NCBI GenBank assembly: GCA_013824115.1
Contig: PNNG01000034.1
Coordinates: forward strand, 1-64,000
Length of the DNA: 64,000 nt
Source of the DNA: Sphingobacteriaceae bacterium
Lineage (GTDB): Bacteria; Bacteroidota; Bacteroidia; UBA7662
Direction: 5' to 3'
The notes beneath the pieces were generated by a model, which was given only the letters and a program-made list of their open reading frames with translations, had not been told where the DNA came from and made no database searches. Of this stretch, positions 1 to 64,000 are shown in pieces; the first letter of the stretch is position 1; each line of letters opens with the position of its first letter. The translations under genes and the position numbers were made by a program.

Positions 1-3000
1 AGTTGGTGTAATTTCTGTTTGATGCACGATTTGGCCTTGGGCATTATAAATTACCAAGGTTGAAGTTTCATGCCAGCCTGTCATCTTAAAGTTTACAAAG
101 TCCTTAGCAGGGTTTGGATAGACCTGCATGCTAGTTGCCTTCAAACCCTTAGATTTGGTTGGTAACGTACCAGCTCTTCTAAATTCACCATCCATTGGAA
201 TGTCACTAGGAAACTCATGGTTTTTATAAAACTTCAAAATGTTTTTGGCTTTTGCAGCAGCAATGTCAACATGAGTTAACGCAAAGTCAAGTAGAATATT
301 TTCATCGATTTCGTTCATCTCGTAATAATTAGAAGCGTAGGAGTTTATGTTTTCGAGGATAGCAGCCAAGTTGAGCATTCGATGGATGGCTGCTTGGTCA
401 TTTTTGTCTTCAAACTGTGATTGAATTGTTTGAATCGCATCGTTTACTCCTTCAAAATCACCGACTAACAGCTTTTCATTTACGTTGGCAAGCTCATATT
501 CAAACCAGTGACCAATTGTTAACCAAGCATTTAACGAATCAACAGTACTTATGGTTGTATCGGCCAAATAATGGCGAACAACTTCGTTGGCAATACTTAC
601 ACAATGCTGTTGAGCAGATGCAATGAGCCTTTCAACACTGGCCCTAGGCGTTGGGTTGTTCCAGCTTTCCATGATAAGTTGAATTTGCATTTCGCTAAAA
701 GGTTGTGGAGCCTCGTATTGCAAATAAACCAAGAAGTCTTCATTAAAGGTTGCTTCTGGATTTGCCAAAATAATTTCAAGTAATATGGCCTGAGGAAGTA
801 CATTACTGGCCGAGAGTTCAATGAGGAAATCTTGAGAGAGATAGGGCGATTGGCTTAACAATTCTTGCCGTGTAATCCAAACCTCGTCGCTCCAAGTGGT
901 TACAACCTGTTGCAATAATTGAGAGCTGTTTCCGCCATCTATGAGCTGACCGTAATTGTATTTAGCAGCAATGAGTTGCTCGAAACCTTGTTGAAAATTG
1001 TTCTTTAAGGCTAACAATTCTGCATTGGATTTTAAAGAACGTACAACACCACCCGCATTGAAGCGACTTGGACAATTGTTTGCAGGCAACATTTGAAGTG
1101 ATACGGTAGATGGTGTGTAATATATTGGCTCCGATAGGCCACCATGATGATAGTACTTCATGCCTTGGGTGGAGCCGTTACGCAAGTCTCCATCTGGTGG
1201 GCTCAATTGTGAAAAAATATTCCCAGCAGAAAGGTTGCCATAGGCTTGAATTTGGTATACCCCATCTTGCTGAATTAAGATGTCACGTCCACAACGCTCA
1301 AAATGGTTGCAACCATACAATAGACCTCTATTATCTTGAACAGCCCAAACCGCTCTCTTAATGTCATAAAACTTATTCCCGTAGAGTTCATTAGCAGCTG
1401 TACCTGTGTGAATGGTCACGATGCCATGGTTTTCAATGCTCAGATTTTCTGCTGAATTGAAGCGGTTATGAATAACTTCAAATCCGGTAGCTTGGCGAAT
1501 GGAAATGCCTGTTTTTGTACCCGAAACAGCGTAAGGTTTGAAAATGAAATCGTTATTAACAATTCGACAAAAATTAACTTGATTGTTAACGATGCTATTA
1601 CGATTACCTTCGAATAATGCATTGAAAACATTGAAAGGGCGGTTGCTGGTGGCGCCTAGGGCCTCGATGGCAGTATTCAGATTTTTGAATTCAGAACGAA
1701 TAGGTGTTGTAGCACAGGGCAGAAAGTTTGAAGGACAATGATCGGAAACCGTGTAAGAGGCATCGATGCTATAAATGGCATGTCCACCTTGGTTTGAAGC
1801 AAATTGACTCGCATTATTCAAAAACCTACATCCTGAAAAACTGATACCTTTTACTTCCCACATGGTTACAAAGGCGCCGAAGGCAGTGGGCCCGTTGATT
1901 TGATTGTTGAGTTCAAAAGTGCAATTCGTAAAGCTGCTAAAGTAGTTCGTTTTGATAGCAGGATTGGAGGGCAAGAAATTTTCGTAAGAAATAAACTCAA
2001 CAGTTCTTCGGTTGTTAATAAATGAAGAATTGCTAGCATAAACAATACCTCCCGAAGTGTTGTAATCGCCTGGTTTCCATAACTGAATGGCGTTATTGGC
2101 ATTTTTGATGCTGCTACCATTTTTAATTTCAAGATAGCCTTGGAAGCGATTACCAGCAGTTGAATATTGGTGTTGGTTGTAGTTACCCCAAACTTCTATG
2201 CCACGCCACAACACATTACAGTCGGTTGAAGTAAATTCAGTACTATCGAGGATTAATCTTGCATTTTGCTCCACAACCACCCTTCCATTTGCCCCAAAAT
2301 TAAATTTCATGTTGCGAAGGGTAATCGTGGTGCCATTAACAATACGTAGCTCATTTACAATTTCAACCACACTACCATTGGTAATAGGATTGCTATTCGG
2401 ACTCCAAGTAGCATTAGAAGTTGCAGTGTAGTTTAAAACGTTGAAGCCTCTCAATGTTTCGCAACAAATTGAATTGGATTGTTGGAAAAGTTGGTCATAA
2501 TTAAACCCATCTATTTGATCAGGTATTACGTAAATCAAAGGTCTTTGTGTCGATCCAGGGGCACTACCACTATTTACCGGATTGAGACCTGCAATTAAGC
2601 CTGTGGCCAAGGTATTGTTGCTAGTATTAACCGCACCCAATGATCCATTCGCATTGAAAGCAAATATAAATTCGGGATTTAAAGGATGAAATTCCAACTC
2701 TAGATGTGAGTTTCCGAAAGCTCCAGAATTTTGAATAAAGTTGATTGCTGAATTATTTAAATTTATAACATAGATACCTTGATTGGTAGACCCTACGTAA
2801 ATGCTGTTTGAATTAGGATGAAACTCTACTCCAGTAAATCGCTGTTCATTACTACCTGGTAAATTGAAGATCTGATGTGAAATTACATTACCACTAGAAT
2901 TTAGATTGAGCACCACCAAATCATGTACTGATGGACGTAAGCTAAAAGGCTTCAAGTTGGCAAATGCGAGTTTTTGGCCATCTGATGAAATTTCTAATTC

Positions 3001-3726
3001 ACAGGTTTGAATAGGTGCTTCAAATGTCCAAATCAACTGAGGCAAGCTAACTCCTGATGCACTAATATCAATTTTGTACACCTCTGTTTGTGGACCAGGA
3101 ATTGCATAATTTTTAGATCCAGCAACAAATAGTTGGAAATTACCCAGTGCATCCGGCTTTTTAACGGTAATGGATGGGAAACCCTCATTTCTAAAATCAA
3201 CGAGAAACTTGTTCGTGATTAAAGGGTTCAGTCCACCTTGACCATTATTCAGTGCCAAATCATATTCGCTATATCTCAATATATGGCCATGAGTAGCTGA
3301 AGTTCCCTGGTTAGAGATAAGAGCTTGGAGGTAAAAAATGTAAAACTTACTGCATTGTGAACCGGGTACCGGTATAATTGCATTTTCATACCCATACTCA
3401 TCGAGTGGGGCAAATTGAATACCAGGCGGAGCAGAGGATACTCCCGGACTTTGATGAAAATTGGCAACAAAATTCCCAAATTTGTTGTAGATATTCCCAT
3501 CTATTACTTGAAAAAGGGGTCTGCCATTATTCCCATGCATACCATGTGCAGCTGAGCGTGCATTCGGTAGATTTGCTGGTAATGTGCTCACTTGTGGGTT
3601 TCCCGTCGTAAGGTCTAAGGCGTTCCCATTAAAGTACCAAAGTTTTAGTCCTGTTTGGCCAAAGGTTGTGCTTACCAAGCAACAGAGAAGTAGCTTGGTG
3701 AAAAAGAAGAAGTATATCTTTTTCAT
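1..3726 (-). CDS. Secreted T9SS-type large protein (signal peptide, WD40/beta-propeller-like N-terminal part, right-handed beta-helix-like middle, C-terminal sorting domain); 3' end truncated by the window edge
   Basis: Reverse-strand read from ATG at 3726 gives MKKIYFFFFTKLLLCCLVSTTFGQTGLKLWYFNGNALDL..., open to position 1 (1242 codons). It ends ...LKATSMQVYPNPAKDFVNFKMTGWHETSTLVIYNAQGQIVHQTEITPT, a typical type A sorting domain (VYPNPAxD...). Not in the ORF track, probably because no stop lies inside the window. Confidence 0.9.
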   Translation of the reverse strand, partial: MKKIYFFFFTKLLLCCLVSTTFGQTGLKLWYFNGNALDLTTGNPQVSTLPANLPNARSAAHGMHGNNGRPLFQVIDGNIYNKFGNFVANFHQSPGVSSAPPGIQFAPLDEYGYENAIIPVPGSQCSKFYIFYLQALISNQGTSATHGHILRYSEYDLALNNGQGGLNPLITNKFLVDFRNEGFPSITVKKPDALGNFQLFVAGSKNYAIPGPQTEVYKIDISASGVSLPQLIWTFEAPIQTCELEISSDGQKLAFANLKPFSLRPSVHDLVVLNLNSSGNVISHQIFNLPGSNEQRFTGVEFHPNSNSIYVGSTNQGIYVINLNNSAINFIQNSGAFGNSHLELEFHPLNPEFIFAFNANGSLGAVNTSNNTLATGLIAGLNPVNSGSAPGSTQRPLIYVIPDQIDGFNYDQLFQQSNSICCETLRGFNVLNYTATSNATWSPNSNPITNGSVVEIVNELRIVNGTTITLRNMKFNFGANGRVVVEQNARLILDSTEFTSTDCNVLWRGIEVWGNYNQHQYSTAGNRFQGYLEIKNGSSIKNANNAIQLWKPGDYNTSGGIVYASNSSFINNRRTVEFISYENFLPSNPAIKTNYFSSFTNCTFELNNQINGPTAFGAFVTMWEVKGISFSGCRFLNNASQFASNQGGHAIYSIDASYTVSDHCPSNFLPCATTPIRSEFKNLNTAIEALGATSNRPFNVFNALFEGNRNSIVNNQVNFCRIVNNDFIFKPYAVSGTKTGISIRQATGFEVIHNRFNSAENLSIENHGIVTIHTGTAANELYGNKFYDIKRAVWAVQDNRGLLYGCNHFERCGRDILIQQDGVYQIQAYGNLSAGNIFSQLSPPDGDLRNGSTQGMKYYHHGGLSEPIYYTPSTVSLQMLPANNCPSRFNAGGVVRSLKSNAELLALKNNFQQGFEQLIAAKYNYGQLIDGGNSSQLLQQVVTTWSDEVWITRQELLSQSPYLSQDFLIELSASNVLPQAILLEIILANPEATFNEDFLVYLQYEAPQPFSEMQIQLIMESWNNPTPRASVERLIASAQQHCVSIANEVVRHYLADTTISTVDSLNAWLTIGHWFEYELANVNEKLLVGDFEGVNDAIQTIQSQFEDKNDQAAIHRMLNLAAILENINSYASNYYEMNEIDENILLDFALTHVDIAAAKAKNILKFYKNHEFPSDIPMDGEFRRAGTLPTKSKGLKATSMQVYPNPAKDFVNFKMTGWHETSTLVIYNAQGQIVHQTEITPT

Positions 3727-3966
3727 TTTATTGAATTTAAGATGAAAGTTATTTGCCCTACCATCCGGGCTAGATGAACTGTTTCTTTGGCCAATAACAA
3801 TTTGTTTCAAGTCTAAAAAAAAAACAATACACTCCAAATTAATTTTAAGTAATACATGCATTGGGTTTAAATGCAAGATGCAAAAACCACGTCAGTTGGC
3901 TGTATTTGATGTTTTTATAAGCATATTTTTTTCAACAATTTGTAAGATGTCTCTTGGTTCAGACCA

Positions 3967-4293
3967 ATGACAGCCTGTCTTCCTAAGTTTTACAACTCCC
4001 ACCACGACATTGTGAACGTATCAAACCCCGAAGGCACGCCGCGCATCTACACCATTGTGGGCAATATTTGTGAAACCGACACCTTTGGCTACGACCGCAA
4101 ACTCACCGAAGTGCGTGAGGGCGACATCCTGGCCATTAAAAACGCCGGTGCCTACGGTTTTACCATGAGCAATAACTACAACGCCCGTTTCCGTCCCGCC
4201 GAAGTGCTACTCCTCAACGGCAAGCCGCACCTCATCCGCAAGCGCGAAACGCTGGAGGATATTACGAGGAACCAGGTGATGGTGGAAGTGTAA
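3967..4293 (+). pseudogene. C-terminal fragment of diaminopimelate decarboxylase (lysA), lacks the PLP-barrel domain
   Basis: FYNSHHDIVNVSNPEGTPRIYTIVGNICETDTFGYDRKLTEVREGDILAIKNAGAYGFTMSNNYNARFRPAEVLLLNGKPHLIRKRETLEDITRNQVMVEV matches the LysA C-terminal domain pattern (CETDTF, GAYG, NxRxRPAEVL, RETLEDIIRNQ) but only about 100 aa are present. Confidence 0.8.
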
Positions 4294-4381
4294 GGAAGGG
4301 GTTATAGAATTTTACGATTGAGTGTTAGATGAAGTTGCCAAGTGTAAAAGTGTTCTTGTCATATGGACAACTTTTGGGTGA

Positions 4382-4720
4382 TTACTGATTGCCCAAAAGC
4401 TGTTCTACCTCACGCTGCAATTCAGGCAGTTCTCGGCATACAATCGTCCAAATGACTTCATCAGAGATGTTATCGTAACTGTGAATAATGCGGTTTCGCG
4501 TACCAATGATGTTCTTGGCATTTTTTATCTCCAACCAAGGGGCGTGCTTTACGATTCGGTTAACGGCTTCACCAATGATTTCAAGATTACGCTCAACCGC
4601 CTTTTTGGTTTTTAAGTCTTCTTGGTAGGTAATGAAGTTCCTCTCTTCGCCTATGAATAGAAAAATTTCGTCGATGGCTTGCTGAATATCTAGTAGCCAA
4701 ACTTTGATTTTAATGTCCAT
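4382..4720 (-). CDS. HEPN-domain ribonuclease toxin, HepT-like (DUF86)
   Basis: 112 aa; contains RX4HXY (RNRIIHSY) plus KKAVERNLEIIGEAVNRI; overlaps the upstream MNT gene. Confidence 0.88.
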   Translation of the reverse strand: MDIKIKVWLLDIQQAIDEIFLFIGEERNFITYQEDLKTKKAVERNLEIIGEAVNRIVKHAPWLEIKNAKNIIGTRNRIIHSYDNISDEVIWTIVCRELPELQREVEQLLGNQ

Positions 4721-5018
4721 AAATCAGGACTTTGGTTTCATCAAGCTGTTTTCTGAACACCCGGTTCCGAATGGCCCGCTCTTCCAACAAGTCAATAGGC
4801 CTGTTGAATAGGAGCTCTAGCTTATTTTTGAGGTCAAAGTAGAGGTCGGTATATGTAAAGGGATCTTTTTCATCAAAATCAACCACCAAATCAATGTCTG
4901 AAGCCGCATGGAATTCGCCATTAGTCACCGAACCAAAGGCAAACAGCGTTTTCACTTTGCTTGCTTTGCAAAGTTCTTGGATGCGTTTGATTTGAACTGG
5001 CTGCATATTCATATTCAA
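4710..5018 (-). CDS. MNT-domain minimal nucleotidyltransferase antitoxin, MntA-like
   Basis: 102 aa; GSX10DXD motif GSVTNGEFHAASDID; 11-nt overlap with the downstream HEPN gene. Confidence 0.88.
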   Translation of the reverse strand: MNMNMQPVQIKRIQELCKASKVKTLFAFGSVTNGEFHAASDIDLVVDFDEKDPFTYTDLYFDLKNKLELLFNRPIDLLEERAIRNRVFRKQLDETKVLIYGH

Positions 5019-5117
5019 AAGTAACTTTTTGGAGCAAGTTTGCCAAATGAGCTATTGTTCTGTTAGCACCATCTTATTGCTTCGGCATGTAAACAACCAA
5101 CGCTTGTGCTTCTTATG

Positions 5118-5212
5118 CTAAAGTTTTGCTGCTCAACGGTCAACCACACCTTTTCCGCGAGCGAGAAACGCTGGAGGATATTATCAGGAACCAGGTGATG
5201 GTGGAATTCTAA
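5118..5212 (+). pseudogene. Second, shorter lysA 3'-end remnant
   Basis: Read in frame to TAA at 5210-5212: ...AKVLLLNGQPHLFRERETLEDIIRNQVMVEF*, near identical to the end of the 3967..4293 fragment (AEVLLLNGKPHLIRKRETLEDITRNQVMVEV*). No start or upstream domain. Confidence 0.8.
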
Positions 5213-5318
5213 GTACTACTTAACTTTTTGCGCATTCCTAATGTGGTGCACGATGGAGTCAACCTGTAGTTTGGTAGGTTTTAGCAAGGCCATGACGCTA
5301 CTTTAGTTGAAAAAGCAT

Positions 5319-5633
5319 TCATAGCGGCACAGCCGATTGCATCACACTTTCGTAGAATGCGGTCACACTGTACTTTTTTGTCCATTCCTTACTGGTATAC
5401 ACCGATGGACTGATGACGGCACCCGTTGCTATTTCGATGTCGTAAAGGGCGTTGGTGATGTTTTTCTCTTGTGCTAATGATAGCTCCTTTTGATCAAGTA
5501 AGATGAGCAAATCCCAATCAGAATCAGGCGTAGATTTGCCCGTAGCCCGCGAACCAAAAAGATATACTTGTGCATTTGGTGCGTGTAGGCTTACGGTTTC
5601 TTTGATTTTCGAAAGGAGGGCTTTTTCAGTCAT
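5319..5633 (-). CDS. Nucleotidyltransferase-domain protein (MNT family), no adjacent HEPN partner
   Basis: 104 aa; GSX10DXD motif GSRATGKSTPDSDWD. Confidence 0.82.
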   Translation of the reverse strand: MTEKALLSKIKETVSLHAPNAQVYLFGSRATGKSTPDSDWDLLILLDQKELSLAQEKNITNALYDIEIATGAVISPSVYTSKEWTKKYSVTAFYESVMQSAVPL

Positions 5634-5705
5634 TTTATTTCAAAAATAAGCATTGTCAATCGATCATGGTAAACATCAATGAAGACAAATGCTCCTATTA
5701 ACTTT

Positions 5706-6755
5706 CTAAATGAATCTTTGTAATGGCAAATTCAGCCACTCAAGCGCAGCGCCATGCAGCAACCAGTCCTTCTGCTCGGTGCTGAAGGGCATGCTGTGGA
5801 TGAGCTGGCCGGGTTCTAATTCGCCCAAGGGGAAGGGATAATCGGTGCCCAGGGCCACGCGGTTCATACCCACCAAATCGGTGATGTACTGCAGCATGGC
5901 AGGGTCGTGCACCAGCGAATCGAGCCAAAAGCGGCCCAGGTAGTCGCGTGGGTTCACGGGATTGTCGATGGCCACCAAGTCGGGACGCACATTAAAACCG
6001 TGCTCAATGCGGCCAATGGTGGCAGGGAAGGAGCCACCGCCGTGTGCAAAGGCCACCCGCAGTTTGGGCAGGCGTTCGAATACCCCGCCAAAAATCATCG
6101 AGCAAATGGCCAGCGACGATTCAGCTGGCATGCCCACCAGCCAAGGCAGCCAGTAACGCTGCATCTTGTCTTTGCCCATCATGTCCCACGGATGCACAAA
6201 AATGGCAGCGCCCAAACGCTCTGCCGCTTCAAAGAAGGGGAAAAGCTCGGGAGCACTCAAATTCCAGTCGTTGACGTGTGAGCCAATTTCTATCCCTGCG
6301 AAACCAAGCTCCAGCATGCACCTTTCCATCTCCTGAATGGCCAGCTGCGGGTCTTGCAAGGGCACGGTGCCCAGCCCTACGAAGCGCTTCGGATTTTTGG
6401 CCACGGTTTCGGCCAGGTGGTCGTTGAGGTAACGCGAGGTTTCGAGCGCGTCTTCGCCCTTGGCCCAATAGTGAAACAGCACCGGAATGGTCGACAACAC
6501 CTGCACATGCACCCCGTGCTGGTCGCACTCGTTCAAACGGACATCGGCCTCCCAGCAGTTTTCTTCCACCTTGCGGAAGAATTTATCGCCTTGCATCATG
6601 CTGGCGCAGCGAGGACAGCTGTCGGCATGGTGCTCCAGGTGAATAAAAGTGCCATACCCGAACTTCTCGGCCCAGCGGGGCAAATGTTCGGGCATGATGT
6701 GGGTGTGGATGTCGATGGTGAGCTTGGAGCTGCCGTAGGGCTGCAAAAAGGACAT
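5706..6755 (-). CDS. 2-amino-3-carboxymuconate-6-semialdehyde decarboxylase (ACMSD), amidohydrolase family
   Basis: IDIHTHIMPEHLPRW, FVHPWDMMG, FAHGGGSFPATIGR, ALGTDYPFPLGE. Likely start ATG at 6755 (MSFLQPYGSSKLTIDIHTH); the track's 6821 start would overlap the upstream gene. Confidence 0.88.
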   Translation of the reverse strand: MSFLQPYGSSKLTIDIHTHIMPEHLPRWAEKFGYGTFIHLEHHADSCPRCASMMQGDKFFRKVEENCWEADVRLNECDQHGVHVQVLSTIPVLFHYWAKGEDALETSRYLNDHLAETVAKNPKRFVGLGTVPLQDPQLAIQEMERCMLELGFAGIEIGSHVNDWNLSAPELFPFFEAAERLGAAIFVHPWDMMGKDKMQRYWLPWLVGMPAESSLAICSMIFGGVFERLPKLRVAFAHGGGSFPATIGRIEHGFNVRPDLVAIDNPVNPRDYLGRFWLDSLVHDPAMLQYITDLVGMNRVALGTDYPFPLGELEPGQLIHSMPFSTEQKDWLLHGAALEWLNLPLQRFI

Positions 6756-6772
6756 GCGGTAAGGTTCAGAAA

Positions 6773-7303
6773 TTAAACGAATCGGGGATCGGTCTCCATC
6801 ACATGCCCGCAGCTTTTGCAAGTGCGCAAATCTTCACTGCCGTAAAAATGGCGGAAGCGGGGCAGGAAGTCGGTTTCGATGTTGCTGAGCTCAAAATAGG
6901 TCTCGTGCAGCTTGTGGTTGCACTTTTCGCAAAACCACAACAAGCCATCGTTGTAACCTTTGCCCAAGCGCACCCGCTCAATCACCAAGCCAATAGAACC
7001 GGCCGAGCGAATGGGCGAGTGGGGGGTTTTGGGTGGACACAAAAACATATCGCCGGGACCCAGTGGTATGTCAACCGGCTTGCCTTCGTCCTGAATGCGC
7101 ACTGTGATTTCGCCTTCCAACTGGTAGAAAAGCTCTTCGGTTTCGTTGTAGTGGTAGTCTTTGCGGGCATTCGGACCGCCCACAATCATCACAATGTAGT
7201 CGGTACCTTCGGGATACAAATTCTTATTATTCACCGGCGGCTTGAGTAGGTGCCGGTTTTCATCGATCCATTTTTGCAGGTTGAAGGGTGCGCGTATGGC
7301 CAT
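6773..7303 (-). CDS. 3-hydroxyanthranilate 3,4-dioxygenase
   Basis: Cupin with VGGPNARKDYHYNETEELFYQLEGEITVRI, FLCPPKTPHSP and C-terminal rubredoxin-like CEKC...CKSCGH. Confidence 0.9.
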   Translation of the reverse strand: MAIRAPFNLQKWIDENRHLLKPPVNNKNLYPEGTDYIVMIVGGPNARKDYHYNETEELFYQLEGEITVRIQDEGKPVDIPLGPGDMFLCPPKTPHSPIRSAGSIGLVIERVRLGKGYNDGLLWFCEKCNHKLHETYFELSNIETDFLPRFRHFYGSEDLRTCKSCGHVMETDPRFV

Positions 7304-7336
7304 GGCGGTGTGTTTACAAGCTCAAAGTAAGTGAAT

Positions 7337-8182
7337 TTACCCAAATCTTTGTCCCAACCACAGCACGGCGGGTACCCACAGCAGCAAACCATCTACCCAA
7401 AACAAGTAAATCAACTCACGCTCACGCCATGCTGCCCATACCGAAATGCCTAAGCTCATTGAAAAAGAGATAGCAGTAAATATCAAATTCAAATTGCTGA
7501 AAAACAGTATAAAAATGAAAGTTACTGCATGTAAAAGTATAAGTGTTATCACGAGCTGTGACAGAGACTTCTTTCGCCAGAGATTGGCAGCGAAAGCCTG
7601 ATTATCATGCTTGCGATCGCGCCATTCGAAAACCAAACTCAAACAAACAATCCAAACAAAATAGCTCAATGTGAGGAGGAGTTGGGCAGTGATCCATTGG
7701 CCATTTTCTGCCAACATCATTCCTGGTCCCACCCAAGTCCAAACGGCAGCCACCAGCACGGGTTTGAGCCAGCCGATGCGTTTGGGGGCAAAGGCAAATC
7801 GTGCAGGAATGGAGTATATCAAAGCGATACCGACTCCTCCTAGCAGTGCGATTTGAGTGCTAAAGCTCAATAGTATAAAAATGAAAGCTGCTAAAATGCC
7901 TGGTGCAAGCGTAAACGCCAGCCATTCGCCCGTATGCGCTTTGAGCCAGTTTTGTCGTTCGTTTTGAGCTTTTTCGAACCACAAGTCGACCCATCGGTCG
8001 AAGTTGTAGTAGGCTAGGGTTGCGGCAAACAAGAAGAAATCTAGCAGGGGAACAGCTGGTTTTTGAAGCAATAGCGCCGCAAAGTGCGGTTGCACAGCAG
8101 CCATGCAGGCAATCCAAAGGTTGCCATAGAGCAGCCGGTTGATCAGCGGTTGCAAATGCCTTTGAAGTCGCAGTTTTGGCAC
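7337..8182 (-). CDS. Polytopic membrane protein, UbiA-prenyltransferase-like appearance, function unassigned
   Basis: 281 aa with many hydrophobic segments; LAYYNFDRWVDL...RQNWLKAHT resembles hypothetical Bacteroidota UbiA-like proteins. Confidence 0.6.
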   Translation of the reverse strand: MPKLRLQRHLQPLINRLLYGNLWIACMAAVQPHFAALLLQKPAVPLLDFFLFAATLAYYNFDRWVDLWFEKAQNERQNWLKAHTGEWLAFTLAPGILAAFIFILLSFSTQIALLGGVGIALIYSIPARFAFAPKRIGWLKPVLVAAVWTWVGPGMMLAENGQWITAQLLLTLSYFVWIVCLSLVFEWRDRKHDNQAFAANLWRKKSLSQLVITLILLHAVTFIFILFFSNLNLIFTAISFSMSLGISVWAAWRERELIYLFWVDGLLLWVPAVLWLGQRFG

Positions 8183-10872
8183 GTTTTGAGCTCCGTGGTT
8201 TGGGTAATGGGCACAGCGCTGTTGCTCAGTTGGTCAACAATGTGCCGAACGGCATCCTCAAACCATTGCAAAGCGGTGGGCAGGTCGGCACCCGTAATTT
8301 CGAGCATTTTGGCGCCTTGACGCATCATGCGGAAGCTCATGATGCCTACTTCGGGCAGGTGAAGCGGTGCCTTTTGAGCCCGGTAAAGCCAGGCATAGGC
8401 CAGCAATTGGAAGGCCTTCGATTTTTCGGGTTTTAATAATTCTTCGGCCGACTGAAGCTTCATTTCCTTGTCGTCGAACTTCCCTGTTTTGTAATCGATA
8501 ATGCGCAATTGCCCATTCAGCCGGTCAATGCGGTCGGCCTTGCCGAAAAGTTGCACATCGCCCTGTGCTGTGCTGAGACTGCCCAGCATATTTAGTTCTT
8601 GTTCCTCAACCTTAATTTCATTGTTTTTGCTCCATTCGGTTTCCAATTCCAAAAAGGTATCGAGGTAACTTTTGCATACTTCTGCGATTAGCAAATTAAT
8701 GCCGGTTCCAAAATCCTTGAAGGGGAATTTAGCAGCCAAGCGTTCAAACAAAAGTGGGGTAGCCTCTTGGCGCAGTGAATCCAAGGTTTGAGCCGACAAG
8801 GCTTGGCCTACGTGCGGTTTGTATAACAACTCCAATACTTCGTGCAGCACTTCGCCAATTTCATTGGCTTGCAATTCTTCCATCAGGTCGTCGGCCACGC
8901 GCAAGCGAAGCACCCGGCCAAAGTAAAAACGCAGGGGACAACTGATGTAAAGCAGCAAGGCCGAAGGTGAAAGTTTTTGTTGAAGTAAATCGGCTATTTG
9001 CTGCTGTATTTCAGTTGTTTTTTCAATCACAATATCTGCACTGATGTGCTGCGTTGGAGTGGCCAGTTGCAGGCTGCTTTCGTGGAAATTACCCCATTCT
9101 ACGCCTTTCCATTCGGTACGCAATTGCGCCAAATAGCGCGATGCTTCGCTTTGTCCGAAATCGTCGGTGCCACTGTTGTAAAGCAGCACCGCCTCGTGGG
9201 CATGTTGCAAGAGCCGGTAAAAGTGGTAGGCAAATACAGCCTCCTTTTCTCGTGCACCTGGCAAACCAAATTCGCGGCGCAGGGTGTAGGTTATAAATCC
9301 ATCTATGGGCTGTGCTTTAGGTATAGTGCCTTCGTTCATACCCACCACCAAAACATAGCGAAAGGCCAGGGCGCGGGTTTCGAGCAGTCCCATTACCTGC
9401 AAGCCTTGTAAGGGTTCTCCCAAAAAGGCTACCTGTTCGTTTTTGCTCGATTGTTGTAAAAAGGGCTTAAACAAACGCCATTCATTGAGGGCCGGAAAGC
9501 GCTGAAGCTGAATGCTTAATTTTCTTAATAAAACAATGGCTTGCAGACACATGGCTTCTTGCAATTTATCGGAAGCTTTAATTGCAATCTGCAGTAACTC
9601 CTGCCAATATGCTACCCATGCCAGTGGCGAATAATCCGCAATTTCGCCTTTCATGCCCATGGCTTTTGCTATCGATAGGGTGCGTTCTTTGGCTTCGTTG
9701 GCATCTATCCATAAGCGACCGCTTTTGAGCAGCGTTTGCATCGATGCTGCTGTACCTGCCTGGTGCATGAACGGATGTTTGAGCAGCGCCAAGAGGTGTG
9801 GAAGGTATCCGGCCTTATGTTGGGCAAGGGGTTCTACCCAATTCGACCATGCCAGCAAAAAGGAGTAGGCATGGCTCTCGGTTATCGGATAGCCCATACT
9901 CACATTCACCGCCGGTAAATTTTCGGGCAAGGCCTGTAGCATGGGTATCAATAACTGTTCATTGGCCAATACCACCACTATTTCATCGGCTGATACTCCT
10001 TGCGCTAACCACCTCCTGATTTGCGCTGCAGCAAACTGCACTTGTGCGCTGTTGCCCAAGGCATCAGCTACCGTAATGCTGCTTTTCCCCGCTGCTAGTT
10101 GGTTGCTTATCAGGATGTTTTTACCCAGCCACTCGTCGGATTGGTACGACCTTAAAAACAGACCAGCTTCGTGTTCCTCTACAAGGTAGTGGTGGTCGGC
10201 TTCAAAAAGCACGGCTGCTGCATGTGTTTGCGTCCAATGCGTAAATAAACTGCTTTCGGCCTTGCTCAAAGCATTAAATCCCGCAAAGAAGTAGTGGCTA
10301 TAGGCCGACTGGTGTTCCCCTAAAGCGCATTTTTCGCTCAGCGTACGGGCAATTAAACTCTGCCAGCCTTGTTGTTTGCTCCGCGCTTTTTCGTGCAAAC
10401 GGGCGTAGAGGCCGCCAAGCCGACTGTAAAAAGCCAAAAATTTGCTCGAATAAGCATCGAGTTGGCCTAGCTCGGGCGACCAAAGGTCGATGGCCTTTTC
10501 TTGCGTGAGGTAGCCAAAAACCCGATCTCCATCGAGTAAATAGGCATCTACTTCGCTGAAATCGCTCAAGACCTTGGGAGCCCAGTGCAAGAATGATTCA
10601 AGAGGCTCTTCGGGTTCATATTCCAAATAGGCTTCATACAAGTCGAATTGCAACTGGGTAGCATCGGCCAATTGCCAGCCTGTTTCTTGACACAACCACT
10701 CGGGCAAGGTGAGTATGTTCGGCGAAAAAACGGGTGATTTGATGTTTTCTGCCAAAAGTTTCCTAAAGGCTACACCAGCCCTCCGGCTGGGAAAAACCAT
10801 TGCTGTGCGGTGCCATTCGTGGGTAGGTATGGCTTGTAGGCGTTCGAGTAGTGAGTGAAGCAAAGGCGACAT
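8143..10872 (-). CDS. PD-(D/E)XK nuclease family protein, AddB/RecB-nuclease-like
   Basis: C-terminal nuclease signature LFGKADRIDRLNGQLRIIDYKTGK and Cys-rich end CQNCDFKGICNR; helicase-like N-terminal region. Likely start ATG at 10872 (MSPLLHSLLERLQ). Confidence 0.82.
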   Translation of the reverse strand: MSPLLHSLLERLQAIPTHEWHRTAMVFPSRRAGVAFRKLLAENIKSPVFSPNILTLPEWLCQETGWQLADATQLQFDLYEAYLEYEPEEPLESFLHWAPKVLSDFSEVDAYLLDGDRVFGYLTQEKAIDLWSPELGQLDAYSSKFLAFYSRLGGLYARLHEKARSKQQGWQSLIARTLSEKCALGEHQSAYSHYFFAGFNALSKAESSLFTHWTQTHAAAVLFEADHHYLVEEHEAGLFLRSYQSDEWLGKNILISNQLAAGKSSITVADALGNSAQVQFAAAQIRRWLAQGVSADEIVVVLANEQLLIPMLQALPENLPAVNVSMGYPITESHAYSFLLAWSNWVEPLAQHKAGYLPHLLALLKHPFMHQAGTAASMQTLLKSGRLWIDANEAKERTLSIAKAMGMKGEIADYSPLAWVAYWQELLQIAIKASDKLQEAMCLQAIVLLRKLSIQLQRFPALNEWRLFKPFLQQSSKNEQVAFLGEPLQGLQVMGLLETRALAFRYVLVVGMNEGTIPKAQPIDGFITYTLRREFGLPGAREKEAVFAYHFYRLLQHAHEAVLLYNSGTDDFGQSEASRYLAQLRTEWKGVEWGNFHESSLQLATPTQHISADIVIEKTTEIQQQIADLLQQKLSPSALLLYISCPLRFYFGRVLRLRVADDLMEELQANEIGEVLHEVLELLYKPHVGQALSAQTLDSLRQEATPLLFERLAAKFPFKDFGTGINLLIAEVCKSYLDTFLELETEWSKNNEIKVEEQELNMLGSLSTAQGDVQLFGKADRIDRLNGQLRIIDYKTGKFDDKEMKLQSAEELLKPEKSKAFQLLAYAWLYRAQKAPLHLPEVGIMSFRMMRQGAKMLEITGADLPTALQWFEDAVRHIVDQLSNSAVPITQTTELKTCQNCDFKGICNR

Positions 10873-10980
10873 ACTACAAACATACAATGCACTGCTGGCA
10901 ATAGGGGAAGTGTGAAAAAAAATACCAGTGCCCTGTAACAATCTTCAGAGGGCTGGCTCTAAAGGTCAAAAATTTAAAAT

Positions 10981-11808
10981 ATGCGCATCTTTCTTTTCCA
11001 CCTGTTTTTAATTGGTTGCCTGGCAAAAGCCGAGGCGCGCCCATTTGAAATAACCACCTACGGACAACAAGGCAGTGCCATTGTCCTGCTCCCAGGCTAT
11101 GCTTCTTCGCCCGAAGTTTGGCAAACTACCATCGAGCGCCTGCAAGCCAACTACCGCTTGTATGTGCTGCATTTTGCCGGCTTTGCGGGTAAAGCTCCAG
11201 CTGACCAGCCGGCTTTCGAACCTTGGGCAAATGCGGTAACCGAATGGCTACGGTTGATGCCCGATAGCCAAGTGACCATCATCGGCCACAGCATGGGTGG
11301 GGTGATGGCCCTGTGGTTGGCCGCTGAGTTGTCCCATAAGGTGGCCAAAGTGGTGGTAGTCGACGCTTTGCCCTGTTTGAGCGCGCTCAATAATCCATCC
11401 TTCAAAGTCGATCCCCATTTTTCATGCGAAGCCAGCATCCGGCAAATGACAGCACTCAGCGATTCTGCCTTTAAGGCCATGCAACAACAAGGTGCGCCTT
11501 GGTTGGTGAACGATGTGGCTTGGCAGCAAAAATTGGTCGATTGGAGCATGCAAAGCGATAGACATACCCTGGCGGCGGTGTATTGCAGTTTCCTGCAGAC
11601 GGATATGCGTCCGAAATTGTCGCAAATCAAAGCCCGGGTGCTGGTTCAGCTTGAAGCACCCTTCACCGGATACCAGAGTGCCATCGCCGCTCAATACGAA
11701 ACGTTGAAAGGGGCAGAGCTGGTATATGCTCCCAAAGGACTCCATTTTGTGATGATCGATGCAGCCGATTGGTATTTCGAAAGCCTAATCGCATTTTTGA
11801 AAGCATGA
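10981..11808 (+). CDS. Alpha/beta hydrolase with signal peptide
   Basis: VLLPGYASSPEVW, GHSMGGVMALWLA nucleophile elbow, C-terminal LHFVMIDAADWY. Confidence 0.85.
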   Translation: MRIFLFHLFLIGCLAKAEARPFEITTYGQQGSAIVLLPGYASSPEVWQTTIERLQANYRLYVLHFAGFAGKAPADQPAFEPWANAVTEWLRLMPDSQVTIIGHSMGGVMALWLAAELSHKVAKVVVVDALPCLSALNNPSFKVDPHFSCEASIRQMTALSDSAFKAMQQQGAPWLVNDVAWQQKLVDWSMQSDRHTLAAVYCSFLQTDMRPKLSQIKARVLVQLEAPFTGYQSAIAAQYETLKGAELVYAPKGLHFVMIDAADWYFESLIAFLKA

Positions 11809-12287
11809 GTTCGTTCCAGCAATTGTATGAAGCCTATTGGCCGCGCATTTATCGAGTTTGCTTGGCGTATGTTGGCGATCGGGAATGGGCCAAGGATGTA
11901 TGTCAAGAGTGCTTCGAAATCGCCTGGCGCCAACGCGAGCAATTCCGAGACGAGGCGCTAATGAGCAGCTGGATTTTCCGGATTGCTGTCAACCTCTGCC
12001 TCCGACAGCTCAAGCGAGAGGAGAAGAGGGCAGGTTGGGAGGCCGAGCACCACGAACGCCAACAAATGCAGCGTGAAAGGCGCACGGAGCTCGAACTACG
12101 GTTATTCGATGCTATTGGCCAACTTCCCGAACTCGATCGTCTGCTAATTTCATTACACCTCGAGCAAATCCCACAGCAACAAATGGGTGAAATGCTCAAC
12201 CTTAGCCACGCAAACGTGCGTGTTCGCATTCACCGCATCAAAGAACAATTACAAAAGTTATTGGAGGAGCCTTCCCATGGAGCATAA
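11805..12287 (+). CDS. ECF RNA polymerase sigma factor
   Basis: MSSFQQLYEAYWPRIYRVCLAYVGDREWAKDVCQECFEIAWRQ; region 4 LEQIPQQQMGEMLNLSHANVRVRIHRIKEQL. ATGA overlap with the upstream hydrolase stop supports the start at 11805. Confidence 0.88.
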   Translation: MSSFQQLYEAYWPRIYRVCLAYVGDREWAKDVCQECFEIAWRQREQFRDEALMSSWIFRIAVNLCLRQLKREEKRAGWEAEHHERQQMQRERRTELELRLFDAIGQLPELDRLLISLHLEQIPQQQMGEMLNLSHANVRVRIHRIKEQLQKLLEEPSHGA

Positions 12288-12864
12288 ACCCAACATCGAG
12301 CAATTGTGGCAACAGGCTGCTGCACCGGCACCCGATTGGCAGCAATTTGCCTCGCAATTGGCTGCAATGGAAACAAAAAAACGCAATGAAAAGAACAGAG
12401 TCAATTTCTTACTGGGAGTAACCATTGCTTTTGTGGCCTTTATTGCGATTGCCTACTGGCCCATGCAATGGTCTACACTAGCAGGCATAGTGCTTACCGA
12501 GGCCAGCATGTTGCTGTATTTGTGGCAGTACAACCGCCACACCAAAGTACGTAGTGAAGGATTGGTATCGGCCAATGCATGCGAATACCTCAGCTACCTG
12601 CACGCGGAGCGAAAGAAACAACATTTTCTAGGCACAAAGCTCATGACCGCTTATTTTCTGTTGCTGGGCACCGGCATCCTTTTGTACATGTGGGAGTTTG
12701 TGCTGCGCATGCCCGGCTGGTACGGTTGGCTGGCTTATGCCCTGGCCATGGGCTGGTTTGCCTTAAATTGGTTTGTATTTAAGCCTCGCATCATCCAAAA
12801 GAAAGAGGCTGAGATGAATAAATACATTCAGCAGCTCGAAGCCTTACAACAGCAATGGTCATAA
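12277..12864 (+). CDS. Membrane protein following ECF sigma gene, possible anti-sigma-like regulator
   Basis: MEHKPNIEQLWQQAAAPAPDWQ..., several TM segments; overlaps the sigma gene stop. Confidence 0.6.
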   Translation: MEHKPNIEQLWQQAAAPAPDWQQFASQLAAMETKKRNEKNRVNFLLGVTIAFVAFIAIAYWPMQWSTLAGIVLTEASMLLYLWQYNRHTKVRSEGLVSANACEYLSYLHAERKKQHFLGTKLMTAYFLLLGTGILLYMWEFVLRMPGWYGWLAYALAMGWFALNWFVFKPRIIQKKEAEMNKYIQQLEALQQQWS

Positions 12865-12893
12865 AAAAAGCGGGCCATTTGGCCCGCTTTCCT
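12864..12893. terminator. Bidirectional rho-independent terminator
   Basis: aaaaaaagcgggccatttggcccgctttccttttt hairpin between convergent genes. Confidence 0.85.
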
Positions 12894-12909
12894 TTTTAAT
12901 CAGCTTCAC

Positions 12910-15177
12910 TTAGCCAGCGAACTGCGCGCGGATGATGTTCAAGGCCGCACCGGCTTTGAACCACTCAATCTGCTGTTCGTTGTAGCTGTGATTGACTGCA
13001 ATTTCATCTTTGCTGCCATCGGCATGGTTGAGCACAATGCTCAACGGCTTGCCAGGTGCAAAGCTGGTGAGTCCGAGGATGTCGATGCTGTCGTTTTCCT
13101 GCACCTTGTCGTAATCGGCCTTGTTCGCAAAAGTCAAGGCCAACATGCCCTGCTTCTTGAGGTTGGTTTCGTGGATACGGGCAAATGACTTTACCAGAAT
13201 GGCACGCACGCCCAGGTGACGGGGCTCCATGGCCGCATGCTCACGCGATGAGCCTTCGCCATAGTTTTCGTCGCCCACCACAATAGAACCAATGCCAGCT
13301 GCCTTGTAGGCGCGCTGAACTGCAGGTACTTCTCCGTATTCGCCGCTGATTTGGTTTTTCACCTTGTTGGCGGTTTCGTTGTAGTAGTTGATGGCGCCAA
13401 TGAGCAGGTTATTCGAAATATTATCGAGGTGACCACGGAAACGCAACCAGGGTCCGGCCATCGAAATGTGGTCGGTAGTACACTTGCCTTTGGCCTTGAT
13501 AAGTAGCTTCAAGCCGTGCAAATCGGTGCCTTCCCAAGCCTTAAACGGATCGAGCAACTGCAAGCGCTCAGAGGTGGGGGAAACGGCAACACTTACTTTA
13601 CTTCCATCGGCAGCCGGTGCTTGATAGCCCGCATCTTCAACGGCAAAGCCCTTGGTTGGCAGGTCTAAACCCTTGGGTTCTTCAAGTTTTACTTGTTCTC
13701 CTTTTTCATTAGTGAGGGTGTCGGTAACCGGATTAAAAGTGAGATCACCGGCAATAGCCAAAGCGGTTACAATTTCAGGCGAGGCTACAAAGGCGTGGGT
13801 GTTGGGGTTACCATCGGCACGCTTGGCGAAGTTGCGGTTGAAAGAGGTGATGATAGAATTCTTCTCCTGCTTTTCGGCACCGTGACGCGCCCACTGACCA
13901 ATACACGGTCCGCAAGCATTGGCCAATACCACACCGCCCATTTGGTCAAAGGTTCCGAGGAAACCATCTCGCTCTACGGTATAACGTACCATTTCCGAAC
14001 CAGGGGTGATGGTGAACTCGGCTTTGGCTTTGAGGTTTTTGTCAACAGCCTGTTGTGCCAAAGAGGCGGCACGACTAATGTCTTCGTACGAAGAGTTGGT
14101 GCAAGAGCCAATCAAACCCACATCCAATTTAGCAGGCCAGCCGTTCTCACGAACTGCTTGGGCAAATTTGCTCAAAGGCCAGGCGAGGTCGGGCGTAAAT
14201 GGACCGTTGATGTGTGGCTCCAATTCGCTGAGGTTGATTTCGATTACCTGGTCGAAATACTTCTCCGGATTGGCATACACTTCAGCGTCGCCGGTGAGGT
14301 GCTCGGCTATGCCGTCGGCCAGGGCAGCTACCTCGGCGCGACTGGTACCGCGCAAATAGCTCGCGCTGTTTTCGTCGTACCCGAAAATGGAAGTGGTTGC
14401 ACCAATTTCAGCACCCATATTGCAAATGGTGCCTTTACCGGTTGCCGAAAGTGAACGGGCGCCTTCGCCAAAATATTCTACAATGTGGTCAGTTCCGCCT
14501 TTTACGGTGAGGATGCCGGCCACTTTCAAAATCACGTCTTTGGCCGAAGTCCAGCCGCTGAGCTTGCCAGTAAGTTTTACGCCAATGAGCTTAGGGAATT
14601 TCAGTTCCCAAGCCAATCCTGCCATCACGTCGCACGCGTCGGCACCACCTACACCAATGGCAATCATGCCCAAACCGCCCGCATTGGGGGTATGTGAGTC
14701 GGTGCCAATCATCATACCTCCGGGGAAGGCATAATTCTCAAGCACCACTTGGTGAATGATACCTGCACCGGCTTTCCAGAAACCAATGCCGTATTTGTTC
14801 GAAACCGAAGCCAAGAAATCGTAAACCTCTTTGTTTTTGTCAACCGCCGTTTGCAAATCTTCCACAGCACCTACTTTGGCTTGGATGAGGTGGTCGCAGT
14901 GTACGGTTGAAGGTACGGCTACTTGATCGCGACCAGCTTGCATGAACTGCAAAAGTGCCATTTGTGCAGTTGCGTCTTGCATGGCTACACGGTCGGGGGC
15001 AAAGTCAACGTACGAAACACCGCGTGCGAAATCTTCACTGGCCTCACCCTGCCACAAATGGGCGTAGAGGATTTTTTCGGTGAGGGTAAGTGGACGGTTT
15101 ACAGCAGCGCGGGCAGCGGCAACGCGGGCCGGAATGCGGCTGTACACCTGTTTGATCATATCCAAATCAAATACCAT
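12910..15177 (-). CDS. Aconitate hydratase
   Basis: 755 aa; [60 protein letters not shown]. Confidence 0.96.
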
Positions 15178-15326
15178 GGGAATCGATGATTTTTAGCAGG
15201 TTAAACGAAAAGTAATTTGCACGCGAAAATACGCAAACCACGCCTCAAAAGGAGGTGAAGTATTAAAAAACATGAAGATTTTACAAATACATCCGCCACT
15301 GTTGGCCTAGCCCTTAAATTCGTGGC

Positions 15327-16562
15327 ATGCAATTACGTTCTATCGATAATGTGAAGATTGCCATCAGTGCCATTCTGGGGAATAAACTGCGTACTGGTTT
15401 AACCGCATTGATCATTGCCATTGGCATTACGGCACTGGTTGGAATCCTCACTTCCATTGATGCACTCGAAAAGTCACTTACCGATACTTTTACCAGTATG
15501 GGGGCTAACACCTTTACCATCAGAAACCGGGGATTGAACATCAGCTTTGGGGGGCCACGCAAGCGGGTAGCTAAAAAGCCCATAGCTTTCAAAGATGCAT
15601 CGAGCTTTGCTGAGCGTTTCGACTTTCCATCTCAAATTTCTTTGTCAGGGATGGTTTCGGGCGCTTCCACCATCAAGTACGGCTTGAGGAAGACCAATCC
15701 AAATGTGACTGTCTTCGCCAGTGATGAAAATTACCTTGCTACTGGGGCGATTGATTTGGAAAAAGGCAGGAATTTCAGTCCAGCTGAAGTGCGCTCGGGT
15801 AGCAACGTGGCCCTCTTGGGGGCCGAAGTGGCCAAGAATCTCTTCAAAGACGAAAATCCAGAGAACAAATTGGTGAAAATTGGCAATGGCAAATACCGGG
15901 TGATAGGGGTGATGGCTTCCAAGGGGTCGAGCTTCGGACAAAGTGGCGACCGGTCGGTAGTGATTCCCATTACCAATGGCCGCAGTTTTTTTCCCGATCC
16001 AAACCGCTCCTACGTCATTTCGGTACTCATTACAGATCCAACCTTGCTACAAGCGGCAGTGGAAGAGGCCAATGGATTGTTTCGTGTAATCAGGCGTTTG
16101 CGCAGCGAGGAGGAGGATAATTTCGATATTTTGAAGTCCGATAGTTTTGCCAGCAGCCTCATTAGCAACCTCAGCTTCATCAGTGTGGCTGCAACTGCCA
16201 TTGGCTTTATTACTCTTTTTGGTGCGGCTATTGGCCTCATGAACATCATGTTGGTGTCGGTAACCGAGCGCACCCGAGAAATTGGCACACGCAAGGCAAT
16301 GGGGGCCACCCAGCAAGCCATCAGGCAGCAGTTTTTGTTCGAAGCTCTGGCCATTGGCCAAATTGGAGGTTTTGGTGGCATCCTATTGGGCTTATTGGTA
16401 GGTAATATGGTGTCGTTTTTGGTAGGAGTGGGCTTCATTATACCCTGGTTGTGGATTTTTTCTGGCGTAATTTTATGCTTGCTAGTTGGCTTGATTTCAG
16501 GCTATTATCCCGCAGCGAAAGCTGCAAAACTCGATCCCATTGAAGCTTTGCGTTACGAATAG
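15327..16562 (+). CDS. ABC transporter permease, MacB/FtsX type
   Basis: [19 protein letters not shown]...; [32 protein letters not shown]-terminal [20 protein letters not shown]. Confidence 0.93.
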
Positions 16563-16584
16563 TTGGAGCAAATAAATTTCTCTC

Positions 16585-16592
16585 TATATTTG
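16585..16592 (+). promoter_or_regulatory. Bacteroidota-type promoter (-7 TATATTTG with TTG about 19 nt upstream) for the tRNA operon
   Basis: TATATTTG matches TAnnTTTG, ends 12 nt before the tRNA-Cys 5' end; ttgg at 16563. Confidence 0.65.
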
Positions 16593-16604
16593 CACTCCCA
16601 TCCG

Positions 16605-16675
16605 GGTCGGATGGCCGAGTGGCTAGGCAGAGCTCTGCAAAAGCTCCTACAGCGGTTCGAATCCGCTTCCGACCT
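16605..16675 (+). tRNA. tRNA-Cys(GCA)
   Basis: GGTCGGA...TCCGACC acceptor, anticodon arm GAGCT-CTGCAAA-AGCTC (anticodon GCA), T arm GCGGTTCGAATCCGC, discriminator T. Confidence 0.95.
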
Positions 16676-16700
16676 CATCCACTCGGTGGAAACAAAGATT

Positions 16701-16784
16701 GCCCAGGTGGCGGAATTGGTAGACGCGCTGGTCTCAAACACCTGTGAGGTTACACTCGTACCGGTTCGACTCCGGTCCTGGGCA
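16701..16784 (+). tRNA. tRNA-Leu(CAA)
   Basis: GCCCAGG...CCTGGGC-A acceptor, long variable arm, anticodon loop CTCAAAC (CAA), T arm ACCGGTTCGACTCCGGT. Confidence 0.93.
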
Positions 16785-16785
16785 C

Positions 16786-16818
16786 AAATCCCAATCGAAC
16801 AGATTGGGATTTTTTATT
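16786..16818 (+). terminator. Rho-independent terminator of the tRNA operon
   Basis: aaatcccaatc-gaaca-gattgggattttttattttt. Confidence 0.88.
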
Positions 16819-16867
16819 TTTAGGTCATCATCTTTTTTGCCATTTTTGGACGTATCAATTTTTTACC

Positions 16868-18799
16868 TTGAAACAACAGCTATTCCAAGAAGCTTTTTTG
16901 CATCTGCCCGACCCATGTTGGCTCGTTAACGAACAGATTGAATTGGTGCAATTCAATGAACTGTCGGTCGTCTACTTTCAGCGATTCAACGATATTACTC
17001 TCAAGTTAGGCGTAAGCATGGTGGAGGTATTGCCCGAGCCTTTGCAAAATGATTGGAAAGAGTGGTACCAGAGGGCGGTGGCCAAAGAAGCCTTCATCGT
17101 ACAGAAGGTGTATGATTTCCAAGGAACCATGGTGCGCTTCCAAATCAGTTTTCAGCCACTGCGAACCGACGAAGGCACTTTCATCTTGGTTTTAGCCAAA
17201 GATTTATCGCGTTACCGCGATATGTACGATAACTTGCCTGGAAGAGACCGGCTTTTAGATATCGTTTTTAAGGCTGCACCAGTAGGCATATCGCTCACCA
17301 ATGCAGAAGGAAAGTTTGTTAAACTAAACGGAGCGTTTGGCGATATCTTGGGATGGGACAAGGAAGAGTTGCTTGGCCAATCGTTCACCCAGATTTTCAT
17401 ACCTGAATTCCGAGAGCAAGCAGAACTCTTGCATCAGAAATATTTGGCCGGAGAGGAAATTCCACCCGAAGAGTGGGTGCTCAAAACCAAGCACGGCAAG
17501 GCCATTCACCTTTCGGCACGCATTTCCAATTATGTGGATGATAGAGGGCAGCAGTTTGTAGTAGCAGTAATCGCCGACATAACAGAACAGAAAAGGTCGG
17601 AAGTCGCCCTAAAAGAGGCAAAACAAGTGGCCGAATCTGCTGCCAAAGCCAAGGCTGAGTTTTTATCGAATATGAGCCACGAAATCCGTACGCCTTTAAA
17701 TGCCGTAATCGGACTTACAGAATTGCTCATCAAAGGTACAGAGCCCGAAATGTATCCTAGATATATCGAATCTATCAAGTACTCAGCAGATAATCTGTTG
17801 GTGATTGTGAACGATATTCTCGATTTTTCGAAGATTGAGTCGGGTAAAATTGCTTTGGAACACATCCATTTTAGCTTACACAAAGTTTTCGATCAGTTGA
17901 TGAAGTCATTGGTGCACAAGGCCAACGACAAAGGCTTGAAACTCAAACTTACCATCAACGACGATGTGCCCGATAAGCTCATTGGAGATCCCTATCGCTT
18001 GAACCAGGTATTGATGAATCTTTCGGGAAATGCCCTAAAATTCACCAAAGAAGGGTCAATTACCATTGATGTTTCAAGTAAAATACTGGGCAAAAAACAA
18101 TGTGAAATAGCCATTGTGGTGCGCGATACTGGCATTGGTATTCCATCCGACAAGATTGACAAAGTGTTTGAAAGCTTTACGCAGGCTTATGCCGATACAA
18201 CACGTTTGTTTGGTGGTTCGGGCTTGGGCTTGGCCATTAGCAGAAATTTGGCGCGTTTGTTGGGAGGAGATATTACCGTTGAATCTAAGGTAGGAAAAGG
18301 GTCGGTATTCACTTTTACAGTGACTTACGATATTGCCGACCAAGAAATTGTGTCTGCTGCCAAAAGTGCTGCACCTACTTCAGATAAGGCCGATCTTTCG
18401 GCCTATCGCTTCCTTTTGGTGGAAGACAATTTGATGAACCAATTTGTAGCCATCCAAATTTTGAAGCGGTGGAAAGCCAGGGTAGAGGCTGCCGAAAATG
18501 GCGAGGTGGCCTTGCAGATGTTGAAAAAGCAGTATTATGACCTTGTTTTCATGGATTTACAGATGCCTGTAATGAATGGATTTGAAGCCACTTCTCGAAT
18601 CAGAGATGGGGAGGCGGGTGCACACAATAGCAAAATACCCATTTTAGCCATGACTGCCGATGCCTTGCACGAAACACGCTTGCGTGTATTGGATAGTGGC
18701 ATGGACGATTTCATTACCAAACCCCTCGACCTAGAAGATCTGTACTCCAAAACCTTGGCAGCTTTAGAAGCCAGCAATAGAGGTGAAGGAATGGGTTGA
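16868..18799 (+). CDS. PAS-domain hybrid sensor histidine kinase/response regulator
   Basis: PAS regions, H box SNMSHEIRTPLNAV, ATPase GLGLAISRNLARLLGG, C-terminal receiver LLVEDNLMNQFVA...VFMDLQMPVMNGFEA. TTG start. Confidence 0.93.
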   Translation: MKQQLFQEAFLHLPDPCWLVNEQIELVQFNELSVVYFQRFNDITLKLGVSMVEVLPEPLQNDWKEWYQRAVAKEAFIVQKVYDFQGTMVRFQISFQPLRTDEGTFILVLAKDLSRYRDMYDNLPGRDRLLDIVFKAAPVGISLTNAEGKFVKLNGAFGDILGWDKEELLGQSFTQIFIPEFREQAELLHQKYLAGEEIPPEEWVLKTKHGKAIHLSARISNYVDDRGQQFVVAVIADITEQKRSEVALKEAKQVAESAAKAKAEFLSNMSHEIRTPLNAVIGLTELLIKGTEPEMYPRYIESIKYSADNLLVIVNDILDFSKIESGKIALEHIHFSLHKVFDQLMKSLVHKANDKGLKLKLTINDDVPDKLIGDPYRLNQVLMNLSGNALKFTKEGSITIDVSSKILGKKQCEIAIVVRDTGIGIPSDKIDKVFESFTQAYADTTRLFGGSGLGLAISRNLARLLGGDITVESKVGKGSVFTFTVTYDIADQEIVSAAKSAAPTSDKADLSAYRFLLVEDNLMNQFVAIQILKRWKARVEAAENGEVALQMLKKQYYDLVFMDLQMPVMNGFEATSRIRDGEAGAHNSKIPILAMTADALHETRLRVLDSGMDDFITKPLDLEDLYSKTLAALEASNRGEGMG

Positions 18800-18821
18800 G
18801 AAAGGCAACTGAATCCCAAAT

Positions 18822-18868
18822 AAAAAGGCGGGAATTCGATGACTTCATCATTGAATTCCCGCCTTTTT
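18822..18868. terminator. Bidirectional rho-independent terminator
   Basis: aaaaaggcgggaattc...gaattcccgccttttt between convergent genes. Confidence 0.88.
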
Positions 18869-18881
18869 GCATTTGGAGGTT

Positions 18882-20210
18882 TTACTTAAGCAGATGTTGC
18901 CAGATGTCGTTCCCAAAGGCAAATACCATCAGTGAAATTACCAGCACCATGCCTACATACTGAGCAGCCACCATTACTTTTTCTCCAACCGGACGGCCAA
19001 TGGCCATCTCAATGAGTAAGAAAAGCACATGCCCACCATCAAGAGCCGGAATAGGCAACAGATTCATAAAGGCAAGCACCATACTCAATAATGCAGTAGT
19101 CATCCAAAAGCGATACCAGTCCCAAACACCGCCGTACATCTTTTTGGCAATGGCAATAGGCCCGCCAATAGATTTTTCAACGGGAATATCACCCGAAAAC
19201 ACTTTGCCAAAACCCTTCACATTGTCGGATATGACCTTCCAAGCCATTTGTGCCCCTGCGGGCACGGCCTGTAGTATGCCGTACGACTTGGTTGCTGCCT
19301 CTAATGCTTCCACCTCGGGATAAAAGCCAATGGTGCCTTGTTCACTTACAGCTACCGTTAGTGTCACATTTTTGCCATCCCTCAAAACTTCTAGTGGCAA
19401 GGTTGACGATTTATGGGCTTTTAAGGCGTCCTGCAATTGATCAAAGTAAGCAATTTCTTGACCTTTTACGCTGATGATCTTGTCGCCTTGCTGGAGGCCA
19501 GCTTCATAGGCCGGCATGCCTTTCATCACCTCACCCACTGTAAATGTAACTCGTGGTGACAAAAAGAGTGTTTTATCGGTTTCTAGGAGCTTTTTGGTGA
19601 AGTCGGATGGCAGCGTCACTTCAACCGATTGTCCATTGCGCATCAGCCCAATGCTGGCATTGGTGCCTAACAGAACTTCGCTGCTCACTATTTCATCGAG
19701 TCTTTCAATGGTTTTGCCATTGATGCTTACCAGTTGATCGCCTGTTTGAAATCCCATTTCCTGGGCAAATTCAGAAGCAACAATGCCATGTTTAACGGCT
19801 GAGACCGGAATGTATTTTTCGCCCCAATAGAGCAGTATACCGGTAAATATGATGATTCCAAGAATGGCATTCACCGTAACTCCTCCCAGCATGACAATCA
19901 AACGCTGCCAGGCTGGTTTCGAACGAAATTCATAGTCTTGGGCAGGTTGTTTTAACTGCTCTGTATCGAGAGATTCGTCTACCATGCCGGTGATTTTTAC
20001 ATAACCACCCAAGGGTAACCAGCCAATGCCGTATTCTGTATCGCCTTTTTTGAAAGAAAAGAGCTTTTTGCCCCAAGCGTCAAAAAAGACATAAAATTTT
20101 TCTACCCTGATTTTGAAGGCGCGTGCAGCAGCAAAATGCCCCCATTCGTGCAACAAAACTAAAAGCGACAATCCCAGCAACAACTGGGCAATCATAATTA
20201 AAACGGTCAT
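18882..20210 (-). CDS. rseP: RIP (site-2) zinc metalloprotease RseP
   Basis: HEXXH site LLHEWGHFAAARAF, PDZ domains, C-terminal NLLPIPALDGGHVLF. Confidence 0.95.
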   Translation of the reverse strand: MTVLIMIAQLLLGLSLLVLLHEWGHFAAARAFKIRVEKFYVFFDAWGKKLFSFKKGDTEYGIGWLPLGGYVKITGMVDESLDTEQLKQPAQDYEFRSKPAWQRLIVMLGGVTVNAILGIIIFTGILLYWGEKYIPVSAVKHGIVASEFAQEMGFQTGDQLVSINGKTIERLDEIVSSEVLLGTNASIGLMRNGQSVEVTLPSDFTKKLLETDKTLFLSPRVTFTVGEVMKGMPAYEAGLQQGDKIISVKGQEIAYFDQLQDALKAHKSSTLPLEVLRDGKNVTLTVAVSEQGTIGFYPEVEALEAATKSYGILQAVPAGAQMAWKVISDNVKGFGKVFSGDIPVEKSIGGPIAIAKKMYGGVWDWYRFWMTTALLSMVLAFMNLLPIPALDGGHVLFLLIEMAIGRPVGEKVMVAAQYVGMVLVISLMVFAFGNDIWQHLLK

Positions 20211-20233
20211 TTGAAATATTGAAGATATGGTTG

Positions 20234-20241
20234 CAAAGCTA
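20234..20241 (-). promoter_or_regulatory. Candidate -7 element TAGCTTTG upstream of rseP
   Basis: Matches TAnnTTTG on the minus strand, 24 nt before the start codon; -33 element not well placed. Confidence 0.4.
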
Positions 20242-20316
20242 ACGTATTCGGCAGGAGCTTGGTTTACAATTTGGCATTATTCGCATTTGTTTGCATCCTG
20301 CCCAGCTTAAAAGAGA

Positions 20317-21819
20317 TCAGGGACGTTTCCATAAAACAGAATTGCCGCTATGATATTCGTTTTCTTCCCAAAGCTGGTTGTGCGGATCTAAGATCCATTC
20401 ATTATCCACCTTGAATTTATAGGTGTGTTTGCCTGGTGGCACATAATAGTCGAGAACCCAACCATTTTCTGTGCGCTTCATGCTGAGGCTTTGCTCATTC
20501 CACCCATTGAAGCTACCTGCAACCACTACTTTTTCCGCAAAATCGTAGCCTTTCAGGATAAATTGATGGTTTGACTGAACAATCATCAAGGCGTTGTCTA
20601 CCGGTGGCTCTCCCTCAAAAAGGCTGGCATTCGGGTCTACCATCCATTTGCCGTCGACGATAAATTTGTAAGGATAAACACCTTGGCCAAGCACATACGG
20701 TAAAATCCAAACGCCATTTTTTTTCTGAAGCCGCAATTCCCGTGGATTCCATTGGTTAAAACTTCCGGCAACAAAAACTTCAGCGGCTTGAGGAAAGCCG
20801 TTTAGACGGAAATACATGGTATCGCCTACGCTGGTATAAGAATTTTCAAAACCATCGCCATCGGTAAGTGAAATGCGATTACTTGGGTCGAGGTAGTATT
20901 TTTTATCGGCTTTGAATCTATACGCATAGGTTCCTTCTGCCAGGTACATATCCACTACCCAAACTCCGCCAACTTTGCGCATTTCAATTTCCTTGTCTTT
21001 CCAACCATTGAAGTTGCCCAGCAGATATACTTTGTTGGCTTGTGCCAGCGCATCAAATTCAAAACGCTTATTGTTCCTAAAATAAACCGAATTGAACCCC
21101 CTAAAACCGTCACTTTCCCTCATTTCATTGGAGGGATCGGCATTCCACGCCCCGTCGATGATGAATTTGTACAGGTGTTTTCCGGGGGCGAGCGCCACTT
21201 TGATTTCCCAGCCGCGCGCAGTTTTGTGCATCAAATCGCCGCTCAAACTCCAGCCATTGAATGAACCCGAAAGCCGCACTTCCCGCGCCGCTTCATGGCC
21301 AAATAAAATGAAGGTAAATAAACCAGCCTCTTCTTCAATCACCGACATACGCTTGAACCTATTGATGCCCCAAGTGGCCGTAGGATAGAAATGCGCTGGA
21401 TTAAATTTGCTGATGCCACTAAAATCGGCAATCAGCATCCTGTCTTCCCACGGAATGAGAGGTTCGCCTGGCTTGCCGGGCACAAAATGGGGAGGGAGCA
21501 GCACTTCATTATCGGCCGCCTTACTGATCTTGTAATATTTACTGCCCGCATTTTCCAGCTTCCAACCCATGGCAGAAACCTCTGGATGCAAGCTCCCGCT
21601 TTTGTATAAATGGGGCAATTGTAGCTCTGCCAAATCGAAATTGCTGATGATCGAGTCGAGTTGCGCTGCCCTCAGGTTTTTAGGCAAGTGAATCACGGTG
21701 CCTTTATCGGTGCATTCATAAATGGGTTTTTCGCCTTTGAATGGAAGTTGGGCATGCACCTGACTTGTCAGAAACAAACCAACCACCAAAAGGAAAGCAT
21801 ATACTATGGCACTTCTCAT
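20317..21819 (-). CDS. Secreted protein with four tandem glycogen-binding (CBM48/AMPK-type E-set) modules
   Basis: Signal peptide MRSAIVYAFLLVVGLFLTSQVHA; repeated pattern [V-x-L/V-x-G-x-FNGW/FNQW ... GW/VW ... L-x-x-G-x-Y-x-Y-K/R-F-x-x-D-x-x-W/Y-x-x-D-P] four times. Confidence 0.85.
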   Translation of the reverse strand: MRSAIVYAFLLVVGLFLTSQVHAQLPFKGEKPIYECTDKGTVIHLPKNLRAAQLDSIISNFDLAELQLPHLYKSGSLHPEVSAMGWKLENAGSKYYKISKAADNEVLLPPHFVPGKPGEPLIPWEDRMLIADFSGISKFNPAHFYPTATWGINRFKRMSVIEEEAGLFTFILFGHEAAREVRLSGSFNGWSLSGDLMHKTARGWEIKVALAPGKHLYKFIIDGAWNADPSNEMRESDGFRGFNSVYFRNNKRFEFDALAQANKVYLLGNFNGWKDKEIEMRKVGGVWVVDMYLAEGTYAYRFKADKKYYLDPSNRISLTDGDGFENSYTSVGDTMYFRLNGFPQAAEVFVAGSFNQWNPRELRLQKKNGVWILPYVLGQGVYPYKFIVDGKWMVDPNASLFEGEPPVDNALMIVQSNHQFILKGYDFAEKVVVAGSFNGWNEQSLSMKRTENGWVLDYYVPPGKHTYKFKVDNEWILDPHNQLWEENEYHSGNSVLWKRP

Positions 21820-22799
21820 GGTTGCGTCTCCTCCAATTCCCAAAATGTAATCTCTTTCGTTACGAAATTAATACTTACTGGTGCAAATGACAAGAAGTCG
21901 TAACCCAGCATACCATCAATGCGCAAATTATAGGCGCGGCTCATATTGCCCAAGTGGGTAATGAGGGTAGGCATCATGGGGCAGTGGAATTTACCTACGT
22001 GGATACGTTCCATATTGCCACGCAATACCTCAATTTTGCGATTGCTGGTGCCGCTTAAAACGCTACGACTGTTAATTTGCACCGCTTCCATGGCCTTTTT
22101 GGGTAATCTATTGTGCAGCACATTTACTTCGGCGCCTGTGTCTAAACAAAAACGCATGGGAACGCTGTTCAAGGTGCCGTCCATCAGAATGGTGTTGTTG
22201 TATAAATAGAAGGGCATTTGTCCCAAGGGCTTTTTGAAAAACGGCGCGAGCTTTTTTCCTTTTTTGTCGAGGCGGTAGAGCTTGAGCTGTTGCTTATCAT
22301 AGTCGATAAATACCTCAAAGCTTTTGAAAAGATTCAAGCCCAGGAGGCCGAAGATGGGCACCCCTCTGCTTTTTTCAATATGTCCCAGTTCAATCACATC
22401 GGCTTCTACCCGCAAATACGATACATTCCCCAATTGCACTTGGCCTACCATGGTGGTCATTACTTCGCTGGCACCACCCGTGATACCGCCAGCTTGCACC
22501 ATAGCAGCAGTGCCGTATCCCCTAAACCAACTCTTGTTGAGTACTAAAAAAGGAGCTCCAGTATCTAAAATAAAGTTGCCTACCAGTGTATCTACTTTGG
22601 CCTCAAGCAAAATAAGCCGACCGGCCATGCTGAAGGGCAGTACTACTTCGTCGCCTTCGAAACGGGGAGTGGGGTCGTCAACCTGCCGCTCATTGGCCCA
22701 AAGAACTGCAATGGCCTGGCTGCTATCCGCCGATTGTTGGGCCAGTAAACAGGAGGAATACAGGCAAAAAAGCAGAAATAACCCATTTCGCACTTCCAA
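21816..22799 (-). CDS. Retropepsin-like aspartic protease family protein with two DTG motifs
   Basis: GNFILDTGAPFLVLNKSWF and MRFCLDTGAEVNVLHNRLP, LGYDFLS. Stop overlaps the start of the next gene (ATGA). TTG start at 22799 is uncertain. Confidence 0.82.
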   Translation of the reverse strand: MEVRNGLFLLFCLYSSCLLAQQSADSSQAIAVLWANERQVDDPTPRFEGDEVVLPFSMAGRLILLEAKVDTLVGNFILDTGAPFLVLNKSWFRGYGTAAMVQAGGITGGASEVMTTMVGQVQLGNVSYLRVEADVIELGHIEKSRGVPIFGLLGLNLFKSFEVFIDYDKQQLKLYRLDKKGKKLAPFFKKPLGQMPFYLYNNTILMDGTLNSVPMRFCLDTGAEVNVLHNRLPKKAMEAVQINSRSVLSGTSNRKIEVLRGNMERIHVGKFHCPMMPTLITHLGNMSRAYNLRIDGMLGYDFLSFAPVSINFVTKEITFWELEETQP

Positions 22800-22881
22800 A
22801 TCTAATGTAAATGGTACAAATTTCCATTAACTTGCCGCCTTACATCAGAGAAAGTCGCTTAAAGTCTAGCCTCCTCCTAAA

Positions 22882-23310
22882 ATGCTTGATCGTGGTCAAT
22901 TAACTGCCCTGTTCGGACGTGTATGGGTGATGCACGCCCTGCAGCTCGATCAGGCTTTTCGCGAAAAGGGCATCCCACTTACTGCCGATCAATACCGACT
23001 CATGAATTTGCTGTGGGCACGAAATGGCGCACATCAGGAGTTTTATGCCCGAAAACTGGGACGCGACCGCTCGGCCATTACCCGCATGATTCAGTTGCTC
23101 GAAAAACAAGGATTTGTGAAAAGGTTGGATGATGAGGCAGACCAGCGCGCTAAAAAATTAGAGCTCACTGCCGAGGGAGAAGCCCTACGAGCACCCGCCG
23201 AAGAGCTGGCCAACGAAATTTTGATGAAAATGTGGGAAGGCTTCATGAGCGAAGAACGCGAAGCCCTGAACGATTACCTGAGCAGACTTCGGCACAACCT
23301 CATGGGTTGA
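22882..23310 (+). CDS. MarR family transcriptional regulator
   Basis: RLMNLLWARNGAHQEFYARKLGRDRSAITRMIQLLEKQGFVKRLDDEADQRAKKLELTAEGE. Confidence 0.92.
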   Translation: MLDRGQLTALFGRVWVMHALQLDQAFREKGIPLTADQYRLMNLLWARNGAHQEFYARKLGRDRSAITRMIQLLEKQGFVKRLDDEADQRAKKLELTAEGEALRAPAEELANEILMKMWEGFMSEEREALNDYLSRLRHNLMG

Positions 23311-23590
23311 GGTATTTTTTCTCAAACCAAAAAGTACCCGCAGGAAACAAACTGGCCAAGCCTGCTAAAAAGGCCTTTCCAAAGCGCCATTTTTCGTGCG
23401 TCCATACCCAAAGCAAAGCCAAGCCATAGGCCACAAACAGAGCTCCATGCGCCCAGCCCACATACAACACCCATTGGGGAATGCCAGCAAGGTACTTCAA
23501 AGGCATGGCAATGAATAGGAGCAGGAGGTAAGAGGTACCTTCCAAACGGGCAATCCACTTGAATGTGACAACAGAAATACTGCTTTTCAT
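23300..23590 (-). CDS. DUF3817 family integral membrane protein
   Basis: FKWIARLEGTSYLLLLFIAMPLKYLAG...WAHGALFVAYGLALLWVWTHEKW...PAGTFWFEKKYL. Confidence 0.85.
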   Translation of the reverse strand: MKSSISVVTFKWIARLEGTSYLLLLFIAMPLKYLAGIPQWVLYVGWAHGALFVAYGLALLWVWTHEKWRFGKAFLAGLASLFPAGTFWFEKKYLNP

Positions 23591-23961
23591 GGCTGATTCG
23601 CTTTGTAAAAATGTCGGATGATTACTTTTTGGGCTTCTCGCTTAAGCACCATTGCGGCCAAAATGGCCGCCAGCGATTGTTCGCTTTGGTTTACAATGGC
23701 TTTTTTCAACGCATCTTCTCCCAAATCGATGCGGTACAGCAGCTGTAGCAGACGCTGCTCGTCGCGCTCCAGCAACCAACCAAATGCTTCTTCTAGTTTG
23801 ACCGAAAGTTGTGATACAGTCAAAGCGCCATGGTCGGCCAAATTTAAGGCCAGGCCATTTTGCATAAAATCTTTCTCTATTTGCGCGATGGTTGCCGATA
23901 CTAAGTCCCATTGCTGCTCAAGCATGGCCAATGGGTCCTTTAGTGCTAATTCGAGCTTCAT
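23587..23961 (-). CDS. Conserved hypothetical protein
   Basis: 124 aa ORF overlapping both neighbours, good operon context (xseB upstream). Confidence 0.65.
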   Translation of the reverse strand: MKLELALKDPLAMLEQQWDLVSATIAQIEKDFMQNGLALNLADHGALTVSQLSVKLEEAFGWLLERDEQRLLQLLYRIDLGEDALKKAIVNQSEQSLAAILAAMVLKREAQKVIIRHFYKANQP

Positions 23962-24182
23962 ACAAAGGGAGTACGTTCGTCGCTTTGTGGATTCACCAAT
24001 TGTTCAACCTGTACAGCTGCCTGCTGTAAATAGGTTCTGCATTCGGCAATCAGTTGGTCGGCTTCTTTAAATAAGGCCATATTTTCCTCTAAATGGAGGT
24101 TGCCGTTTTGCATACGCTCGGCTATCTGCTTGATTTGAAGCAATTTGCCCTCGAAACTGAAATCCGTTTTTTTCTTTGCCAT
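23958..24182 (-). CDS. xseB: Exodeoxyribonuclease VII small subunit
   Basis: FEGKLLQIKQIAERMQNGNLHLEENMALFKEADQLIAECRTYLQQA. Confidence 0.85.
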   Translation of the reverse strand: MAKKKTDFSFEGKLLQIKQIAERMQNGNLHLEENMALFKEADQLIAECRTYLQQAAVQVEQLVNPQSDERTPFV

Positions 24183-24261
24183 GGTAGAACTTCAAATTTC
24201 GGAAAAATCTGATAAAGCCGTTCAATTATGCAATTTCTACGGTTCATTTTATTCTGTTCGG

Positions 24262-24269
24262 TATATTTG
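24262..24269 (+). promoter_or_regulatory. Candidate -7 element TATATTTG upstream of udk
   Basis: Matches TAnnTTTG, just upstream of the udk start. Confidence 0.5.
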
Positions 24270-24277
24270 CCCACACA

Positions 24278-24925
24278 ATGTATGGCATGGAGCAACCTTA
24301 TTTGGTAGGTATAGTTGGCGGAAGCGCCTCTGGTAAAACGTCTTTTATTCATGCACTGGCCCGTGAGTTTGATACCGATCAGATTACCGTTATTTCTCAG
24401 GATCATTATTACGTGCCTATCGACAAACAGCTGAAAGATGCCAATGGCGTTGTGAATTACGATTTGCCAGGCTCCATTGATAGGCAGCGCTTCCACGACG
24501 ATGTGTTGCGGTTGGTTACTGGGCATGATGTGTATGTGCAGGAGTATACTTTCAACAATCCCAACCGACAGCCCGAACTCATCTGCTACAAACCAGCTCC
24601 CATTATCATTATGGAAGGCCTGTTTGTTTTTCACTACGAGGAAATTCGAAATATGCTCGACTTAAAGGTATATCTCGATGCCGAGGAGGACATCAAACTT
24701 TCACGTCGCATCAGAAGAGACGCTGCAGAAAGGGGATATCCCGAAGAGGAGGTGCGATATCAGTGGGACAACCACGTAATGCCAGCCTATCGTTTTTATT
24801 TAGCCCCTTACAAATCGCAAAGCGATATCATTGTTACGAATAACGTATCTTTCAGCAAAGGATTGGAAGTACTCATTCATCACCTCAAAGCCAAAGTGTC
24901 ATGGAAAACAGATTCGGTGTTATAG
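24278..24925 (+). CDS. udk: Uridine kinase
   Basis: VGIVGGSASGKTSFI P-loop, QDHYYVP, SRRIRRDAAERG. True start may be ATG 24287. Confidence 0.9.
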   Translation: MYGMEQPYLVGIVGGSASGKTSFIHALAREFDTDQITVISQDHYYVPIDKQLKDANGVVNYDLPGSIDRQRFHDDVLRLVTGHDVYVQEYTFNNPNRQPELICYKPAPIIIMEGLFVFHYEEIRNMLDLKVYLDAEEDIKLSRRIRRDAAERGYPEEEVRYQWDNHVMPAYRFYLAPYKSQSDIIVTNNVSFSKGLEVLIHHLKAKVSWKTDSVL

Positions 24926-25596
24926 GATTAGGACGTTTTGGAACCACCATCGCTCGCACGCTTTCGCAGCGGGGCGCCGAGGTGATAGCCATCGATTCAA
25001 GTGCCGAGAAGGTCGACAACCTGCGCGATGAGGTGGCCTACGCCGTTCAGCTGGATGCCACCGATGGCAAAGCCCTCCGCTCTCAAAATGTACACGAACT
25101 CGATGCCGTGGTAGTGGCCATTGGTCAGGATTTTGAGTCGCTTTTGCTTACCACCGTAACGCTCATGGAGTTGAAAATAAAGCGCATCATTGCCCGCGCT
25201 TCCACCGATCAGCAAAGACGTATTTTGGAGAAATTGGGAGTGAAGGAATTGCTATCTCCTGAAGATGAAGTAGGTATATCGGTAGCAGGTAGGTTGCTCA
25301 ATCCCGACTTGGTGAGTTTTTTCCAGTTGCCCGACGATTATCAAATTGTGGAGCTCAAAACGCCAACAGGTGTAGCCGATAAAACGGTAATTGAAATTGG
25401 TTTGCGGAACAAATACAATCTCAACCTCATTACGCTGCGCAGGGCTTACGAAGTGAAAACCGAAAATGGAGATATCGATTACGAATATCACATTTTGGGT
25501 GTACCTAAAGCTGATACTGTACTTTACAGCACCGATTACATCATCTTGCTCGGTAAGAGCGACGACATTGAAAAGTTTGTAGAAGTAAATAAGTAA
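24901..25596 (+). CDS. TrkA/KtrA-type potassium channel regulatory subunit
   Basis: FGVIGLGRFGTTIARTLSQRGAEVIAIDSSAEKV (RCK_N) plus RCK_C-like tail. Confidence 0.92.
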   Translation: MENRFGVIGLGRFGTTIARTLSQRGAEVIAIDSSAEKVDNLRDEVAYAVQLDATDGKALRSQNVHELDAVVVAIGQDFESLLLTTVTLMELKIKRIIARASTDQQRRILEKLGVKELLSPEDEVGISVAGRLLNPDLVSFFQLPDDYQIVELKTPTGVADKTVIEIGLRNKYNLNLITLRRAYEVKTENGDIDYEYHILGVPKADTVLYSTDYIILLGKSDDIEKFVEVNK

Positions 25597-25599
25597 GCC

Positions 25600-26640
25600 T
25601 TATTTACCTCTATAAGCCGATTTTTGTAGTAGTTCGGCTGCCGCTGTTTGAAGCAACTCCTCTATGGTGATTTCGGGCTGCTTGTCCATAAAACGTTCCA
25701 CCATGCGCCAGCCAGTGAAGGCAGCCATGCGTGCTGGACTTCCTTCGGGTAAGCCCGCTGTAAACGGACCATCGTTCATCAATCGGCCAATGACCTTCGG
25801 GTCGCTGCTATACAAGATATTTTGAGCGATCAGGTATTCCCACATATTCCTTTCATTGTCTTTGGCCCACTGGGTTTGTGAAGCCGTAAAGCCCAACAAA
25901 ATGCTATCGTTGAGGTTCGGCATGCATTTTTTGGTGATAAAAAGTACTTTGCCCGCACGAACCATTTCCTCCAAAACCTGATCTTTAGCGATGGGTGGTA
26001 CAACATCGTCTACCAGCAATTTGATGCCATCGGCCACCAAATGAGATTTTTCAAGCCGCGGCAGCATGTATTGGGTCAAGTAACTCACCTTTGGATAAAA
26101 TCGATAGTCACAGCCCAAATGTAAATCGAGTCCAAACAACAAGGCACTGTCGGTAAGCGCATGCTTGTACTGAAAAGCCCCCACCATGCCTATCATTCTG
26201 TAACGCGTTGCTTTTGGGAAAAGCAGGTAAAAGTAGGAGAGTGCCTGGTGGAGTTCGGCTTCAATCTCGGCGGTTTGACCGTATGCTTTTTGAACATCGG
26301 AAAACAAGGTATCGATGTACGGATCGGCTAAAAAAGCGTTCAGATGCTTTGGCAAATCAGGATCCTTGGCACTACACAATGAAATAATGTTCTCCAAATA
26401 GGTATCCCATATTTCACCGTATTGCACGCGCAAAGTAGCCAGGCGGTCTTCGGTCAAGCTATCACCCTCGGTTAAAGCCAAGTCGAGCCGCTCGAAAGTG
26501 ACTGCTGATGTTTCATTTGCCAGTTCCGATGTTTTACCAATGCGGGCTGCTGGCCAAAAGAACCAGGCCATGGCAGCAAGCACCAAGCAGGCAATGAGGA
26601 CTCCAATAATGCGTTTGTTCACAGAAACCGCTGTTATCAT
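25600..26640 (-). CDS. gldB: Gliding motility protein GldB-like
   Basis: FERLDLAL, LDLHLGCDYRFYPKVSYLTQYMLPRLEK, GPFTAGLPEGSPARMAAFTGWRMVERFM. Confidence 0.85.
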   Translation of the reverse strand: MITAVSVNKRIIGVLIACLVLAAMAWFFWPAARIGKTSELANETSAVTFERLDLALTEGDSLTEDRLATLRVQYGEIWDTYLENIISLCSAKDPDLPKHLNAFLADPYIDTLFSDVQKAYGQTAEIEAELHQALSYFYLLFPKATRYRMIGMVGAFQYKHALTDSALLFGLDLHLGCDYRFYPKVSYLTQYMLPRLEKSHLVADGIKLLVDDVVPPIAKDQVLEEMVRAGKVLFITKKCMPNLNDSILLGFTASQTQWAKDNERNMWEYLIAQNILYSSDPKVIGRLMNDGPFTAGLPEGSPARMAAFTGWRMVERFMDKQPEITIEELLQTAAAELLQKSAYRGK

Positions 26641-26707
26641 TTTATAGCGTACTTTAGTGCCACGAAATTAAAACAAACCCAAGCATCCACGCATTAATCT
26701 TCTGAGT

Positions 26708-27439
26708 ATGTCGCGTTTTAGATTCCACTTGCTTTTTGCCCTGCTTCTTTGTACTGGCACCGCACTGGCCCAGCAAAGCCCATATCGTTTTGGATTGCAT
26801 TTTACGCCTAATTATAATTGGGTTTCTGCCGAAACGCGATTGTTGAATCCCGAAGGTGGGGCTTTTGGATTTGGATATGGTTTATTGATAGAAAGGGCCA
26901 TAGGAAGCACCAATTATTTCTTCAGCACCGGTTTATCGGTAAACCAGCTTCAATACAAGAGCTCTATCGATCAAGCTTATTACAAGTTGCCCAACACCAC
27001 CAATACCGACGTGGTGGCTACCAATGCCCTTTATCAATACAGGGTGCAATACTTCGATTTGCCGCTTACCATGAAAATGCGCACCAATCAAATGGGGGCC
27101 GTAAGAATTTATGGTCAATTTGGACTCAATACTGGTATCATGTTTCAGGCCAAAGCAAGGGTTGAAAATGTGCCGGCCGTTTTTGATAAGGAAGAGTTTT
27201 TTTTCGTCAATAGGGTAGAAGATTACCACCCCAACACGATGTCAAACTTTGTGGATGATCGGGTGAATATTTTCAGAGCTAGTATCCTCATTGGAGCTGG
27301 GGTAGAGTATTTGTTGAGTGGCGATACACACATGATCATTGGTTTACGGTTGGATAATCCCTTCACCGACGCCTATCGCGGAGAAAAGCTCAACGGTCGC
27401 ACCAATTCGGCAGGACTTCAACTGGGCATTATCTTCTGA
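26708..27439 (+). CDS. Outer-membrane beta-barrel protein (PorT-like family)
   Basis: Signal peptide MSRFRFHLLFALLLCTGTALAQ; alternating beta pattern; C-terminal aromatic end GLQLGIIF. Confidence 0.7.
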   Translation: MSRFRFHLLFALLLCTGTALAQQSPYRFGLHFTPNYNWVSAETRLLNPEGGAFGFGYGLLIERAIGSTNYFFSTGLSVNQLQYKSSIDQAYYKLPNTTNTDVVATNALYQYRVQYFDLPLTMKMRTNQMGAVRIYGQFGLNTGIMFQAKARVENVPAVFDKEEFFFVNRVEDYHPNTMSNFVDDRVNIFRASILIGAGVEYLLSGDTHMIIGLRLDNPFTDAYRGEKLNGRTNSAGLQLGIIF

Positions 27440-27441
27440 GC

Positions 27442-29091
27442 ATGAAAATAGCGCTTGCGCAACTCAACTACCATACCGGCAATTTTGCATTGCACCAAGA
27501 GCAAATGGTGCAGCAAATTCAAGAAGCAAGGTCGGAGGGAGCAGATTTAGTGGTTTTTGCCGAGTTGGCAGTCACCGGATATCCAGCCCGTGATTTTTTG
27601 GAGTTCGAACACTTTTTGCAGCTTTGCGATGGGGTAATTGCTTCATTGGCGGAAGTTGCTACCGACATAGGCGTGATTGTAGGTGCGCCTCTACGCAATA
27701 CACACGGCCAAGGGAAACCGCTTTTTAATGCCGCGTACCTGCTTTACCAAGGAAAAGTGCAGCAAACTGTTTCCAAAACCTTGTTGCCTACCTACGACGT
27801 ATTTGATGAGTACCGTTATTTTGAACCCGCCTTTGAAAATGCACTGATGGAGTTCAAAGGGGTAAAATTGGCAGTTACCATTTGCGAAGACCTTTGGAAT
27901 GTGGGGCACCACGCCCGTTATGTGCGTAATCCTTTAGAGGAAATTCAAGCAGACAAGGCCGATATACTCATCAACATTGCGGCATCGCCCTTTTCGAAGC
28001 AACAATGGGAAGAGCGCTTGTATGTGCTTGGCACGCAAGTAGCCCGTTGGAAAAAACCACTTTTGTACGTCAATCACGTAGGAGCTCAAACCGAGTTGAT
28101 TTTCGACGGGGGCTCATTGGCCCTCGATGCCCATGGGAACAAGGTTTTGCAAATGCCCTTCTTCAAACCCGATTTGGCGTACGTACACTATCAAGGCGGC
28201 CAGCTTACTTCCGAACAACCCCACCATGCTACAACACCCGACTTCAACAATGAGCTAGATGCTATTCACGATGCATTGGTGCTGGGTATACGCGATTATT
28301 TCCGAAAATTGGGCTTTAAGAAGGCCATCCTCGGTTTGTCGGGTGGAATAGATTCTGCCTTGGTTACCGTATTGGCTGCTCGTGCGCTGGGAGCCGAGAA
28401 TGTACATGTACTGCTCATGCCATCGCGTTATTCAAGCGACCACTCAGTGGATGATAGTTTGACGTTGGTGACACATTTGGGCATCAGCCACAGCATTATT
28501 TCTATAGAAAACGCGTTTGGAGCATTTGAACAAACGTTGTCACCCAGTTTTGAGGGCACCCATCCCGATATCACAGAAGAAAATCTCCAATCGCGTATCA
28601 GAGGGATGTTACTCATGGCCCACACCAATAAGTTTGGCTACATCCTCCTAAATACCAGTAATAAAAGCGAATTGGCTGTAGGTTATGGTACCCTTTATGG
28701 CGATATGTGTGGCGGTCTATCGGTGATTGGCGATTTGTATAAAACAGAAGTATACGCCCTTAGCAGCCACATCAACGCTCAGCAAGAAATTATCCCGAAC
28801 AACATACTCGTTAAAGCACCCAGTGCCGAATTGCGCCACAATCAAACCGACCAGGATTCACTGCCCGAATACGACCTGCTCGACAAACTGCTTTTTCACT
28901 ACATCGAAGAACGCAAGTCGCCTGCAGAGCTCAAATCCATGGGGTTTGAAGCCGCAGTGGTTGACAAGGTCATGCGTTTGGTGAATATGAATGAGTACAA
29001 ACGCCATCAAACACCACCCATTTTGCGCATTAGTAACAAGGCTTTTGGCATGGGACGTAGAATGCCCATTGTGGCCAGGTACTTACAATAA
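27442..29091 (+). CDS. nadE: NAD+ synthase, glutamine-hydrolysing
   Basis: N-terminal carbon-nitrogen hydrolase (FAELAVTGYPARD, TICEDLWN) and C-terminal LGLSGGIDSALVTVLAARALG. Confidence 0.96.
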   Translation: MKIALAQLNYHTGNFALHQEQMVQQIQEARSEGADLVVFAELAVTGYPARDFLEFEHFLQLCDGVIASLAEVATDIGVIVGAPLRNTHGQGKPLFNAAYLLYQGKVQQTVSKTLLPTYDVFDEYRYFEPAFENALMEFKGVKLAVTICEDLWNVGHHARYVRNPLEEIQADKADILINIAASPFSKQQWEERLYVLGTQVARWKKPLLYVNHVGAQTELIFDGGSLALDAHGNKVLQMPFFKPDLAYVHYQGGQLTSEQPHHATTPDFNNELDAIHDALVLGIRDYFRKLGFKKAILGLSGGIDSALVTVLAARALGAENVHVLLMPSRYSSDHSVDDSLTLVTHLGISHSIISIENAFGAFEQTLSPSFEGTHPDITEENLQSRIRGMLLMAHTNKFGYILLNTSNKSELAVGYGTLYGDMCGGLSVIGDLYKTEVYALSSHINAQQEIIPNNILVKAPSAELRHNQTDQDSLPEYDLLDKLLFHYIEERKSPAELKSMGFEAAVVDKVMRLVNMNEYKRHQTPPILRISNKAFGMGRRMPIVARYLQ

Positions 29092-29115
29092 AAAAAGGGC
29101 CGAAGCCCTTTTTTA
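29091..29115. terminator. Bidirectional rho-independent terminator
   Basis: aaaaaagggc-cgaa-gcccttttttaaa. Confidence 0.88.
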
Positions 29116-30663
29116 AATACTTATTTGCTCGCCATTGCTGTTGAGGAAGTGATATTCGTTGATTTGATAGCTGGGTTCCTCGGTTACTTTGATCCAAACC
29201 TTGTACTTCCACCACCATTTCATTTGCTTCGACATGAACCCTTTGGTGAAATAAGCAGCCAGATAGGGGTGTGTGTGTAAGGCAACCTTCTTTTCATTTT
29301 GCTCTTGAAGGATATATCGCAAGTGCGATTCTATTTCATCGGAAAGCAAAATGCTCGGGCGAATGTGCCCTGTACCTTCGCAGGTAGGACAAACCTCCTG
29401 GGTAACCACGTTCACCTCGGGGCGAACGCGTTGGCGGGTTATTTGAAGCAAACCGAACTTGGAGATGGGCAGCACCGTATGTTTGGCACGGTCGGTTTTC
29501 ATGGCCTCACTCATGCGTTCATAAACCAGCTTTTTATTCGCCGCTTTGCGCATATCAATGAAGTCGATGACTATGATTCCACCCATATCGCGGAGTCTTA
29601 GCTGGCGAGCAATTTCATCTGCTGCATCGAGGTTGGTGTTCAGCGCGTTGTTTTCCTGGTCGAGCTCTTGTTTCATGCGATTTCCGCTGTTCACGTCAAT
29701 CACATGCAATGCTTCGGTATGCTCAATGATGATATAGGCACCACCGGGCATGGTTACGTTCTTACCAAAAGTGCTTTTTACCTGCTTGTCGATGCCAAAG
29801 TGCTCAAACATGTCCTGTTTCGACTTGTAGAGCTTCACAATTTCAGCTTTGTCGGGAGCGATGCTGCTCACATATTCCTTCACCTCCTCGTGCATCCGAG
29901 GGTCATCGAAGTAAATCGACTGAAACGAATCATTTAGTAAATCACGCAACATCGATGTGGTGCGTGCTACTTCTTGAACAATACGGTCGGCAGGTTTAGC
30001 GCTTTTGAGTAGCTGCACTGCCGCTTCCCATTTTTGCACCAGCTCTTTGATGTCTCGTTCTAGCTCTTCCGTTTCGCAACTAATAGCAGCTGTACGTACG
30101 ATTACACCGAAATTTTTGGGTTTCACACCCAATGCAATTTGTTTCAATCGCTTTTTCTCGGCGTTGTCTGTTACTTTTTTGGAGATATTCACGGCATCAC
30201 CAAAGGGAACGAGTACGCAGTAACGTCCAGCAATGGATATTTCGCTGCTCAGGCGAGGGCCTTTGGTACTAATGGGTTCTTTAACCACCTGCACCATCAC
30301 CAAATCACCCTTGCTTACAAGGTCTGCTATTTTGCCATCTTTGGCTATGTCTTCTTCCAGCTTGAAGTGCTGGAGCATGGCGCCTTTTTTTTTGCCGGAA
30401 GTGACGTCTTCCGTGAATTTTTTCAAGGAGTTGTATTGTGCACCCAGGTCGAGATAATGCAGAAAAGCATCTTTCTCATACCCTATGTCTACAAAACAGG
30501 CATTCAAGCCGGGAACCACTTTTTTGACTTTGCCCAAATAGATATCACCTACTTGAAACGACTTATCGTTGATTTCCTGGCTGAATTCCACAAGCCTTTT
30601 GTCTTCAAACATCGCAATGTCGAAGCCGGTGGGCGTACTCCTTACATATAAGGACTTGTTCAA
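29113..30663 (-). CDS. rng: Ribonuclease E/G family protein (RNase G)
   Basis: GDIYLGKVKKVVPGLNACFVDIGYEKDAFLHYLDLG (S1), EHTEALHVIDVNSG, GGIIVIDFIDM, CPTCEGTG. Confidence 0.95.
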   Translation of the reverse strand: MNKSLYVRSTPTGFDIAMFEDKRLVEFSQEINDKSFQVGDIYLGKVKKVVPGLNACFVDIGYEKDAFLHYLDLGAQYNSLKKFTEDVTSGKKKGAMLQHFKLEEDIAKDGKIADLVSKGDLVMVQVVKEPISTKGPRLSSEISIAGRYCVLVPFGDAVNISKKVTDNAEKKRLKQIALGVKPKNFGVIVRTAAISCETEELERDIKELVQKWEAAVQLLKSAKPADRIVQEVARTTSMLRDLLNDSFQSIYFDDPRMHEEVKEYVSSIAPDKAEIVKLYKSKQDMFEHFGIDKQVKSTFGKNVTMPGGAYIIIEHTEALHVIDVNSGNRMKQELDQENNALNTNLDAADEIARQLRLRDMGGIIVIDFIDMRKAANKKLVYERMSEAMKTDRAKHTVLPISKFGLLQITRQRVRPEVNVVTQEVCPTCEGTGHIRPSILLSDEIESHLRYILQEQNEKKVALHTHPYLAAYFTKGFMSKQMKWWWKYKVWIKVTEEPSYQINEYHFLNSNGEQISI

Positions 30664-30711
30664 GGAACCTCCTTTTGTAAAGCTTATGGAAAAGAAATTA
30701 TAGTCGGCTTA

Positions 30712-30750
30712 CCGACAAAAAACACCGATACCTGCAATTGCAGGTATCGG
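30712..30750 (-). terminator. Rho-independent terminator (perfect 26-nt palindrome then T tract on minus strand)
   Basis: CCGATACCTGCAATTGCAGGTATCGG followed by TGTTTTTTG on the minus strand. Confidence 0.8.
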
Positions 30751-30763
30751 TTATTGGAAGAAA

Positions 30764-30853
30764 TTATTTCTTCTTGTGACGATTCTTTCTGAGGCGCTTC
30801 TTACGCTTGTGTGTAGCGATTTTATGACGCTTTCTTTTTTTACCGCAAGGCAT
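30764..30853 (-). CDS. 29 aa highly basic AURKAIP1/COX24-domain small protein (probable ribosome-associated)
   Basis: Reverse-strand read MPCGKKRKRHKIATHKRKKRLRKNRHKKK*; below the ORF-track cutoff. Recognised as the conserved Bacteroidota KKRKRHKxxTHKRKKRxRxNRHKKK peptide family. Confidence 0.85.
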   Translation of the reverse strand: MPCGKKRKRHKIATHKRKKRLRKNRHKKK

Positions 30854-30863
30854 AGTAATGATT

Positions 30864-31706
30864 TTAAGGGGTTGAACTTTTGATTTTTGCGATGAACTCG
30901 TTTACCTGAGCAATGATTTGCTCGTCGCGTACAAGTCCTTTGTATTGTTCCAAATTCCGAATTGCTGGTTCTAGCTGTCCGGTATTGTAATAGGCTTCTC
31001 CCAGTCCAAGGTAAGCGTCGGCATAAGCCGGATACCATGTGACCAGGTTTTGATAACGCTCTATGGCTTTGTCGTTTTGACCGCTGGTAATGGCCAAGCG
31101 GGCCAAATGCACATTGGCACGGAGGTGTTTGGGTTCTTGCTTAACAATGTCGAGCAAGCGCTGAATGCCTTGCATGGGCTGCGGAGAGCTCAAGACAAAC
31201 ACATTGGCCAGGTCGGCCTTAATGTCAAGGTCATCAGGAGAGATACTTGCTGCACTTTCCATGGCAACTACTGCCTTGCGAAACATAAAGTTACGCAATA
31301 AGGTATCGTTAGCCATTTCAGCAGCAGCTTGAAAGCGGCTGCCGGCGAGCATATACAACGGAGCTTCTTTCAGCAAATCGGCAGCTTGTAGATGATAAAT
31401 CGCTGAAGCAGCATATTGCCCTTTGGTATCCCAAAAGGCAGCAATACTGCGTAGCATACCTGCTCTTTGGGCAGGTTGATTGATCGTGTCTAAGGCAGCC
31501 AAAATGGGCTTCAACTTGTCGGTTTCTTCGGGTTTTAGTCCGCTTTGTGCAATATCGAGCACAGCAGCTTCATCCATGCCGCGACTAGCAGCCACAGCTT
31601 CTGGTGCCATGGTATCTTGGGTAAGCACTGTTTTTTTGCCAAAAACAAAAATGCTCACCCCAAGGGCTACGCAGGCAGAAACAACAACAAGTTGCGTTTT
31701 ATTCAT
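30864..31706 (-). CDS. TPR-repeat protein with N-terminal membrane anchor
   Basis: MNKTQLVVVSACVALGVSIFVFG then TPR-type helices (ADAYLGLGEAYYNTGQLEPAIRNLEQYKGL). Confidence 0.85.
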   Translation of the reverse strand: MNKTQLVVVSACVALGVSIFVFGKKTVLTQDTMAPEAVAASRGMDEAAVLDIAQSGLKPEETDKLKPILAALDTINQPAQRAGMLRSIAAFWDTKGQYAASAIYHLQAADLLKEAPLYMLAGSRFQAAAEMANDTLLRNFMFRKAVVAMESAASISPDDLDIKADLANVFVLSSPQPMQGIQRLLDIVKQEPKHLRANVHLARLAITSGQNDKAIERYQNLVTWYPAYADAYLGLGEAYYNTGQLEPAIRNLEQYKGLVRDEQIIAQVNEFIAKIKSSTP

Positions 31707-31707
31707 G

Positions 31708-32007
31708 TTAAGCGATTACGCCGTTTTTGATGGTGTCTTTCACTTCGTCGATGAACTGTTTCGACGGCTTGAAGTGGGGGATGAAGTGCTCGGGGATTTC
31801 AATCGAGGTATTGCGAGAAATATTTCTGGCAATTTTACGGGCACGCTTTTTTACGATGAAGCTGCCAAACCCACGCACATAAATGTTCTCTCCATTTTTG
31901 ATGGAGTCCTTCACCACAGTGAAAAAGGCCTCTACCACTTGTTGAACATCCACCTTCTCAATGCCGGTTTCTTCGGCAATCTGGCTAATCACTTCTGCTT
32001 TGGTCAT
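31708..32007 (-). CDS. HU/IHF family DNA-binding protein
   Basis: MTKAEVISQIAEETGIEKVDVQQVVEAFFTVVKDSIKNGENIYVRGFGSFIVKKRARKIARNI. Confidence 0.95.
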   Translation of the reverse strand: MTKAEVISQIAEETGIEKVDVQQVVEAFFTVVKDSIKNGENIYVRGFGSFIVKKRARKIARNISRNTSIEIPEHFIPHFKPSKQFIDEVKDTIKNGVIA

Positions 32008-32048
32008 CTTGTTAACTATTAAAGACTATCTATTTTTGAAACGGAATG

Positions 32049-32056
32049 CAAAAATA
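32049..32056 (-). promoter_or_regulatory. Candidate -7 element TATTTTTG upstream of the HU gene
   Basis: Matches TAnnTTTG on the minus strand, about 42 nt before the HU start. Confidence 0.5.
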
Positions 32057-32114
32057 CAGGATTAGGGCGAAATTCGAAGCTGCTAACTTGGTTAAATCTA
32101 AAGAATTGTAGGAA

Positions 32115-33173
32115 ATGGATGGATGGAGTGCCCAACTCACACATTGGTATGAAATAAATAAGCGCGATTTGCCTTGGCGACAGACCAGAAATCCGTACTT
32201 CATCTGGCTGTCGGAAATAATATTGCAACAAACCAGGGTAGTGCAAGGTCTCCCGTACTATGAACGTTTTGTGCGTGAATTTCCTACCATACAAGATTTG
32301 GCCAGCTCACCCTTAGAGCAGGTGTTGAATTGCTGGCAAGGCTTGGGCTACTATAGTCGTGCACGAAACTTGCACTTAGCTGCTCAGCAGGTGGTTCAGT
32401 CAATGCAGGGCAAATTCCCTGAGAATTACCATGATATACTCAAATTAAAGGGTGTTGGGCCCTACACCGCGGCTGCCATTGCTTCTTTTGCCTTCGATTT
32501 GCCACACGCTGTGGTTGATGGTAATGTTTATCGGGTGCTTTCGCGACATTTTGGCATTCACGAGCCGGTAGATAGTGTGTCGGGACAACGTTTGTATGCC
32601 GAATTGGCCCGGCGTCTGCTCAATACGGCACAACCCGCCCAGCACAATCAAGCAATCATGGAGTTCGGAGCCATGCAATGTACCCCAGTTAAGCCGCAAT
32701 GTGATATATGTATCTTTAAAACGAGTTGTGTGGCGTTCAACCGCAACGAAGTAGATTTACTTCCTGTAAAGGTGGGCAAAGTGAAGCAAACCGAACGGTT
32801 TTTCAACTATTTGGTTTTTCAAGTAGAGGGTGGTACGTATCTGCGCGAACGCATTGAAAAGGACATTTGGCAAAATCTGTGGGAATTTGCCGTGGAAGAA
32901 AGCGCCGCGCTGCTCGAGGAGAAGGAAATTATGCTGCTTTTGCAGCAAAAATTTTCACTTTCAGCAGAGTCCTTGGTCATAAAGCGGGTTTCTGAGCCTC
33001 AGAGGCATATTTTAACACATCAGCGACTTTTAGCCAGATTTTGGCTGGTTCAAATTTTTTCTAACTTGCAGTCGAAGGAGCTTATTTTTGTACCCTATGA
33101 TCAGTTGGGCTCAAAACCGCTACCAAGATTGATAGACAAGTTTATAAAGACACATCCAACATGGCTGGACTGA
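32115..33173 (+). CDS. mutY: A/G-specific adenine glycosylase
   Basis: LPWRQTRNPYFIWLSEIILQQTRV, GVGPYTAAAIASFAF, 4Fe-4S cluster CTPVKPQCDICIFKTSC. Confidence 0.96.
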   Translation: MDGWSAQLTHWYEINKRDLPWRQTRNPYFIWLSEIILQQTRVVQGLPYYERFVREFPTIQDLASSPLEQVLNCWQGLGYYSRARNLHLAAQQVVQSMQGKFPENYHDILKLKGVGPYTAAAIASFAFDLPHAVVDGNVYRVLSRHFGIHEPVDSVSGQRLYAELARRLLNTAQPAQHNQAIMEFGAMQCTPVKPQCDICIFKTSCVAFNRNEVDLLPVKVGKVKQTERFFNYLVFQVEGGTYLRERIEKDIWQNLWEFAVEESAALLEEKEIMLLLQQKFSLSAESLVIKRVSEPQRHILTHQRLLARFWLVQIFSNLQSKELIFVPYDQLGSKPLPRLIDKFIKTHPTWLD

Positions 33174-33604
33174 ACAAAGTGATGCTCATTGGTAATTTGG
33201 GCAAAGATCCAGAGGTAAAAACCCTCGACAATGGCGCGAAAATCGCTACTTTTCCTTTGGCAACCTCGGAGAACTACAAAGACAAGGAAGGCAATCGCCA
33301 AACCCGAACCGAATGGCACAATCTGGTATTGTGGAGAGGGCTGGCCGACATAGCCGAAAATTACTTACACAAGGGATCTCAGGTTTTTGTGGAAGGCCGT
33401 TTGTCGACACGCAAATGGGAAGACAAAGAAGGCCATACACGTTATACCACTGAAGTGATTGGCGATAACTTGGTACTTTTGGGTCGGGCAGGCGAAGGTG
33501 GAGGCCAAGCGCAAAGCGGAGCTGCTTTTAGTGCTGGCATGACTTCCACCCGGCCATCGAACGATGAATTAATGACAGATGCGGCAGACGATCTGCCCTT
33601 CTAA
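33161..33604 (+). CDS. ssb: Single-stranded DNA-binding protein
   Basis: MAGLNKVMLIGNLGKDPEVKTL...EWHNLVLW; acidic tail ending DDLPF. Confidence 0.96.
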   Translation: MAGLNKVMLIGNLGKDPEVKTLDNGAKIATFPLATSENYKDKEGNRQTRTEWHNLVLWRGLADIAENYLHKGSQVFVEGRLSTRKWEDKEGHTRYTTEVIGDNLVLLGRAGEGGGQAQSGAAFSAGMTSTRPSNDELMTDAADDLPF

Positions 33605-33626
33605 TGTTTAACTTAAATTCCTGATT

Positions 33627-35003
33627 TTGGATAACCCCGACGAGGTACCGCAGGCAATGGCCACTTGGCTGCAAATAGAAATGCATGCCAGTAGTTTAGA
33701 ATTGGTTTTTGCCTGCTTATTGATTGCTTTTTTATTGTTTTTGTCGGCACTCATTTCCGGCAGTGAAGTCGCATTTTTTTCGTTAAACCGGTCTAATTTG
33801 GATGAATTAGAGGAGAGCGAATCAAAAAGCGATAAAGATTTACTTCAATTGCTTTCGAAACCCAAAGATTTGTTGGCAGGTTTACTTATAGCTAACAATC
33901 TGGTGAACGTAAGTACAGTGATCATTTCGTATTACGTAACTGTGAGGTTTTTCAGTTTTGGTGATTCGGCATGGTTAGGACTCCTTTTGCAGACCATCAT
34001 CATTACTTTTCTAATTGTGATGTTTGGAGAAGTTGTTCCGAAAGTCTACGCAACCGAGAATAATTTGACTGTGTCACGAAAGCTTCATGCTCCCATTCGT
34101 TTTTTGATTTTCACTTTAAAGCCATTTATAGCGATTCTTGTAAGGGGAACCCACTTGATTGATGGCCGATTCAAAAAGTACAACCAATCTGTTTCGAAAG
34201 ACGAACTGAACCAGGCCATTGAGCTCACTTATGAAGAGGAGCCCGCGTATCCTGATGAGAAAGACATCCTGAAAGGCATCGTGAATTTTGGGGAAATCAC
34301 CACCCGTCAAATCATGGTACCTCGCCAACAAATCAAGGCGGTTGACTTGGAGGAGGATTTTGACGCTATCAAGTCGAAGCTCATTGAGTGGGGTTATTCA
34401 AGAGTGCCGGTATACAAGGAATCGCTTGATCGGATTGAAGGCATTCTTTATCTCAAAGACTTACTTACCAAAACCAATGAAGGTGCCGAATACGATTGGC
34501 GCGTGATGCTTCGTAAGCCCTTTTTTGTTCCTGAAAAGAAGAAAATCGATAATTTGTTCAGGGATTTTCAGAAAAAACACACCCACATGGCTGTAGTGGT
34601 AGATGAATATGGTGGCTGTGCAGGTTTGATTACCCTCGAAGATGTGCTGGAAGAAATCGTAGGTGAAATCAACGACGAGTACGATGAAGTAGAAGAAAGC
34701 CAAATTCAGCAAATCGACGAGCGCCTTTTTGTATGTGAAGCCAGCGTATTGTTGCACGATTTAAGCAGACAAACAGGCTTTGAATTGGAATTGTTTGAGG
34801 ATTATTTGGCCGATGCTGATACACTGGCTGGATTGGTACTGGAGTTGGCAGGGAAATTCCCAGAGATTGGAGAAGAAATAGCCTTCGAAAAATATCGTTT
34901 TTGGGTGGAAGAAGCCGATGACAGGCGAATTATTAAAATAAAGTTAGAGCTACCAGCAGTAGATGCTGAAAAGGAGGATGAGAGAAACAATGCGGATGTT
35001 TAA
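33627..35003 (+). CDS. gldE: Gliding motility-associated protein GldE (CNNM/CBS-domain hemolysin family)
   Basis: DUF21 region ISGSEVAFFSLNRSNLDELEES, CBS pair, CorC_HlyC C-terminus; syntenic with ssb and gldD. TTG start. Confidence 0.9.
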   Translation: MDNPDEVPQAMATWLQIEMHASSLELVFACLLIAFLLFLSALISGSEVAFFSLNRSNLDELEESESKSDKDLLQLLSKPKDLLAGLLIANNLVNVSTVIISYYVTVRFFSFGDSAWLGLLLQTIIITFLIVMFGEVVPKVYATENNLTVSRKLHAPIRFLIFTLKPFIAILVRGTHLIDGRFKKYNQSVSKDELNQAIELTYEEEPAYPDEKDILKGIVNFGEITTRQIMVPRQQIKAVDLEEDFDAIKSKLIEWGYSRVPVYKESLDRIEGILYLKDLLTKTNEGAEYDWRVMLRKPFFVPEKKKIDNLFRDFQKKHTHMAVVVDEYGGCAGLITLEDVLEEIVGEINDEYDEVEESQIQQIDERLFVCEASVLLHDLSRQTGFELELFEDYLADADTLAGLVLELAGKFPEIGEEIAFEKYRFWVEEADDRRIIKIKLELPAVDAEKEDERNNADV

Positions 35004-35565
35004 AAGCTGGTTTGGGTTTTTGTTTTTGCTAATTGCTTGTAGTTCGGAAGAAGGACAGCTCGCACGACCTTATGCTTATCACCGCCTCGACCTGCCCCCT
35101 AAAACCTATCGGCTTTATGAGGATGCCTGTCCTTTTAGCTTTGAAATGCTTGAATCTGCCCGCATTTCTCGCCCCATGGGTGCTCCCAATGAATGCTGGT
35201 TAAACATCGAATACCCGCAATTGAATGCCAAGATTCACTTGACTTATGCCACTTTTGACTCACGTGATGGTTTAGGCAAGTACATCAACGATGCTCATCG
35301 GATGACTTATAAGCATACGGTGAAGGCTACTTCCATAGAAGAGGTTCCCTTGAGTAATTCTAACAAGCAGCTATATGGCTTCTATTTCAGGGTGGGTGGC
35401 AATGCGGCCAGTAGCTCTCAGTTTTATGTAACCGACAGTGTGCGGCATTTTTTGAGAGGAGCAGTGTATTTCGAAAGCCAATCGCGCGCCGATAGTTTGG
35501 AACCGCTGATTCTGTATCTACGCGACGACTTAGAACATTTACTTGAAACTTTCCGCTGGAAGTAA
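34963..35565 (+). CDS. gldD: Gliding motility lipoprotein GldD
   Basis: Lipobox FLFLLIACSS, ARPYAYHRLDLPPKTYRLYEDACPFSFE; next to gldE. Exact start (34963, 34978, 34990 or 34996) unresolved. Confidence 0.88.
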   Translation: MLKRRMRETMRMFKSWFGFLFLLIACSSEEGQLARPYAYHRLDLPPKTYRLYEDACPFSFEMLESARISRPMGAPNECWLNIEYPQLNAKIHLTYATFDSRDGLGKYINDAHRMTYKHTVKATSIEEVPLSNSNKQLYGFYFRVGGNAASSSQFYVTDSVRHFLRGAVYFESQSRADSLEPLILYLRDDLEHLLETFRWK

Positions 35566-35586
35566 GCAATATCCGGTGATGTATTC

Positions 35587-37719
35587 TTGTATTTTCGCTT
35601 TGTGAGCTTTCGTACACCTGATTTGTGGCAAACCCCCATCGAGTTCCTGAAGGGAGTGGGGCCCATGCGCGCCGAGTGGCTTAAGGGGGAACTGGGCATC
35701 AGTACCTTCGACGATTTGCTGCAGTATTATCCATTCCGTCACATCGATAGAACTACTTTCTATAAAATCAACCAACTCAACGAATTACAAGCCTATGTGC
35801 AAGTTGTGGGCAAATTACTTTCTCTGAAACTAGTAGGAGAAGGCGGAAAACGTCGTTTGGTTGCTGATTTTATTGATGAAACTGGAAAGATGGAGTTGGT
35901 TTGGTTTCAAGGAATTAAATGGGTGCAATCGGGCTTGCGGTTGAACGAACCATATGTGGTTTTTGGCAAACCCAACTTTTTTAAGGGGCAATACAACATG
36001 GCTCATCCCGAAATGGAGTTGTTATCGGAAGCGCGCTCCAAACCGCAAGGCATGCGTCTTCACCCGGTTTACAATACCACAGAAAAGCTCAAACAGAAAT
36101 CAATCGATTCAAAAGCCATTGCAAAAATGATTTGGCAGTTGCTTGAATTGCATGGACATCAAATCACAGAAAATTTACCACTTACAGTAAGGCAGCAGTA
36201 TCAACTGATGGAACGGACTTTGGCCTTTCGGCAGGTGCATTTTCCATCAGATCCTGAGAAACTCGAGGCCTCACGGCAAAGGCTTAAATTCGAGGAGTTA
36301 TTTTTTTTGCAATTCGGATTACTTTCCAACAAAAAAAGACGACTTGCTGGCAGTAGAGGTCACCTTTTTTTGAAGGTCGGTGATTTTTTCAATGGGTTTT
36401 ACAAATACCATTTGCCTTTTGAGCTAACCGAAGCCCAAAAACGTGTTTTACGTGAAATACGTGCCGATTTAGGAAGTGGCAAGCAGATGAACAGGTTATT
36501 GCAGGGTGATGTTGGCAGTGGAAAAACGGTAGTGGCTTTACTTGCCATGCTGTTGGCTGCCGACAATGGCTTTCAGGCATGCATCATGGCCCCTACAGAA
36601 ATTTTGGCTACGCAGCACCATCAGTCCATTTCAGAAATGCTCTCAGGCACCGGTTTAGAAGTTGGCCTTTTGACTGGCAGTACCAAAATAAAAGAACGTC
36701 GCAGGCTCCACGAGGCACTTCGCTCAGGGGAGTTGCATTTTTTAGTAGGTACCCATGCACTCATTGAGCCTGAGGTTGCATTTCAGAATTTAGGACTTAC
36801 CATCATCGATGAACAGCATCGATTTGGCGTTGCTCAGCGGGCAGCACTTTGGGCAAAAAACGCTTTGTCGCCGCATATTTTGGTAATGACTGCCACACCT
36901 ATTCCCCGTACATTGGCCATGACCTTGTATGGCGATTTAGATGTTTCTGTCATCGACGAATTGCCGAAGGGAAGGAAGCCTATCAAAACGCTTCATGCCA
37001 ACGATTCGCAGCGCTTGCGGGTGTTTGCTTTCATGCGTGAGCAAATTGCCTTGGGGCGCCAAATCTATTTGGTTTATCCCATGATTGAGGAATCGGAAAA
37101 ATCGGATTTGAAGTTTTTGATGGACGGTTACGAATCGGTGGCCCGTGCGTTTCCTCGACCCAATTACCAGTTAAGTATTGTGCATGGAAGGATGAAAGCC
37201 GATGACAAGCAGCAAGAGATGTCACGTTTTGCGTCTGGAAACACCAATATCATGGTGGCTACCACGGTCATTGAAGTAGGGGTAAATGTGCCGAATGCCT
37301 CCGTAATGGTGGTTGAAAATGCCGAGCGCTTTGGCTTGTCGCAGCTCCATCAGCTACGAGGAAGGGTAGGTAGAGGTGCCGAACAGTCGTATTGTATATT
37401 AATGACCGGTGAAAAGTTAAGTGCCGACGCTGCTACGCGTATCAAAACCATGTGCGAAACCAATGATGGCTTCAGGATTGCGGAAGTTGATTTGCAGCTA
37501 AGAGGACCGGGCGATATGGCTGGCACTCAACAAAGTGGTACCCTCGATTTTGCCATCGCCAATATCACCGAAGATGGCGAGTTATTGAGGCAGGCCCGTA
37601 TGGCTCTGGAACAAATCTTTGAGAACGACCCTCAGGGCCAAGGCCTAGTGGTAAGAACATTAGAACTTGCCTATGCAAGCATGCGACACAAGCATAAGAA
37701 TTGGAGTGCCATCAGTTAA
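35587..37719 (+). CDS. recG: ATP-dependent DNA helicase RecG
   Basis: LQGDVGSGKTVVALLAML, DEQHRFGVAQR, TATPIPRTLAMT, QLRGRVGRG. Confidence 0.96.
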   Translation: MYFRFVSFRTPDLWQTPIEFLKGVGPMRAEWLKGELGISTFDDLLQYYPFRHIDRTTFYKINQLNELQAYVQVVGKLLSLKLVGEGGKRRLVADFIDETGKMELVWFQGIKWVQSGLRLNEPYVVFGKPNFFKGQYNMAHPEMELLSEARSKPQGMRLHPVYNTTEKLKQKSIDSKAIAKMIWQLLELHGHQITENLPLTVRQQYQLMERTLAFRQVHFPSDPEKLEASRQRLKFEELFFLQFGLLSNKKRRLAGSRGHLFLKVGDFFNGFYKYHLPFELTEAQKRVLREIRADLGSGKQMNRLLQGDVGSGKTVVALLAMLLAADNGFQACIMAPTEILATQHHQSISEMLSGTGLEVGLLTGSTKIKERRRLHEALRSGELHFLVGTHALIEPEVAFQNLGLTIIDEQHRFGVAQRAALWAKNALSPHILVMTATPIPRTLAMTLYGDLDVSVIDELPKGRKPIKTLHANDSQRLRVFAFMREQIALGRQIYLVYPMIEESEKSDLKFLMDGYESVARAFPRPNYQLSIVHGRMKADDKQQEMSRFASGNTNIMVATTVIEVGVNVPNASVMVVENAERFGLSQLHQLRGRVGRGAEQSYCILMTGEKLSADAATRIKTMCETNDGFRIAEVDLQLRGPGDMAGTQQSGTLDFAIANITEDGELLRQARMALEQIFENDPQGQGLVVRTLELAYASMRHKHKNWSAIS

Positions 37720-37723
37720 AGCC

Positions 37724-37882
37724 TCAGCGCAGCGCCCTGTAAAGCATTACCAGCAAGCAAAACAAGAACATCACAATGCTGATCTTGTTGATGCCATGCA
37801 TCACTTTCAGATTAAAATTGGTGGCCTTGTGTGGTCCATTCGGGCGGAACACTTGGATAAAGTAGGAGAATACCTGTTTCAT
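37724..37882 (-). CDS. 52 aa small single-TM protein, DUF6728-like
   Basis: Reverse-strand read MKQVFSYFIQVFRPNGPHKATNFNLKVMHGINKISIVMFLFCLLVMLYRALR*; below the ORF-track cutoff. Confidence 0.7.
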   Translation of the reverse strand: MKQVFSYFIQVFRPNGPHKATNFNLKVMHGINKISIVMFLFCLLVMLYRALR

Positions 37883-37897
37883 AATTAACCTAACAGC

Positions 37898-39172
37898 TTA
37901 GCGTAAAGTTAGTTTTCGTCCGCTATCGAGCCTGATGAGTATGCCTAACAGAATGGTGAACGACCACAACGAAGAACCTCCATAACTGATGAAGGGCAGC
38001 GGAATGCCAATTACCGGCAATAGGCCAATGGTCATACCTATATTGATGAACACGTGAAAAAACAGGATTGAGGCCACACTGTAGCCATACACCCGCGCAA
38101 ATCGGGTAGTTTGCCTTTCCGATACTTCTAAAATGCGTAACAACAAGGCGCCATAGAGTATCAACAGTATCAGGCTGCCAACAAATCCGTACTCTTCACC
38201 TATGGTACAAAAAATAAAGTCGGTACTCTGCTCTGGTACAAAATCGAACTTGGTTTGGGTACCTTGTAAAAATCCCTTTCCCCAAAAACCCCCAGAACCG
38301 ATGGCAATAAGCGATTGATGCACGTTGTAACCAGCGCCCCTAAAGTCTTCCACCTTTCCTAGCAAAACGTTAATGCGCTGACGTTGATGCTCCTCAAGGA
38401 TGTTTTCGAAGGCATAGTTTACCGAAAAGATAATGAATAAGGCGGGCAAAAGAATGACCACAGCTTTGAGTATGGCTGGTTTCAGTTTTCGAGCAAACAG
38501 AACATACAAGGTAGCAATAACCACCAGAATAGAACTGATGATCCACTCATTAAACAGCAGGGTCATTACCACTATAAAAATAGCCAAGGCACCTGCTACC
38601 AAATAGAAGCTCGACAGCCCTTCGCGGTAGGCAACAAAAATGAATGAAAAATACACCAACGCACTTCCCGTGTCGTGTTGTAAGAAGATGATAGCAATGG
38701 GTACTAAAATGATGGCCCCCAATACAAACTTGGCCTTGTTTTTTTGCAAGGTGATGTCGGTATTGCTGAAGTAATAGGCCACCATCATGGCGGTGGCCAA
38801 TTTCATAAATTCGGCGGGCTGAAGGCGGAAACTGCCTATTTCGAACCAGGCTTTAGCTCCGTTTACTTCCCTGGCAAAAAATATTACCGCGATGCCCAAC
38901 ACCATCGCTGCGATATATACAAAAGGAGAGAGGCCTTCGTATAATCGGAAGTCGAGCGCTAAAATGATAGTCAAAATCAAATATCCGCTTCCAATGAACA
39001 CCAGTTGTTTGCCGTAGTTTTGCGTTAAATCGAAAATGCTCTTGTGTTCTTCATTGTATACGGCTGCATAAATGGCAATCCACCCAATGAGCGTAAGTGC
39101 CACATACAGCAACAACAAAGGTTTGTCGATATACTGAAAAATGGTTTTTTCTGTGCGTGATGTTGTTCTCAT
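37898..39172 (-). CDS. rodA: Rod shape-determining protein RodA (SEDS)
   Basis: FVPEQSTDFIFCTIGEEYGFVG, GIPLPFISYGGSS. Confidence 0.95.
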   Translation of the reverse strand: MRTTSRTEKTIFQYIDKPLLLLYVALTLIGWIAIYAAVYNEEHKSIFDLTQNYGKQLVFIGSGYLILTIILALDFRLYEGLSPFVYIAAMVLGIAVIFFAREVNGAKAWFEIGSFRLQPAEFMKLATAMMVAYYFSNTDITLQKNKAKFVLGAIILVPIAIIFLQHDTGSALVYFSFIFVAYREGLSSFYLVAGALAIFIVVMTLLFNEWIISSILVVIATLYVLFARKLKPAILKAVVILLPALFIIFSVNYAFENILEEHQRQRINVLLGKVEDFRGAGYNVHQSLIAIGSGGFWGKGFLQGTQTKFDFVPEQSTDFIFCTIGEEYGFVGSLILLILYGALLLRILEVSERQTTRFARVYGYSVASILFFHVFINIGMTIGLLPVIGIPLPFISYGGSSLWSFTILLGILIRLDSGRKLTLR

Positions 39173-40980
39173 TGAATCGTAGCCTCCAAAATGCGCTTTT
39201 CCAATTCAGGACGTTTGGTGCCTCCAAGCAGGTATTTTTCAATCATTAAACTGGCCACTGGTGCTGCCCAAACACCACCAAAACCGGCATTTTCAATAAT
39301 CACAGCTATAGCAATTTTGGGGTTTTCCCGTGGGGCGAAACAAACAAAGACAGCATGGTCTTTGCCATGTGGATTTTGTGCCGTTCCTGTTTTACCGCAA
39401 ATGGTAATGCTATCTAACTTCCCATAGGCACGGGCTGTTCCGGCATCCACCACTTTTTGCATGGCTTCAATTACCACATCAAAGTAGCCTTCTTGTATAC
39501 CTACATTTTTTTTCTGTTTGAAATTTTCAGGCAGTGCCAAACTATCTCCAATGCCTTTCACAAAGTGAGGGGGATAGTGCCATCCTTTATTGGCAATGAT
39601 TGCCATGATATTGGCCATTTGCAAAGGGGTCATACCCACTTCACCTTGCCCTATCGATAATGAAATGATGCTATTGGCTCGCCAACGTCCTTTTCCATGA
39701 ATTTTATCATAATAATTCACGCTAGGTAAAATGCCTTTTGCTTCGTTGGGAATATCGATGCCCGTTTTTTCCCCCACAGTAAAGCGGTTCATGAAGCCCC
39801 TCCAAATGTCGTATCCGGCAGCTGAACTGTGGCCAGGATTGTGATCTACCATATTCTTAAATGCCCAGCAGTAATATGGATTGCAAGAGAACTGAACAGA
39901 TTCTTCGAGATTGAGTGCCGTATGTACGTGCGTACACTTTACGGTATGGGAACCCATACGGTATCCACCTCCGCAGGGATAGCGGGTTTCGGGCTTTAAA
40001 ATGCCCAATTCCTGTCCAATTAACGCTTGAACGGGTTTGAAAATCGATCCAGGTGGATACTGCGCTTGCAACGGACGGTTGAAAAGTGGCTTAGTTGGGT
40101 CAATTACCAGCGTTCGGTAATTTTTGCCTCTTACGCTTCCCACCAAGAGGTTTGGATCATAATAAGGGGAACTTACAAATGCTAAAATTTCACCTGTTGC
40201 TGGTTCAATGGCAACTACCGACCCTCTTTTATTGGCCAATAACTGTTCGGCATAGTTCTGTAATTGAATGTCCAATGAAAGTTGCAAGGCTTCACCTGCA
40301 ACCGCCATACTGTCGAATTCACCCTCCTTGTAGCTGCCTACTATGCGGTTATGTACATCTACATATTGGTACTTTACGCCACGTTTACCGCGTAGAGCTT
40401 CCTCATACGAAAGTTCAATGCCTGCAATACCAATGTAATCGCCCATTTGGTAATAGCCTTCCGACTTTTCTATTTGACGATCGTTTACCTCCCCAATATA
40501 GCCTAAAACGTGAGCGGCGCTGGCGAAAGGGTAGGTGCGAACCGTACGTGATTCAGGATAGAAGCCCGGGAATTCATGCAATCTTTCTTGAATGGCAGCA
40601 AATTCCTCTACGCTGATTTGGGCTTGAAACAAAGAGGCTTTGAAGCGAGAGAATTTCTTGGCTTTTGAGATGCGTTCGATGAAAATATCCTTTTCGATGC
40701 CCAATAGTCTGCAAAACGAAAGGGTGTCCATTTGAGGGTCAAGCTGCCGAGGCACTACCATTAAGTCGTATATCGGGCGATTTACAACCACTCTTTCGCC
40801 ATTTCTATCGAACATCACGCCACGGGCAGGATAAACAGTTACTTTTCGAATAGCGTTTTGGGTTGCCCAAATACTGTAAGAATCGGTGATTACCTGCACG
40901 TAAAACAACCGAGCTACAAATACCAAAAAAATGGCCAGCATGATGGCTGCAATCACACCTTGTTGACCGTTGTTTTTCAT
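39169..40980 (-). CDS. mrdA: Penicillin-binding protein 2
   Basis: ARGVMFDRNGERVVVNRPIYDL, PPGSIFKPVQALI (SxxK), ICGKTGTAQNPHGKDHAVF. Start ATG 40980 overlaps the mreD stop. Confidence 0.95.
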   Translation of the reverse strand: MKNNGQQGVIAAIMLAIFLVFVARLFYVQVITDSYSIWATQNAIRKVTVYPARGVMFDRNGERVVVNRPIYDLMVVPRQLDPQMDTLSFCRLLGIEKDIFIERISKAKKFSRFKASLFQAQISVEEFAAIQERLHEFPGFYPESRTVRTYPFASAAHVLGYIGEVNDRQIEKSEGYYQMGDYIGIAGIELSYEEALRGKRGVKYQYVDVHNRIVGSYKEGEFDSMAVAGEALQLSLDIQLQNYAEQLLANKRGSVVAIEPATGEILAFVSSPYYDPNLLVGSVRGKNYRTLVIDPTKPLFNRPLQAQYPPGSIFKPVQALIGQELGILKPETRYPCGGGYRMGSHTVKCTHVHTALNLEESVQFSCNPYYCWAFKNMVDHNPGHSSAAGYDIWRGFMNRFTVGEKTGIDIPNEAKGILPSVNYYDKIHGKGRWRANSIISLSIGQGEVGMTPLQMANIMAIIANKGWHYPPHFVKGIGDSLALPENFKQKKNVGIQEGYFDVVIEAMQKVVDAGTARAYGKLDSITICGKTGTAQNPHGKDHAVFVCFAPRENPKIAIAVIIENAGFGGVWAAPVASLMIEKYLLGGTKRPELEKRILEATIQ

Positions 40981-41492
40981 GCCGTCTTGCTCGATGAAAA
41001 GTCGAAATAACGAAAAGCAACTACCAAAACTACGGTTAGCAAGGTGTTGATGATGGTTTTTCCTGTAATCAGCCAAAAGTCTGACCAACTCATCGATTCT
41101 CCCCAGAATAGGGTGAGGTGATGAACGCCCACCAAAAGCACGGTATAGGTGATGAACTGCCCAAATTCAATGTCTTTGATGCGAATGTTTTGCAGTTCGT
41201 CGTAGTTGGTGCGCGGAATGGTGATGCCTACCCACCAAGGCCTTATAAAGGCCAATAAGGTGCTTGCGGCGGCGTGAAGGCCACCTGTATTGCTGAAAAT
41301 ATCAATCGTAAGTCCAGTAATGAAGGCCAGTATGAGTAATAAAGAGCGAGGCATGCCCAATGGAAAAACCAAAATGGCAAATACGTACACAAATGGATTG
41401 AAAAGTCCGGCCAGTTCAATATTGTTGAATATGCCAATTTGCAGGAGCACCAAAAACAGCCAGCGAACTATATGTTTGATCAAATCATTCAT
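40977..41492 (-). CDS. mreD: Rod shape-determining protein MreD
   Basis: Small polytopic membrane protein between mreC and PBP2. Confidence 0.88.
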   Translation of the reverse strand: MNDLIKHIVRWLFLVLLQIGIFNNIELAGLFNPFVYVFAILVFPLGMPRSLLLILAFITGLTIDIFSNTGGLHAAASTLLAFIRPWWVGITIPRTNYDELQNIRIKDIEFGQFITYTVLLVGVHHLTLFWGESMSWSDFWLITGKTIINTLLTVVLVVAFRYFDFSSSKTA

Positions 41493-42309
41493 TGAAATTT
41501 AGTTTAGTTTCCAATGAGTCTCGCTCGAGCTGACCATGGTGGTCTATCAGGTTTACAAAGGTGAGTTGTTTGTAATCAACGCCCAATTTTACCTTTATCT
41601 CATAGGTGCTCGCGCCATCTGTTTTTTCTACTTTCGATACCTTGCCGATAAATATGTCTTCTGGAAAAATGTTGGAGTAAGAACTAGTAGTAATGCTATC
41701 GCCCACCTTCAACTTCACATGAATGGGGATTTCAATCAACTCCGCAAATTGATAGGAACCTCCTTGCCAGATAATAGTGCCTGTGGTTTGGCTTTTTGTA
41801 TGTTTAGCACTGATTCTCGCGTTTTTATTGAGTAAACTGATGACAGTGGCGTAATTGTCCGACACATCTTTCACAATGCCCACAGCACCTTGTGCCGAAA
41901 CCACAGCCATGCGTGGCCTCACCCCTTGAAGCGAACCCCTATTGAGCGTGAGAAAGTTATTGCGGAAGGCCGTTGTATTGTTTATGACCCGCGCGCTTTG
42001 AAAGGAATATGAAAGTACATCAGAGGGAAACTTCATGGAATCAGTAATGGCAAGGGTGTCGCTGTAAAGCATGCTAAGCAATCGGGCATTTTCAGTAGCC
42101 AAGCTGTCATTGGCGCTTCTCAAACTGATGTAATAATGAGCATCTGCTATTTTTTTGTAAATGCCTGAAGCTACAGCATTGCTGCTGTTGAAAAAAGAAG
42201 CCTGATGATAAGCACTTTGCTGAATGGTGAGCACAATGGCTACTGTTTCCAGCAAAACAAACAGGAAAAACAGTCTAAGCCTGTAGAGAAACCGAACAAT
42301 GGTGCCCAT
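41485..42309 (-). CDS. mreC: Rod shape-determining protein MreC
   Basis: TM anchor, coiled coil, NFLTLNRGSLQGVRPRMAVVSAQGAVGIVKDVSDNYATVISLLN. Confidence 0.93.
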   Translation of the reverse strand: MGTIVRFLYRLRLFFLFVLLETVAIVLTIQQSAYHQASFFNSSNAVASGIYKKIADAHYYISLRSANDSLATENARLLSMLYSDTLAITDSMKFPSDVLSYSFQSARVINNTTAFRNNFLTLNRGSLQGVRPRMAVVSAQGAVGIVKDVSDNYATVISLLNKNARISAKHTKSQTTGTIIWQGGSYQFAELIEIPIHVKLKVGDSITTSSYSNIFPEDIFIGKVSKVEKTDGASTYEIKVKLGVDYKQLTFVNLIDHHGQLERDSLETKLNFNE

Positions 42310-42318
42310 AACGGACTA

Positions 42319-43341
42319 TCAGGTCATCAAAAAGTTGAACCTGTCGATGTTCTTCAATGCAATGCCAGTACCGCGTACCACAGCGCGAAGGGGGTCTTCG
42401 GCAATGTGTACTTTCAATTTGGTTTTTTGACTGATTCGCTTATCCAATCCACGAATCAAGGCACCACCACCGGTGAGGTAGATACCGGTTTCATGGATAT
42501 CGGAAGCCAATTCGGGTGGGGTAATTTCCAGTGCCTTCAAAATAGCTCCTTCTACTTTTGAAATCGATTTGTCGAGGGCATGCGCAATTTCTGTATAGCT
42601 GACAGTGATTTGCTTGGGAATACCAGTCATCAAGTCCCGACCACTCACGGTAATATCAGCAGGTGGCTCATCGAGCTCAGGCAAGGCCGAACCTACCTGG
42701 ATTTTGATGTTCTCGGCAGTTCTTTCACCAATCAGCATATTGTGCTGGCGGCGGATATACTCGAGTACATCCGCAGTGAACTGGTCGCCCGCTACGCGAA
42801 TGGACTGATCGCACACAATGCCCGCCAACGCAATCACCGCAATTTCAGAGGTACCACCTCCGATATCGATGATCATATTGCCCTTGGGCTCTTCCACGTC
42901 GATGCCAATACCGATGGCGGCAGCCATAGGCTCATGGATGAGGTATACCTCTTTGGCTCCAGCATGCTCTGCAGAGTCGCGCACGGCACGCTTTTCAACT
43001 TCAGTAATGCCCGAAGGGATACAAATCACCATGCGCAAGGAAGGAGCTATGAATCGTTTTTTGGGATTGATCATGTCAATCATTCCACGAATCATGTTCT
43101 CTGCAGCATGGAAATCGGCAATCACCCCGTCTTTCAGAGGACGAATGGTTTTGATGTTCTCATGCGTTTTACCATGCATCTGTTGGGCCTGTTTGCCAAT
43201 GGCCAGTACCTTATTGGTAGTGCGGTCAATGGCCACAATGGAAGGCTCATCCACCACAATTTTATCTTTGAATATGATCAGCGTATTCGCTGTGCCCAGG
43301 TCAATCGCAATTTCCTGAGTGAAGAAGTCAAATAATCCCAT
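42319..43341 (-). CDS. mreB: Rod shape-determining protein MreB
   Basis: IAIDLGTANTLIIFKDKIVVDEPSIVAID, IDIGGGTSEIAVIALAGIV. Confidence 0.97.
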   Translation of the reverse strand: MGLFDFFTQEIAIDLGTANTLIIFKDKIVVDEPSIVAIDRTTNKVLAIGKQAQQMHGKTHENIKTIRPLKDGVIADFHAAENMIRGMIDMINPKKRFIAPSLRMVICIPSGITEVEKRAVRDSAEHAGAKEVYLIHEPMAAAIGIGIDVEEPKGNMIIDIGGGTSEIAVIALAGIVCDQSIRVAGDQFTADVLEYIRRQHNMLIGERTAENIKIQVGSALPELDEPPADITVSGRDLMTGIPKQITVSYTEIAHALDKSISKVEGAILKALEITPPELASDIHETGIYLTGGGALIRGLDKRISQKTKLKVHIAEDPLRAVVRGTGIALKNIDRFNFLMT

Positions 43342-43366
43342 GTATTACTTCGGTATACCGACAAAT

Positions 43367-44890
43367 TTAATGTTTAAAATGACGAATGCCAGTAAACACC
43401 ATCGACATTCCGTGTGAATTACAAAAATCGATGCTGTCTTGGTCTTTTATGCTGCCGCCCGGTTGAATTACAGCGCGTATGCCTTCGTTATAGGCTACTT
43501 CTACGCTGTCGGCAAAAGGGAAGAAGGCGTCGCTCGCCAATACGGCCCCATGTACATCAAAATTGAAGGTGCGCGCTTTGTGAACGGCTTGTTTCATGGC
43601 ATCGATACGCGAGGTTTGCCCTGTTCCGCTACCGATGAGCTGTTTGTTTTTGGCCAAAACGATGGCGTTGCTTTTGGTGTGCTTTACTACCTTGGCAGCA
43701 AAAATCATATCGTCCAATTCGCTTGCTGTAGGTGCTTTTTCGGTAACTGATTTCAAATTCTGAAGACTGTCAACAAAAGTATCCTTGTCTTGAACCAATA
43801 CACCATTCAACACCGATCGTGCTTGAATATGCTGTCCTACAGCTTGCTTCATACGCACCAGAATGCGGTTTTTCTTCTTTTTGAGTAGTTCAACCGCCGC
43901 TGCCTCGTAGGAGGGCGCAATGAGTACTTCGTAGAAAATCTGATCAATCTCAGTAGCCGTGGCCAAGTCAATTTCGCGGTTGCACATCAAAATACCACCA
44001 AATGCCGAAACTGGATCACCAGCCAAGGCATCGTGCCAAGCTTGTAATACCGTGGGGCGTGATGCCAACCCACAAGCGTTATTGTGTTTGATTACTGCAA
44101 AAGTAGGCTCATCGAAATCGGCCAATAGGTTAACCGCTGCATCTACATCTAGTAAGTTGTTGTAGCTGAGTTGCTTGCCGTTGAGAATTTCAAAAACATC
44201 ATCCAGCTTGCCATAAAAGCTACCTCTCTGATGCGGGTTTTCGCCATACCGCAAAGGCAAAGCATTGTTGCTGACCAAACGCAAGGCCGACAATTTTTCG
44301 GCGCGATTGAAATAGTTGAATATCTGGCTGTCGTAATAGCTACTCACCGCAAAAGCTTCGGTAGCGTAGGTGATTCTTTCTTCTAGTGTGGTGCCTTCCT
44401 GACTTTCGAGCTGGCCAAGCAAGCGGCTGTATTGGTCTTTGGATGAAAGAATCGCCACTTCCTTGTGGTTTTTAGCACCCGCACGAATGAGTGAAATTCC
44501 GCCAATGTCTATTTTTTCGATGATATCGGCATTGGTAGCGCCCGAAGCCACGGTTTCTTCAAAAGGGTAGAGGTCAACAATCACCAAGTCGAGGGTGGGG
44601 ATATCGTAAGTAGCCAAGTCGTTGATGTCGTTCATCTCTTCGCGACGTGCCAGTATGCCACCAAAAACTTTGGGATGTAAAGTTTTTACCCTGCCACCTA
44701 AAATGGAGGCATAACCCGTTAATCCTTCTACCGTATGCACCGGAATGCCCAGTGATTCTATAAATTGCTGCGTCCCACCCGTGGAGTAAATCTCTACATT
44801 ACGTGCTTCAAGCGCCCTTAGCAAAGGTTCAAGACCATCTTTGTAATATACTGAAATCAGGGCCGTTTGAATCGGGCGAACGTTACTCAT
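43367..44890 (-). CDS. purH: Bifunctional AICAR transformylase/IMP cyclohydrolase
   Basis: STGGTQQFIESLGIPV, GGRVKTLHPKVFGGIL, LRYGENPHQRGSFY, KHNNACGLA. Confidence 0.97.
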   Translation of the reverse strand: MSNVRPIQTALISVYYKDGLEPLLRALEARNVEIYSTGGTQQFIESLGIPVHTVEGLTGYASILGGRVKTLHPKVFGGILARREEMNDINDLATYDIPTLDLVIVDLYPFEETVASGATNADIIEKIDIGGISLIRAGAKNHKEVAILSSKDQYSRLLGQLESQEGTTLEERITYATEAFAVSSYYDSQIFNYFNRAEKLSALRLVSNNALPLRYGENPHQRGSFYGKLDDVFEILNGKQLSYNNLLDVDAAVNLLADFDEPTFAVIKHNNACGLASRPTVLQAWHDALAGDPVSAFGGILMCNREIDLATATEIDQIFYEVLIAPSYEAAAVELLKKKKNRILVRMKQAVGQHIQARSVLNGVLVQDKDTFVDSLQNLKSVTEKAPTASELDDMIFAAKVVKHTKSNAIVLAKNKQLIGSGTGQTSRIDAMKQAVHKARTFNFDVHGAVLASDAFFPFADSVEVAYNEGIRAVIQPGGSIKDQDSIDFCNSHGMSMVFTGIRHFKH

Positions 44891-44913
44891 AAAGGGTTGG
44901 GGCTAAGAAGGCA

Positions 44914-44921
44914 CAAAGGTA
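44914..44921 (-). promoter_or_regulatory. Candidate -7 element TACCTTTG upstream of purH
   Basis: Matches TAnnTTTG on the minus strand, 24 nt before the start codon. Confidence 0.5.
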
Positions 44922-44962
44922 TGAAAACCTTGGTATATTGACTAAAAAGTAAGGTTGTTGAC

Positions 44963-46153
44963 ATGCGAAAAAAGTATATATTTCAGTGGAGCTTGTTGTG
45001 GTTCATGCTTGTGAAAATTACTGTGGCACAATCGCCCGAATGGGAAAATTATTGGTTCCAATTAAAACAACTTCCAGTTGATTCTGTCAAAGAACTGCGG
45101 CTCGACGGCATGAGGCTGCATGAATTTCCAGAGGTGTTGTTGGAATACAGAGAGGTGACCAAAATCAGCCTCGACAACAACTATTTAGTGGCCTTGCCAG
45201 TGGAGTTGAGTCAGTTTACCAAGCTCGAAAAACTCTCTTTGCGGTCGAACTTGCTGTCGGGAAATGAAGTCAACTTGAGGCCTTTTAAAAATCTCAAAAT
45301 CATTGATTTAGGCAGTAATCGATTCAGCAAAAGCTTGAAGATTCGTACGTCCAAACGCTTACAAAAACTGTCGCTCTATGGCATGGGTTTGCAAAAAGTG
45401 CAATTCCAAGGCAGATTGCCAAAAGAAATCGATCTTTCTTCTTCGAGACTCAATGAATTGTCGTGGGGTTTGTTTCGCAAGCCCAGGGTGGAAGTACTTG
45501 TGTTGCATTCTAATTACCTTACTACTTTACCTCAAGGGGTGAGTAAATTGAGGCATTTGCGCAAGTTGGTTTTAGGAAATAATCATTTCGAAAGCATACC
45601 TGCAGAGATGGCACGCATGCGCAGGCTCGAAAGCTTGATGTTCTATAAAAACAAACTCACTCACTTGCCCGACTTTGTATGGACCATGCATGCACTCCAG
45701 GAAATAGATGTACACCACAACCGTATTTATGAATTGCCTCATGGCATTGGGGCATTGACCCAACTTTCCGAGTTGTACTTGGCCAATAATTGCTTGATAA
45801 GTCTGCCAGATAGTTTGGGCAAATTGTCGCAGTTGCGCTACTTGTATTTGGAGAACAACGAGCTCGAAGCCTTGCCTTCAAGCTTTTCTGAGCTTGGGTC
45901 GTTGCAAAGGCTAAGTTTGCTTGGAAACCGTTTTTTGGTTTATCCGGCCGCTTTATACCAAATGCCATGGTTACATGAGCTCGACCTTTCAGAAAACGAT
46001 ATCGAATCGTTTCCAACCGACTTTAAGCATTGGAAACAGCTTCGGTTATTGCTACTGCATGAGAATGCCTGCAAAAACGGTATGACGTGTATGCTTGAGT
46101 TAATGCGCCTCGAACAAAATCTAACCAACCAAGAAATCAGACTGGTGTATTAA
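44963..46153 (+). CDS. Secreted leucine-rich-repeat protein
   Basis: Signal-peptide-like N-terminus and repeated LxxLxLxxNxLxxLPxx units through the C-terminal two thirds. Confidence 0.9.
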   Translation: MRKKYIFQWSLLWFMLVKITVAQSPEWENYWFQLKQLPVDSVKELRLDGMRLHEFPEVLLEYREVTKISLDNNYLVALPVELSQFTKLEKLSLRSNLLSGNEVNLRPFKNLKIIDLGSNRFSKSLKIRTSKRLQKLSLYGMGLQKVQFQGRLPKEIDLSSSRLNELSWGLFRKPRVEVLVLHSNYLTTLPQGVSKLRHLRKLVLGNNHFESIPAEMARMRRLESLMFYKNKLTHLPDFVWTMHALQEIDVHHNRIYELPHGIGALTQLSELYLANNCLISLPDSLGKLSQLRYLYLENNELEALPSSFSELGSLQRLSLLGNRFLVYPAALYQMPWLHELDLSENDIESFPTDFKHWKQLRLLLLHENACKNGMTCMLELMRLEQNLTNQEIRLVY

Positions 46154-46178
46154 AAAAGGGGCCGAAGCCCCTTTTTTT
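46151..46178. terminator. Bidirectional rho-independent terminator
   Basis: aaaaaaggggc-cgaa-gccccttttttt between convergent genes. Confidence 0.88.
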
Positions 46179-47989
46179 TAACTCATTTGAATGCTGCGTT
46201 CGATGAATGCGGTGAGTGCAGGCCCCTTTAGCATGCCTTGTGAAAGCAAGGCCAAATCGAAAGCCTGACGGGCAAGCATTTCCTTTTTGTCGTCGGAAGC
46301 TTCTGCCACCCTTTGTAAGAACGGGTGGGCAGTATTCAATACCAACTGTTTCGGCTCTTTCATATTTCCTCCAAACATGCTGCCACCACCTGTAGCGGCC
46401 ATCTCGTTCATGCGACGGATGAACTCCGAACGCGTTACTACCACCGGTTGATCGTCGGGCGAAAGGGGAGAAGCGCTTACGGTAAACTCACCTTCCTTGC
46501 CCAAATCTTCAAAAAGGCTAATTACCGCTTTTTGTTGGTCTTCGGTCAATAGGGCGTGATAGCTTTCCTCCTTTTCTACCAATTTGTCGATGGTATCGGC
46601 ATCCACACGCTTGAATTGGGTTTTTTCCAATTTGCTTTCGAGGAAACTGAGGTAATGGCTATCAATTACACTGCCCAGCTGAAGCACATTGTAATTGCGC
46701 TTTTCGGCAGCAGCCACAAAACCATGCTGCGCTTCCGCATCGCTCGTGTATAAAACCACCAACTGCTCGTTTTTATCGGTTTGAAGGGCTTTGATGCTTT
46801 CGGCGTAGTCTTCCCAAGTGCTGAGTTTGCCGTTGGTGTCTTTGTACAAGCAGAAAGCCTTGGCGCGGTCGTAGAACTTTTCATCGCTCAACATGCCATA
46901 CTTCACAAAAAGATCGAGGTTTTCCCACTTTCCTTCAAAATCTTCACGGTTGTTCTTGAAAATCTCGTGCAACTTATCAGCTACTTTTTTGCTGATGTGG
47001 CTGTTGATTTTCTTCACATTGGCGTCGGTTTGTAAGAACGAACGCGATACATTGAGCGGAATGTCGGGTGAGTCGATTACACCATGCAACAATCGAAGAT
47101 AATCGGGCACGATCTCTTCCACAGCATCGGTGATGAACACCTGGCGGCTATAGAGCTGAATCTTGTTCCGGTTGGGTTCAAAATCGGCTTTGAGTTTGGG
47201 AAAGAACAATACACCAGTGAGGTTGAAAGGATAATCCACATTGAGGTGAATCCAGAAAAGCGGCTTTTCAGCCATGGGGTAGAGGTCCTCGTAGAATTTC
47301 TGGTAATCCTCATCACTGAGCTCGGTGGGCTTTTTAGTCCACAAAGGCTTTGTGTCGTTCACCTGCTCGCCTTCAAACTCGATGGCCACAGGTAAAAAGC
47401 GACAATATTTTTTGAGAATTTCTTTCAGGCGCCAGCTATTGAGGAATTCCTCTGAATCCTCGGCAACATGCAAAATGATGTCGGTACCACGCTCTGTTCG
47501 GCTGCCTTCACTGATTTCGAATGAAGTACTTCCGTCGCAGGTCCAGCAAGCAGCCTGAGCACCTTCTTGGCACGACAGTGATTGTATTTCTACGGTTTTC
47601 GATACCATGAAAGCAGAGTAGAAACCCAAACCAAAGGCCCCAATCATATTGTTGAGGTCGGTTTTGTCTTTGTACTTTTCTACAAATTCGGTTGCGCCCG
47701 AAAAAGCCACCTGATTGATATACTTTTCCATTTCATCGGCCGTCAGACCAATGCCCGAATCGCTGATGGTGATGGTCTTGGCATCCTTATCGAAACTCAC
47801 TTGCACTTTCAATTCGCCCACTTCACCTTTGAATTCACCCATGGAACTCAATGCGGCTATTTTTTGGCTGGCATCTACCGCGTTGCTTACCAACTCACGT
47901 AGAAAGATTTCGTGGTTGGAGTAAAGCGACTTTTTGATAATGGGAAAGATGTTTTCGGTATTCACCGAAATACTACCGGTTCTGTTCAT
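46178..47989 (-). CDS. htpG: Molecular chaperone HtpG (Hsp90)
   Basis: SLYSNHEIFLRELVSNAVDASQKI, DSGIGLTADEMEKYINQVAFSGATEF. Start ATG 47989 (MNRTGSISVNTENIF). Confidence 0.96.
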   Translation of the reverse strand: MNRTGSISVNTENIFPIIKKSLYSNHEIFLRELVSNAVDASQKIAALSSMGEFKGEVGELKVQVSFDKDAKTITISDSGIGLTADEMEKYINQVAFSGATEFVEKYKDKTDLNNMIGAFGLGFYSAFMVSKTVEIQSLSCQEGAQAACWTCDGSTSFEISEGSRTERGTDIILHVAEDSEEFLNSWRLKEILKKYCRFLPVAIEFEGEQVNDTKPLWTKKPTELSDEDYQKFYEDLYPMAEKPLFWIHLNVDYPFNLTGVLFFPKLKADFEPNRNKIQLYSRQVFITDAVEEIVPDYLRLLHGVIDSPDIPLNVSRSFLQTDANVKKINSHISKKVADKLHEIFKNNREDFEGKWENLDLFVKYGMLSDEKFYDRAKAFCLYKDTNGKLSTWEDYAESIKALQTDKNEQLVVLYTSDAEAQHGFVAAAEKRNYNVLQLGSVIDSHYLSFLESKLEKTQFKRVDADTIDKLVEKEESYHALLTEDQQKAVISLFEDLGKEGEFTVSASPLSPDDQPVVVTRSEFIRRMNEMAATGGGSMFGGNMKEPKQLVLNTAHPFLQRVAEASDDKKEMLARQAFDLALLSQGMLKGPALTAFIERSIQMS

Positions 47990-48107
47990 GTGATTCGTTT
48001 CTTTTAGGCTGTTCAAAGGCGGTGCCAGCCGCGTGAAGGCTGTCAATTTGACACAATCTAGAACGCTATAGCTGGTGTGCGACCGAGCATGTGCCAAAGT
48101 TGGCAGC

Positions 48108-49205
48108 TTATGCTCCGATGGTAAGTTTGTTAGGGAAGCTTACCCTAAACACACTGCCTTCACCCAAAACAGAGGTGACTTCGATGGTGCCACCAATCCT
48201 GTTTACCGCATCTTTGGTAATGTAAAGCCCTACTCCCGAGCCTGGATTATTGTTGGTAGCGCGGTGAAACATTTTGAAAATACCCTCTAATTCGTCGGTG
48301 GCGATGCCTATACCACCATCGGCAACTTCAAATGCGGCCTGCTGCTCGGAAATTTCTGCCCGTATTTCGACCCATTTCGCTCCTTCCTGCTTCTGATACC
48401 GATAAGCATTGCTAATGAGATTGGTGAGTATTATTTGTAGTTTGGTTCTATCGGCCACCAAAGGAGCGGTGCATTGAAGCCTTTTTCTCAGCTCTATGTT
48501 TTGAAGCTTTAATTTCGGATCAAGATCTCGCAATATATCTTCCACCAATAATTCCAAATCGATTTCGGTATGCTTTACCTCAATACGGTTATTGCGGTAG
48601 TATCCAATGATGTTTTTGATGAATTCGTCCATGCGTTGAACGCTCTCTTCAATCATATCGAAATACTTTTCGGTATTGCTCAGATCCTTTTCCATGCGCG
48701 ATAAACGAACAATTCCCAAGATGCTCATCAATGGAGAGCGCATATCATGGGAAGCACTGTACACGAATTTATCTAGCTCCTGGTAGGCTTTTTCAAGCTC
48801 AATATTTTTTTCTATGAGCTGAACACGCGTATGATATACCTCAAAAGCACTGTTAATGGCTTCCCTAATTTCTTCTTCTTGCCAGGGCTTTTGCAAATAC
48901 CTGAAGATATTTCCCATATTCACCGCACTAATGACCGCTTGTATATCGGTATAGCCAGTGAGCAAAATACGCATGGTATGCGGGTTCGTTTTTTTAATCG
49001 ATTCTAAAAACTCTATGCCGGTTTCTTTGGGCATTCGTTGGTCGGCAACTACCACCGGTATTTCATGCTCGGCCAAAAAAGCACGTCCTTCTTCTGCCGA
49101 CTCGGCAATGAAAATTTGGTAATCGTTTCTAAATGAGGCCCTGAAAGCATATAAATTATGCCTTTCATCGTCTACATAAAGCACAGCTATTTTTTGATTA
49201 ATCAC
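48108..49205 (-). CDS. Receiver domain-histidine kinase fusion (response regulator/hybrid kinase)
   Basis: N-terminal receiver LYVDDERHNLYAF...VVADQRMPKETGIEFLE...LLTGYTDIQAV; H box SASHDMRSPLMS; GSGVGLYITKDAV. Confidence 0.92.
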   Translation of the reverse strand: MINQKIAVLYVDDERHNLYAFRASFRNDYQIFIAESAEEGRAFLAEHEIPVVVADQRMPKETGIEFLESIKKTNPHTMRILLTGYTDIQAVISAVNMGNIFRYLQKPWQEEEIREAINSAFEVYHTRVQLIEKNIELEKAYQELDKFVYSASHDMRSPLMSILGIVRLSRMEKDLSNTEKYFDMIEESVQRMDEFIKNIIGYYRNNRIEVKHTEIDLELLVEDILRDLDPKLKLQNIELRKRLQCTAPLVADRTKLQIILTNLISNAYRYQKQEGAKWVEIRAEISEQQAAFEVADGGIGIATDELEGIFKMFHRATNNNPGSGVGLYITKDAVNRIGGTIEVTSVLGEGSVFRVSFPNKLTIGA

Positions 49206-51352
49206 TTGGTGTGCTGTTTAGGTAGCAAGATATGAAAAGTAGTACCCACTTTGGGCGTACTTTCTACGTCAATTTTTCCATTGTGTGCCTCTATGATGCT
49301 GTATACAATGGATAAGCCCAGGCCGGTACCATGCCCTACTTGCTTGGTGGTGAAAAAGGGATCGAATATCTTTTCTTTGGTTTCGGAAGTCATACCTGGA
49401 CCATTATCTCTGATAGATATGCGCACATGATCTTGTTCCGACTGTGTGGTAATTTCTACTACCCCACGTTGCAATGGTGATTCGTTCTCCAGAATGGCTT
49501 GAATGGCATTGTTGGTTATATTCATAATGACCTGATTCATTTTACCAGGATAGCACTCTACAAAGGCATCGGGGTCATAATTTTTTACCAAGTCGATTTT
49601 GCCTCCCATGCTACTGTTCAATAAAATCAAGGTGCTTTCGATACCTTCATTGATATCTACCTTTTTGAGATCGCTCTCGTCGAGCCGCGAGAATATTCTC
49701 AAGCCTTTCACTATTTCTGCGGTCCGTTTCGCGCCTTCTTCCATGCCATTGAGCAGAATGTTGATTTCTTCCTTTAAAAATTCAAAATCGAGCTCTCTCT
49801 CGAGTTTTTTGATTTTAGCCAATTGCGCTTGATAATCTACCCCGGCAACATGAAGCTCGCCATAAGCATTTAATAGGGTCATTAAGTCATCCATATCGCG
49901 ACGTAACGGCACTATGTTGGATGTTACAAAATTGATAGGATTGTTGATTTCGTGCGCAATTCCAGCAGTTAACTGACCTAATGAGGCCATTTTTTCTGAA
50001 TTCACGAGCTGTGTTTGGGTGTTTTTGAGATCATCGAGGGTGTTTTCGAGCTCATAGTTGGTCTTTTGCAGTGCCTCAGTGCGTTCGGCTACTTTCGCTT
50101 CCAAAACCAGGTTTTGTTCTCTTACCAACTTCTCATTTTCGAGAGATACTTGCAGCGCCAAGGCTTGAGAAGTTTCCTTTTCTTTTTTCAATATGTTAAT
50201 TCTATCGGCAAGGGCAACGCTCAGAAGTACTGCCTCAATGGCAGAACCGATAATAAGCGCATTTTTGGTGAGAAAGTTAAATGGAAGCCAGCCCAGATTT
50301 CGAGACACGAACACAAACATGCCTATCATAAAAATGGACCAGGCAAACAAGAAGAACATGGCACTTCGTTCACCTTGAATGCTCAACCTAATAGAAAAGT
50401 AAAGGGCGTAAAAGCTCAAAGTCAAGGCCAAGGCATCCAAAAAATTATAGCTTAGCTGCCTCCAGCCAAGGAGATATATAATTAGCGCAAGTACATAAAC
50501 AATGGCAAATAATTTCAACCCTTTGTCGATAAGGGGTAGTTTCGACTTGATGGGCAAGAAGGTCCGCACAAACTGTATTGCCCCCACGCCACTGACGGCA
50601 CTGAATATTACTACCGATAATTGGTTGAGATAGGGCCAATCAAATAAGACGTATTTAAAAACATATCCTTGTAAGGCCGCTTGGGCGAGGGCAATCCCCG
50701 CTATATAGGTAATGTAGTATAAATATGATTTATCGCGAATGCTCAGAAATAGAAATAAGTTGTAAAAAAACATCACGAACATGATTCCGAAATAAATCCC
50801 CGCAATGAGGTCGGTTTGGTAGTTATTCGTAAGAATGTCTTTGCGCCTTCCTGCCAAAAGAGGGATATTCACTTGCTCCATCGACTTGACCTTTAAGAGC
50901 AAGATGCAATTTTCACCCGAGTCGAGTTCAAATGGAAAAATGAAATGCTGGTGCTGAAAAAGGCGTTGCGAGAACGGCAAAGCATCACCTGTTTTGAATG
51001 ACAACCATTCATTGTTTCTTATGAAAAAGGCTTCTACCGAATCGAGCTGAGGGTTACTTAATTCGATAGCAAGCAATTTTTCATTTGTACCATTGATGAT
51101 TTCTAATTTCAACCAATAGGTGGAAGTAGAGTACTGTAAATTGGGGACCCTTCCCTGAAATGGGGTGAACTTCCCGGCTTCTTTGAGAATAGAAGTTGCA
51201 TCCCAAACGCCATCAACATCTTCGTATATGCCTAAATAGCGACCTTCAATGATACTCGGACTTCTTTCCGATATGATATAAGGGATTTCTGCAAATGCCA
51301 ATCGATGGAGAGATGCTAAAAAAAGCACACACAATAACCATTTGTGCTTCAT
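49202..51352 (-). CDS. 7TMR-DISM family sensor histidine kinase
   Basis: Signal peptide, extracellular DISM-type domain (ISERSPSIIEGRYLGIYEDVDGVWD...TSTYWLKLEI), multi-TM region, H box GIAHEINNPINFV, GTGLGLSIVYSIIEAHNG. 4-nt overlaps on both sides. Confidence 0.92.
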   Translation of the reverse strand: MKHKWLLCVLFLASLHRLAFAEIPYIISERSPSIIEGRYLGIYEDVDGVWDATSILKEAGKFTPFQGRVPNLQYSTSTYWLKLEIINGTNEKLLAIELSNPQLDSVEAFFIRNNEWLSFKTGDALPFSQRLFQHQHFIFPFELDSGENCILLLKVKSMEQVNIPLLAGRRKDILTNNYQTDLIAGIYFGIMFVMFFYNLFLFLSIRDKSYLYYITYIAGIALAQAALQGYVFKYVLFDWPYLNQLSVVIFSAVSGVGAIQFVRTFLPIKSKLPLIDKGLKLFAIVYVLALIIYLLGWRQLSYNFLDALALTLSFYALYFSIRLSIQGERSAMFFLFAWSIFMIGMFVFVSRNLGWLPFNFLTKNALIIGSAIEAVLLSVALADRINILKKEKETSQALALQVSLENEKLVREQNLVLEAKVAERTEALQKTNYELENTLDDLKNTQTQLVNSEKMASLGQLTAGIAHEINNPINFVTSNIVPLRRDMDDLMTLLNAYGELHVAGVDYQAQLAKIKKLERELDFEFLKEEINILLNGMEEGAKRTAEIVKGLRIFSRLDESDLKKVDINEGIESTLILLNSSMGGKIDLVKNYDPDAFVECYPGKMNQVIMNITNNAIQAILENESPLQRGVVEITTQSEQDHVRISIRDNGPGMTSETKEKIFDPFFTTKQVGHGTGLGLSIVYSIIEAHNGKIDVESTPKVGTTFHILLPKQHTK

Positions 51353-52089
51353 TGCAGGGCTAGTTTAAACTCATTCACGTCAACTCCTTTGATTTCAAGG
51401 TTATAGTGGATATTTACTTCCACATTTCGTAGCGGCGACATTTCGGTGTAAACCTGGTTTAGGTTTTTTCGTATATCAAAAATACGTTGTTGCTCTTGGG
51501 GATCGGCTTGCGTAATGGTTTGCGCGTCTTCAAGCAACACAATGGTAGCCAGTAAATCGAGTTTGGGATAATAGAATGTGCCGTTGTTGCCAATGCTTTT
51601 TAGTACCCTACAGCCCACTTTCTCTGCAAATTTCACTGTATAAGGGGCGCACAAGGCGAAGATGCTCTCAATGCCTATTTGCTCGGCTATCACTACTCCC
51701 ACACGGGTAGCAAAAAAGGCACCGATGCCCAAACCGGCAACTTCACGCGAGTTCCACAGTCCGCATAACTCTGCAGTGCCATTTTGAGCGTATTGCGCAA
51801 CCACTTCGTAGATCCGCTTGTCGAACTCACCAGTGGCTTCCTCAATAGGAAGCGGTTGATTGCCACCACTGCATTGCAATCGTGCCCCGCCTAAAACGCG
51901 GTCACCATTTTCATTTTCAACAATGATCACAAAATTACCCGGATTGTATTTCCAATCGTGATTGGCAGAAGTTACTTTTTTCACGCCTGCTACTTCCAAT
52001 ACGTGGGCATGCCCTTCAATGAATCGGTCGCATGAAGCAGGGTCATCGGTTGCCCTAAAAGCACGTATTCGAATGCTATTCACCGACAT
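51349..52089 (-). CDS. GNAT-fold acyltransferase-like protein (N-acyl amino acid synthase/autoinducer-synthase-like)
   Basis: VLGGARLQCSGG, AELCGLWNSREVAGLGIGAFFATRVGVVIAEQIGIESIFALCAPYTVKFAEKVGCRV. Confidence 0.65.
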   Translation of the reverse strand: MSVNSIRIRAFRATDDPASCDRFIEGHAHVLEVAGVKKVTSANHDWKYNPGNFVIIVENENGDRVLGGARLQCSGGNQPLPIEEATGEFDKRIYEVVAQYAQNGTAELCGLWNSREVAGLGIGAFFATRVGVVIAEQIGIESIFALCAPYTVKFAEKVGCRVLKSIGNNGTFYYPKLDLLATIVLLEDAQTITQADPQEQQRIFDIRKNLNQVYTEMSPLRNVEVNIHYNLEIKGVDVNEFKLALQ

Positions 52090-53197
52090 CCTGTTGTTGA
52101 TTGCTGCGCACTATTTGATGTACATCAATGTAGTAGCGCCCCGAGGGTATAGTTTCTTGCAGCAGAATTCGCCTGGCAGTATCAGCAACATGACCACCTC
52201 CGGCATACACCGCAGAAGCCAGTTGGGGCCAGGTGGTAATGCTTTTGCCCAACTCGCTGTAAGAAAAACGGAGTCGGTCCGACACCTGAGCCACATCCAC
52301 AATGGCAGTGAGATACTGCATTTTGAGAAGGGGATTCCAGCTTTCCGGTGGGTAGTTTTGCAAGAGGTGTTCAATTTTGCCATGAAACAACGACCTATGA
52401 GGTTCTAAGTCGAAACGTTCGATATCGAGCATGCCCCTGTCGGATGTTTCCATCAGGGTGGCCAACTTTCGCGAACGTGCAGCAAAACGCATGGCTAATT
52501 TCATCTCCAAGCTATCGCATTCGTCAATCAGCAAGTCGAGCGGACTGCTACCACCCAAAAAGTCGTCTAAATTCGAGGTTGTTAATCCATCGACAAATAC
52601 TTCTACGCGAAAATAGGGGTCTAATTCAGCAATTTCACGTGCCATTAGCACCGCTTTATGAAGGCCTATATCTTGCACCGACGCACGTATACGATTTAAG
52701 TTGCTTAAATCAATGGTGTCGAAATCGGCCAACTTTAACCGACCGCAACCTCTTTCTAAAGCAATGGTATAGGCAATGGCACTTCCAACCGACAAGCCTA
52801 CTACTCCGATGCATTTGGTGGCCAACGCAGCTTGTTCTTCTGGCGTGATTTTGTACTTGTTACGGGAGGTTCTTACTTCTATGAATTCTGCTTCATCTAA
52901 TAAATGCACCATTCTTCGGCTCCAGGGGTACCAAACCCAGGCGCCGTATTCATGCAAGCCAACATCACCCAAGTGTTGTTGAATAAACACATTCAGCTGT
53001 GCTTTATCAAGAGGGGTTTCAGGTCGGCGGATTTTTATCAGTTCTGCCAATTGAAGCTGAATGGTATCGTGAATCACCAGGTCAGGGTCGCCAACGAGCA
53101 GATTAAAATGCTCAGCATCTTCGGGATCTGTGATTTTAAAAATCCTTGGCGCATAGTCGAGAGGGTCGGCGCCTGGTCTATAATCGAGGTAATCCAT
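52076..53197 (-). CDS. ThiF/E1-like adenylyltransferase (Rv1355c-like, without nitroreductase domain)
   Basis: KCIGVVGLSVGSAIAYTIALERGCGRLKLADFDTIDLSNLNRIRASVQDIGLHKAVLMAREIAELDPY; DECDSLEMKLAMR; no CxxC zinc motif. Confidence 0.85.
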   Translation of the reverse strand: MDYLDYRPGADPLDYAPRIFKITDPEDAEHFNLLVGDPDLVIHDTIQLQLAELIKIRRPETPLDKAQLNVFIQQHLGDVGLHEYGAWVWYPWSRRMVHLLDEAEFIEVRTSRNKYKITPEEQAALATKCIGVVGLSVGSAIAYTIALERGCGRLKLADFDTIDLSNLNRIRASVQDIGLHKAVLMAREIAELDPYFRVEVFVDGLTTSNLDDFLGGSSPLDLLIDECDSLEMKLAMRFAARSRKLATLMETSDRGMLDIERFDLEPHRSLFHGKIEHLLQNYPPESWNPLLKMQYLTAIVDVAQVSDRLRFSYSELGKSITTWPQLASAVYAGGGHVADTARRILLQETIPSGRYYIDVHQIVRSNQQQDVGE

Positions 53198-53262
53198 CTT
53201 TCTTGAGTGCTTTCGTAACCAAATCCGCAGCCAATATAATTAGAAAGGCGGCTCGGAAGTTA

Positions 53263-53290
53263 TTGAATACCGAGAGAAAGTTTATTTTTG
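53263..53290 (+). promoter_or_regulatory. Bacteroidota promoter (TTG-N17-TATTTTTG) for the stand-alone response regulator
   Basis: ttg at 53263, TATTTTTG at 53283-53290, ATG at 53308. Confidence 0.6.
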
Positions 53291-53307
53291 ACGGAAATTC
53301 TTGTCAC

Positions 53308-53772
53308 ATGGCTGAGGAAAAAATTCAGGTACTTTATGTTGATGACGAGGTGAACAACCTCCATTCCTTCAAAGCCGCATTTCGTCGCGATTTTATGGTA
53401 TTTACGGCAGAATCGGCAAAGGAAGGCCTGGCCATCTTGGAGCAGGAACATATTGAAGTGATTATTACCGACCAACGCATGCCAGAAATGACTGGAGTTG
53501 AGTTTTTAGAGTCGGTGATTCCCCACTATCCCGAACCCATTCGGATTTTGTTGACCGGTTACACTGACATTCAGGCCGTAATCGATGCGATCAACAAAGG
53601 CCAGGTTTATCATTATATCACCAAGCCTTGGGACGAGGAGCAGCTCAGAAACATCATCAAAAAGGCGTATGAGGTATACGCGCTGCGAGCCGAAAATAAA
53701 GAGCTGGTGAAAAGCTTGTTGCGTGCCAATGAGCAACTTGAGTTTTTATTGCGACAACGTCTATTGTCGTAG
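53308..53772 (+). CDS. Single-domain response regulator with coiled-coil tail
   Basis: MAEEKIQVLYVDDEVNNLHSFKAAFRRDF...ITDQRMPEMTGVEFLE...LLTGYTDIQAV...KPWDEEQLRNI; start trimmed from the track's 53146. Confidence 0.92.
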   Translation: MAEEKIQVLYVDDEVNNLHSFKAAFRRDFMVFTAESAKEGLAILEQEHIEVIITDQRMPEMTGVEFLESVIPHYPEPIRILLTGYTDIQAVIDAINKGQVYHYITKPWDEEQLRNIIKKAYEVYALRAENKELVKSLLRANEQLEFLLRQRLLS

Positions 53773-54213
53773 TTAGGCTGCTTTGCGGTGCTTAAAAAAG
53801 AGTATCAAGCTACCAGCCCAACCCATTATAATAAGCCATGAAGCAGCCTCTGGCAGTCTTTGTGCTACTTCCATTAAAATGGTCTTTTCAGCTCTATATG
53901 CTGTAACCGCAATGGAAAACACCAAAGCAGAGGAGAGCAAGGCACTCGCATTGAAAAGTTTCTGCACAACGAGCAACGAAAAGTTGCTGAAAGCCAATGT
54001 GATTTGAAGAATTGCAAGTCCTAAACTGAGCCAATACAAGGCCATATTGTCCATTTGGCTTACCACATTGCCGGGAGAATGAGCGTAGGTGAGGTGCTTC
54101 AAGGTATATTGGAGTGTTGCCTCTTGCGCTTCAACGAATTTCCAAGTGAAAATCGGCAAAAACAAGGCAGCTAAAAAGCAGCCAGCCACCATCAAATGAG
54201 CAATCTTCTTCAT
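53773..54213 (-). CDS. Hypothetical membrane protein, about 4 TM segments
   Basis: MKKIAHLMVAGCFLAALFLPIFTWKFVEAQEATLQ...; start trimmed to ATG 54213. Confidence 0.65.
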   Translation of the reverse strand: MKKIAHLMVAGCFLAALFLPIFTWKFVEAQEATLQYTLKHLTYAHSPGNVVSQMDNMALYWLSLGLAILQITLAFSNFSLLVVQKLFNASALLSSALVFSIAVTAYRAEKTILMEVAQRLPEAASWLIIMGWAGSLILFFKHRKAA

Positions 54214-54289
54214 TATTCTTTTTGCAAATCTAAGGCTAAAGCCGAAAGGCCTACCAACATTCCTATTTTTGTATTTCAAAATATGGTTC

Positions 54290-55489
54290 ATGCAGGCAGT
54301 TTATGTAATCGATGCGCTGAGATCACCCATCGGTAAATTCGGGGGAAGTCTTTCTAAAACCCGGCCCGATGATTTGGCCGCTATGGTCATCAAGGCGCTC
54401 ATGGCACGCAATCCGTTTATCGATCCTGCAAGTATTGAAGAGGTGGTATTGGGTGCTGCCAATCAAGCGGGTGAAGACAATAGAAATGTGGCACGAATGG
54501 CTCTGTTACTTGCTGGTTTGCCTACGAGCGTGGCTGGGGTAACGGTAAACAGGCTTTGCGCCAGCGGTTTGCAAGCGGTGATGGATGCCACACGGGCCAT
54601 CGCCCATGGCGATGGAGAAGCTTACCTAGCAGGAGGTGTAGAAAGCATGACGAGGGCTCCCTTTGTAATGGCCAAAAGTGAGCAGGCCTTCGGTAGAAAT
54701 GTAGAGATTTACGATACTTCCATTGGTTGGCGCTTCACCAATCAAGCCTTAGCCGCACTTTACTACCCCTATAGCATGGGTGAAACCGCTGAGAACGTTG
54801 CAAATCAATGGGGCATCAGCCGTGAAGAACAAGATGCTTTTGCCTATCAGTCGCAATTGAAATATGAAGCAGCGCACCAACGAGGCAGCTTTGCCCAGGA
54901 AATGGTGGCATTGGAATTGGCGGCGGGAAAGGGAAAGACAGAAATGTTTAACAAAGATGAGCATCCGCGCCTCAGTTCTGTTGAGCAATTGGCCCAATTA
55001 AAGCCCGCTTTCAAAAAAGATGGTACTGTAACAGCGGGCAATGCATCTGGACTGAACGATGGTGCTGCCTGTTTGTTTTTGGCTGGAGAAAACTATGTAA
55101 AGGCGCATCAGTTGAAGCCTTTGGCACGTGTAGCAGCCGTAGCAGTGGCAGGGGTGGACCCGTCGATCATGGGTATAGGGCCAGTGCCAGCCACGCAAAA
55201 GGCGTTAAAAAGAGCCGGACTTACCACCAACGACTTGGGCTTGGTAGAGCTAAATGAAGCCTTCGCCAGTCAGAGCATAGCTTGTATGCGCGATTTGGGG
55301 CTCAATCCCGATATCGTGAACGTAAATGGGGGCGCCATTGCTTTGGGCCATCCGCTCGGTTGCTCAGGTGCACGCATTTCTGCTACCCTCATTCATGAAA
55401 TGCATAAAAGAGCAGATGTGCGTTATGGCTTGGCCACCATGTGCGTAGGGGTGGGACAAGGGTCGGCTATCATCTATGAAAAGTGTTGA
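54290..55489 (+). CDS. Acetyl-CoA acetyltransferase/3-oxoadipyl-CoA thiolase-like
   Basis: [63 protein letters not shown]. Confidence 0.93.
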
Positions 55490-55492
55490 CAA

Positions 55493-56260
55493 GTGCCGCG
55501 GTACTTCCTCCATTTCGCTTATAAAGGCACGCACTTTCATGGTTGGCAACGGCAGCAAAATGCCTTTTCAGTACAGGAAAGTATAGAAAAGGCACTGACT
55601 ACTGCCTTACGCCAAGAGGTGAGTACCACTGGGCAAGGACGTACAGATACCGGGGTTCATGCACAATCGTGCTACTTGCATTTTGATATTGATGTTCCCA
55701 TAAGAATGGCACCAGTGCTTCTCAGAAGCCTCAATGCGCTGTTGTCCGATGATCTTGCAGTTTTCGATATTTTTGAAGTACCTGCAGAGGCACATGCCCG
55801 ATTTTCGGCATTAAGCAGAAGCTATGAATACCGCATGCATCGAGGAAAAAGCCCTTTTCTAAAGGATTTTTCAAATGAATTGAACTTTTGGCCCGATGCT
55901 TCGCTCATTCAGCAGGCCATTCCTTACTTTTTGGGTAAAAAAGATTTTGGGAGTTTTGCCAAGCTCGGCAGCGACCACAAAACGAATCTTTGTGATTTGA
56001 GTTATCTAAGCTGGGAGCAGTCGGATACGAAAGCCGTACTCAAAATTACTGCCGATCGTTTTTTAAGAAATATGGTTAGAGCCATTACAGGCACCCTTTT
56101 AGAAATTGGTCAAGGAAAAAGGAGTCCGCACAATATTCCCCAACTCTTGGCTTCGGGCGAACGTTCCCAGGCCGGCGAATCGGTAGCTGCGCACGGCTTG
56201 TTTTTAGTGGATGTAGTTTATCCCGATTGGGTATTTGCTTTGAAAAATGGAAAAAGCTAA
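55493..56260 (+). CDS. truA: tRNA pseudouridine synthase A
   Basis: YKGTHFHGWQRQQNAFSVQESIEKAL, TGQGRTDTGVHA, DRFLRNMVRAITGTLLEIG. GTG start. Confidence 0.94.
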   Translation: MPRYFLHFAYKGTHFHGWQRQQNAFSVQESIEKALTTALRQEVSTTGQGRTDTGVHAQSCYLHFDIDVPIRMAPVLLRSLNALLSDDLAVFDIFEVPAEAHARFSALSRSYEYRMHRGKSPFLKDFSNELNFWPDASLIQQAIPYFLGKKDFGSFAKLGSDHKTNLCDLSYLSWEQSDTKAVLKITADRFLRNMVRAITGTLLEIGQGKRSPHNIPQLLASGERSQAGESVAAHGLFLVDVVYPDWVFALKNGKS

Positions 56261-58004
56261 GAGCTATACCACTTGGGCAGTGACCCTTAGGATTTTAGGT
56301 TTGGTGAGGCCATACCGAAAAATTTTTGTTGCCACCGTGCTTTTGGTGATTGCACTGGCAATTTTGGCGCCCTTGCGCCCTTGGTTAATACAGTACACCG
56401 TAGATGGGCCTATTGCAGCTTTCGATCGCGAAGGCTTGCTAAAAATGACGGCACTCATGGCGGCTGTATTGATTTTGGAGTCTGTTTTTCGGTATGCTTT
56501 CAGCTATTGGAGTACTTGGCTCGGACAGCAGGCCATCCACGATTTGCGCAACGGGTTATTCCATAAATTACTTCAAAAACGCTTGCGTTTTTTTGATAAA
56601 ACCCCCATCGGAACCCTTACCACACGTACAGTTAGCGACATCGAAACCATTGCCGAAGTTTTTTCGCAAGGGCTATTAACCATTGTGGGTGATCTACTTC
56701 AGCTCATCGCCATTTTAGCAGTGATGTTATATACCGATTGGCGTTTAACGCTCATCAGCTTATCAGTTTTACCGCTCCTTGTTTATAGCACGTACATATT
56801 CAAAGAAAAGGTGAGGCTTTCGTTTCAAGAAGTACGAAATGAAGTAGCGCGTTTGAATGCCTTTGTGCAAGAACACATTACGGGAATGCGGGTGGTGCAA
56901 CTTTTTAATCGCGAGAGCGAAGAAAAACGGCGCTTTGTAGAGGTAAACACATCGCTCAACCAGGCGCATCTCAAGAGTGTAATGTACTATTCCGTTTTTT
57001 TTCCTGTGGTGGAAATCATTACTGCAGCCAGTTTGGGTTTGTTGGTTTGGTATGGCGCGGGTGCTGCTTTGAAGGACGAAATTTCAGTAGGGGTAATCAT
57101 TGCATTCATACTCTATGTGAATCAGTTTTTTAGGCCCATTCGGTTGTTGGCCGATAAATTTAATAGCCTGCAAATGGGCGTAGTAGCTTCTGAACGGGTG
57201 TTCAAATTACTTGATTTGGAAGAGGAAGTGGCAGATACAGGTACCCAAGTGCTCGAAAACGCGCGGGGTCAGGTAGAATTCAATGAGGTTTGGTTTGCCT
57301 ACGATGGTGAACAAATGGTTTTGAAAGGCATTAGTTTTACTGCCGAGCCAGGAAAAAAAATCGCCCTTGTAGGCCCAACAGGGGCTGGAAAGAGCTCTGT
57401 AATCAATGTTTTGGGGCGTTATTATGAGTATCAAAAAGGGGAGGTACTCCTTGACGGCATAGCCATCAGAGAATTACCACTCGCAAGCATTCAAAGGCAC
57501 ATTGGGGTGGTATTGCAAGATGTTTTTTTGTTTTCGGGCACCATCGCCGATAACATCAGCATGTTTAATTCCGCCATTTCAAAGGAATACATGTTGGAAA
57601 TGGCTGTGGTATCGGGCATCGACAGGTTTATCAATAAATTACCGCAAGGACTCGATACACCAGTGGGCGAAAGGGGCGGTTTGCTGTCGACAGGACAGCG
57701 TCAGTTGGTGGCCTTCTTAAGAGTGATGGTATACAACCCCACCGTAGTGGTGCTCGATGAAGCTACTGCATCCATAGACTCGGAAACAGAGGAAATCCTA
57801 CAGATAGCCATGAAAAAGGTGCTCGAAAACCGCACCTCTATCATCATTGCACATCGCCTGTCGACCGTAACCGATGCAGACGAGATATTAGTGATTGAAG
57901 ACGGATGCATAGCCGAGCGGGGAACCCATCAGCAGCTTATGTCACAAAACGGTCATTACCAAGCATTGTATGAGTTGCAGTTGGCCCAAGAAAAGCCCGA
58001 ATAG
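56247..58004 (+). CDS. ABC transporter ATP-binding protein/permease (MsbA/lipid exporter-like)
   Basis: Six-TM region then VGPTGAGKSSVINVLGRYYEY, LLSTGQRQLVAFLRVMVYNPTVVVLDEATASID. Confidence 0.95.
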   Translation: MEKAKSYTTWAVTLRILGLVRPYRKIFVATVLLVIALAILAPLRPWLIQYTVDGPIAAFDREGLLKMTALMAAVLILESVFRYAFSYWSTWLGQQAIHDLRNGLFHKLLQKRLRFFDKTPIGTLTTRTVSDIETIAEVFSQGLLTIVGDLLQLIAILAVMLYTDWRLTLISLSVLPLLVYSTYIFKEKVRLSFQEVRNEVARLNAFVQEHITGMRVVQLFNRESEEKRRFVEVNTSLNQAHLKSVMYYSVFFPVVEIITAASLGLLVWYGAGAALKDEISVGVIIAFILYVNQFFRPIRLLADKFNSLQMGVVASERVFKLLDLEEEVADTGTQVLENARGQVEFNEVWFAYDGEQMVLKGISFTAEPGKKIALVGPTGAGKSSVINVLGRYYEYQKGEVLLDGIAIRELPLASIQRHIGVVLQDVFLFSGTIADNISMFNSAISKEYMLEMAVVSGIDRFINKLPQGLDTPVGERGGLLSTGQRQLVAFLRVMVYNPTVVVLDEATASIDSETEEILQIAMKKVLENRTSIIIAHRLSTVTDADEILVIEDGCIAERGTHQQLMSQNGHYQALYELQLAQEKPE

Positions 58005-58040
58005 CGCAACTTTCGTATATTAGGTAAATTTTTTACCTAC

Positions 58041-60017
58041 ATGCGAAAGCTCTTACCCTTAGGATTACTCCTTTTTAACACCTTCCACTCCTTTGCTCAA
58101 AACAACCAGGAGCACGACCATGGCTGTTCACACGTGAAAAGCCAAGCCATGGCAAGCAATTTTTCGGCGCTTAACCGCATCAGTGCTGCCCGAGGAGGCG
58201 ATTTATACGATATTCATTTTTACGACATTGAGCTTGAAGTATCGAATACCACAACCTATGTAGACGGCAATGTACTTATCGGTTCTAAGGTGATTTCGGC
58301 TTCCTTGGACACCTTTTGGTTCGAGCTCAAAGACAATATGACGGTCGACAGTGTTTACATTAATGGTCAGCGCCGCACGCAAATCAATCGACTAAACAAT
58401 GTCGTTCGTGTACCTCTTATGGAGCCCCTATTGCAAGGGCAAGAGGTGAGGGCGCGCATTTGGTACAAGGGAACCGCTACCCAAGCCGGTTTTTTCAGTG
58501 GCTTGAGCACTGGTTCTTCCAGCACATGGGGAGTAAATGTTAGTTGGACACTGTCGGAGCCCTTTTCGGCTCCCGATTGGTTACCATGCAAGCAAGATTT
58601 ATGGGATAAAATCGACTCTGTAAACTTCAACGGCATAGCTACCAATCCAAATAAGGTAGCCTCGGCTGGCTTGTTGACGTCGGTTACCCCATTGCCTGGA
58701 AATAAGAGCAAATTTGCCTGGAAAACACGTTATCCGATGGCATTTTATCTGATTGCCTTCAGCGTAACCAACTATGCCGATTATACTGTTTTTGCCAAGC
58801 CTACGCGTTTACCCGGTGACTCTATCAGGGTGCAGCATTGGGTTTACAATGCTAATAATTCGAGCAACGTAAGTGCCATCAATTTCTTTAAACCGCAACT
58901 TGATGCTACCAACGATATGCTGGAGGTATTCAGCAACCTATTCATTTTATATCCGTTTTGGCAAGAAAAATACGGACACATGCAAGCACCGCTGGGAGGA
59001 GGCATGGAGCACCAAACCATGAGTACTATGGGGGGCTTTGGGCAAGATTTAACCGCTCATGAGCTCATTCACCAATGGTTTGGCGATTATGTTACCTGTG
59101 CTACCTGGAGCGATATTTGGCTGAACGAGGGTTTCGCTTCCTACGGCGAATATTTGTATCGTCAAGTTGGGATTAGCCAGAGCAGCGCCGATAGCTGGAT
59201 GCAGTCGGCACATGGTAGCGCCCGTCAAAATACAGGATCGGTATATGTGCCCGCTGGCTCAACCGTCAACCGGATTTTTAGCAGCAATCTCAGTTATAAA
59301 AAGGGAGGTGCCGTAGTGCACATGCTGCGTTGGCAGTTAGGCAATGATAGCCTGTTTTTTGGTGGCTTGGTAGATTATCTTCAGCAAAAGGCAAACGACG
59401 TGGCAACCACCGACGAATTGCGTCAGATTTTGGAAGCCTATTCGGGGCAATCGTTGCAAGCATTTTTTGATCAATGGGTATATGGGGAAGGCTTTCCCAC
59501 CTACACTGTGAACTGGAACCAGGTTGACAGCACGGTATATGTAGAAGTATTGCAAACCACCACCAGTCCGGTTACGCCTTCCTTCTCAACCCCTGTTCCA
59601 GTACGCTTGGCAGTGGGAGGGCAGTTCGTCAATTTACGTGTAAATCCAACTGCAGGCGTGAATCGTTTTCAAATCAATGGAATTGTTACTTCTGCGCAGC
59701 TCGATCCAACGGCCATTTTACTCAAAGGTACCACAAGCGCCATTCGCAGGGTTACTACCCTGGGCGTAAGCGTGGCCGAAGAAAGTCTGCTGAAGGCCAA
59801 GGTTTACCCCAATCCGGTTACCGACATTTTGAGCGTTGAAACCGAAAGCGATGGAAGCCAGCTTCGTTTATTCGATGCTGCAGGTCGCATGGTATTTGAA
59901 ACAACCCTCCAGCAGCAGCAATCGGAAGTTTCTATTGGTCAACTTGCTACCGGCATTTACCACATACAATTGACCTCAGGAAGCAAAACTTTCAATCAAC
60001 GTTTGGTAAAGCAATAG
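58041..60017 (+). CDS. M1 family metallopeptidase with T9SS C-terminal sorting domain
   Basis: HELIHQWFGDYVTCATWSDIWLNEGFASYGEYL (HExxH-E); C-terminal VYPNPVTDILSVETESDGSQLRLFDAAGRMVFET...GIYHIQLTSGSKTFNQRLVKQ. Confidence 0.94.
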   Translation: MRKLLPLGLLLFNTFHSFAQNNQEHDHGCSHVKSQAMASNFSALNRISAARGGDLYDIHFYDIELEVSNTTTYVDGNVLIGSKVISASLDTFWFELKDNMTVDSVYINGQRRTQINRLNNVVRVPLMEPLLQGQEVRARIWYKGTATQAGFFSGLSTGSSSTWGVNVSWTLSEPFSAPDWLPCKQDLWDKIDSVNFNGIATNPNKVASAGLLTSVTPLPGNKSKFAWKTRYPMAFYLIAFSVTNYADYTVFAKPTRLPGDSIRVQHWVYNANNSSNVSAINFFKPQLDATNDMLEVFSNLFILYPFWQEKYGHMQAPLGGGMEHQTMSTMGGFGQDLTAHELIHQWFGDYVTCATWSDIWLNEGFASYGEYLYRQVGISQSSADSWMQSAHGSARQNTGSVYVPAGSTVNRIFSSNLSYKKGGAVVHMLRWQLGNDSLFFGGLVDYLQQKANDVATTDELRQILEAYSGQSLQAFFDQWVYGEGFPTYTVNWNQVDSTVYVEVLQTTTSPVTPSFSTPVPVRLAVGGQFVNLRVNPTAGVNRFQINGIVTSAQLDPTAILLKGTTSAIRRVTTLGVSVAEESLLKAKVYPNPVTDILSVETESDGSQLRLFDAAGRMVFETTLQQQQSEVSIGQLATGIYHIQLTSGSKTFNQRLVKQ

Positions 60018-60037
60018 TGAACTGTACGTTTTGAATT

Positions 60038-60075
60038 AAAAAAGGCTGATGCACCAAGTGCGTCAGCCTTTTTTA
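60038..60075. terminator. Bidirectional rho-independent terminator
   Basis: aaaaaaggctgatgcaccaagtgcgtcagccttttttat between convergent genes. Confidence 0.88.
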
Positions 60076-60092
60076 TACTTATTCAAGTCAAA

Positions 60093-61010
60093 TCACTTTT
60101 TACCAAATATGCTGAAGTGCACGTAACGCTTGGGATTGGCCTTCAAATCAATGACCAACGAATCTAAATCGGCTGCCGATTTATTGAGATTCTGATACAG
60201 TTGTTTGTCGTTCAACAACAATCCAATGCTTCCCTCACCTGCATTAATTTTTCGCATAATCTCGCTGGTTTGCTCTAAGGATGCATGCGCTTGGGCAATG
60301 GTTTGTGTCAAATTAGCTTTGGCCAAGCTATCGGTGATAGCGTGCACATTGGCCATGGCTGCTGTTAAAGTCTCATTGTTCGACTTCAAATTGCTGCTAA
60401 TGGAGGCAATATCCCTCAGTATTTTGTTCAATTGGCTGTTTTTATCGGCCAATAAGGCATTCAGATTGTATGTAGTTTGCTCCAAGTTGTTCACCGTTCC
60501 TCTGATTTTTTGAGGTTCAATGGCCAATCGCAAGGAGTCGATGAGTTGGTTGAGGCTGGTTACCAAAGGGCTGAACTCATCTCCCAGCTTGTCGAGCATG
60601 CCGGGTGCTATCACTCCTCTGATGGTGTCGTTCTTTCCATAAAACTTGCCATTATTTTCATTGGGCAGCGTGATTTCTAAAGCACGGGTGTTGAAAAGAT
60701 CTGTGCTAATCAATCGGACTTCGCTGCCTATCGGGAGTTTCACTTTGTCGTTCACATAAAATTGAACCATAATTCCGGCAAGGTCGCCGCGGAAGGCAAT
60801 TTTGCGGACTGAACCTACCTTGATGCCTTTGTGCATTACTGCAGCAGACGATTGTAGTCCCAAAGCATCGGGATAAGACACATAATAGTTGGTGGTAGTG
60901 CTAAAAAGTTCTTCTCCTTTTAGGAAATTATAACCTAACAGCAGAATAGCGATGGTGATGGCAGCAAATGCACCAACCAGGGTTTCGTTAGATACTTTGA
61001 ATTTGTTCAC
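60093..61010 (-). CDS. MlaD/MCE family protein
   Basis: YYVSYPDALGLQSSAAVMHKGIKVGSVRKIAF MCE core with N-terminal TM and long helical tail. Confidence 0.93.
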   Translation of the reverse strand: MNKFKVSNETLVGAFAAITIAILLLGYNFLKGEELFSTTTNYYVSYPDALGLQSSAAVMHKGIKVGSVRKIAFRGDLAGIMVQFYVNDKVKLPIGSEVRLISTDLFNTRALEITLPNENNGKFYGKNDTIRGVIAPGMLDKLGDEFSPLVTSLNQLIDSLRLAIEPQKIRGTVNNLEQTTYNLNALLADKNSQLNKILRDIASISSNLKSNNETLTAAMANVHAITDSLAKANLTQTIAQAHASLEQTSEIMRKINAGEGSIGLLLNDKQLYQNLNKSAADLDSLVIDLKANPKRYVHFSIFGKK

Positions 61011-61017
61011 TGTGGGT

Positions 61018-61800
61018 TTATTTGCCTTCTTTATCTATTTCTGCCTTGTACGCAGTAAATGCGTTGTAGATCGATTCCGTAAGTTTTTGCTGACCTTCGG
61101 CCGAAGTTAAGTAATTTTCTTCGTTCGGATTGGTTAGAAATCCAGCTTCAATCAATACAGCCGGCATGGTGGTGCGGTAAAGCACCAAAAAACCAGCTTG
61201 TTTTACACCGCGACTGCTTCGGCCGGCATGCTTCACAAAATTGTGCTCCACCTTTTCTGCAAATCGGATGCTTTGGTTGCGATAGGCCGATTGAAAAAGC
61301 TCAAAAATGATGTGCGTGGTTGGGTCTTTGGGGTCAAAACCATCGTAATTGGCGGTATAATCACTTTCTAACAAAACTGAGGCATTTTCTCGTTTCGAAA
61401 CCTCCAAATTGGCACCGGTTACATGCAAGCCTTGAGTATAGGTTTCTGTACCGAAGGCCATGGGTTTGGCACTGTTCAAATGAATGCTCAAAAACAAGTC
61501 GGCATTCGCCTTATTCGCAACCGACGCACGCTGGTGTAATTCTAAAAACCGATCGTCTTTTCTGGTAAAAATTACTTTAACATCCTTGTGTTTCGATTCA
61601 ATTAGTTTACCTACAGTGATGGCCAACTCAAGGGCTACATCCTTTTCTTTGGCCTTTTTGCCCAAGCAACCCGAGTCGTGACCACCGTGCCCGGCATCGA
61701 TTACAACGGTACGAATTTTGTAAGCACGCAGCCCTGTTGGATTGATGTTCACCAACGTTAAAATGGCAATCAGAAGGACGATTACTTTGGTTTTATTCAC
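61018..61800 (-). CDS. N-acetylmuramoyl-L-alanine amidase (Amidase_3)
   Basis: TVVIDAGHGGHDSGCLG, LFLSIHLNS, VLIEAGFLTNPNEENYL. Confidence 0.95.
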   Translation of the reverse strand: MNKTKVIVLLIAILTLVNINPTGLRAYKIRTVVIDAGHGGHDSGCLGKKAKEKDVALELAITVGKLIESKHKDVKVIFTRKDDRFLELHQRASVANKANADLFLSIHLNSAKPMAFGTETYTQGLHVTGANLEVSKRENASVLLESDYTANYDGFDPKDPTTHIIFELFQSAYRNQSIRFAEKVEHNFVKHAGRSSRGVKQAGFLVLYRTTMPAVLIEAGFLTNPNEENYLTSAEGQQKLTESIYNAFTAYKAEIDKEGK

Positions 61801-61871
61801 TTTGATTCAGTTTACGTACTTTTGGGCAGCTTATTCACAGCAAATTTAACTACCATTTGGGCTTTTTTACT

Positions 61872-64000
61872 TTGAAGGTGTTGCGCGTTTTCCTCATTGC
61901 AGTATTTATTTTCCACTATGCTGGACAATCGAGCGCGCAGGAACTTTCAAAAAACATACCAGATAGCCGAAAATCTTCTTTTCTCGACTCAACTTTTCAA
62001 TCTTCGAAAGCCGATTCAAATCAAATATCGATTGGGAAGGATACGACTACCTTAGACAGCACACGCACAACGTCTAAAAAGAAGGGTGCTCTTGATGCGG
62101 AGGTAAAATACCAGGCGGAAGATTCCATCGTATTCAACTTACGTGACAAAGGCGCGAAATTGTATGGCAGCGCGCAGGTCGATTACGAACAAATTAACCT
62201 AAAAGCTGCAATCATTGAGCAAAATTGGGTAACCAACGAGGTAATTGCGCTGCCCGTAACCGACAGTTTGAACAATTTGGTAGGCAAGCCTAAATTCAAG
62301 GATGGTGATCAGGAATTTGAGTCGCGCAAAATGATTTACAACTTCAAGAGTAAAAAGGCGCGCATCTCTCAGATGGTTACCAAAGAAGGCGAGTCGTATC
62401 TGATTGGTCAAGAGGTAAAATTAAACCCCGATCAGTCGATTTACATTAAAAATACCCGTTATACCACCTGCAGTAATACCGATCATCCGCATTTTTACCT
62501 GAATTTATACAAAGCCAAAATCATCCCCAATCGCAGTGTGGTGAGTGGTCCGTCGAATATGGTGGTAGAAGGCATTCCTGTTCCTTTGGGCTTGCCGTTT
62601 GCCATCATTCCTACGCAGCGTGGTCAGCGTTCGGGCATTCTTCCACCCGAGTATGGCCGATCGCCCGAATTGGGTTTCTTCCTACGGAATTTCGGCTACT
62701 ATTTTGCCATCAACGATTATGTCGATTTGGCCTTGCGTGCAGATGTGTATTCCTGGGGTAGTTTTCGTCTTAACCCCTCTACGCAGTACGTAAAGAAATA
62801 CAAATACAGTGGTAGGGTGAGCTTTTCCTACAGCAATCAACAGCGTGGCGACCGTTTGGCCGATGATTTCGTTCGGAACCGTGATTTTGCCATCAACTGG
62901 CAACACCAGCAAGACCCTAAAGCCAATCCCTATGGGCGCTTTACTGCCAGCGTGGATGCCATGACAGGGAATTTTCTCCGTAATAACTCCTTTGGCAGCA
63001 ACCAGTTCTTGCGTAACCAGTTGAGCTCCTCTATCAGCTATAATCGCAATTTTGCAGGAAAGCCTTACCGGTTAAGTTTAGCAGCCCGACATACGCAAAA
63101 CACCCAAACCCGACAGATTCAATTGGCATTGCCCGAAGGTTCGTTTAATGTGAACCGCATCGAGCCTTTCAAGCGCAAGTCGATGGTGGGCGAAGAGCGC
63201 TGGTATGAAAAAATCGGTTTCACCTACCGAACCAACTTCAGGAACAATATCAATGATTTTGATAGCAGTTTGTTTGTAGGCAACTTTTTAGACAAGATGG
63301 ACGCGGGCTTTCAACACGATTTGCCAATAAGTACCTCGGCTTTTGTGGTTGCTAAGTATTTTCAGGTTACTCCTGCGCTCAATTACTCCGAGCGGTGGTC
63401 GTTTCGTTCGCTCGACCGTTTCTATGATCGGGATTCAAACCGTGTGATTACAGACACGGTCAGTGGGTTTTTTAGGAATTACGAATACAGCTTCAATTTG
63501 AGTGTAAATACCCGTTTGTATGGCCTCAAACAATTTCGAACGGGTAAAATTGCAGCCATCCGACATGTAGTAAATCCGCGTTTAGGTTATAACCTGCGGC
63601 CCGATTTTTCGGCACCGAATTTTGGCTTTTTTCAAGAAGTGCAAACCGATTCATTGGGAAATACTCGGTTTTTCAATCGTTTTGAACGCTTTGGTTTCGG
63701 TGGTCCAGGAGGCGGGAGGCAAGGTGCTTTGAACTTAAATGTAGACAACAACTTGGAAGCCAAAATCAGGCAGAGAACCGATACGGGAGTGGTAATGAAA
63801 AAAATCAAAATTTTTGACTCATTCAATTTTGGAGCCTCCTATAATTTTGCTGCCGATAGCTTGCGGTTGTCGCCAGTCATTTTTAGCGGCCGAACCACTT
63901 TTACCAACAACTTTAGCCTGTTATTTGGTGGTCAGCTCGATCCCTATGCCCGGGCTGAAAATGGACAAAGGGTGAATCAATGGTTAGTAGATCAGCAAGG
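61872..64000 (+). CDS. LPS-assembly protein LptD-like outer-membrane protein; 3' end truncated by the window edge
   Basis: TTG start at 61872: MKVLRVFLIAVFIFHYAGQSSAQELSK...; OstA-like N-terminal region (GAKLYGSAQVDYEQINLKAAIIEQNW) then long beta-barrel region, open to the window end. Not in the ORF track. Confidence 0.85.
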   Translation, partial: MKVLRVFLIAVFIFHYAGQSSAQELSKNIPDSRKSSFLDSTFQSSKADSNQISIGKDTTTLDSTRTTSKKKGALDAEVKYQAEDSIVFNLRDKGAKLYGSAQVDYEQINLKAAIIEQNWVTNEVIALPVTDSLNNLVGKPKFKDGDQEFESRKMIYNFKSKKARISQMVTKEGESYLIGQEVKLNPDQSIYIKNTRYTTCSNTDHPHFYLNLYKAKIIPNRSVVSGPSNMVVEGIPVPLGLPFAIIPTQRGQRSGILPPEYGRSPELGFFLRNFGYYFAINDYVDLALRADVYSWGSFRLNPSTQYVKKYKYSGRVSFSYSNQQRGDRLADDFVRNRDFAINWQHQQDPKANPYGRFTASVDAMTGNFLRNNSFGSNQFLRNQLSSSISYNRNFAGKPYRLSLAARHTQNTQTRQIQLALPEGSFNVNRIEPFKRKSMVGEERWYEKIGFTYRTNFRNNINDFDSSLFVGNFLDKMDAGFQHDLPISTSAFVVAKYFQVTPALNYSERWSFRSLDRFYDRDSNRVITDTVSGFFRNYEYSFNLSVNTRLYGLKQFRTGKIAAIRHVVNPRLGYNLRPDFSAPNFGFFQEVQTDSLGNTRFFNRFERFGFGGPGGGRQGALNLNVDNNLEAKIRQRTDTGVVMKKIKIFDSFNFGASYNFAADSLRLSPVIFSGRTTFTNNFSLLFGGQLDPYARAENGQRVNQWLVDQQ

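Follow-up and report, generated by a model that had tools for sequence, protein, structure and literature searches.

A conserved Bacteroidia gene cassette links a predicted N-acyl amino acid synthase to a 7TMR-DISM sensor kinase

About one fifth of the sampled Bacteroidia species carry a gene cassette in which a predicted N-acyl amino acid synthase and a tailoring enzyme are encoded beside a 7TMR-DISM sensor histidine kinase, a receiver-histidine kinase and a divergent single-domain response regulator. As genetics, the linkage between synthase and sensor is strong. We favour, by a modest margin, the interpretation that the cassette specifies an N-acyl-amino-acid-derived signal together with its own two-component system.

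Organisation of the locus

The cassette was found in the window, the whole 64,000-nucleotide stretch of Sphingobacteriaceae DNA that was analysed. Four genes lie on the minus strand. They respectively encode a ThiF-type cyclase of 373 aa (52076..53197), a GNAT-fold protein of 246 aa predicted to be an N-acyl amino acid synthase (51349..52089), a 7TMR-DISM sensor histidine kinase of 716 aa (49202..51352), and a receiver-histidine kinase of 365 aa with a GTG start (48108..49205). The ThiF and GNAT genes overlap by 14 bases, the GNAT and DISM kinase genes by 4, and the two kinase genes by 4. On the plus strand, a single-domain response regulator of 154 aa (53308..53772) is separated from the ThiF gene by a divergent intergenic region of 110 bases (53198..53307). 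Pfam matches in the window include ThiF (E 8e-19), 7TMR-DISM_7TM (3e-47) and DISMED2 (4e-28), with HATPase in both kinases and Response_reg in both receivers (E 5e-21 for the single-domain protein). An initial annotation, made from sequence alone, had described five genes at these positions, end-to-start overlaps of the four minus-strand genes, one divergent plus-strand gene and a paralogous pair of receivers. The genes and overlaps held on inspection of the open reading frames, and so did the paralogy, with 70 of 124 residues identical between the receivers and no gaps.

The receiver gene starts at the ATG at 53308; its homologues are mostly 151-169 aa long, which fits a protein of 154 aa. 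These lengths do not support a longer reading frame starting from a TTG codon at 53146. Ahead of the gene is a promoter-like site, TTG-N17-TATTTTTG (53263-53290), which we take to resemble the Bacteroidota promoter consensus. Of 81 intergenic regions, 7 have such a site on the side of the receiver gene, compared with 1.4 in shuffled sequences, and the shared motif is weak.

Conservation of the cassette

We searched 388 Bacteroidia genomes, sampled at class level, with the GNAT-like protein alone and read every locus that it returned. The protein is encoded in 75 of these genomes, from 21 families and 42 genera, and in 69 of the 332 good genomes of the sample. A DISM kinase gene adjoins the synthase gene in 74 of the 75, the single exception being cut by a contig end. 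When the class sample is combined with named genomes to give 104 loci, the DISM kinase is present in 103, the receiver in 94 and the receiver-kinase in 90. Some of the missing receivers and receiver-kinases are due to contig ends and several are real absences. The synthase, tailoring enzyme and kinases are encoded on the same strand in 103/103 loci, and the receiver is divergent in 90/93. Gene order is rearranged among the 21 families with linkage kept.

Searching named genomes with the ThiF protein revealed the whole cassette in about two dozen Dyadobacter species, among them the culturable Dyadobacter fermentans, in one Chitinophagaceae strain, and in four metagenome-assembled genomes that carry the label Chryseobacterium or Flavobacteriales; contig ends cut some of these named-genome cassettes. 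Within the class sample, ThiF is encoded in 70 of 388 genomes, and in 66 of those 70 it lies in the cassette or at a contig-cut edge. Outside the cassette, it occurs as a ThiF-oxidase alone (genome G572), with a distant GNAT and no kinases (G606), or as a ThiF-oxidase unlinked to the remaining cassette genes, which the same genome carries at another place (G589). The fourth such genome, G663, has the kinase half of the receiver-kinase joined in frame to the first half of ThiF, next to the receiver gene; this probably reflects a deletion within what was once a cassette.

The initial annotation had proposed a gene-neighbourhood search as a check, and had stated that orthologues of the ThiF and GNAT-like genes found mostly without these kinases would refute a shared system. 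The search favoured the system from both the GNAT-like side (74/75) and the ThiF side (66/70); the orthologues almost always occur with DISM kinases. No linked two-component system was found in the handful of Nocardia, Mycolicibacterium, Rhodococcus and Streptomyces loci examined. A ThiF-GNAT pair on a Streptomyces plasmid was considered as a counter-example and rejected, its GNAT being unrelated to the synthase family.

The GNAT-fold synthase

Pfam and PDB sequence searches with the GNAT-like protein of the window returned no convincing match, and its fold was instead found through structure. An AlphaFold model built from a 61-sequence alignment (pLDDT 94.1) has FeeM as its best PDB fold match (2g0b, E 3e-8, TMt 0.70-0.76), followed by the CoA-dependent AHL synthases BjaI, MesI and RpaI. 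Identity to FeeM, BjaI, MesI and RpaI is only about 12-17%, despite the shared fold. The earlier GNAT assignment is upheld by this structure and by weak Pfam GNAT matches in 9 of the 61 homologues, and the autoinducer-synthase reading attached to it is sharpened to an N-acyl amino acid synthase or CoA-type AHL-synthase fold. The protein is therefore likely to be an N-acyl amino acid synthase by predicted fold; acyl transfer to an amino acid, and the substrates, are inferred. Profile comparison with a Nocardia TrzA, encoded beside TrzS and an apparent GGDEF-EAL protein, gave a weak alignment that is collinear along the chain (hhalign probability 22%).

The ThiF cyclase and its missing oxidase

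The ThiF protein belongs to the Rv1355c/TrzS-OxzB family, matching NCBIfam model NF005901 (E 8e-133) over positions 9-345 of 722. Its score of 444 does not reach the curated cut-off of 476, which was set for the fused protein, because the flavin-oxidase half is missing; the window protein comprises only the cyclase half of a TrzS/OxzB-type protein. It shares about 41-48% identity with actinobacterial ThiF proteins. The adenylation residues, including D228, R169 and K181, are invariant in 95/95 homologues, as is the ATP-site Asp motif. D228 lies within a DxxDS motif, which occupies residues 199-205 in related actinobacterial ThiF proteins. By analogy, the exact TrzS sequence not having been compared, D228 is probably equivalent to TrzS D217, mutation of which abolishes cyclisation.

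TrzS, OxzB and TyzB are known to cyclise N-acyl amino acids: TrzS and the N-acyltransferase TrzA yield N-acyl tryptazolones, and OxzAB and TyzACB yield related oxazolones (PMC12856293, PMC10404671). A TrzS R540A mutation or low O2 leads to the cyclised saturated product, demonstrating that the cyclase is active without a functioning oxidase (PMC12856293). Across the surveyed loci, ThiF is fused to an oxidase in 67 and stands alone in 26, and the catalytic residues are identical in the two forms. Searched with a profile of 13 fused oxidase domains, none of 13 ThiF-only genomes yielded a flavin oxidase; among them are the window genome and its sisters, where only fragments of 20-28 bits were seen. 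The window genome is 85% complete; the sisters searched for the oxidase are more complete. The single nitroreductase of the window genome was rejected as the missing oxidase, since it is an ordinary nitroreductase of 266 aa. Because no oxidase was found in these 13 genomes, these lineages appear to rely on the saturated ring or a derivative of it.

That no ThiS/MoaD partner is visible in the window had also been noted at the outset; this held, and none is present in the conserved cassette of any surveyed locus. Such an absence is expected, since the ThiF protein falls in an oxazolone cyclase family with a small-molecule substrate. Likewise, the window cassette contains no E2, ubiquitin-like or JAB partner, and no extra gene recurs in the conserved core of other loci.

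Exchange of ThiF for methyltransferases

Eight genomes lack ThiF altogether and have a SAM methyltransferase in its slot. Seven of these enzymes are of one type, 251-256 aa long, and the three that were scanned all match UbiE-like methyltransferase models; the eighth belongs to the isoprenylcysteine carboxyl methyltransferase (ICMT) family. A ninth genome, G490, seems to carry both ThiF and an O-methyltransferase, split over two contigs. Tailoring type (ThiF or methyltransferase) switches seven times across the synthase tree, and well-supported branches force at least five of these switches. This count takes G490 as a methyltransferase type and may be one too high. The sole full cassette with neither ThiF nor a methyltransferase belongs to a genome that encodes a ThiF-oxidase at another locus.

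Cyclisation and methylation might both remove the negative charge of the carboxylate and so aid membrane crossing, a possibility that is inferred, as the site of methylation has not been shown for any of the enzymes. An exchangeable chemistry around a constant synthase-sensor core is probably the pattern to be expected of a diversifying signal.

The sensor kinase and the receivers

The DISM kinase consists of a signal peptide, a periplasmic DISMED2 domain (residues ~37-165), a 7TM region (181-384), a coiled coil and a histidine kinase core with HisKA and HATPase domains, the HisKA match being below its own cut-off. Its phospho-acceptor H467 is conserved in 59/59 sequences. D55 of both receivers and K106 are each conserved in 59/59, and H153 of the receiver-kinase in 57/59. 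The receivers are short and have no output or DNA-binding domain, so output would have to occur by protein contact or through partners elsewhere. Four other DISM_7TM matches in the window genome all score far lower than the cassette kinase, and the three whose surroundings were read do not adjoin such enzymes. The cassette kinase represents a distinct DISM subfamily.

A model of residues 1-400 of the kinase (pLDDT 94.4) has the RetS sensor (periplasmic) domain as its top fold match. Wntless and TMEM87A come next, with low global similarity, ahead of carbohydrate-binding proteins and modules. Both Wntless and TMEM87A are 7TM proteins of eukaryotes that have a beta-sandwich domain and bind lipids. 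As far as the predicted structure goes, a lipid and a sugar both remain possible ligands of the DISMED2/7TM sensor.

Coevolution does not serve as proof of a receptor-ligand match. Spearman correlation with the synthase is 0.25 for DISMED2, 0.37 for the 7TM region and 0.56 for the kinase core; the sensor regions evolve faster than the core and correlate less well with the synthase than it does. DISMED2 shows no added correlation with the synthase once other parts are controlled for, and no association with tailoring type (P 0.88). The 7TM part retains a small partial correlation with the synthase (r 0.19) and a marginal association with tailoring type (P about 0.03-0.04). With DISMED2 unsupported and the 7TM signal weak in the two tests, neither is counted as support.

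Proposed pathway and alternatives

In the proposed pathway, the GNAT-fold protein would acylate an amino acid, using acyl-CoA (or acyl-ACP) as donor. ThiF would then adenylate the carboxylate using ATP, and the amide oxygen would close the ring to give a neutral, lipophilic 2-alkyl-oxazol-5-one. There is no flavin oxidase in the window genome, and the ring would therefore stay saturated. The product, most likely a cell-cell (or self-) signal, would reach the DISMED2/7TM sensor and alter phosphorylation of the receiver-kinase and the divergent receiver; lacking DNA-binding domains, these two would exert their effects through protein contact. The assignment of the enzymes is strong, and that the product is an N-acyl amino acid modified at its carboxylate is likely; the substrates, the exact product, its export (the cassette encodes no exporter), the match of ligand to receptor, the wiring and the output are all inferred. 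The initial annotation had suggested that the products of the first two genes may build or alter a small molecule or peptide which the kinases and receivers sense or relay. The former claim is supported and narrowed to a small molecule; the latter fits the evidence, with sensing of the product by the kinase remaining inferred.

The most serious rival is that the cassette makes a regulated metabolite. Here the DISM kinase would sense an unrelated cue, such as a glycan or envelope stress, and the circuit would govern when an acyl-oxazolone or an acyl amino acid is made for use as an antimicrobial, surfactant or membrane lipid. In favour of this, the DISMED2 fold resembles RetS and carbohydrate-binding modules, pointing to a sugar ligand, there is no synthase-DISMED2 coevolution beyond shared history, and N-acyl amino acids and tyrosines are reportedly antimicrobial or surfactant (PMC12856293, PMC12479983). 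Against it, there is no evident way for the receivers, which lack a DNA-binding output, to control the operon directly, and a production switch alone leaves unexplained a near-absolute linkage kept across 21 families while the tailoring enzyme was exchanged. We infer that perception of the product by the kinase is the likeliest reason for the linkage and place the regulated metabolite a little behind it. It is also possible that the ThiF-only form passes the activated acyl-amino-acid to an amine or alcohol, giving an amide or ester, and does not release an oxazolone. This would be compatible with either a signal or a regulated metabolite. The absence of a flavin oxidase from the 13 ThiF-only genomes supports it, as do the failure to detect the saturated cyclised species in vivo with TrzAS and the opening of oxazolones by alcohols; however, the cassette has no extra acceptor enzyme, and oxidase-fused and unfused ThiF proteins have the same catalytic residues.

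A protein or peptide target for ThiF, in ubiquitin-like or RiPP chemistry with the GNAT as a protein N-acyltransferase, is suggested by the ThiF/E1 fold and by weak matches of PADLOC E1-E2 models to the Rossmann part. We regard it as very unlikely, given that Rv1355c/TrzS is the best family by a wide margin, that genes for an E2, a ubiquitin-like protein, a JAB protein or a precursor peptide are missing from the conserved cassette, that ThiF is exchanged for methyltransferases of small-molecule type, and that the GNAT protein matches FeeM and AHL synthases best in fold. A function as a ubiquitin-like or defence E1 was likewise rejected on family, partners and fold. That unrelated transcripts lie side by side by chance found no supporting point and is all but excluded by the overlapping window genes and by linkage in 103/104 loci.

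The signalling reading can be taken further. With slightly less than even confidence, the cassette may represent a widespread, undescribed mode of cell-cell signalling in Bacteroidota, with a fixed pair of synthase and 7TMR-DISM kinase and an exchangeable carboxylate-masking step. ThiF oxazolone formation with or without desaturation, or methylation, could then give lineage-specific dialects of one signal class. Few small-molecule or cell-to-cell signals are known in Bacteroidota. The physiological role of N-acyl oxazolones is a major unresolved question, and a signalling role has been proposed from chemical resemblance and neighbouring c-di-GMP genes (PMC12856293). Enzymes of the oxazolone family fixed to a receptor-type kinase across 21 families turn that proposal into a testable receptor-ligand question. 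The cassette also suggests a class of ligands for 7TMR-DISM receptors, and a small-molecule signal that Bacteroidota may use.

Comparison with known systems

In TrzAS and TyzACB of Mycobacterium and OxzAB of Pseudoalteromonas rubra, as in the cassette, an N-acyl amino acid synthase gene adjoins one for a ThiF cyclase of the same family. The ThiF-oxidase fusion of these pathways also occurs in many Bacteroidota relatives of the window cassette, whereas the window ThiF has no fused or adjacent oxidase and the window synthase is only remotely similar to TrzA. The actinobacterial loci also differ in having no linked two-component system, those of Nocardia and Rhodococcus showing c-di-GMP genes instead. 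The clusters for stieleriacine and related nasY clusters similarly combine an N-acyl amino acid synthase with ThiF, nitroreductase and methyltransferase genes (PMC12479983), but are from planctomycetes and proteobacteria, and two-component genes are not mentioned in that report. No description of a synthase-DISM kinase coupling was found in the open-access literature searched, which left most subscription papers and preprints uncovered.

RetS-type 7TMR-DISM kinases share the DISMED2 and 7TM architecture, whereas the cassette DISM kinase is fixed to an acyl amino acid synthase and carries no receiver of its own. A signal synthase beside a membrane histidine kinase and response regulator is found in LqsA-LqsS-LqsR, CqsA-CqsS and RpfF-RpfC-RpfG. 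The synthase chemistry of the Lqs, Cqs and Rpf loci is unrelated, and so is the sensor to the 7TMR-DISM protein of the cassette. What the cassette has in common with quorum-sensing systems is the genetic linkage, in 103/104 loci, between a putative signal synthase and a sensor kinase.

Variation in cassette content

The cassette of genome G724 carries two synthase genes in tandem (locus L136, 7526-8973), which could possibly yield two acyl products. In genome G663, a gene adjoining that of the divergent receiver (L202, 8171-9280) joins the first half of ThiF in frame to the kinase half of the receiver-kinase; this fusion appears to have arisen by an internal deletion of the cassette.

An additional CheY-like receiver of 130-136 aa, often encoded downstream of the receiver-kinase, is present at loci L120, L148, L118, L081, and L024 in other genomes, while none follows the receiver-kinase in the window. 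This protein may be another relay or output element. The cassettes at L121, L127, and L130, all from one family (f13), lack the receiver-kinase, and there the DISM kinase gene is followed by one encoding an AsmA-like protein of ~900 aa. Strongly unlike the others are the cassettes at L023, L024, and L028, from MAGs titled Chryseobacterium gleum, a label we consider doubtful. These contain an additional 382-aa gene upstream of ThiF that matches no Pfam family.

Flanking genes and ThiF outside Bacteroidota

After the receiver-kinase gene, on the same strand, lies an Hsp90 (HtpG)-like gene (window 46178-48097), separated from it by only ~10 bases if the longest ORF is taken. It is outside the conserved cassette. 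A leucine-rich-repeat protein is encoded on the plus strand (44963-46153), between a PurH-like gene and this HtpG-like gene.

The Streptomyces plasmid NZ_CP109497.1 encodes a 622-aa protein of the window's ThiF family (L181, 5128-8042). Because its gene adjoins that of a beta-ketoacyl-ACP synthase III, a further, different pathway may be built around the same cyclase.
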